Positions 1 to 35,847 of a stretch of 35,847 nucleotides of DNA are shown here, one piece after another. Source of the stretch: Acidimicrobiia bacterium (GTDB taxonomy: Bacteria > Actinomycetota > Acidimicrobiia > Acidimicrobiales > Bin134); contig JAJEEH010000008.1 in assembly GCA_022821105.1 (NCBI GenBank), positions 1-35,847 of the forward strand, given 5' to 3'. Position 1 is the first letter of the stretch. Every line of letters begins with the position of its first letter. The notes under the pieces were generated by a model that saw nothing but the letters and a program-made list of their open reading frames with translations, made no database searches and was not told the origin of the DNA. Both the position numbers and the translations under genes were made by a program.

Positions 1-687
1 GTCCACACCAAGCAATTGAAGTTGGCGAACTGGAGGTACCGGCGAGTCCTCGCGGTGAAAGGCCGTTACCCATTCCAATTCGCTTAGTTCGTCAAGTGTG
101 ACCTGTTCTCCGACCTTTGGGTTGTCGATGTCTACCAAAAGAACCCAACGATCCTCATAGGCCTTGAAGTGTGGAATGCCCTCGATGAGGCCCACAGGAA
201 GAACAAAGCCATCCACATTCCTCACCGCCGTTGCGGCGGTGGCAATCAATTCGTCGTTCAAAGGTCGGAACCGGAGACGAGCGTGAGGGGCTGCTGACTC
301 CAGCTCAGCCGCGATTGCACGGCCCAGCAAGAGCTGTCCGTAGTCGGACACCGCAATTGTGAACTCCCGGGTAGATCGGGCACTGTCAAAAGTTGAACGC
401 GTCTCGTAAAGACGTCCGACGTCGGCGAGCAGGACCGCAACGCGAGTCTTGAGCTGGGCGGCCAACGGGGTCAACTCGTATCGATTTCCCACCCGGACAA
501 GCAGCTCGTCATCGAACTGGCGGCGCAGCCGCTGAAGTGAGCCGGACAAAGCCGGTTGGCTGCGCAGAAGTCGGCCGGCGGCCCGGGTCACGCTCTGCTC
601 ACGCAACAGGGCGTCCAAAGCGATGAGAAGATTGAGGTCAAGGACGTTGAGATCGGTGGCCGGCTCATTGCCTTCGTCGGTTCTCAC
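1..687 (-). CDS. LysR-family transcriptional regulator (partial, C-terminus beyond window start; GTG start)
   Basis: Reverse-strand translation from GTG at 687: VRTDEGNEPATDLNVLDLNLLIALDALLREQSVTRAAGRLLRSQPALSGSLQRLRRQFDDELLVRVGNRYELTPLA..., a classic LysR HTH domain. The frame stays open to position 1. Absent from the supplied ORF list. Confidence 0.93.
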   Translation of the reverse strand, partial: MRTDEGNEPATDLNVLDLNLLIALDALLREQSVTRAAGRLLRSQPALSGSLQRLRRQFDDELLVRVGNRYELTPLAAQLKTRVAVLLADVGRLYETRSTFDSARSTREFTIAVSDYGQLLLGRAIAAELESAAPHARLRFRPLNDELIATAATAVRNVDGFVLPVGLIEGIPHFKAYEDRWVLLVDIDNPKVGEQVTLDELSELEWVTAFHREDSPVPPVRQLQLLGVD

Positions 688-845
688 CGAAATCCTCCCC
701 TATAGCTCAAACCAATGACACATATTATCAGTTTCACCTTCGCTGATGAATGCCACTTGAGTACTGTTCGCCAAGCAAAGACAAGTCAGTTTCCGCATTT
801 GCAGGGGAATGTCGAATGGCAGCAGTTGAATCGGCCCTAGTGGTG
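646..845. repeat. Direct repeat copy 1: divergent promoter region plus 5' ends of lysR and of the FAD monooxygenase
   Basis: Matches 5033-5232 at constant offset 4387, with about 6 mismatches in 200 bp counted by eye. Confidence 0.95.
727..747. promoter_or_regulatory. Candidate LysR-type operator dyad ATCAG-N11-CTGAT (copy 1)
   Basis: Interrupted dyad in the divergent intergenic region. Also present at 5114-5134. Confidence 0.4.
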
Positions 846-938
846 ACCGCTACCGGCCAGGCGCACGGCATCCACGACGCACTCGGCGGCCACGAGCAGT
901 ACATGACAGCACTCGAGTCGCTCCTCGCCGCCCTGTGA
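816..938 (+). pseudogene. Chimeric 40-aa ORF: first ~10 residues of the FAD monooxygenase fused to an unrelated C-terminal tail
   Basis: MAAVESALVV matches MAAVETALVV of the 5203 gene, then diverges to TATGQAHGIHDALGGHEQYMTALESLLAAL*. Confidence 0.7.
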
Positions 939-978
939 TCACTTCGAACGACCGATGTATCGCGAATCGAGGACAACG

Positions 979-2028
979 ATGACCATGCCCACCGAGCTCC
1001 CGACCAACCAGTGGTTCGTCATCGCCTCCGTCGACGAGCTCGGTGACGGCCCGCTGGCACGCACCGTGTGCGGCGAGAACGTCGTCCTGTTCCGGGACGC
1101 CGAGGGAACGCTGGCGGCGCTCGTCGACCGATGCCCTCATCGGAATTACCCCCTGTCACTCGGCCAGGTCTTCGATGGGCAGCTGCAATGCGGCTACCAC
1201 GGACTGACGTTCTCGTCGTCCGGCACGTGCGTCTGGGCGCCGAACCAGTCGAGAATTCCCTCGAGCGCCTCAGTTGCGTCGTACCCCCTTTGTCAGACCG
1301 GGCCGTGGATCTGGGTGTGGATCGGGGATCCCACGCACCCAGGAGTGGCAGCGCCGCCGGTCCTTCCATGGCTCAGCGAGCCTGGCTGGGCAGTACTCCA
1401 CGGTATGGAACCGATCGCCGCTCGCTACGGGCTGTTGGTCGACAACTTGCTCGATCTTTCGCACGAGACCTTCCTCCATGCCGGCTACATCGGAACCCGC
1501 GAAGTCGCAGCGACGCCGATCGAGACCGAGGTCGATGACGCGACCGGGACCGTCAGGGTCAGCCGCCGCATGGCGGCGGTCGAGTGTCCCAAGTTCTACT
1601 CCGAGACCACGGGAATGACGTCGCCGATCGATCGCTGGCAGGACATCGAATACCGCCCGATCTGCCAGTACGTCCTGCACTCTCGGATCGCACCGGCGGG
1701 AGTCGCACCGGCCCTCGACGGCAGCGACCCCGATGCCGCTCATCTGAAGATCTTGTACGCCATCACTCCGTCCACGGCAGGAACCACCCTCGACTTCTGG
1801 GCGTTGTGTCGCAACTTCTCGGTTGACGACGAGGGGGTCGACGAGGCGATGGCCGACATGCAGCGCACGGTGGTTCTCCAGGACGTGGAAGCACTAGCGC
1901 ACGTGGAACGGGTGCTCGGGCAAAGCGATGTGGTGACCGAGGTCAGCCTGAAGATCGATTCCGGTGCGCTCGCAGCTCGACGGGTCATCGGACGCCAGCT
2001 CGAAGCCGAATCATCCACAGCGAACTGA
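979..2028 (+). CDS. Rieske non-heme iron oxygenase, VanA-like (aromatic O-demethylase/oxygenase component)
   Basis: Rieske motif CPHRNYPLSLGQVFDGQLQCGYHG; mononuclear iron motif DNLLDLSHETFLH. ORF extends upstream to 955; ATG at 979 preferred. Confidence 0.9.
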   Translation: MTMPTELPTNQWFVIASVDELGDGPLARTVCGENVVLFRDAEGTLAALVDRCPHRNYPLSLGQVFDGQLQCGYHGLTFSSSGTCVWAPNQSRIPSSASVASYPLCQTGPWIWVWIGDPTHPGVAAPPVLPWLSEPGWAVLHGMEPIAARYGLLVDNLLDLSHETFLHAGYIGTREVAATPIETEVDDATGTVRVSRRMAAVECPKFYSETTGMTSPIDRWQDIEYRPICQYVLHSRIAPAGVAPALDGSDPDAAHLKILYAITPSTAGTTLDFWALCRNFSVDDEGVDEAMADMQRTVVLQDVEALAHVERVLGQSDVVTEVSLKIDSGALAARRVIGRQLEAESSTAN

Positions 2029-2041
2029 TGCGCACGGTGCT

Positions 2042-2105
2042 CGAGCTTGGCGTCGGTGGCGCCGATGTTCTCGAAGACGGTGTTCATGTCCGCGCCCTCG
2101 GCTTC
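2042..2105 (-). pseudogene. Remnant of a cupin gene paralogous to the one at 17090-17632
   Basis: 64 bp aligned with 17314-17377 with ~6 mismatches. Minus frame reads EAEGADMNTVFENIGATDAKLE versus EAEGADMDAVFENIGATDAKLE. Confidence 0.75.
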
Positions 2106-2152
2106 AAGGGTGAAGCTGATGACCTTCAGGCTTCCATCGAAGGGGCGAGCTC

Positions 2153-3622
2153 ATGACAAACAACCGGCCGAACGTGTTGATGATCGTGGCCGACCAGCTA
2201 CGAGCCGACGCAGTGGGCGCGTTCGGTGCCGACTTCGCCAGTACGCCGAACATCGATGCCCTGGCAGAGCGAGGGACCCGCTTCACGAATTGCTTCACCC
2301 AGCATCCCGTGTGTTCGCCGAGCCGGGCGTCGTTTCTGACCGGTTGGTATCCGCACACGCGGGGACACCGCAGCCTCACCCATCTGTTGCGCCCCGACGA
2401 CCCGAATGTCTTGAAGTCGTTCAAGCAGCGTGGCTACCACGTCGTCCATGTCGGTGAGCGTGGCGACACCTGGGCACCTGGCGCCACCGAAGAGAGCTGT
2501 CACGAGTACGGCTGGGCAACGCCGCCGGACACCCCAATGATGGCCCCCAAGGGGCAGATGCATCCCGACTGGCCGATGTCGAGAGCGTTCTACATCGGCA
2601 AGGTCGACGACGAGCACGACCACGATTTCGACGAGGCGTGCACCCGAACCGCCGAGGCGTGGCTGGCCGAGCGACCTCATGACCGGCCGTGGCTGCTCTA
2701 CGTGCCCATGATCTTCCCGCACTGCCCGTTCGCGGCGACTGAGCCTTGGTACTCGATGCACGACCGCGCCGCGCTGCCGCAGCGGGCGGGGCATGTGCAG
2801 TCGGGTCACGAACCGGCGTTCATGCAGAACGTTCGCGACACCTACGGGCTCGGCCGCCTCTCCGACGAGGAGTGGCGCGAGATCGCGGCGGTCTATCACG
2901 GCATGGTCTCCCGGCTCGACTCACAGGTCGGCCGCATACTCGCAGCGGCCGGCGACGACCTCGCGAGCACCGTGGTGGTCTTCTTCAGCGACCACGGCGA
3001 GTACCTGGGGGACTACGACCTGATCGAGAAGTGGCCCTCCGGCATGCACGACTGCCTCACCCGAGATCCGCTGGTGATGGCCGGACCCGGCATCGCCGAA
3101 GGACGCGCTGTCGACGCGATGGTCGAGCTGATCGACATTGTCCCCACGCTCTACGATCTCGCTGGTTTCGAGCCCGACTACACCCATTTCGGGCGCAGCC
3201 TCGTTCCGGTGCTTCGAGATCCGGACGTCGGGCACCGGGAGTACGCGTTCACCGAGGGCGGCTTCCTCGTCGAAGAACACGGCCAGCTGGAGAACCCGGG
3301 CTTTCCGTACGACCTCAAAGGCAAGGCGCAGCACGAACGACCCGAGACGGTCGGCAAGGTGGTGGCCATCCGCTCGAAGGAGTGGACCTATGTATGGCGC
3401 CTGTACGAGCCGCCAGAGCTCTACGACCGGCGCGCCGACCCTCAGGAGCTGCACAATCTCGCAGGCCAGCCCGAGCACGCCGAGCTCGAAGCGACGCTGA
3501 GCGCCGAGCTGTTGCGGTGGATGGTCGCGACCGCCGACGTGATGCCGTGGGATGACAATCCCCGATTTCCGCAGGTCGACCTGCCTCAGCCGGCGGGCTC
3601 CCGGTCGATGGAGGCAGGATGA
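2153..3622 (+). CDS. Type I sulfatase (formylglycine-dependent), alkaline-phosphatase superfamily
   Basis: RPNVLMIVADQLRADAVG N-terminus; CSPSRASFLTG formylglycine signature; VVFFSDHGEYLGDY metal-binding motif. Confidence 0.95.
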   Translation: MTNNRPNVLMIVADQLRADAVGAFGADFASTPNIDALAERGTRFTNCFTQHPVCSPSRASFLTGWYPHTRGHRSLTHLLRPDDPNVLKSFKQRGYHVVHVGERGDTWAPGATEESCHEYGWATPPDTPMMAPKGQMHPDWPMSRAFYIGKVDDEHDHDFDEACTRTAEAWLAERPHDRPWLLYVPMIFPHCPFAATEPWYSMHDRAALPQRAGHVQSGHEPAFMQNVRDTYGLGRLSDEEWREIAAVYHGMVSRLDSQVGRILAAAGDDLASTVVVFFSDHGEYLGDYDLIEKWPSGMHDCLTRDPLVMAGPGIAEGRAVDAMVELIDIVPTLYDLAGFEPDYTHFGRSLVPVLRDPDVGHREYAFTEGGFLVEEHGQLENPGFPYDLKGKAQHERPETVGKVVAIRSKEWTYVWRLYEPPELYDRRADPQELHNLAGQPEHAELEATLSAELLRWMVATADVMPWDDNPRFPQVDLPQPAGSRSMEAG

Positions 3623-3708
3623 CTCGGCGCCCGAACATCGTCGTCGTCTTGACCGACGACCACGCTGGGCAGTCGATCGGGTGCTTGGGTGCCATGGGCT
3701 CGGTCTGA
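3619..3708 (+). pseudogene. Truncated second sulfatase (N-terminal remnant, 29 aa)
   Basis: ATGA overlap with the preceding stop; MTRRPNIVVVLTDDHAGQSIGCLGAMGSV* matches a sulfatase N-terminus and then terminates. Confidence 0.75.
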
Positions 3709-3742
3709 AGGCGCGGAACAGTCAGGACGAAGTGCGAAGACG

Positions 3743-4913
3743 ATGTGCGATGTGGTGAGTCGGGCCGTGAACAGCATGCCGGAGCGCGAACGGGGAGAGG
3801 TGCTGGCAGCGCTTGCGGAGGATGCTGCTGCGGCCGCCTCAGCGTCGCCACGCATAGCCCCGGGGTTCGAAGCGATGGCGCCGAGCGACCGCGCCGGCGG
3901 ACGAACCCGTTTAGTGACGGTCGGTGTGGCCGGTGGGCCTGTCATCAGCAATCCGAGCCGCGTCGGTGTCTGCACCGCAATCATCCATGCGGACCGCATG
4001 TATGTCGTCGATCTCGGGGTCGGCTCGCTCAACCGTTTGGCAGCACTCGGTCAGCGTGAGAACGGCGGCGATTCCAGCAACACCTTCCTGTCGCTCCGGG
4101 CACTGTTCTTCACGCACATGCACAGTGATCACTGCGTGGACTGGCCGGCCCTCTACGCCACGGGGACCATGATGGCGAACAAAGCGACCGACCCAGTTCA
4201 GGTGTTCGGTCCTGGACGCCGAGACACGCTCCCCCGAGTGTTCCCGCCGCACCGGCCCGAACCCTCGGTGATCGAGCCGGACGACCCGACGCCGGGGATC
4301 GAAGGCATGACCAGGTATCTGCGAAAGGCATTCGCGGCAGACTTCAACGATCGGGCGCGAGACAGCAACTTCAAGATTCCCGACGACTGGTTCGATGTCC
4401 ACGACATCGACCACTCGCCACACTGGACGGTCGATCCGGCTGGCATCCCGCCCCGGTTGTCGGGCCCAATCGAGGTTTGGGAGGACGGCGACGTGCGCGT
4501 GACGGCGACGCTCGTCGATCACCACCCGACGGCTCCTGCATACGGCTTCCGGTTCGACACTCCTGACGGGTCGATCGTGGTCTCCGGTGACACGACGGTT
4601 TCGGAGAATCTGATCGACCTCGCGCATGGGGCGGACTACTTTGGTGCACGAGGTCATCGATCCGGCCTTTGCCGACCGGCTCGCGTCGATTCTCCCGCCC
4701 GATGTCGGTCCGGCAGTGCGCGAACACCTGCTGACTGCGCACACCACCGTCGAGCAGGTTGGTCGAGACGTCGCCGAGCCGGCCAGCGTTCGCAACCTGG
4801 TGTTGTCCCACATCGTGCCGTCGACAACCCCGGCGGATGTGCTCGCCGCCGCTCAGGACGGCTACTCCGGGCGCCTGATCATCGGCGAGGACATGCTGGA
4901 ACTCAGTGTCTGA
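3743..4913 (+). pseudogene. Metallo-beta-lactamase-fold (RNase Z-like) hydrolase with a +1 frameshift
   Basis: THMHSDHCVDW motif in the first frame. The frame shifts at 4640-4642 (TTT where TT would keep frame). The C-terminal half continues in the 4626-4913 frame (LVHEVIDPAFADRL...NLVLSHIVPS). Start uncertain (3743 or 3875). Confidence 0.8.
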
Positions 4914-4959
4914 AGGGTCTGACGAGGATCGTCTCGCCCTGGGAGGCGGTCTGGCCGAT

Positions 4960-4973
4960 CTCCACCGGTGGAG
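4960..4973. promoter_or_regulatory. Perfect 14-bp palindrome CTCCACCGGTGGAG in the rearrangement junction
   Basis: Self-reverse-complementary; lies between the MBL stop and the lysR remnant. Confidence 0.4.
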
Positions 4974-5010
4974 CATTTCGGAGGACCGGCGGGTCTGGCG
5001 CCAGCGCCTG

Positions 5011-5075
5011 GCCCAGCAAGAGCTGTCCGTAGGTTGAGATCGGTGGCCGGCTCATTGCCTCCGTCGGTTCTCACC
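5011..5075 (-). pseudogene. lysR remnant: N-terminal codons joined to an internal lysR fragment by a 302-bp deletion
   Basis: 5011-5032 equals 322-343 and 5033 onward equals 646 onward; 344-645 are missing. Confidence 0.8.
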
Positions 5076-5232
5076 GAAATCCTCCCCTATAGCTCAAACC
5101 AATGGCACGTATTATCAGTTTCACCTTCGCTGATGAATGCCACTTGAGTACTGTTCGCCAAGCAAAGACAAGTCAGTTTTCGCATTTGCAGGGGAAAGTC
5201 GAATGGCAGCAGTTGAAACGGCCCTAGTGGTG
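5033..5232. repeat. Direct repeat copy 2 (promoter of the intact FAD monooxygenase)
   Basis: Matches 646-845. Preceded by 22 bp (5011-5032) identical to 322-343 inside lysR. Confidence 0.95.
5114..5134. promoter_or_regulatory. Candidate LysR-type operator dyad ATCAG-N11-CTGAT (copy 2)
   Basis: Same dyad as 727-747. Confidence 0.4.
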
Positions 5233-6327
5233 GGCGCGGGCAGCGCAGGATGTGTCGTCGCCACAGTCCTAGCCAGAGACGGCGTCGATGTAGACATAGT
5301 GGAAATCCAGAACGACGTGACCGCACTTGGCTCAGGTATCACCATCCAAGGCAACGCATTGCGAGTGCTCCGAGAGATCGGTGCCTGGGAAGCAGCATCA
5401 GACGCCGGCTACGCATTCGACACCACCGGGATCCGCATACCCGACGGCACCCTTGTGGCGGAACTCGATGACATCAAGACTGGTGGCCCGGATCTCCCGG
5501 CGACCCTCGGAATGGAACGGAGGCACCTAGCTGAGATTCTCGTCGACACCGCGTCGGCAGCCGGCGCAACGCTGAGTTTCGGCATGACGGTAGCCAACTT
5601 CGATGACGAAGGCGCGGGGGTTGATGTGACATTCAGCGACGGGACTAACTGCCGCTACGACCTTGTAATCGGAGCCGACGGTGTCAAGTCGACGGTGCGG
5701 GACATGATCGGGATCACTACCAGGCCCGAGCCCACCGGTATGGGAATCTTCCGAGTCTTCACGAGCCGACCAGACTCGGTAGAGCGCACCGACCTCTGTT
5801 ACGCGGGTCCCGCCTACATCGCCGGCTACTGCCCAACTGGTGAGGATTCCCTGTACGCCTACATCGTGGAACCGATGCAAGATCGCGAAGAGATGCCGCC
5901 AGAAGACCAGCTCGCCTATATGCGCGAGCTTTCCGGGGCCTACCAAGGACCGTGGGAGGACATTCGCGAGCTGATGATCGACCCAGCGACCGTCCACTAC
6001 ACCTGGTTCGAGAAAATGATCCTCGAACCGCCCTGGTGGCGCGGCCGCGTAGTCCTGATCGGCGATGCTGCCCATACCTGCCCGCCGACGATTGCGCAGG
6101 GTGCCGCACAGGCCATGGAGGACGCGTTAGTCCTAGGCGAGAGTTTGCTGGCCAACAGTGATCTCGCGTCCGCGCTCGACGCATTCATGGATCGCCGTTA
6201 CGACCGGGCCAAGACCGTGGTGGATGCGTCGGTGCAAGTGGGGCAGTGGATGATCGACGATGACCCCGACGCAGACATCCCCGGACTATTCATGCGAACG
6301 CTCGGCGCGCTATGCGAGCCGGCCTGA
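5203..6327 (+). CDS. FAD-dependent aromatic monooxygenase (group A flavoprotein hydroxylase)
   Basis: ALVVGAGSAGCVVATVLARDGVDVDIVE (GxGxxG); DLVIGADGVKSTVR; RGRVVLIGDAAHTCPPTIAQGAAQAMEDA. Confidence 0.93.
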   Translation: MAAVETALVVGAGSAGCVVATVLARDGVDVDIVEIQNDVTALGSGITIQGNALRVLREIGAWEAASDAGYAFDTTGIRIPDGTLVAELDDIKTGGPDLPATLGMERRHLAEILVDTASAAGATLSFGMTVANFDDEGAGVDVTFSDGTNCRYDLVIGADGVKSTVRDMIGITTRPEPTGMGIFRVFTSRPDSVERTDLCYAGPAYIAGYCPTGEDSLYAYIVEPMQDREEMPPEDQLAYMRELSGAYQGPWEDIRELMIDPATVHYTWFEKMILEPPWWRGRVVLIGDAAHTCPPTIAQGAAQAMEDALVLGESLLANSDLASALDAFMDRRYDRAKTVVDASVQVGQWMIDDDPDADIPGLFMRTLGALCEPA

Positions 6328-6350
6328 CCATCTCGGAGCCGGAAGTACTT

Positions 6351-7289
6351 ATGACAGAACGATTGATAACCCACCTCCGCCACGTCGACCTCGCGGTGTC
6401 CAACTACGCGGAGCAGCGGAATTTCTACCTCGACACCTGGGGCCTCAGCGAGGTCGCCACCGACGGCAACTTGTCCTATATGGCCGCAGAAGGCTCACCT
6501 GAACCCTTTGTCGTGCGGCTGCGGGAGGCCGACGACAAGCGGATCGACCTCATCAGCCTGGGCGCCGCAGATCGCGCCGCGGTCGACCGGCTCGCGTCCT
6601 TGCTCGGCAGCGCCAATGTTCAGCTGGTGACCGAGCCCAGGGATTTGACGACCTACGGCGGCGGGTACGGCTTCCGATTCTTCGACGGTGACGGACGCAC
6701 GCTCGAGGTCTGCTGCGAAGTCGAGGAGCACGAAGCCCGCGAGATCGAGCCGATGGAGGCGATCCCGCGATCGCTGTCACACGTCGTTATCAACTCGGCC
6801 GATCCGGAGAGCACGGTCGCTTGGTACATGCAGCACCTCGGAATGGCGATCAGCGACCAGCTGACGATGCCTGGCATGGGCGACCTGATGTGGTTTCTGC
6901 GTTGCAGCCCCTGGCATCACACCTTCGCGGTCGTCCGCGGCCCGCATGCGTCTCTCCATCACCTTTCATTCGAGATGCGTGGTGTGGAGGAGAACATGAT
7001 GGCGACGGGCCGGGTGATGCGGGCCGGCATCGAGCGCATCTGGGGGCCCGGCAAGCACAAGGCCGGCGACAACATGTTCAACTATTTCATCGATCCGGCT
7101 GGCAACACAATGGAGTACACGACCGAACTCGAGTTGGTGGACGAGGCCACCTGGGTACCCCACAAGTACCCGATAGTCGAGCCCATGGTCGCCGACCAAT
7201 GGGGAACCGCCAACCCAATGGGCCCCGACATTGCGCAAAAGAGCCACAACGACCCGGACCGAGGGCTCTATGTCCCTCCGCCAGTCTGA
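6351..7289 (+). CDS. VOC-superfamily / type I extradiol-like ring-cleavage dioxygenase
   Basis: Two VOC modules (LRHVDLAVSNYAEQRNFYLDTWGL; LSHVVINSADPESTVAWYMQHLGM), HASLHHLSFEM and NTMEYTTEL metal-ligand context. Confidence 0.87.
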   Translation: MTERLITHLRHVDLAVSNYAEQRNFYLDTWGLSEVATDGNLSYMAAEGSPEPFVVRLREADDKRIDLISLGAADRAAVDRLASLLGSANVQLVTEPRDLTTYGGGYGFRFFDGDGRTLEVCCEVEEHEAREIEPMEAIPRSLSHVVINSADPESTVAWYMQHLGMAISDQLTMPGMGDLMWFLRCSPWHHTFAVVRGPHASLHHLSFEMRGVEENMMATGRVMRAGIERIWGPGKHKAGDNMFNYFIDPAGNTMEYTTELELVDEATWVPHKYPIVEPMVADQWGTANPMGPDIAQKSHNDPDRGLYVPPPV

Positions 7290-7358
7290 CAAACGCCTTT
7301 CCGAGTTTCGGCATGGTGCAGACCTCTCAGTTGCGAGATTCCCCATCGAAAGGAATTG

Positions 7359-8153
7359 ATGGCTCCCACGCAAGTTCCCATGTCCAAGCGCTTCGAAGGT
7401 CGATCTGTTCTCGTTACGGGGGCAGGCACCGGCTTCGGTGCCGAGATTGCCGTGCGGGCCGCCCAGGAGGGGGCCCGGGTCGTCGGCGTGCACTACCGGA
7501 ACTCGATGGAGGGCGCTAAGCGCACCGTTGAGCGGGTACAGGCGACAGGCAGTTCTGCGCTGCTCCTGCAAGCCGATATCTCGGATTGGAATCAGGTTCG
7601 GGCCATGGCGGAGAGGTCCTTTGCTGAGATCGAGACCGTCGACACCCTGGTCAACAACGTGGGTGATGTGGCCCGAGAGCAGATGTCCTGGCGCGATGTC
7701 ACTGAAGCCTCGATCGATCACGTCATCGACGTCGATGTGAAGGGAACGATGTTCTGCATTCATGAGTTTGGTACGCGGATGCTCGAACAAGGCCACGGCA
7801 ACATAGTCAACATCGGGTCGACGGTCGTGGTTCGCGGCAGCGCTCGAGCTCCGCAGTACGCCGCGGCCAAATATGCCTTGATCGGGCTCACAAAGTCCTA
7901 CGCCCATGCGTTTGCCCCCACCGTCCGTATCAACACTTTCGCCCCGGGCTTCATCGAGACCGAAGCAACTCTCGGCCGAGAGGACTGGAAGAGCGGTCGA
8001 GCGGAGGAACTGCGCTCCATGACCCCCATGAACCACATCCCAGGGCCAGCCGAGATTGCTGGGGCTGCGCTGTTCCTCGCCACCGACGACGCCAACCACA
8101 TTACGGGCGCGTACATGCTGGCTGATGGAGGCTTCAACATGGTGGGTGCGTAG
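7359..8153 (+). CDS. SDR-family NAD(P)-dependent oxidoreductase
   Basis: VLVTGAGTGFGAEIA cofactor motif, NNVGD, YAAAKYALIGLTKS catalytic YxxxK. Confidence 0.93.
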   Translation: MAPTQVPMSKRFEGRSVLVTGAGTGFGAEIAVRAAQEGARVVGVHYRNSMEGAKRTVERVQATGSSALLLQADISDWNQVRAMAERSFAEIETVDTLVNNVGDVAREQMSWRDVTEASIDHVIDVDVKGTMFCIHEFGTRMLEQGHGNIVNIGSTVVVRGSARAPQYAAAKYALIGLTKSYAHAFAPTVRINTFAPGFIETEATLGREDWKSGRAEELRSMTPMNHIPGPAEIAGAALFLATDDANHITGAYMLADGGFNMVGA

Positions 8154-9008
8154 GTGACTGGTGCCCCCGGGTCGCTAAGGGCGGTCGTGTTCGCCGTGGA
8201 CGGCAGCCGTCGCGTGGGTCGTCTCGAAGGCGATACCGTCGTCGATGCGGGGCCGGCTTCCGAGCGCGGCTTCATTCCAACCACCGAGGCCTGGAACCAG
8301 CTCCGCAGTGCCGATGGCCCGAATTACCCCTTCGACAACGTGGCGCTCGACGCGCCAGTCCGACCAGCCAAAATCCTCGCCATTGGGATCAACTACCGCG
8401 ACCACGCAGCAGAATCGAATAACGAGGAACCCGAAGAACCAGTTGTGTTCGCGAAATTCCCATCGTCGGTGATCGGGCACGGACAAACCATCATCGTGCC
8501 CCAAGAAGAGACCCGTCCCGACTGGGAGGGTGAGATGGGTATTGTGATCGGCCGATCGGCATACCGCGCCAACGCCGCCAGCGCACGGACAGCAATCGGA
8601 GCCATCACGGCAGTGAACGACGTCTCGGGCCGTCGGGCCCAACTCGAGACCCCCCTCAAGCAGTTCACCTTGGGCAAGAGCTTTGACACCTTCACCCCCA
8701 TGGGGCCATGCCTCGTCGACTCCACCGACATTGACCTTGACGATCTCGAGGTCACAACGGTAGTGAGCGGTGTCAGGAAACAGCACTCCTCAACGAGCAA
8801 GATGATCTACTCGGCTGTCGAGCTAGTGGAATACCTCTCCCGCGGGGTGACGCTCGAGCCCGGCGACGTCATCGCCACCGGTACACCAGCGGGCGTGGGA
8901 AACCGCGAAAGCCCCCCTCGATACCTCCGCGAGGGTGACATCGTCGAAGTCTCGGTGTCACACGTGGGTACGCTGCGCAATGCGGTCAAGATGGAGTCGG
9001 AGTCATGA
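8154..9008 (+). CDS. Fumarylacetoacetate hydrolase (FAH)-family protein 1
   Basis: AIGINYRDHAAESNNEEPEEPVVFAKFPSSVIG; LEPGDVIATGTPAGVG. GTG start adjacent to the SDR stop. Confidence 0.93.
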   Translation: MTGAPGSLRAVVFAVDGSRRVGRLEGDTVVDAGPASERGFIPTTEAWNQLRSADGPNYPFDNVALDAPVRPAKILAIGINYRDHAAESNNEEPEEPVVFAKFPSSVIGHGQTIIVPQEETRPDWEGEMGIVIGRSAYRANAASARTAIGAITAVNDVSGRRAQLETPLKQFTLGKSFDTFTPMGPCLVDSTDIDLDDLEVTTVVSGVRKQHSSTSKMIYSAVELVEYLSRGVTLEPGDVIATGTPAGVGNRESPPRYLREGDIVEVSVSHVGTLRNAVKMESES

Positions 9009-9601
9009 TCGCGCGCCCGATTGAACGTTTCCGACCAGCCGAGCTCAACGAAGCCCAGCAACGCCTCTACGACGAGCTCACCACCGGCTTAAGGTCGCGC
9101 GACCCGCAGTACTTCTCGATTGTCAATGCTGACGGTGGATTGGAAGGACCTTTCAATGCCTTCCTGCTCCAACCGGCTCTTGGATCTGTCCTCCAAGCGG
9201 TTGGTGCAGCGATCCGCTACGAAACAAAGTTGACCGATCGGACCCGGGAGCTCGCCATACTCGTGGTCGCAGCCGCATGGAAATCCGAGTTCGAGCGGCA
9301 CGCGCACGAGCCAATCGCACGAGCAGCGGGTGTCACAAATGCTGAGATCACCGCGATCCGTGAGGGCGACGACTCTACAGCGGTGTGGCCCGACGCAAAC
9401 GACCGGACGGTGGTTCAGGCAGTGCGCTCGCTCCACGAATGTGGCGATTTCGACGACGAGCTCTACGACCGCGTCGTAGCTGCTCTCGGCCTCCCGGGGC
9501 TGTTCGAGCTGATGACCCTCGTCGGCTACTACGCCACCCTCGCCATGCAACTTAGAGTCCTCCGGGTCGCACTTCCCCAAGATTTGAATTGTTCCAATTG
9601 A
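9005..9601 (+). CDS. Carboxymuconolactone decarboxylase (CMD)-family protein
   Basis: RTRELAILVVAAAWKSEFERHAHEPIARAAGV; overlaps the upstream gene. Confidence 0.85.
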   Translation: MIARPIERFRPAELNEAQQRLYDELTTGLRSRDPQYFSIVNADGGLEGPFNAFLLQPALGSVLQAVGAAIRYETKLTDRTRELAILVVAAAWKSEFERHAHEPIARAAGVTNAEITAIREGDDSTAVWPDANDRTVVQAVRSLHECGDFDDELYDRVVAALGLPGLFELMTLVGYYATLAMQLRVLRVALPQDLNCSN

Positions 9602-9617
9602 AAGGCCGGAGATTCCC

Positions 9618-10502
9618 ATGAAACTCGCAACTTTCAACAACGGAAGAGTCGGCCGCATCGAGGATGATCTAATGGTCGAACTCGAATGCGGAACTACTCG
9701 CGAGTACTTCGAGCGAGCTGGTGACGTTCCCGAGACCGGCGAACGCATCGCCATGAGCGAAGTTCGCCTTGAAGCGCCGATCGTGCCCAAGAAGTTCTTC
9801 CACACCGCGGGCAACTTCCTAGACCACCACGAGGAGCTCGCTGCCGTTGACTGGTCACATCCCGTCCACAAAGGGATCGTCTTTTTTCAAAATGTCGACG
9901 CGATCATCGGACCTGACGATGCAATCGTGTATCCCGAGGGTCTCACCAATGAGGTCGACTACGAGCTCGAACTAGCCATCATCATCGGCAAGCAAGGAAG
10001 TTGGTTCAGCGCCGAGGAGGCTGTTGACCACATCGCCGGGTACATGGTGTTCAACGACATCACAGCTCGTGACATCCAGCGCCGAGAGATGGAGTCTGGA
10101 GTCTTCTCGTTCTCAAAGGCGATCGAGACGTTCTGCCCCATTGGTCCCTACATCGTCACCGCCGACGAAATCGATGACGCCCAGAACCTGGCCATGGAGC
10201 TACGCGTCAACGGAGATGTCCGTCAGAAGGGCCATACGAAACAGATGCGCATCGACATCCCCCACCTCGTCGCTTACCACTCGCCCCAGGGTTACTCAGC
10301 TGGCGACATCATCACGACGGGGACGATCTCCGGCGTCGCCGCCGTGCAGCCCAATCCCTTCGACTACTACCTCCGGCCCGGAGATCAGATCGAGGCCGAG
10401 ATAGAAGCCGTTGGCATCTTGCGCAATCACGTAGTTCGGTGGAGCGCAGCACACGACACAGAGCCATACACCATGGACCTGTACGCACCGACCGACAGTT
10501 GA
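9618..10502 (+). CDS. FAH-family protein 2 (2-keto-4-pentenoate hydratase/isomerase-like)
   Basis: FFHTAGNFLDHHEEL; EVDYELELAIIIGKQG; YSAGDIITTGTISGVA. Confidence 0.92.
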   Translation: MKLATFNNGRVGRIEDDLMVELECGTTREYFERAGDVPETGERIAMSEVRLEAPIVPKKFFHTAGNFLDHHEELAAVDWSHPVHKGIVFFQNVDAIIGPDDAIVYPEGLTNEVDYELELAIIIGKQGSWFSAEEAVDHIAGYMVFNDITARDIQRREMESGVFSFSKAIETFCPIGPYIVTADEIDDAQNLAMELRVNGDVRQKGHTKQMRIDIPHLVAYHSPQGYSAGDIITTGTISGVAAVQPNPFDYYLRPGDQIEAEIEAVGILRNHVVRWSAAHDTEPYTMDLYAPTDS

Positions 10503-10535
10503 CACACTCGACTACCAAGGAATGGAACCAAACCC

Positions 10536-11795
10536 ATGTCCATCATCATCACTGGAGGCCAAGTATTCGACGGGACCGGATCGGCGGCGACCCCGGGTGA
10601 AATAGTCATTGATGGCGACCGGATCACCGAGGTCCGATCCGGCCACCACCCAGACCACCACGACGGCCACGAGATTGTTGATGCAACCGGCTGCACCGTC
10701 ATGCCTGGGCTCGTCGAATCGCACGCTCATATCACGTTTCCGTCAGCCGTCGGCCATATAGACCCATCTTTCAATCCTCCGCTCGATGTCTCCTTCTTTG
10801 AGAAAATCGAAGGATTCCCTTCGGAACTCGCCCGCGCCGAGCGAAACGCCGGCATTCTCCTCGACGCCGGATTTACATCCGCCTACTCCGCGGGATCGCT
10901 CATTCCGATGCCCACCGAGGTTGCCCTCCGAGACAAGCTAGATGCCGGCGTCATCCCCGGCCCGCGGTTCAAGGCTTGTGCGGCAGAGCGAGATGCCGTG
11001 CCCCGAGGTCCAGTCGACAGGCCGGAGGACTGGGATAAGCCGGCAGCGCTCGCAGACTGGGTTCGGTCCCACGCTGAGCAGGGTTTCGACTCGATCAAGC
11101 TGCTCCTCAGCAATGACGACGTCTTCGTCAAAGGCGGCAGCCAGATCACCCAGTACTCTGAGGACCAGGCGAAGGCCGCTGGAGAAACTGCTCGTGAGTA
11201 CGGCGTCTGGCTTGCCGCGCATTGTCAGGCCGCAGAGTCGGTGAAGCTCGCCGTCCGCCACGGCTTTCGGTCGATCTACCACTGCACATATGCAGACGAA
11301 GAGGCACTCGACATGCTCGAAGAGGCCAAAGACGAGGTGTTCGTCTCGCCGGCGCCGGGGATCATTTGGGCAAACATCCACGCCGGGGAGGAGTACGGGA
11401 TCGACCGGGCTATGGCAGAGCAGATGGGCTCAGTGGCATGCCTCGACCACATGCGTGAGCTCTGTCCGAAAATGCGAGCCCGTGGCATCAGGGTGCTACC
11501 CGGTGGCGACTACGGCTTTCCAAACAACCCCATCGGCAAGAACGCACACGACCTAACCCTCTTCGTGACCGAGCTCGGCTACACGGAAACAGAGACACTG
11601 GTAGCAGCGACGAAGCTCGGTGGCGAGCTGATGGGCATGGGTGATGAGCTGGGATTGCTGGCCGAGAACTACCTGGCCGACGTGCTCGTCGTCGAAGGCG
11701 ACCCCGTCGCCGACATCACCGTACTCGAGGAACCCAAGAGGATCGTGGCGATCATGCAGGGCGGCCGATTCCACAAGCAACCCGCGGCGCGCTAG
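10536..11795 (+). CDS. Amidohydrolase (imidazolonepropionase-like)
   Basis: TVMPGLVESHAHITFPS; LAAHCQAAESVKLAVRHGFRSIYHCTYAD; GGDYGFP. Confidence 0.92.
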   Translation: MSIIITGGQVFDGTGSAATPGEIVIDGDRITEVRSGHHPDHHDGHEIVDATGCTVMPGLVESHAHITFPSAVGHIDPSFNPPLDVSFFEKIEGFPSELARAERNAGILLDAGFTSAYSAGSLIPMPTEVALRDKLDAGVIPGPRFKACAAERDAVPRGPVDRPEDWDKPAALADWVRSHAEQGFDSIKLLLSNDDVFVKGGSQITQYSEDQAKAAGETAREYGVWLAAHCQAAESVKLAVRHGFRSIYHCTYADEEALDMLEEAKDEVFVSPAPGIIWANIHAGEEYGIDRAMAEQMGSVACLDHMRELCPKMRARGIRVLPGGDYGFPNNPIGKNAHDLTLFVTELGYTETETLVAATKLGGELMGMGDELGLLAENYLADVLVVEGDPVADITVLEEPKRIVAIMQGGRFHKQPAAR

Positions 11796-11799
11796 CGAC

Positions 11800-12606
11800 A
11801 TGATCGCTGTCCACCATGCGATCACCTACGCGTCAGTCATGGGCTTTCGGCCGCTGGCGCTGGACCTGTACGTCCCAGAGGAGCCCCGAGCAGTCTGCGT
11901 CTACCTGCACGGCGGGGGCTGGCGCCGGGGGTCGCGGCGCGACGGGCCAGGGCACATGACCGGACCCGGTGAGGAGTTCCTCGAGAGGATGGCGGAGCGC
12001 CAGCTTGCCGTTGCTGCCTGTGACTACCGGCTAAGCGGCGAGGCCATATTTCCTGCCCAGCTCGAAGATGTGATTGCTGCGTGTCGCTTTGTCACCTCCG
12101 ATCTCGGTGTTTACGGGGTCTCCGAGATTCCGCTCACGCTCTGGGGTCTGTCCTCAGGTGCCCACCTGGCCGCACTCGCTGCTCTCAACCCACGCCTCGA
12201 CGTCGAGGTGGCCGCCGTAACCTGTTGGTCCGCCCCCTCAGACATTGCTCGACATCAAGATGATCTTGAAGCGCTGGGGGCCCCCGTCGACCGGGGACCG
12301 GACTCGCGTGAGGCTCAGTTGTTGGGGGGTGTGGTGGACGAGCTTCCCGATGCGGCCAGGAATGCAAGCCCCGTCCATCACATTCGAGCCACGTCGACAC
12401 GCTTCGAGCTCGTGCATGGCACCAACGATGTTCATGTGCCCGTTGCGCAGAGCAAGCGCTTTGCCGCTGCGCTGGAAGAGACGGGGACATCGGCGACTTT
12501 GGTGCTGGTCGAAGGTGGCGATCACTTCTACAAGGAGATCGAACGCGATCGCTTGTCAGAACTGGTGGATACCTCGATCGACTTTCTGATCGACAACTCT
12601 TCGTGA
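11800..12606 (+). CDS. Alpha/beta hydrolase (esterase/lipase, HSL-like)
   Basis: VCVYLHGGGWRRGSR (HGGGW); TLWGLSSGAHLAALAA (GxSxG); VHGTNDVHVPVAQ; GGDHFYKE. Confidence 0.9.
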   Translation: MIAVHHAITYASVMGFRPLALDLYVPEEPRAVCVYLHGGGWRRGSRRDGPGHMTGPGEEFLERMAERQLAVAACDYRLSGEAIFPAQLEDVIAACRFVTSDLGVYGVSEIPLTLWGLSSGAHLAALAALNPRLDVEVAAVTCWSAPSDIARHQDDLEALGAPVDRGPDSREAQLLGGVVDELPDAARNASPVHHIRATSTRFELVHGTNDVHVPVAQSKRFAAALEETGTSATLVLVEGGDHFYKEIERDRLSELVDTSIDFLIDNSS

Positions 12607-13538
12607 GCGCTTTATCGGGACAGCGAATTGCAGTCGTCGGAGGGGGGCAGATAGGTGCCAGCTGGTCGGCTCTCTTCGCTCATTACGGGGCTGCCGTCAC
12701 CTTGTGGGATCCGGTGACCAAAACGTACGAGATCGCAGACAAACGGATCAGGCGAGCACGGTCTCAGCTTGCCGAAATCTGCCCGGCCGTCGAGGCCGGC
12801 TCTGTCGAGTTTGCCGATGACTTTGCTGAAGCCTTGTCGGGTGCATCGCTAATCCAGGAGAACGCACCCGAATCCATCCAGACCAAAAGGCACCTGTACG
12901 AAGACATCGAGGCCGTTGTCGCCGAAACGGCGATCATTGCATCGTCGACCTCATCGCTGCGGTGGAGCGACTTATCACCTGGCCTTCGAGTCTCGGACCG
13001 ATTCGTCACAGCACACCCCTTCCACCCACCGCACCTCGTACCCCTCGTTGAGATATATGGAATCGACCCGTCTACCTGCGATCGAGTCGAAGCAATCTAC
13101 CGAACAACAGATCGTGTCACGGTCCGGCTGAAAAAAGACGCCGTAGGGCACATCGCAAACCGATTGGCGTCTGCCCTGTACCGGGAGGCAGTTCACATCG
13201 TGGCAGAAGAGATCGCCGACGTCGAAGCCGTCGACACTGCTCTCATCAACGGACCCGGACTGCGTTGGGCTGCGGTCGGCGTCCACATCGGTTACCACTT
13301 AGGTGGGGGAGACGGTGGGTTGGCCTCCTATCTTGACGCCCTGGGGCCGAGCCAAGAGCGTCGATGGGCAGACCTCGGTAAACCAGCGCTCGACCAGTCA
13401 ACAAAGGCCACTCTCGTAGCTGGCGTTCAAGCAGCAGCCGCTGGTCGCGATTTGCCAATGCTTGAGGCCGAACGCGATCGCCTTCTAATTGATTCGGCTC
13501 GCAAACGTCTCGGGCGTACCTTCGACGAATCGACCTGA
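12603..13538 (+). CDS. 3-hydroxyacyl-CoA dehydrogenase-family protein
   Basis: IAVVGGGQIGASWSALFAHYGAAVTLWDP; IQENAPESIQTKRHLYEDIE; SSTSSL; TAHPFHPPHLVPLVEI. Confidence 0.93.
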   Translation: MSALSGQRIAVVGGGQIGASWSALFAHYGAAVTLWDPVTKTYEIADKRIRRARSQLAEICPAVEAGSVEFADDFAEALSGASLIQENAPESIQTKRHLYEDIEAVVAETAIIASSTSSLRWSDLSPGLRVSDRFVTAHPFHPPHLVPLVEIYGIDPSTCDRVEAIYRTTDRVTVRLKKDAVGHIANRLASALYREAVHIVAEEIADVEAVDTALINGPGLRWAAVGVHIGYHLGGGDGGLASYLDALGPSQERRWADLGKPALDQSTKATLVAGVQAAAAGRDLPMLEAERDRLLIDSARKRLGRTFDEST

Positions 13539-13558
13539 AGGCCTGAACGGCTCGCCCG

Positions 13559-14752
13559 CTATGCCGGTTCGATGCTGAGGGGCAGGGAATCGAGCCCGCG
13601 CAGTGAATTGTTGAGGCGCGGAATGGGTTCCCCATTCGGTTCAATCAATCGCACGCGATCGCGAAGAGCTGTGAAGACGGCCTCCCCCTCCATGCGGGCG
13701 ATAACCATGCCGACGCAGGTGTGAATTCCGATGCCGTAGCCCAAGTGCCCGGTAAGCCGCCGTGTGACATCGAATCTGTCGGGGTTGTTCCACCGACGTG
13801 GATCGCGGTTGGCACCTGCGAACAATATGAGCACTTTCTGATCTCCGGCGATCTCCAAATCGCCAACAGTGGTGGACCCCGTCGTCGTGCGGAAGAACCC
13901 AATGACCGGGCAATCGCGGCGTATGGTCTCCTCGAAAGCAGCGCGTGCCAGTAGAGGATTCTCACGCACGAGCAGCCACTGGTCGGGCCCCGTCGCCAGG
14001 TTGTTGAGCGCAAATGCAATTCCGCTGACCGTGGTATCGACCCCTGCCGACAGGAACGAGCGCACCAGCATCGCTCCATCATCAGGAGTCAAACCGGCCG
14101 CCTCGGCGGCATCGTGGATCGCCGCGCCTATTCCTCCTGACTGGAGCGCATCGCGTGCACATGTCGCCGTGACCCAGGCGATCGTCTCTTCTGCATTCGC
14201 CATGGCAGTGCGGAAGCGTTGGTTCTCGACACCGTTCCCGTTGAAGACCAGGGATCCGTAGTCGAGTAGCCGTTGTCGCGTCTCGTCGTTTACCTCAATC
14301 CCGAAAGCCCGCGGAAACACCTCTGTGGGAAACACCTCGGCCAAGTCTCGAACGCCATCGAATTGCCTGCGATCGATCAACTCGTCGACTATCCGGCCAG
14401 CTGCCTTAGCGAATGCGCTTTCGAGTGATCGCAGTGCCTTGGGGGTCATCGTGCCCGCTACCACCTTCCGGTTGCGAGTGTGCTCGGGAGGGTCTGCTTC
14501 GACGAGAATGCTCGGTCGGCGCCATGATTGGTCGACCGCTAGGTCGGCCAGCCCCACGCCCCGACTCGACGAGAACTTCTCGTGATTGCGCAGCGCTGTG
14601 ACTACGTCGTCATGTCGAGCGATCGCCCAGATTCCGTATCGGTCGAGCCAGACCGCGTGACCGGCATCCCGGATCAAGGTCAAGTCGTCCCACGGTTCTG
14701 CGAGAAACTCGTCGCTGTACGGATCGACCCTTGATGCGGTGTGGCTGGTCAT
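13559..14752 (-). CDS. Cytochrome P450
   Basis: I-helix LSAGVDTTVSGIAF; ETIR (ExxR); heme loop GHLGYGIGIHTCVGMVIARMEGEAVF. Confidence 0.95.
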   Translation of the reverse strand: MTSHTASRVDPYSDEFLAEPWDDLTLIRDAGHAVWLDRYGIWAIARHDDVVTALRNHEKFSSSRGVGLADLAVDQSWRRPSILVEADPPEHTRNRKVVAGTMTPKALRSLESAFAKAAGRIVDELIDRRQFDGVRDLAEVFPTEVFPRAFGIEVNDETRQRLLDYGSLVFNGNGVENQRFRTAMANAEETIAWVTATCARDALQSGGIGAAIHDAAEAAGLTPDDGAMLVRSFLSAGVDTTVSGIAFALNNLATGPDQWLLVRENPLLARAAFEETIRRDCPVIGFFRTTTGSTTVGDLEIAGDQKVLILFAGANRDPRRWNNPDRFDVTRRLTGHLGYGIGIHTCVGMVIARMEGEAVFTALRDRVRLIEPNGEPIPRLNNSLRGLDSLPLSIEPA

Positions 14753-14772
14753 CGCCCTCCCTCCGGCGCCGA

Positions 14773-14782
14773 CCGTATACGG
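14773..14782. promoter_or_regulatory. Perfect 10-bp palindrome CCGTATACGG in the 36-bp divergent intergenic region
   Basis: Self-reverse-complementary and central between the divergent P450 and hydrolase start codons. Confidence 0.45.
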
Positions 14783-14788
14783 ATTCCC

Positions 14789-16045
14789 ATGGCATCAGCA
14801 CAACAGATGACCGTTATCAGGGGATTCAGCTGTGCCGATGAAGATGTCGCTGATACGTTGCGGCCCGAGGGGGTGACGGCCGAGATGTTCTCGTATTTTC
14901 CCGGCAATTACGTGTGGAATCTCTCCGTCTGCATCGCCTTGGAAAGCGGTGCGCAAATCGGGGAAATCGAGGAGATGTGCGCACCGCTGCGGGAGGCGGC
15001 CGCCCAAGGCGACAACCCTGGCACAGGTGACTTTCTCAAGTCTTGGGTCATCATGGCCGACAAACTGGTGGGACTCGCCGACGAGGACTCCGCTGCCGGG
15101 CATGGATTTGCGGCCGCCGACAAGTTGAACCGGGCGGCGCTCTACTACCAAATAGCCGAGCGCATGCAAGCCCAAGGCAGCACCGAGCGGGCCGCGGTGT
15201 ACCAGAAGGCGCTTGACTCCTTCGCCCGTTCCGTCGAATTGGGCGGCGCAAACATGGAGCGGGTCGAGATTCCTTACCTCCACGGTACGATCCCGGCCTG
15301 GTTCCGGAGCGCTGACCGAGGAGAGGGCCCGAGGCCGACGATGGTCTACGTGAACGGACTCGACTCCACAAAGGAGATGCTCCACTGGAGCTGTCTTGGA
15401 GATCAGCTCGCCAGACGTGGCATCAATACCCTCAACATCGATCAGCCAGGCACTGGTGAGGCGCTACGTCTTCATGGCCTCTTCGCCACCCCCGCCTGCG
15501 AGTGGGGCAGCGTGGTTTACGACGCCGTCAGCGCGCGTCCCGACGTAGACAACTCTCGCATCGGGGTGGCTGGCATCTCTTTGGGCGGCTACTACGCTCC
15601 CCGCTTGCTCGTTGCCGAACCCCGGTTCTCGCTCTGTGCCATTTGGGGGGCGAACCACAATTGGGGCGAGGTCCAGCGCCGTCGTTTGGAAAACGAGGGC
15701 GAGCGCCCTGTGCCCCACTATTGGGAACACGTGCGGTGGGTGTGGGGTGCCGCCGACATAGACGAGTTCCTGGATTTGTGCTCCCAGATCACCCTCGACG
15801 GACTGCTGGACAAGGTGACCGTGCCATTCCTCGTAACCCACGGCCAGAACGACCGCCAGATCCCACTCGAGTATGCCCACCAGACGTACGACCAGCTCGT
15901 AAACAGCCCTAAGCGAGAGCTGAAGATCTTCGACGACCGAACAATGGGCGTCGAACACGTCAGCGTCGACAATATGACCTACGGCGTGCATTTCATTGCG
16001 GACTGGATTGCCGAGGTATTTGACGAGGTGCCGGGGCCGGTGTGA
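14789..16045 (+). CDS. Alpha/beta hydrolase with N-terminal helical cap, similar to 2,6-dihydroxypseudooxynicotine hydrolase / FrsA-type C-C hydrolases
   Basis: TMVYVNGLDSTKEMLHW; IGVAGISLGGYYAPRLLV (GxSxG); FLVTHGQNDRQIPLEYA; HVSVD; ~180-residue N-terminal extension. Confidence 0.75.
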   Translation: MASAQQMTVIRGFSCADEDVADTLRPEGVTAEMFSYFPGNYVWNLSVCIALESGAQIGEIEEMCAPLREAAAQGDNPGTGDFLKSWVIMADKLVGLADEDSAAGHGFAAADKLNRAALYYQIAERMQAQGSTERAAVYQKALDSFARSVELGGANMERVEIPYLHGTIPAWFRSADRGEGPRPTMVYVNGLDSTKEMLHWSCLGDQLARRGINTLNIDQPGTGEALRLHGLFATPACEWGSVVYDAVSARPDVDNSRIGVAGISLGGYYAPRLLVAEPRFSLCAIWGANHNWGEVQRRRLENEGERPVPHYWEHVRWVWGAADIDEFLDLCSQITLDGLLDKVTVPFLVTHGQNDRQIPLEYAHQTYDQLVNSPKRELKIFDDRTMGVEHVSVDNMTYGVHFIADWIAEVFDEVPGPV

Positions 16046-16073
16046 ACGGGCAGTTCTTTGAGGGAGATGCACG

Positions 16074-17054
16074 ATGAAACTCGCAACGTTGCCTGGTCCG
16101 AGCGAAAACGGGCGTTTGGTGGTGGTCTCGCGCGATCTAAAACACTGCGTGGCGGTCGATGACATCGCAGAAACACTGCTCGAGGCGATTAGACGGTGGG
16201 ACGACGTGGCCCCGGCACTCCAGGAGCGATTTGATCAGATTGAAGCCGGTAGCGGCGACGGTTCCGCGGCGTTCAAGGCGGGCGAAGCGATGGCACCGCT
16301 ACCGCGGGCGCCCCAGTGGCTCGACGGCTCAGTGTTCCAGACACACCTAGACCTCATGTCGCAGGCGCTGCACCCCGAGCGACCCAACGAGCCCAGCGAC
16401 TACCCATTCATCTACCAGGGTGCGTCCGACGACCTGCGTGGCCCGACCGATGCGATCTGCGGATACCGATTCGACGAGGGCATCGACTTTGAAGGTGAAT
16501 TTGGGGTGGTAGTCGATGAAGTTCCCATGCGGACCACTGCCGCCGATGCCCTCGACCACGTCAAGCTACTGGTCTTGATCAATGATGTGAGCCTGCGGGC
16601 TTACGCCGGTCGTGAAATCTCGGCTGGATTCGGCTTTCTCCAGGCGAAACCGTCCACCGCTTTCGCAGCGGTCGCGGTGACGCCAGACGAACTCGGTGGC
16701 GCATGGCGCGACGGCCGAGTGAACCTCCCATTGCGCGTCGGGCGAAGCGGCGAGTGGTTCGGCCACCCACATGGATCCGAGATGACTTTCCACTTCGGAG
16801 AGCTCATCGCCCACTCTGCTTATACCCGCCTGTTGTCTGCGGGAACGATCATTGGTTCGGGAACGGTGTCCAGCGCAGACCGCTCCGTGGGCTCAGCCTG
16901 CATCGCTGAGCGCCGCGCGATCGAGATCATCGACTCGGGGGCGCCGTCAACACAGTTCCTAGGCGATGGAGAAACCGTCCGGATGGAGGTTCTTGACGAC
17001 GATGGCACTTCTATCTTCGGTGAGATTTACCAGCCTGTCGTCGTCGACGAATGA
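16074..17054 (+). CDS. FAH-family protein 3
   Basis: FIYQGASDDLRGPTDAI; EGEFGVVVDEVPM; LINDVSLR; GTIIGSGTVSSAD. Confidence 0.9.
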   Translation: MKLATLPGPSENGRLVVVSRDLKHCVAVDDIAETLLEAIRRWDDVAPALQERFDQIEAGSGDGSAAFKAGEAMAPLPRAPQWLDGSVFQTHLDLMSQALHPERPNEPSDYPFIYQGASDDLRGPTDAICGYRFDEGIDFEGEFGVVVDEVPMRTTAADALDHVKLLVLINDVSLRAYAGREISAGFGFLQAKPSTAFAAVAVTPDELGGAWRDGRVNLPLRVGRSGEWFGHPHGSEMTFHFGELIAHSAYTRLLSAGTIIGSGTVSSADRSVGSACIAERRAIEIIDSGAPSTQFLGDGETVRMEVLDDDGTSIFGEIYQPVVVDE

Positions 17055-17089
17055 CGATGCAGTGTGCCTCGGGAGTGCCGCACCCTGAG

Positions 17090-17632
17090 CTAGCCGAGCC
17101 CATCGGTGTATAGGCCGTCTATCAGAATGAAGGCGACTCGGCACGGTTGTTCGGTTCTGTTCATCCAGCCGTGGTTGGTGCCACGTTGTACGACGATGTC
17201 GCCTGGGTAGACGGTCGCCTCGCCCTCGTCCATCAACAGCACGACCTCGCCGGACAATACGATTCCGAAATCGATGGTCTCGGTGCGGTGGAAGGACCGG
17301 TGGCGGTCAGATTCGAGCTTGGCATCGGTCGCGCCGATGTTCTCGAACACGGCGTCCATGTCCGCCCCCTCGGCTTCGGGCGGAATGTCCAACACCCGAA
17401 TGCGGACCCCGTTTGTCGGCGGCGCGAGCACCAGTCCGGGCTCTTCGGCCTCGCGTCGGTCGCGGTCGATCAACGCAGGCGTCTCGGTGGTGTGCCAAAT
17501 CTCCTGGAAAACCAAGCCCTCCTCGCCAAGCGCGTCAAAGATCCGGCTTGTAGGGCCGTCGGCGACGATAATCGCAGTGCCGCCGTCGTCGTGGCCAGTG
17601 ATGATTCGGCGAACAGGTCCGGTAAAGCTCAT
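17090..17632 (-). CDS. Cupin-domain protein
   Basis: HRTETIDFGIVLSGEVVLLMDEGEATVYPGDIVVQRGTNHGWMNRTEQPCRVAFI. Confidence 0.9.
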   Translation of the reverse strand: MSFTGPVRRIITGHDDGGTAIIVADGPTSRIFDALGEEGLVFQEIWHTTETPALIDRDRREAEEPGLVLAPPTNGVRIRVLDIPPEAEGADMDAVFENIGATDAKLESDRHRSFHRTETIDFGIVLSGEVVLLMDEGEATVYPGDIVVQRGTNHGWMNRTEQPCRVAFILIDGLYTDGLG

Positions 17633-17649
17633 GAAACTGCCTCTCTTGG

Positions 17650-17669
17650 GATGAATGTGGATGAATGTG
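17650..17669. repeat. Tandem 10-bp repeat (GATGAATGTG)x2 upstream of the cupin start
   Basis: Direct reading: gatgaatgtggatgaatgtg. Confidence 0.85.
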
Positions 17670-17762
17670 TTGGTCCGACTACCTGGAATTGAAGAGGCTC
17701 AGGCAAATCCGCGAAGTGCTGGGATTAGTCCTCGAGGTTCCTGGCCAATCGGGGAACTCTAT

Positions 17763-17852
17763 TGGCGGAAGGTATGGGATTCGAACCCATGGTGACCCGG
17801 AGGCCACAACGGCTTTCGAGGCCGCCCCATTCGTCCGCTCTGGCAACCTTCC
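17763..17852 (-). tRNA. tRNA-Ser(CGA), CCA encoded
   Basis: Reverse strand GGAAGGTTGCCAGAGCGGACGAATGGGGCGGCCTCGAAAGCCG...GGGTTCGAATCCCATACCTTCCGCCA; 7-bp acceptor stem, long variable arm, CTCGAAA anticodon loop. Confidence 0.96.
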
Positions 17853-17906
17853 GCCCTTCAGGATAGTGAGCGGTGTCGGCGCCCTCCCAGCCCATAACCT
17901 GACCTT

Positions 17907-18356
17907 GTGATCGACGACGGCGCGCTCATGGAACTGGCCCTGGCCGAGGCCCGCCGTGCCGCTGAGCTCGGCGAGGTGCCCATCGGCGCGGCGGTGGCCA
18001 TCGACGGTGAAGTGCTGGCCGCCCGCCACAACGAGCGGTTGAGCACCAACGATCCCACCGCCCACGCCGAGATCCTGGCCCTGCGGGACGCGGCCGCGGC
18101 TCAAGGCACATCCCGCCTCGACGGGGCGGTGCTGGCCACCACGCTGGAGCCGTGTCCGATGTGCGCCGGAGCGGCGGTGATGGCCCGGGTGGGCCGGGTG
18201 GTGTTCGCCGCCGAGGACCCCAAGGCCGGGGCCTGCGGAACCCTCTACAACCTGGGGGCCGACCCCCGGCTCAACCACAGCTTCGACGTGGTGGCCGGCG
18301 TCGGCCGAGACGAGTCCGCCGCCCTGCTCAGAGACTTCTTCGCGGAGCGCCGCTGA
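17907..18356 (+). CDS. tadA: tRNA-specific adenosine deaminase
   Basis: AHAEI and PCPMCAGA deaminase motifs; GGTLYNL-type region (CGTLYNL). GTG start. Confidence 0.93.
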   Translation: MIDDGALMELALAEARRAAELGEVPIGAAVAIDGEVLAARHNERLSTNDPTAHAEILALRDAAAAQGTSRLDGAVLATTLEPCPMCAGAAVMARVGRVVFAAEDPKAGACGTLYNLGADPRLNHSFDVVAGVGRDESAALLRDFFAERR

Positions 18357-18368
18357 GCTAGCGGCGCT
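18346..18368. terminator. Hairpin spanning both convergent stop codons (9-bp stem, 5-nt loop)
   Basis: AGCGCCGCT-GAGCT-AGCGGCGCT, perfect inverted repeat. No clear U-tract. Confidence 0.5.
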
Positions 18369-18966
18369 TCTTGGCGCGGGACTTCCTCCGCTGCTGGGCC
18401 CGGTCTGCCCCGCGGCGGCGGGGCCAGAAGAGCCACACGGCCAGCACCACGGCCACAGGGATGATCACTATCAGCGCGATGGTGCTGGCGCCGATGCCGC
18501 CATCGCCGCCCGACCCTTGAGCGGCCGACGGGGGAAGCCACTCGGGCGGGGCGCCAGCCGGGTCGTAGGTGAACTCGAACTCCTCGGAGGCCCAATCGCC
18601 ATCGGAGTCGTCCAGCAGTTCCCAGATCACCTTGTATGTGCCGGGCTCAGTGAGGGGGTCGAAGCGGCCCCGCACCAGGTGGCCGTTCACCTCTATGGCC
18701 GTCAGAGCGCGGGTGCCGTCGGGGTATTGCAGCGCCACTCCGTTGGACTGGTGGGGCCGTATGGGCTCTCGGAACTCCATCTCCACCCGGTCGACCATTC
18801 CGCCCACCGTTTGGCCTGGGTTCGGGGCCGACCGGCGCATTTCGGCATGGGCGGCGGCGGTGTCGCTGAACACCACCAGCAGCGAGAACAAAAGGGCCAG
18901 CACGATGGCGATGGCCACCACCAGCGCCACTGCCCTCTGAGCCCTCTTGCGGGTCCGAGCCCTCAT
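18358..18966 (-). CDS. CopC-domain membrane-anchored protein
   Basis: Signal/TM N-terminus, AAAHAEMRRSAPNPGQTVGGMVDRVEMEFREPI (CopC), C-terminal TM and KKRR tail. Confidence 0.88.
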   Translation of the reverse strand: MRARTRKRAQRAVALVVAIAIVLALLFSLLVVFSDTAAAHAEMRRSAPNPGQTVGGMVDRVEMEFREPIRPHQSNGVALQYPDGTRALTAIEVNGHLVRGRFDPLTEPGTYKVIWELLDDSDGDWASEEFEFTYDPAGAPPEWLPPSAAQGSGGDGGIGASTIALIVIIPVAVVLAVWLFWPRRRGADRAQQRRKSRAKKRR

Positions 18967-19029
18967 GACGCCACACTATTTGCCGCCGAGCCCCCTACGA
19001 ACAGCCGACTGTCACTGGCGGGGCGTATC

Positions 19030-20922
19030 GTGCAGTTTGTGCATGCGATGGGCGGCGCCCACGGCGCCATCGGCCACGATCCTTCAGGAGTAAAGGGCAA
19101 GCAGATAGCCGGGCAGACGATCCGCCGGGTGGCTGGTTTTGCGCGCCCCTATCGGACCATGCTCATCGGCTTTGTGGTGGTGCTGTTGCTGGGGGCGCTG
19201 TTGTCGCTGGTGCCGCCGCTGCTGTTTCGCCAGATCATCGACGAGGCCATCGAGAACCGGGATCGGGGCCAGGTACACCTGCTGGCCGGGATCATCGTGC
19301 TGGCTGCCTTCGGCGAGGCGGCGCTGTCGTTCATCGAGCGCTACTGGTCGGCCCGCATCGGAGAGGGGCTGATCTACGACCTGCGGGTGAAGCTGTACGA
19401 CCACGTGCAGCGGATGCCGATGGCGTTCTTCACCCGGGTGCAGACCGGATCGCTCATCAGCCGGATGAACAACGACGTGATCGGCGCCCAGCGGGCGTTC
19501 ACCGGCACGCTGGGGTCGGTGGTGTCCAACACCATCGTTTTGGCCACAACTCTGGTGGCCATGTTCCTTTTGGAGTGGCGGCTCACGCTGATGGCACTGG
19601 CCCTGTTGCCGGTGTTCATCCTGCCCACCAAGCGGGTGGGCCGGAAGCTCCAGGCCCTCACCCGGGAGTCCATGGAGCACAACGCCTCCATGAACACGGT
19701 GATGACCGAGAAGCTCAACGTGTCGGGGGCGCTATTGGTGAAGCTGTTCGGACGCCACAACCAAGAGCGCGACGGCTTCGGCGCCACCGCCGGGCGGGTG
19801 CGCGACATCGGGGTGCGCAGCGCCATGTACGGCCGGACGTTCTTCATCGCCCTGAGCCTGGTGGGGGCGGTGGGTGCCGCCATGTTGTACTGGGTGGGGG
19901 CTCAGCTGGTGATCTCCGGGGCGATCACGGTGGGGACCCTGGCCGCCATGGGGCTGATGGTGGTGCGGATCTACACCCCGCTCACCAGCCTGACCAATGC
20001 CCGGGTGGACGTGATGACCGCGCTGGTGTCGTTCGAGCGGGTGTTCGAGGTGCTGGACACACCCAATCCCATCGCCGACCGGCCCAACGCGGTCACGCTG
20101 CAACAGCCCAAGGGGCGAATCGAGCTGGCCGATGTGACCTTCACCTATCCGCCCAGCGACAACCGGCTGGCCTCGCTGCAAACCGACACCGCCGCCCCGG
20201 AGGCCACCGGCCAACCGGTGCTGCGCCACGTGTCGGCGGTGATCGAGCCGGGGCAGTTGGTGGCGCTGGTGGGGCCTTCGGGCGCGGGCAAGACCACCTT
20301 GGCCGCGCTTTTGACCCGGCTGTACGACGTGGACGACGGCGCGGTGCAGATCGATGGGGTCGACGTGCGCGATGTGGCCCAGGAATCGCTGCGGGCTTCA
20401 ATCGGAGTGGTCCCCCAAGATCCGCACCTGTTCCACGAGACGGTGGCCGACAACTTGCGCTACGTGCGGCCCGACGCCACCGACGCCGAGATGGAGGCCG
20501 CTTGCCGGTCGGCTCACATCCACAACCTCATCGCCTCGTTGCCCGAGGACTACGACACCGTGGTGGGCGAGCGGGGCTACCGGCTGTCGGGCGGCGAGAA
20601 GCAGCGGCTGGCCATCGCCCGGGTGCTGCTCAAGGACCCGGCCATCGTGGTGCTGGACGAGGCCACCAGCCACCTCGACAGCGAGAACGAGGCGCTGGTG
20701 CAGCAGGCCCTGGGAATTGCCCTACAAGGGCGCACCGCGGTGGTGATCGCCCATCGGCTGTCCACCGTCACCAACGCCGATCTGATCTTGGTGCTCGACC
20801 AAGGGAAGCTGGTGGAGTCGGGCCGCCATGATGATCTGCTGGCCGCCGACGGGCTCTACGCCGAGCTGTATCGCACATTGGTGCGCAACGAGCAGCGGTC
20901 TCCCGCGGAGAGCGCAGTATGA
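19030..20922 (+). CDS. ABC exporter, fused TMD-NBD
   Basis: GPSGAGKTTLAALL Walker A; LSGGEKQRLAIARVLLKDPAIVVLDEATSHLD. GTG start at 19030 likely; the ORF extension to 18517 is antisense to the CopC gene. Confidence 0.93.
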   Translation: MQFVHAMGGAHGAIGHDPSGVKGKQIAGQTIRRVAGFARPYRTMLIGFVVVLLLGALLSLVPPLLFRQIIDEAIENRDRGQVHLLAGIIVLAAFGEAALSFIERYWSARIGEGLIYDLRVKLYDHVQRMPMAFFTRVQTGSLISRMNNDVIGAQRAFTGTLGSVVSNTIVLATTLVAMFLLEWRLTLMALALLPVFILPTKRVGRKLQALTRESMEHNASMNTVMTEKLNVSGALLVKLFGRHNQERDGFGATAGRVRDIGVRSAMYGRTFFIALSLVGAVGAAMLYWVGAQLVISGAITVGTLAAMGLMVVRIYTPLTSLTNARVDVMTALVSFERVFEVLDTPNPIADRPNAVTLQQPKGRIELADVTFTYPPSDNRLASLQTDTAAPEATGQPVLRHVSAVIEPGQLVALVGPSGAGKTTLAALLTRLYDVDDGAVQIDGVDVRDVAQESLRASIGVVPQDPHLFHETVADNLRYVRPDATDAEMEAACRSAHIHNLIASLPEDYDTVVGERGYRLSGGEKQRLAIARVLLKDPAIVVLDEATSHLDSENEALVQQALGIALQGRTAVVIAHRLSTVTNADLILVLDQGKLVESGRHDDLLAADGLYAELYRTLVRNEQRSPAESAV

Positions 20923-22331
20923 GCCTGTTCGACTCCGCTGATCCGGGCGCCGTCGCCGGACCGGCCACGTTCACCGTCGCCGAGCTGGCCGAGCGCATCA
21001 AGCAGGTGCTGGGCGACGCCTTCGGCGATGAGCTGTGGGTGGAGGGCGAGATCCGCAACCTGAGCCGGGCCCGCAGCGGACACATGTACTTCGACCTGGT
21101 CGAGCCCGACCCGAGCAACGGCGCGGGCAAACAGCCCGAGGCATCGATTTCGGTGGCTCTGTTCCGGTTCAACCGAGAGCGGGTGGAGGACACGCTGCGC
21201 CGCCACGGCGGCATGGCCATGGAAGACGGGATGAAGGTCCGCATCCAGGGCAAGCTGGATTTCTGGCCCCCGGGAGGCCGGCTCCAGATCTACATGTCGG
21301 GCATCGATCCCAACTTCACGCTGGGCGAACTGGAGGCCGAGCGGCTGCGGCTGTTGGAGAAGCTGCGCGACGAGGGGCTGCTGGCCAAGAACCAGGCCGT
21401 GCCCTTCCCGGTGGCCCCGCTGAGCATCGGGCTGGTCACCTCCCAGGGGAGCGCCGCCCACCACGACTTCCACAATGAGCTGGAGAACAGCGGGTTGGCC
21501 TGGGATGTGGTGCTGGCCGACACCCCGGTTCAGGGGGTGGACGCTCCCCCGCTCATCGCCGCGGCCATCGCCGCGGTGGGGCGGGCCGGGGTGGATGTGA
21601 TCGCGGTGGTGAGAGGAGGGGGGGCCCGAACCGATCTGGTGGCCTTCGACAGCGAGGTGGTGGCCCGAGCCGTTGCCGATGCTCCGGTGCCGGTGGTGAC
21701 CGGGGTGGGCCATGAGATCGACCGAACCATCATCGACGAGGTGGCCCACGAAGCTCAGAAGACACCCACGGCGGCTGCGGTGTTCATCGTTGGTGCTGCC
21801 CGGGCCCATTTGGAGGCAACTGAGCTGGCCTGGGAGGCGATTGCCGAGTGGGCCCAGAGGATCGCGAATGACGCCGACCGGCGGCTGGCGACGGTGAGCC
21901 AGACCACCGCCCGAGCTGCCGAGGGCCATCTGCATCGCGCCAGCAGTCGGCTGGAGGGCCGGGCCGGGCGGGTCCGTGACCTGGCCGAGACCCGGACCCG
22001 AAGCGAGACCCGCAAAGTGGACGACTGCGCGGGGACCATGCGCCACCGGGCGTTGTCGGCCATCGCCGAAGGACGGCGCACCCTGGAGCAGAAGAAATCG
22101 GGGGTGGCTGGCCAGGCCATGCGGACACCGAGAGCCGCGGCCAAGGAGCTGGCCAACCTGGAAAGCCGGGTGCGCCTGCTCGATCCTCGGAAAATCTTGG
22201 CCCGTGGTTGGTCGATCACCCGCCACAGCGGCAAAGTTGTGCGCGACCCGGCGGCGCTGGCCGCCGGTGATGAGCTGGTAACCACCGTGGCCGAGGGCGA
22301 ACTGCACAGCACCGTTTCTGAGCGGCAATGA
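20919..22331 (+). CDS. xseA: Exodeoxyribonuclease VII large subunit
   Basis: LWVEGEIRNLSRARSGHMYFDL; GLVTSQGSAAHHDF; VVRGGGARTDL; GVGHEIDRTIIDEVA; ILARGWSI. Confidence 0.96.
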   Translation: MSLFDSADPGAVAGPATFTVAELAERIKQVLGDAFGDELWVEGEIRNLSRARSGHMYFDLVEPDPSNGAGKQPEASISVALFRFNRERVEDTLRRHGGMAMEDGMKVRIQGKLDFWPPGGRLQIYMSGIDPNFTLGELEAERLRLLEKLRDEGLLAKNQAVPFPVAPLSIGLVTSQGSAAHHDFHNELENSGLAWDVVLADTPVQGVDAPPLIAAAIAAVGRAGVDVIAVVRGGGARTDLVAFDSEVVARAVADAPVPVVTGVGHEIDRTIIDEVAHEAQKTPTAAAVFIVGAARAHLEATELAWEAIAEWAQRIANDADRRLATVSQTTARAAEGHLHRASSRLEGRAGRVRDLAETRTRSETRKVDDCAGTMRHRALSAIAEGRRTLEQKKSGVAGQAMRTPRAAAKELANLESRVRLLDPRKILARGWSITRHSGKVVRDPAALAAGDELVTTVAEGELHSTVSERQ

Positions 22332-22344
22332 GGAGAACGAGAAG

Positions 22345-22566
22345 ATGAGCACACAAGAGATCGGCTACGCCGATGCCCTGAGCGAGCTTCAGCAGATCTT
22401 GGGCGAGCTCGAGGCTGAGGACATCGACATCGACGTGCTGGCGGTGAAGGTCGAGCGGGCCGCCGAGCTGATCCGGGTATGCCGGGGGCGGATCAACGAC
22501 GCCGAGGTGCGGGTGAAAGAGATCGTGGCCGGTATGGACAGCGAAGAGGGCGAGTCGTCCGAGTAA
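22345..22566 (+). CDS. xseB: Exodeoxyribonuclease VII small subunit
   Basis: YADALSELQQILGELEAEDIDIDVLAVKVERAAELIRVCRGRINDAE, directly downstream of xseA. Confidence 0.94.
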   Translation: MSTQEIGYADALSELQQILGELEAEDIDIDVLAVKVERAAELIRVCRGRINDAEVRVKEIVAGMDSEEGESSE

Positions 22567-23453
22567 TGCCCACTGAGAAACTCGAAACGGTCGACGCTTT
22601 CATCGTCTTCGATCTGGCCGACGTGCCCGAATCGGTGGGCATCGTCCGCTCCGCCCGCAAGATCTTGCCCGGCGGGGCCAGCGACCTGGCCCGGTCGATG
22701 ACTTACGCCCTCGCCACCTTCGAGATGCGCCGCAGCGGGGCCTCGGCGGGGATCAACGCAGTGGACGACGACCGGGCCGACGCGGTGGCCAGGTTCACCG
22801 CCGAGATCGCCCCCATGGTGGGTTCGGGCCGATTCCTGCCCGAACCCGGCACCCGGGTGCCGAGGGCGGCGCTGGCCTCTTTGGCCGAGGACGATCCCCG
22901 CGCCGCGGTGGGCGATGTGGCCGACCAGGCGACCGTCGCCGGAGTGGTGGCCGCGGCGGCCCAGGCCAGCGGCGGGTTAGACGGCCGCACTGTGGCCATC
23001 GAGGGCGCGGGACCGATCTGCGATGCCCTGAAAGCCGCCGTTGAGGATCGGGGCGGAACGATGGTGGAAATGAACGGCCAAGCCGACGTGCTGTTCGCCG
23101 GCTCCAAGATGGGGGCCATCAACCACACCATGGCTGAACAGCTCCAAGTGGGCACCCTGGTCCCCTACGGCCCGATCCCGGTGACCGCCCGGGCCCTGGC
23201 CATTCTCGGCCGGGCCGGCACCACCGTTGTCCCCGATTTCATCTCCACCGCCGGATCGCTGTTCGCCTGGTGGCCCTCCGGCGACCCCACCCCCGAGGCC
23301 ATCGCCGCCGACGCCGCGGCCAAGATCACCGCTTCCCTAGAGGAGATCGCCGACCACCCCGACGGCCTCTTCCTCGCCGCTGCCTACCGGGCCGAGAGCT
23401 TCCTGGCCACCTGGCAGGAATCCCTTCCCTTCGGCCGCCCCCTGGCTTCGTAG
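22566..23453 (+). CDS. Glu/Leu/Phe/Val (ELFV) dehydrogenase-like protein, apparently lacking catalytic residues
   Basis: C-terminal region ADVLFAGSKMGAINHTMAEQL...VVPDFISTAGSLFAWW aligns with ELFV dehydrogenases. Start overlaps the xseB stop (TAATG). Confidence 0.65.
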   Translation: MPTEKLETVDAFIVFDLADVPESVGIVRSARKILPGGASDLARSMTYALATFEMRRSGASAGINAVDDDRADAVARFTAEIAPMVGSGRFLPEPGTRVPRAALASLAEDDPRAAVGDVADQATVAGVVAAAAQASGGLDGRTVAIEGAGPICDALKAAVEDRGGTMVEMNGQADVLFAGSKMGAINHTMAEQLQVGTLVPYGPIPVTARALAILGRAGTTVVPDFISTAGSLFAWWPSGDPTPEAIAADAAAKITASLEEIADHPDGLFLAAAYRAESFLATWQESLPFGRPLAS

Positions 23454-23475
23454 TGCGGAGGTCGGCCCCGGCGGC

Positions 23476-24729
23476 CTAGCCGCTGCGGGGGACTTGGTTG
23501 AAGGGAAGGTCGCGGTCGGCGGCGGGCTCGCGGGGCATGCCGAGGATGCGCTCGCTGATGATGTTGCGGGCCATCTCGGTGGTGCCGCCGCCGATGCAGG
23601 CCTGTTGGCGCTGCACATACTCCGTGCCGAAGGCGCCAGTGTCCTCGCCCTCGTTCCACACCAGGGCGCGGTCGCCCTGCACCTCCATGGCCACCGTCTG
23701 GCGCTCAGTCCGAGAAAGTCCGTGGAACAGGCGCACCAGCGATCCAGCCGGGGCGGGCAAAAAGCCGCCCTCGATGCCCTTCACCACCCGGGCCGACAGC
23801 AGTTCCTCCACTCGGCTGAGCGCTTCCATATGCCCCAGCCGCTGGCGGTGGCGACCGACGTCGGCGCCGCCGTGGTCACGGGCGATGGCGGCCAAATCCT
23901 CCACCCCGTCGGCGGTGCGGTTCCGGTGCCGGCCCTGGGTATAGGGGGAGTCGTTGCCCACCGCGGCCCGCTCGTGGAACAGCAACCGGCTGGCCACCGT
24001 CCAGCCGTCGTCCACCTCGCCGACCACGTTCTCGGCGGGGATGGCCACGTCGTTGAAGAACTCCTGGCAGAACTCCTCGGAGCGGTCCACCATCTGAATG
24101 GGATGGATCTCGATGCCCGGATGGTGGATGGGGACGATGAACATGGTCAGTCCCCGGTGCTTGGGCACCTCCCAGTTGGTGCGGGCCAGCATTAGGGCGT
24201 AGTCGGAGCGCTGGGCGAACGTGCTCCAGATCTTGGACCCGTTGATGATGAACTCCTCGCCGTCCCGGTCGGCCCGGGTCAGGGCGCCGGCCATGTCGGA
24301 GCCCCCGCTGGGCTCGGAAATGAACTGCACCCACAGTTCGTCGCCTCGGATCCACGCCGGGATATAGCGCTGCTTCTGCTCCTCGGTGCCGAACTCCAAG
24401 ATCACCGGCCCGCAAATCGACAGGGTGGGCACGCTGAACAAGATGGGCATGTCGAAGTCCATGCTCACGTCGTCGATGATCTTCTGGTGGGCGGCGGTCA
24501 GGCTCTGGCCCCCGTACTCCTTGGGGTAGCACACCGCGGCGTACCCCCCGTCGGACAGCCGCCGCTGAAGCTCCCGATTGCGGCTGCTCCTCTCGTCATC
24601 GTCTTGGGTGGGGTGCCAGGGATTGACCGGGTCGCGCCGGGGCATGTTCTCGTTCATCCACGCCTCCACCTCCTCCCGATATCGGGCCAGTTCGGCGGGA
24701 TCGGTTTCGGCATACACGAAGTCGTCCAT
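23476..24729 (-). CDS. Acyl-CoA dehydrogenase
   Basis: WVQFISEPSGGSDMAGALTRADRDGEEFIINGSKIWST; IGGGTTEMARNIISERILGMPRE. Confidence 0.95.
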   Translation of the reverse strand: MDDFVYAETDPAELARYREEVEAWMNENMPRRDPVNPWHPTQDDDERSSRNRELQRRLSDGGYAAVCYPKEYGGQSLTAAHQKIIDDVSMDFDMPILFSVPTLSICGPVILEFGTEEQKQRYIPAWIRGDELWVQFISEPSGGSDMAGALTRADRDGEEFIINGSKIWSTFAQRSDYALMLARTNWEVPKHRGLTMFIVPIHHPGIEIHPIQMVDRSEEFCQEFFNDVAIPAENVVGEVDDGWTVASRLLFHERAAVGNDSPYTQGRHRNRTADGVEDLAAIARDHGGADVGRHRQRLGHMEALSRVEELLSARVVKGIEGGFLPAPAGSLVRLFHGLSRTERQTVAMEVQGDRALVWNEGEDTGAFGTEYVQRQQACIGGGTTEMARNIISERILGMPREPAADRDLPFNQVPRSG

Positions 24730-24737
24730 CGGTCCCC

Positions 24738-25862
24738 CTAGTACCCCATCATCTCGGAAAGACATACCCGGTGGTCGCCCGGCGTTCCGAACAACCCCCG
24801 GTTCACGGTGGCCCGCCGCAGATACAGGTGCAGATCGTGCTCATAGGTGACGCCGATGCCGCCGTGCATCTGCACGCAGTCGTGCATGATCTCCACCGAG
24901 TGGTCGCCCACGTACGACTTGGCCACGCTCACCATACGAGCCTCGTCCTCTCCATCGGCCAGCGCGTCGGCCGCACCGTCCACCGCGGCCTGGGAGGCCT
25001 CCGACCACAGCTTCATGTCGGCGAAGCGGTGCTTGAGGGCCTGGTACGTCGCCAGGGGCCGCCCGAAGGAATAGCGGTCGAAGGCGTACTGAACGGTGAA
25101 CTCCAGCACCCTGGCCGCCGATCCGGCGTTGTCGGCACACTGGAGCACCGTCATCACCTGGCGCTGACGCTCCACATCGGCCTCGGTGGCGGCACCCGGC
25201 TGGCCGACCAAGGCCTCGGGGCCCACAGCCACCCCGTCGAGCCGCACCTCGGCGAAGCGACGGCCCAAGTCCAGAGACTCTTGGGGAGTGACGGTCAGAC
25301 CCGGAGTGTCCGACGGCAACAGGAATTGGGCCAAGCCGTCGGGGCACTGGACGGTTACCAGCAGGTGATGGGCCTGAGCGCCGGCCTCCACCGCGGTCTT
25401 GGTGCCGGTGAGCACATAGCCCCCGTTGGCGGGCGCGGCCTTGGCGGCCACATGGGCGGCGGTCCAGTCGCCGCCGGGCTCGCAGAACGCCCACCCCAGC
25501 ACCACCTCGCCGGCCACAACCCCCTCGAGCAGCGCCTGCTGGTCGGGCGATCCCGACCGGCCCAGGGTGTCGGCCACCACGTTGGTGGGCATGAACGGCC
25601 CGGGTGTGAGCCCCCGGCCCATCTCGTCAGCCACAATCGTGAGGTCTACGATCGGGCGGCCGGAGATGCTGCCGCCGCCCAGCGACTCGGGCACCATCAA
25701 CGACGTCCAGCCCAGCTCGGCCGCCGACTGCCACCAGCTCTGCGGGCAGCCGTCGGGGAGGTCGTGCCACTCCCGCACCACGCTGATCGGAACCTCGGCC
25801 TCGATAAATCGTCGTGCGGTTTCCCGGAAGAACTCCTGATCGTCGCTCAGATCGAAACGCAC
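24738..25862 (-). CDS. Acyl-CoA dehydrogenase (second subunit-like)
   Basis: FDLSDDQEFFRETARRFIEAE; YSFGRPLATYQALKHRFADM; MHGGIGVTYEHDLHLYLRRA. GTG start. Confidence 0.93.
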   Translation of the reverse strand: MRFDLSDDQEFFRETARRFIEAEVPISVVREWHDLPDGCPQSWWQSAAELGWTSLMVPESLGGGSISGRPIVDLTIVADEMGRGLTPGPFMPTNVVADTLGRSGSPDQQALLEGVVAGEVVLGWAFCEPGGDWTAAHVAAKAAPANGGYVLTGTKTAVEAGAQAHHLLVTVQCPDGLAQFLLPSDTPGLTVTPQESLDLGRRFAEVRLDGVAVGPEALVGQPGAATEADVERQRQVMTVLQCADNAGSAARVLEFTVQYAFDRYSFGRPLATYQALKHRFADMKLWSEASQAAVDGAADALADGEDEARMVSVAKSYVGDHSVEIMHDCVQMHGGIGVTYEHDLHLYLRRATVNRGLFGTPGDHRVCLSEMMGY

Positions 25863-25956
25863 CGGGGCAATTCCACCACGACAGCGCCAGCCGGTCACAT
25901 TGAGCGGGGTATTGGATCGATTGCCCCGCAAGGCGCCCGGTACCATTGAGCAGTCC

Positions 25957-26030
25957 GGGGCTGTAGCTCAGCTGGCTAGAGCACCTGCTTTGCAAGCAGG
26001 GGGTCGTGGGTTCGAGTCCCATCAGCTCCA
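25957..26030 (+). tRNA. tRNA-Ala(TGC)
   Basis: GGGGCTGTAGCTCAGCTGGCTAGAGCACCTGCTTTGCAAGCAGGGGGTCGTGGGTTCGAGTCCCATCAGCTCCA; full cloverleaf; CCA not encoded. Confidence 0.97.
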
Positions 26031-26033
26031 CTC

Positions 26034-26837
26034 ATGGCGATGACGTCCCACGTGCCCCCCGCTGCTATCGACAGCTATCACGCGCAGGGGTTCTTCATCG
26101 TGGACAGTTTCTCCCCGGCCGAAGTAGGCCATCGGATGCTCGACGATGTGGTGGGAGTGGTGCGCGAGGTGGACGAGTCGGGGGTAACTCCAGAGGGGAT
26201 GTTTATCGCCCCCGAGTCCCAGGGGAACCTGAGCGGCGACCTCCCAGAAGACACCATCTCGAAGGTGTTCACCCTCCACGACCGGCCGGCGTTCTTATCG
26301 TTCCTTCACGACGAGCGGATCGCCGGAATGCTGAACGACCTGATCGGCCCCAACGTGGACTGTTTCTTGTCGCAGTTCATCTTCAAGAACCCCGGTGCGT
26401 GGGGCCAGCCCTGGCACCAGGACAGCTACTACTTCCCGTTCGAACCACCTAGGCCCATCGTGGGGCTGTGGCTGGCGGTGACCGAGGCCACCTTGGAGAA
26501 CGGCTGCCTACACATCCTGCCCGGAAGCCACGTCGAACCGGTCCACGAACACGTCTCCGACCGACGGCCCAACGCCAACCTGGGGTACGTGGAGATCGTC
26601 GACCACGACATGAGTGACCGCCAAGCGGTCACGATGCAGGCTGGGGACCTACTGGTATTCGACAGCCACCTGATGCACTGCTCCACCGACAACGTCTCCG
26701 ACGGAATCCGCGCCGCCATGGTGTACCACTGCTGTGCGGCCGGCACCGAGGACCTCGGCTTCGAGCAGTTCGACGGCTTCAAGAACCCTATGTACCGCTT
26801 CGACCCCCTGCTGCGCGATGGCCAGTTGGTGGGCTAG
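26034..26837 (+). CDS. Phytanoyl-CoA dioxygenase (PhyH)-family protein 1
   Basis: GFFIVDSF; WHQDSYYFPFEPPRPIVGLWLAVTEATLENGCLHILPGSH; 4 nt after tRNA-Ala. Confidence 0.93.
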   Translation: MAMTSHVPPAAIDSYHAQGFFIVDSFSPAEVGHRMLDDVVGVVREVDESGVTPEGMFIAPESQGNLSGDLPEDTISKVFTLHDRPAFLSFLHDERIAGMLNDLIGPNVDCFLSQFIFKNPGAWGQPWHQDSYYFPFEPPRPIVGLWLAVTEATLENGCLHILPGSHVEPVHEHVSDRRPNANLGYVEIVDHDMSDRQAVTMQAGDLLVFDSHLMHCSTDNVSDGIRAAMVYHCCAAGTEDLGFEQFDGFKNPMYRFDPLLRDGQLVG

Positions 26838-26880
26838 CCCCGCAGGGCGCACACCAGAATCAGCCGCGTAGGCTGCCGCC

Positions 26881-28395
26881 ATGGCCACTCCTGCTGCCAC
26901 CCTGCTGGTTGATTCCCGGCGCACTACGGGAGCGGTGGACCAGCGGGTGTACGGGCAGTTCTTGGAGAACATGGGGCGGGCGATCTATGGCGGGGTTTTC
27001 GAGCCGAGATCGGCGCTGGCTGATGCTGACGGGTATCGCACCGACGTGCTGGGCGCAGCTCGGGAGCTGGCCCCGCCGGTGCTGCGGTGGCCGGGTGGGA
27101 ACTTCGCCTCGGGCTACCACTGGCGCGACGGCATCGGGCCCCCAGACGACCGTCCCGCCCGCTTCGATCTGGCCTGGTCGATGCTGGAGCCCAACCGGTT
27201 CGGCACCGAGGAGTTCTTGGCCTACGCCCGTCTGCTGGGCTCGACCACCTACCTCAACCTGAACGCCTCTACTGGGACCATCGATGAGGCCCTGGAGTGG
27301 CTTGCCTACTGCAACAGCGACCTGCCCGTTCCCGAGGTGGCGTTGCGCCAGGCCGGGCCCCATCCCAACCGCCACGATGTGCCCATCTGGGGCATCGGCA
27401 ACGAGAACTTCGGGTGGTGGCAGCACCTGCACACCACCGCCGAGAGCCACGCCGAGCTGACTCGGGAGTGGGGCAAGCTGCTGCGGTGGGCCGACAACAA
27501 CATCTCGCTGGTGGGAGTGGGCGCCGACGACCCTGACTGGAATTGGACGATGCTCAACGAGGCCGGCGCGGTGCTCGACTGGCTGTCGCTTCACTTCTAC
27601 TGGAATGAGCTCGACTACGAGGGCGCCCTGGCCGGCCCGATCGCATCGGAGGCCGAGATTTGCGACACGTGGGGGCTCATCGGGGCGGCCAAGCGGCGAA
27701 GCAAACTGCACCACGACCTGCGCATCTGCATCGACGAGTGGGGGGTGTGGCCCGAGCCCTACCTGTCGATGGCCCACCAGCCCGAGGTGATCAACCGGCG
27801 GCTGCGGGCCGAAGTCGGCCCGCCGGTACACACCGAGCCCGCCCCCATGATCGAGTACCACTTCGACCTCAAAGACGCCCTGGCCCACGCCACCTGGCTG
27901 CACGTGCTGTGGCGCCACCCCGACAAGGTGTCGCTGGCCACCCAGGCGCAGATGGTGAACGTGCTGGGCCCGATCTTCACCACCCCCGACGGCATCGTGC
28001 GCCAGACCACGTTCCACCCCCTGGCAATGGCCCGACGCTGCGCCCATGGCACCGGATTGGACGTCGAGGTGATCACCGAGGCGGGGCTCGAAGCAGCCAG
28101 CGCTCCGGGCGGCGGGCTGTCGGCGCTGGATGCGGCGGGCACCCTCGACCCCGATTCAGGCCAAGCCCACCTCTCGCTGGTCAACCGGCTGCCCGACGAC
28201 GAACTGCTGGTGAACCTCGACGGGATTGGCGGCCCGGCCCAGCGCATCACCCTGTGGGCCGACGAACCGGCTGCCACCAACACCCCCGAAGACCCCAACA
28301 GGGTGGTGCCCAGCGAAGACCAAGTCGAAATCGACGGACCTCTGGTGATGCCGCCCCACAGCCACGTCACCCTGGTGTTCCCCGGATCATCATGA
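26881..28395 (+). CDS. GH51 alpha-L-arabinofuranosidase
   Basis: RWPGGNFASGYHWRDGIGP; IWGIGNENFGWW (acid/base); RICIDEWGVW (nucleophile). Confidence 0.93.
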   Translation: MATPAATLLVDSRRTTGAVDQRVYGQFLENMGRAIYGGVFEPRSALADADGYRTDVLGAARELAPPVLRWPGGNFASGYHWRDGIGPPDDRPARFDLAWSMLEPNRFGTEEFLAYARLLGSTTYLNLNASTGTIDEALEWLAYCNSDLPVPEVALRQAGPHPNRHDVPIWGIGNENFGWWQHLHTTAESHAELTREWGKLLRWADNNISLVGVGADDPDWNWTMLNEAGAVLDWLSLHFYWNELDYEGALAGPIASEAEICDTWGLIGAAKRRSKLHHDLRICIDEWGVWPEPYLSMAHQPEVINRRLRAEVGPPVHTEPAPMIEYHFDLKDALAHATWLHVLWRHPDKVSLATQAQMVNVLGPIFTTPDGIVRQTTFHPLAMARRCAHGTGLDVEVITEAGLEAASAPGGGLSALDAAGTLDPDSGQAHLSLVNRLPDDELLVNLDGIGGPAQRITLWADEPAATNTPEDPNRVVPSEDQVEIDGPLVMPPHSHVTLVFPGSS

Positions 28396-29240
28396 GCAGC
28401 ACCTACACCCTGCATCCGTGGAACCAGGACTTCGCCTGGCAGCCGGCCACCACTACGCCGGCGGCGCTCACCTCCGAGCAGACCGAGGCGTTCAACCGCC
28501 AGGGGTTCTTCGTGATGGACAACCTGCTCGACGCCGACACCATCGCCGCCATCACCGAGGAGATCGACACCATCGAGGCCGAGACCGAGGCCGGGCTGCG
28601 CTCCATCGAGGGCGAGCGGCTGATGATCGCCGAGGCCGGGGCCATCACTTTCACCCCCCACTTGGTGGCCCGCTCCAACACCCTGCGCCAAGTGGCCGCC
28701 GACCCCCGCATCGGCGCGGTGTGCCTAGATCTCGTCGGCCCCGACGTGAACCTGTACTGGGACCAGGCCGTGTACAAGAAGCCCGAGAAGCCCCGCCGGT
28801 TCCCCTGGCACCAAGACAACGGCTACACCTTCGTCGAGCCCCAGCAGTACCTCACGGTGTGGCTGGCCCTCAACGACGCCACCATCGACAACGGCTGCCC
28901 CTGGGTGGCGCCCGGCGCCCACCTCCACGGGACGCTGGCTCACACCTACGTCGACCCCTTGGGCTTCGAGTGCTTCGAGCAGTGCGAGAACCCGCTGGCC
29001 GCTCCAGTTCCCGCCGGGGGTGCCGTGGTGTTCTCGTCGCTAACCCCGCACCTCACCGGCCCCAACACCACCGACGGGGTCCGCAAGTCCTACATCCTCC
29101 AATACGCCCCCGCTGGGGCTGAGCTGCTCAACGGCGATCCGGCGGCCGGGCCGTCCACCGGCCGGGTGCCCTGCGATGATCCCAGCCGGCAATATCCGGT
29201 TACCCGCTCAGGGAGACCGGTCATTCCTGATCGAATATGA
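28392..29240 (+). CDS. Phytanoyl-CoA dioxygenase (PhyH)-family protein 2
   Basis: NRQGFFVMDNLLD; FPWHQDNGYTFVEPQQYLTVWLALNDATIDNGCPWVAPGAH; ATGA overlap with the GH51 gene. Confidence 0.93.
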   Translation: MSSTYTLHPWNQDFAWQPATTTPAALTSEQTEAFNRQGFFVMDNLLDADTIAAITEEIDTIEAETEAGLRSIEGERLMIAEAGAITFTPHLVARSNTLRQVAADPRIGAVCLDLVGPDVNLYWDQAVYKKPEKPRRFPWHQDNGYTFVEPQQYLTVWLALNDATIDNGCPWVAPGAHLHGTLAHTYVDPLGFECFEQCENPLAAPVPAGGAVVFSSLTPHLTGPNTTDGVRKSYILQYAPAGAELLNGDPAAGPSTGRVPCDDPSRQYPVTRSGRPVIPDRI

Positions 29241-29313
29241 TCCCCTGAGCCAAGACAGCGGCCATTGGGCTGCTGCGGTGCCAAGCGTTCACCCAGAATT
29301 GAGGGGAAATTCG

Positions 29314-30798
29314 ATGTTGACCAAGAAGATGCGCTGGCTGATTGCGATGCTCATGGCCCTGGCCATGGTCGCCGCGGCCTGTGGCGGCAACGACGACGAA
29401 GGCGATGCCGACGCCCCAGCCCCCGCTCCGGCCCCCGCCACCGAGGCCCCGGCCGAGCCCGAGCCGGAGCCTGAGCCGGAAGCCCCGGCCGAAGCCCCTG
29501 AAGAAGAGCCGGAGGCACCCGCCGAGGCACCAGAGGAGGAAGAGCCCGAGTTCCAGCCCGCCCCCACCGAGGAGCCGGAGCCCGAGATCGAGCTGACCGC
29601 CACGTGGCGAGGGGTCACCGCCGACACCATCACCATCGGCGTCACCTATCTGGACATCGACCAACTGGTCGAACTCGGCTTCTCCCCGGCCACCTGGGGC
29701 GACCAAGAGCTGGTAATCCAGGCTCTGACCGATGACATCAACGAGCGGGGCGGCATCAACGGACGCCGAGTCGAAGTCCTCATGGACAAGTACAACCCCA
29801 TCGGCGCCACTGAAGCCGAGGCGGCCTGCCTGCGGCTGACCGAGGACAATGAGGTGTTCGCAATCTTGTTCGGGTTCCTCGGCCCGGCCGAAGTGGCCAA
29901 CACCTGCATCGTCGGCACGCAAGAAACGGTCCTGGTTGGGGGAACCATTACTCCAGAGCGCCTAGCCGAGGCTCGGGCGCCCTGGGTCAACGAGCGGGTG
30001 ACCCGCGCGGTCAGCACCGGTGCCCTGTTCACCTTGCTCGAAGCAGAGGGAATGCTCGAGGGAAGGTCGATTGCGGTAGTCGCCGACCTTTCCGCGGCCG
30101 CGCAACTCGAGGAGGTGGCAGGACTGCTGAGGGAACATGGAGTGGAGCCAGTGCTCGAGATCTCCACCTCCTCCCAAGTAGCTGATCTCATCGCCCAGAA
30201 CCAAGAGTGGGCCGCGCTGTCCGAGCGCATCCGAGCCGCCGGAACCGACACGATCTTGCTGGTGGGCAATGTCTCGGCCGGCATTTCGAACGCCGCACTC
30301 AACGGCCTGGAGGTGGACATCTGGGCCACCGACGCCTCCGGTCTGGGCAGCAACATCGGGGCCAACGTCGAACCCGAGGACGCCAGGGGCGTGATCACCG
30401 TGGGAGCCATGACCGGATCCCAGATTTACGAGACCGACCCCCGGTTCCAGGAATGCCTGGAGGCGGTCACTTCAAGGCATCCCGATGTCGAGATCAAGCA
30501 CCCCGACACCCTCGAAGAGGGCGAACCGCTTTGGTTTACCAGCCTGTCGGGCCACTGCCGGTTCTTCCAGTTATTCGAGCTGCTGGCCACCGCGGCCGGG
30601 CCAATCCTGACCCACGAGACTTTCGCCGAGGCCATTGCCAACATCGGAGAGTTCTCGATTGCCGGCCAGCCCTACGCATCGCTGGGGCCAGACAAGCTCT
30701 CCAGCAACGACTCCTTCCAACTCTTGGAGCAAGACCCTGATCGGGGCGCTCGGGGCGAACTGGTCCCGATCGGCCCGATGCGGGACGCCACCCCCTAA
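29314..30798 (+). CDS. Lipoprotein ABC-type solute-binding protein (Leu/Ile/Val-family) with Pro/Glu/Ala-rich linker
   Basis: Lipobox MALAMVAAACGGN; long PEPEPEAPAEAPEEE linker; ITIGVTYLD...DINERGGINGRRVEVL. Confidence 0.9.
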   Translation: MLTKKMRWLIAMLMALAMVAAACGGNDDEGDADAPAPAPAPATEAPAEPEPEPEPEAPAEAPEEEPEAPAEAPEEEEPEFQPAPTEEPEPEIELTATWRGVTADTITIGVTYLDIDQLVELGFSPATWGDQELVIQALTDDINERGGINGRRVEVLMDKYNPIGATEAEAACLRLTEDNEVFAILFGFLGPAEVANTCIVGTQETVLVGGTITPERLAEARAPWVNERVTRAVSTGALFTLLEAEGMLEGRSIAVVADLSAAAQLEEVAGLLREHGVEPVLEISTSSQVADLIAQNQEWAALSERIRAAGTDTILLVGNVSAGISNAALNGLEVDIWATDASGLGSNIGANVEPEDARGVITVGAMTGSQIYETDPRFQECLEAVTSRHPDVEIKHPDTLEEGEPLWFTSLSGHCRFFQLFELLATAAGPILTHETFAEAIANIGEFSIAGQPYASLGPDKLSSNDSFQLLEQDPDRGARGELVPIGPMRDATP

Positions 30799-30852
30799 AC
30801 GGGTCCATACCCAACTGAATCTGCCCCCACATCGGGGGATACGGTTGCGGCC

Positions 30853-31677
30853 ATGAGCGACGCTGCATCCGCTTCCCATCCGCTGGCCGAGGCCTTTGCT
30901 TCGGGACGCCCCGCGCTGGGCGCCTGGGCGGGATTGCCCACGGCGATGAGCTGCGAGGTCATGTCGCGAGCCGGGTTCGACTACGTGTGCATCGACATGC
31001 AGCACGGCCTGGCCGACTACTCCGATGCCCTGCCGATGCTGGCCGCCATCGACTTGGGCACGGCCACGCCGGTGGTGCGGGTGCCGTGGAACGAGCAGGG
31101 CATCATCGGCCGAGTGCTGGACGCTGGGGCGATGGGCATCATCATCCCCATGGTCAACAGCCGGGAAGAGGCCGAGGCCGCGGTGCGCTCCTGCCGCTAC
31201 GCCCCCGAGGGGTCGCGCAGCTTCGGCCCCACCCGGGTGGCGCTGCGCGACGGTCCCGGCTATTTCGCCGGGGCCAACCAGGCGGTGAAGTGCATCCCCA
31301 TGGTGGAGACGGTGGCCGCGCTGGAGAATCTGGACGACATCGTGTCCACCCCAGGGGTCGACGCCGTCTACGTCGGCCCCGCCGACCTGTCGGTGAGCCT
31401 GGGCCTCCCTCCCGGCAACAACGACGGCGAGGTAACGTTCGACGACGCCCTGGCCGCCATCGTGGCCGCCTGCCAGACCCACGGCGTGGTCCCCGGCATC
31501 CACTCCACCCCCACGCTCACGCCCCAGCGAGTCGAACAGGGCTTCCGCCTTGTAACCGTCACCGCCGACAACGCCGCCCTCTCCGCCGGAATAACCACCC
31601 ACCGCCAATCCGTCCTAGACGCCCTAAGCGGCAAAGCCGAGAGCGCCGGCGAAGCCGCCAGCGAATCCCTCTACTGA
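30853..31677 (+). CDS. HpcH/HpaI-family aldolase
   Basis: GAWAGLPTAMSCEVMSRAGFDYVCIDMQHGLADY; VRVPWNEQGIIGRVLDAGAMGIIIPMV; VYVGPADLSVSLG. Confidence 0.95.
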   Translation: MSDAASASHPLAEAFASGRPALGAWAGLPTAMSCEVMSRAGFDYVCIDMQHGLADYSDALPMLAAIDLGTATPVVRVPWNEQGIIGRVLDAGAMGIIIPMVNSREEAEAAVRSCRYAPEGSRSFGPTRVALRDGPGYFAGANQAVKCIPMVETVAALENLDDIVSTPGVDAVYVGPADLSVSLGLPPGNNDGEVTFDDALAAIVAACQTHGVVPGIHSTPTLTPQRVEQGFRLVTVTADNAALSAGITTHRQSVLDALSGKAESAGEAASESLY

Positions 31678-31692
31678 GCGCCCGCGGGCCCG

Positions 31693-32566
31693 CTAGCGGT
31701 AGCGGCGGATTATGGCGGTGGTGTCTAGGCGGTTTTCGCCGGCGGCGGCGGTTTCTTGGGTGTAGCGCTGGCAGAGTTCTACTAGGGGGATTGGGGCGTT
31801 GAGGGTGGCCGCGGCGTCGGCTACTAGGCCTAAGTCTTTGATCATCCAGTCGACGGCGAAGCCGAAGTCGAACTCGTAGGCCACCATGGTGTGGCCCCGG
31901 TTCTGGAGGTACCAGGAGCCGGCCGCACCCTTGGTTACCGCGGCCAGCACCTTGTCCATGTCGAGGCCGGCCCGCTCGCCGAAAGCCAGCGCCTCGGCTG
32001 CGCCCTGCACGGCGCCGGCGCACAGGATCTGGTTGACCATTTTGGTGAGCTGGCCGCTTCCGGCCGGCCCCATCAGGGTGACCGCCGAGGAATAGGCGTC
32101 CATCACCGGGCGGGCGGCATCGAAGTGCTCGGGCTCGCCGCCGCACATCACGGTGAGCACGCCGTTCTCGGCCCCGGCCTGGCCGCCGGAGATGGGGGCA
32201 TCCAGCCAGCCGATCCCCCGGCCGGCGCACACCTCGGCCAGCTCCCGGGCCACTTCTGCCGAGGCGGTGGTGTGGTCCACCAGCACCGAGCCAGCGGGCA
32301 TCGTCCCCAAGGCCCCGTCGTCGCCCAGAACCACCGACCTCAGGTCGTCGTCGGCCCCCACGCAGGTGAACACGAACTCGGCCCCGTCGGCCGCCTCGGC
32401 CGGGGTGGCGGCCACCGTCCCGTCATGCTTCTCGCCCCAGCGCTCGGCCACTGCCGCGGTGCGGTTGAACACCCGCACTTCGTGGCCGGCGGCGGCCAAG
32501 TGCCCGGCCATGGGGAACCCCATGTTGCCCAGTCCTATGAATGCGCACACGCTCACGTCGGCCACG
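31693..32566 (-). CDS. 3-hydroxyisobutyrate dehydrogenase-like NAD(P)-dependent oxidoreductase
   Basis: VCAFIGLGNMGFPMAGHLAAAGHEVRVFNRT; LDAPISGGQAGAENGVLTVMCGG; GSGQLTKMVNQIL. Start approximate. Confidence 0.92.
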
Positions 32567-32636
32567 ATACCCGGCCCATTCCCCCGTTCTCCCGGCGATA
32601 GGCGGCTTCCAAGGCGTTCCCATAACATCGGAGGCG

Positions 32637-33740
32637 ATGAGCGACAACGGCTTCGACGTGTTCTCCGCCGACTCCCACGTGATCGAGCCCCACGACCTGT
32701 GGCAGATCTACACGGTGGAGGCCTTCCGGGATCGGGCCCCCCGCCTGGTCCGTGAGGAGACCACCGACCGGCTGATATGCGACCAGGCCCGACTCCCCCC
32801 GGTGGGGCTTTTGGCCGGGTGCATGCGCACCGACGACAAGGTGCGGGCCAAAGGCCGATGGGAAGAGGATGTGCCCGACGTGGGCTGGGACCCGGAGACC
32901 CGTATGGAGGCTCTGCGCACCGACGGGGTGACCGGCGAGGTGCTGTACCCCACGATCGCCATGCAGATGTACCCGATCCAAGACGTGGAGTTCCAGTGGG
33001 CCCTGTTCGAGGCCTACAACACCTGGGTCGGCGAGTTCGTCAGCCAGATCCCCGACACGTTCGTGGGCATAGGGCTGCTGTCGCCGGTGGACTTGGAGCG
33101 GGCCGCCAAGGAGATCAAGCGGTGCCGCGACATAGGGCTCAAAGGGGTGATGATCCCGGTGGTAAACGGCGAGGACAACCCCTACCAAGACTCGTCGTTC
33201 GACCCGCTGTGGGCCGCGGCGGTGGAGCACTCCATGCCGGTGAACCTGCACGCCGCCACCACCCGCGATCCCGGCAAGGCCTGGGACCAGGGCACGTCCA
33301 CCCGGTCGGTGCTGCAAACGGTGGACATCCAAGAAGTGGTGCTCGACCTCATCTTCGGCGCCGTGTTCGACCGCTTCCCCGAGCTGATGATCGTCTCGGC
33401 GGAGAACGACGTGGGCTGGGCCGGCAACCTGCTGGAGCGGGCCGACTACTGGTTCCACCGCAACCGCCAACTCCTCAGAGACATGAAGTGCCAGGAAGAG
33501 CCGTCGCACTACTGGCGCAACAACTTCCGGGTGACGTTCATGCGAGACCTCACCGGGGTGGCCGCCCGCGACATCATCGGCACCGAGACCATGATGTGGG
33601 GCAACGACTTCCCCCATCACGTGTCCACCTGGCCCAACAGCCAATCAGTGATCGCCGAGCACTTCGCCGACACCACCGACGATGTGCGCCACGCCATCGT
33701 GTCGGGCAACGTCCGCCAGCTCTACGACATCCAGGTGTAG
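32637..33740 (+). CDS. Amidohydrolase-2 family protein (paralog A)
   Basis: FSADSHVIEPHDLW; AENDVGWAGNLLERADYWF; WGNDFPHHVSTWPNS. Confidence 0.92.
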   Translation: MSDNGFDVFSADSHVIEPHDLWQIYTVEAFRDRAPRLVREETTDRLICDQARLPPVGLLAGCMRTDDKVRAKGRWEEDVPDVGWDPETRMEALRTDGVTGEVLYPTIAMQMYPIQDVEFQWALFEAYNTWVGEFVSQIPDTFVGIGLLSPVDLERAAKEIKRCRDIGLKGVMIPVVNGEDNPYQDSSFDPLWAAAVEHSMPVNLHAATTRDPGKAWDQGTSTRSVLQTVDIQEVVLDLIFGAVFDRFPELMIVSAENDVGWAGNLLERADYWFHRNRQLLRDMKCQEEPSHYWRNNFRVTFMRDLTGVAARDIIGTETMMWGNDFPHHVSTWPNSQSVIAEHFADTTDDVRHAIVSGNVRQLYDIQV

Positions 33741-33775
33741 GCAGGACTCGGGCCGGGGTCGGGAAGGCAGGCGCC

Positions 33776-35038
33776 GTGGTCAAGCTCTCCGACATGGGGC
33801 GCATTGGGTTCACGGTGCGCGACAGCCAGGCCGACGGGCACCCGGTCACCTTCCTGCCCGAGCCCGAGCGCCGCACCCGCCACAACCTCATCATCTCGGT
33901 AGACGACCACGTGGTGGAGGCCCCCGACGCATTCGAGGGCCGCATCCCAGCCCGTCTGGCCGACCGCGGCCCCAAGGTGGTGACCGACGACAAGGGGATG
34001 CACGCCTGGGAGGTGGACGGACGGCGGTTCCCCACCGTGGGCATGAACGCGGTGGCCGGACGGCCAGTGTCGGAGTACGGGTTCGACCCGGTGCGCTTCG
34101 ACCACATGCGCCGGGGGGCGTGGGACATACACGCCCGCATCGCCGACATGGACCTCAACGGGATCTACGCCTCGTTGAACTTCCCCTCCGCCCTGCCCGG
34201 GTTCGCCGGCCAGAACTTCATGCGGATGACCGCAGACCAAGAGCTGGGCTTGACCTGCGTGCGGGCCTGGAACGACTGGATCATCGACGATTGGCACGGC
34301 CGCTACCCCGACCGGATCATCCCGTGCCAGATCCCCTGGCTCTACGACCCCGACGTGGCCGCCGACGAGATCTACCGCAACGCCGAGCGGGGCTTTCGGG
34401 CGGTGTCGTTCAGCGAGGCCCCCGAGAAGCTGAAGCTGCCGTCGCTGCACACCGGCCACTGGGACCCGTTCATCCGGGCCTGCGAGGACACCGAAACGGT
34501 GGTGTGCCTGCACGTGGGGTCGTCGTCGCAGGCCCCGTCCACCGCCCCCGACGCCCCGCCCGACACCATCGGGGTGCTGTTCTTCGGCTACGCCATGTTC
34601 GCCGCGGTCGACTGGCTCTACTCGCTGATCCCGGTGCGCTTCCCCAACCTGCGCATCGCCATGTCGGAGGGGGGCATCGCCTGGGTGCCGGGGCTGATCG
34701 ACCGGCTCGACCACATCACCCGCTACCACGACATGTACGGCACCTGGACCGATATCGACATGAAGCCCAGCGAGGTGTTCCGGCGCAGCTTCTGGTTCTG
34801 CGTGATCGACGACACCTCGTGCCTGTCGCTGCGCGACCACATCGGGGTGGACCACATCATGATGGAGTCGGACTACCCCCACGTGGACACCACCTGGCCC
34901 GACACCCAGGAGGTGGTGCGCCGCCAGGTGGAGGGGTTCGGCCCCGAGGAGACCGAGAAGATCTGCTGGCGCAACGCCGCCGAGCTGTTCCGCTGGCCGG
35001 TGCCCGACGCAGTGGCTGCCGACCCCGAGAGTTTCTGA
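33776..35038 (+). CDS. Amidohydrolase-2 family protein (paralog B)
   Basis: ISVDDHVVEAPDAF; MSEGGIAWVPGLIDRLDHI; MESDYPHVDTTWPDTQEVV. GTG start. Confidence 0.92.
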   Translation: MVKLSDMGRIGFTVRDSQADGHPVTFLPEPERRTRHNLIISVDDHVVEAPDAFEGRIPARLADRGPKVVTDDKGMHAWEVDGRRFPTVGMNAVAGRPVSEYGFDPVRFDHMRRGAWDIHARIADMDLNGIYASLNFPSALPGFAGQNFMRMTADQELGLTCVRAWNDWIIDDWHGRYPDRIIPCQIPWLYDPDVAADEIYRNAERGFRAVSFSEAPEKLKLPSLHTGHWDPFIRACEDTETVVCLHVGSSSQAPSTAPDAPPDTIGVLFFGYAMFAAVDWLYSLIPVRFPNLRIAMSEGGIAWVPGLIDRLDHITRYHDMYGTWTDIDMKPSEVFRRSFWFCVIDDTSCLSLRDHIGVDHIMMESDYPHVDTTWPDTQEVVRRQVEGFGPEETEKICWRNAAELFRWPVPDAVAADPESF

Positions 35039-35060
35039 CAAGATCAACGAAGGAGGACCG

Positions 35061-35780
35061 ATGACCAAGACCTGGACCGAAGACCATCCCGCCTTCCAAG
35101 TGGCCGCGTCGAGGCGCATCCTGGCCCGGGAGGGGTGCGAGAGCCGGGTGGCCGGCCACGTGTCGGTGCGAGACGCCGAGCGCCACGATGCCTTCTGGGT
35201 GTCGCCGTTCGGCTACTTCAGCGAAACGCTGCCCAGCGACGTGAACTGCTACGACATGGAGCTCAACCTGCTGGACGGCGACACCCCGGCCTCGCCCGCG
35301 GTGCGCTTCCACGCCGGGTTCTACGAGGCCCGCCCCGACGCCAACTCGGTGATCCACACCCACTCCCACTATGTGGAGGTGCTGTCCACCACCGGCAAGG
35401 ACGTTGGGCTGTACTCGGCCGACGCCTGCCTGTTCTACCAAGAGCAGGCCCACTACGCCGACAACGGCCTCGACACCCCAGTGGACGGCCCCCGCATGGC
35501 TGAGGCCCTGGGCGATCGGTCGGTGGTGCTCATCGGCAACCACGGCGCCTGCTTCGTGTGCCCCTCGCTGGAGGAGGCCACCATCAAGGCCATCGCCTAT
35601 GAGACTTCGGCCCGGGCCCACTACGAGGCCCAGGTGGTGGGAGGCTCCGAGATGGTCGAGGCCGAGGCGGCCCGGGCCAAAAAGGCGTACCACAAGTACT
35701 TCATCCCCATGATGTGGGAGGCCAACTACCGCCGCCTGCGCAAAACCGACGCCGACCTGTTCGAGACCCTGGCTAGCTGA
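35061..35780 (+). CDS. Class II aldolase/adducin-family protein
   Basis: VAGHVSVRDAERHDAFWVSPFG; VIHTHSHYVEVLST; LIGNHGACFVCPSLEEA. Confidence 0.93.
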   Translation: MTKTWTEDHPAFQVAASRRILAREGCESRVAGHVSVRDAERHDAFWVSPFGYFSETLPSDVNCYDMELNLLDGDTPASPAVRFHAGFYEARPDANSVIHTHSHYVEVLSTTGKDVGLYSADACLFYQEQAHYADNGLDTPVDGPRMAEALGDRSVVLIGNHGACFVCPSLEEATIKAIAYETSARAHYEAQVVGGSEMVEAEAARAKKAYHKYFIPMMWEANYRRLRKTDADLFETLAS

Positions 35781-35847
35781 ATGGCCTCCGAGCCTCAAGC
35801 CCACCCGATGGCCCCTCACCCAATTGAGAGCGTAGGGGCAGTTGACC
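35781..35847 (+). CDS. Possible start of a further ORF (partial)
   Basis: ATG immediately after the aldolase stop; MASEPQAHPMAPHPIESVGAVD... open to window end; no family recognised. Confidence 0.35.
   Translation, partial: MASEPQAHPMAPHPIESVGAVD

Follow-up and report, generated by a model that had tools for sequence, protein, structure and literature searches.

The window, meaning the whole 35,847-bp stretch analysed here, is an entire contig of a metagenome-assembled genome (MAG) of 302 contigs. At its left end a LysR-type regulator gene (lysR) is divergent from a catabolic operon headed by a gene for an FAD-dependent aromatic hydroxylase (the FAD monooxygenase, or FAD gene), and a duplicated promoter segment and several other genes lie between them. 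Two copies with identical junctions are also found in four MAGs of the same genus (G003, G005, G006 and G013), and comparisons among five genomes refer to these and the window genome. A literature search for these MAGs by name found no paper. The features are:

1-687, minus strand: LysR-type regulator, 5' two-thirds (Pfam HTH_1, E 5e-14); the contig end cuts the gene
646-845: left repeat copy, comprising the lysR 5' end, the intergenic region 688-815 and FAD codons 1-10
816-938, plus strand: 40-aa fusion ORF, FAD codons 1-10 in frame with a foreign C-terminal remnant (TATGQAHGIHDALGGHEQYMTALESLLAAL)
979-2028, plus strand: Rieske non-haem iron oxygenase, VanA/dicamba O-demethylase-like (Pfam Rieske, VanA_C)
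2041-2150, minus strand: internal fragment of a gene related to the cupin-like ORF at 17090-17632 (minus strand); 91% identity over 65 nt to 17313-17377
2153-3622, plus strand: sulfatase with a CSPSR formylglycine-type motif (Pfam Sulfatase, E 1e-43)
3619-3708, plus strand: second sulfatase-like gene with a truncated N-terminus, from its translation and weak tblastn matches to sulfatase N-termini
3743-4913, plus strand: MBL-fold hydrolase (Pfam Lactamase_B_2); frame broken at about 4640
5010-5032, minus strand: lysR remnant of 23 nt, an exact copy of lysR 321-343, abutting the right repeat copy
5033-5232: right repeat copy, the native promoter of the FAD operon, with 0-1 differences among the five genomes
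5203-6327, plus strand: FAD-dependent aromatic hydroxylase, gene 1 of the catabolic operon (Pfam FAD_binding_3, E 4e-38; NF005313 above cut-off)
6348-10502, plus strand: downstream catabolic genes (VOC dioxygenase-like, SDR, FAH hydrolase, CMD, FAH hydrolase)
1-17659: portion of a ~35-kb island that falls within the window; its right border adjoins tRNA-Ser(CGA)
17763-17852, minus strand: tRNA-Ser(CGA), next to the right border of the island

The segments 646-845 and 5033-5232 form a direct repeat with an offset of 4387, in which 194 of 200 bases match and six are substituted; self-comparison of the window thus bears out the ~97% identical 200-bp repeat described in an earlier, sequence-only reading of this DNA. 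Besides the 5' end of lysR, whose start codon is the minus-strand GTG at 687, the repeat contains the entire intergenic region (128 bp) and ten codons of the FAD gene, and it matches its own assembly in these two places only (E 2.8e-103 and 1.9e-92). The same promoter segment therefore stands at both ends of the intervening genes, as expected for promoter capture by duplication. To this we add the lysR remnant at 5010-5032 (E 3.6e-4 against the whole genome; ~2e-5 such matches expected by chance within the window). At the junction 5032/5033, lysR position 343 is fused straight to position 646, and 344-645 are absent there; the right copy is accordingly the remnant of a larger lysR-promoter-FAD duplicate. 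In the five genomes the left copy has 6 variable sites and the right copy 1, a difference that is not significant (p 0.12). The segment 4914-5232 is almost unchanging, with 1 variable site in 319 bp compared with ~2% elsewhere, which could be due to constraint or to chance.

The insert at 846-5009 combines whole genes with gene fragments in a patchwork. The ~4.2-kb acquired module of the sequence-only reading holds in so far as the segment is foreign to the genus, where its Rieske gene is confined to the five island carriers; it is not, however, a clean module, and part of lysR was also duplicated and suffered an internal deletion. The fusion ORF at 816-938 stays open in all five carriers, and no relatives of its C-terminal remnant were found in plasmids or in the ~150 order genomes searched. 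The Rieske protein, for which an in-frame ATG at 955 is a possible alternative start, has dicamba O-demethylase DdmC (3gb4, E 1e-46) as its closest solved structure, and the structure matches of the sulfatase at 2153-3622 are choline- and aryl-sulfatase. The truncated ORF at 3619-3708 overlaps the stop of this first sulfatase. The ORF related to the fragment at 2041-2150 lies at the right end of the island and is called cupin-like from its sequence; 2041-2105 pairs with 17313-17377, and one G011 contig ends inside that cupin-like gene.

The MBL frame is broken by a one-base insertion, an extra T (TACTTTGG, about 4640), in the window genome only, the four relatives being intact, and this is either a mutation or a sequence error. 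Values of dN/dS across the five genomes, computed from pooled counts and small numbers, are 0.06 for the Rieske gene, 0.21 for the sulfatase, 0.24 for the FAD gene and 0.67 for MBL, the last of which rests on few changes; constraint on the MBL gene is weak. The Rieske and sulfatase frames are open in five of five genomes, which together with their dN/dS values indicates that these genes are used. A DNA search of ~400 order genomes for the source of the insert returned similarity to single genes only, the best being to the Rieske gene in G348 (71% nt), and the Rieske and sulfatase genes were not found together at any locus examined outside the carriers.

Right copies differ from one another at 0-1 positions and from any left copy at 4-8, and the left/right differences are partly fixed (positions 674, 722 and 793). 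The copies thus cluster by position and not by genome, so that the duplication is older than the spread of the island and the copies are not being homogenised. Since both copies hold the lysR-promoter-FAD junction, these elements were adjacent in the immediate ancestor. This is in agreement with the ancestral order proposed in the sequence-only reading, and with a distant actinobacterial homologue, G450, in which lysR and the FAD gene are immediate divergent neighbours, the latter followed by VOC, FAH and SDR genes. In several other actinobacteria, however, lysR is separated from the FAD gene by an FAH gene plus roughly 1 kb, which may be the older arrangement; the homologous loci compared for gene order share 50-59% identity. 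None of those checked has a Rieske, sulfatase or MBL gene between lysR and the FAD gene. An arrangement with lysR beside the FAD gene and no insert was thus seen only in the distant homologue G450 and in none of the genus or order genomes searched. All carriers found have two copies, and no close single-copy version appeared in non-exhaustive samples of the genus, order, class and phylum; the order of events given below is consequently a reconstruction.

The duplicated promoter belongs to a segment of ~35 kb that has the look of an aromatic-catabolism island shared recently among several species of one genus, judging from an identity between carriers of 98-100% over its length, compared with mostly about 89-96% in the aligned flanks, and from the existence of empty sites. 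In G007 and G008 the gene at the left border lies directly beside tRNA-Ser, and G020 has the two flanks adjoining, with no island between them. The window genome shows only the right half of the island because its contig ends in lysR; in the relatives the island extends about 17 kb further leftward. Beyond 17763 the window is 91-94% identical to its relatives. The left half encodes an FAD_binding_3 hydroxylase, LigB, an amidohydrolase, PrpF and a GFO/IDH/MocA oxidoreductase, a set whose family names suggest a resemblance to protocatechuate 4,5-cleavage. The right border lies ~104 bp from tRNA-Ser(CGA) in three of the five carriers (the window genome, G005 and G006), and in G003 and G013 it is separated from tRNA-Ser by ~4.5 kb with ABC-transporter-like genes. 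The signature of an integrative element at a tRNA, an integrase with att repeats beside the tRNA, was not found: no integrase was recognised among the island ORFs read, and no att-like repeats were convincing, so that this mode of insertion was rejected.

As in divergent pairs of a LysR-type regulator and its target, the PF00126 HTH protein is divergent from the catabolic operon, and the same holds in G450 and other actinobacteria. The regulator gene is full length in G013 (324 aa), and its changes in the five genomes comprise 7 synonymous and 0 non-synonymous (dN/dS 0). Because the repeat takes in all 128 bp of the intergenic region, any operator there has been duplicated with it, and most simply the intact LysR would act on both promoter copies, which we consider most likely. 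The Rieske O-demethylase-like oxygenase and the sulfatase would then most likely be co-induced with ring hydroxylation and cleavage, and their predicted role would be in peripheral aromatic or sulfate-ester steps. Scans of the repeat gave no significant match to a LysR box or to a sigma-70 promoter, and in comparison with the actinobacterial homologues no shared LysR-box motif stands out in the window; a search of the intergenic region for T-N11-A type operators found a short dyad, ATCAG-N11-CTGAT, at about 727-747, which is not above chance. Transcription of the insert genes may also start at their own promoters. That one LysR controls two catabolic units through a duplicated divergent promoter, and that this arrangement was selected and carried between species on an integrase-less island, is a tentative proposal, which we regard as possible but short of probable.

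For the origin of the arrangement, we consider it probable that the locus records a promoter capture that happened in nature on a genomic island, through duplication or illegitimate recombination, and that predates the spread of that island. The sequence-only reading had likewise suggested promoter capture by duplication or recombination; the duplicated promoter and the junctions fit this, and the recombination route is our inference. In this scheme an ancestral lysR would have been divergent from the FAD-monooxygenase catabolic operon, and duplication or illegitimate recombination would have copied a stretch running from the 5' region of lysR through the divergent promoter into the first ten codons of the FAD gene. 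The promoter copy would have become joined to the foreign Rieske, sulfatase and MBL genes, giving the order lysR, promoter, FAD' fused to foreign DNA, Rieske, sulfatase, MBL, lysR scrap, promoter and FAD operon. The second lysR would have been cut to its 23-bp scrap by a later deletion, or by template switching during the event itself, and the completed arrangement would then have spread between species of the genus on the ~35-kb island beside tRNA-Ser. Break-repair template switching, tandem duplication with deletions and Campbell-type integration of a circle all give the same anatomy, and since the junctions 343/646 and 845/846 display no clear microhomology, these routes are not separated and no specific mechanism is favoured. 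Insertion by an IS element or transposon was rejected: in agreement with the sequence-only reading, no transposase is present among the island ORFs read, and there are no inverted repeats of at least 30 nt in 1-12000; the transposase, or the terminal inverted repeats with a target duplication, expected of such an insertion were thus not seen.

If a repeat had caused a misjoin in a single metagenome assembly, a segment would also stand twice on a contig, and the window, as one contig of a fragmented MAG, carries a frameshift seen in a single genome. The four other MAGs, however, have the same junctions and the fixed differences between copies on different contigs of up to 125 kb, and their copy spacing is 4386 compared with 4387 in the window, a difference explained by the extra T of the window genome; the records matched by protein search are titled as Acidimicrobiia MAGs from different bin sets. 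An assembly artefact is thus very unlikely, to the point of being negligible. The second promoter copy and the insert could instead be a non-functional recombination scar, hitch-hiking debris under no common regulation, in keeping with the fragments at 816-938, 2041-2150 and 3619-3708, the lysR scrap, the frameshifted MBL gene of the window genome and the more variable, albeit not significantly so, left copy. The selective constraint on the Rieske and sulfatase genes in five genomes argues against this, as does the retention of the entire intergenic region in the left copy, and we regard such a scar as unlikely.

Two further possibilities concern the route and leave the final anatomy and function unchanged. 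If the Rieske-sulfatase-MBL module was an older neighbour of lysR and not an insert between lysR and the FAD gene, tandem duplication of a unit holding module, lysR and promoter, with the leftmost module and the bulk of the second lysR lost afterwards, would account for the 845/846 junction, which has the shape of a tandem-duplication joint, and for the lysR scrap, which sits between module and right promoter as predicted. This course of events requires an additional deletion, however, and the stretches of G003, G005, G006 and G013 searched left of lysR contain no remnant of the module; we judge it to be improbable. Campbell-type integration of a circle carrying lysR scrap, promoter, FAD' and module, with the homologous crossover falling in the shared promoter, has the merit that a single crossover yields exactly repeat-insert-repeat, with an intact lysR on one side and an intact FAD gene on the other. 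It presupposes a circle in which the promoter was already captured, and 846-5032 contains no replication, mobility or plasmid gene, which makes this route distinctly doubtful.

Promoter capture by duplication is a known kind of event, of which the window locus is a good natural example; it does not represent a new type of system. Patchwork assembly is familiar from aromatic catabolic gene clusters that have LysR-type regulators, and the locus resembles them in its divergent LysR-type regulator and in the recruitment of peripheral genes to a ring-cleavage operon; it differs in that a readable duplicate of the promoter, and not IS elements, flanks the insert on either side. In the long-term evolution experiment with E. 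coli, a duplication is reported to have placed citT behind the captured rnk promoter, which activates the gene (Blount et al. 2012, as cited in PMC4718724). The likeness lies in a duplication that sets a gene behind a captured promoter. As described there, however, the citT/rnk case is a laboratory event and a simple tandem copy able to collapse, whereas the window locus is natural and older, involves the promoter of a divergent regulator, has a partly deleted regulator copy and resides on a multi-species island. Tandem duplication has also been found to activate horizontally transferred genes in an engineered system with 9-bp microhomology borders and multi-copy arrays (PMC11111574). Illegitimate duplication there switches on acquired DNA with no need for a transposase, as it would at the window locus, but the latter has only two copies and its junctions lack clear microhomology.

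The cases of promoter capture by duplication that we found in the literature thus come from laboratory evolution or engineering, and the present locus provides a natural case in which both scars are readable, several species carry the arrangement and captured genes are under purifying selection. Such a case would mean that an existing regulon can take in acquired genes through a copy of its regulator's promoter, with no insertion sequence involved, and that a unit wired in this way can go on to spread.
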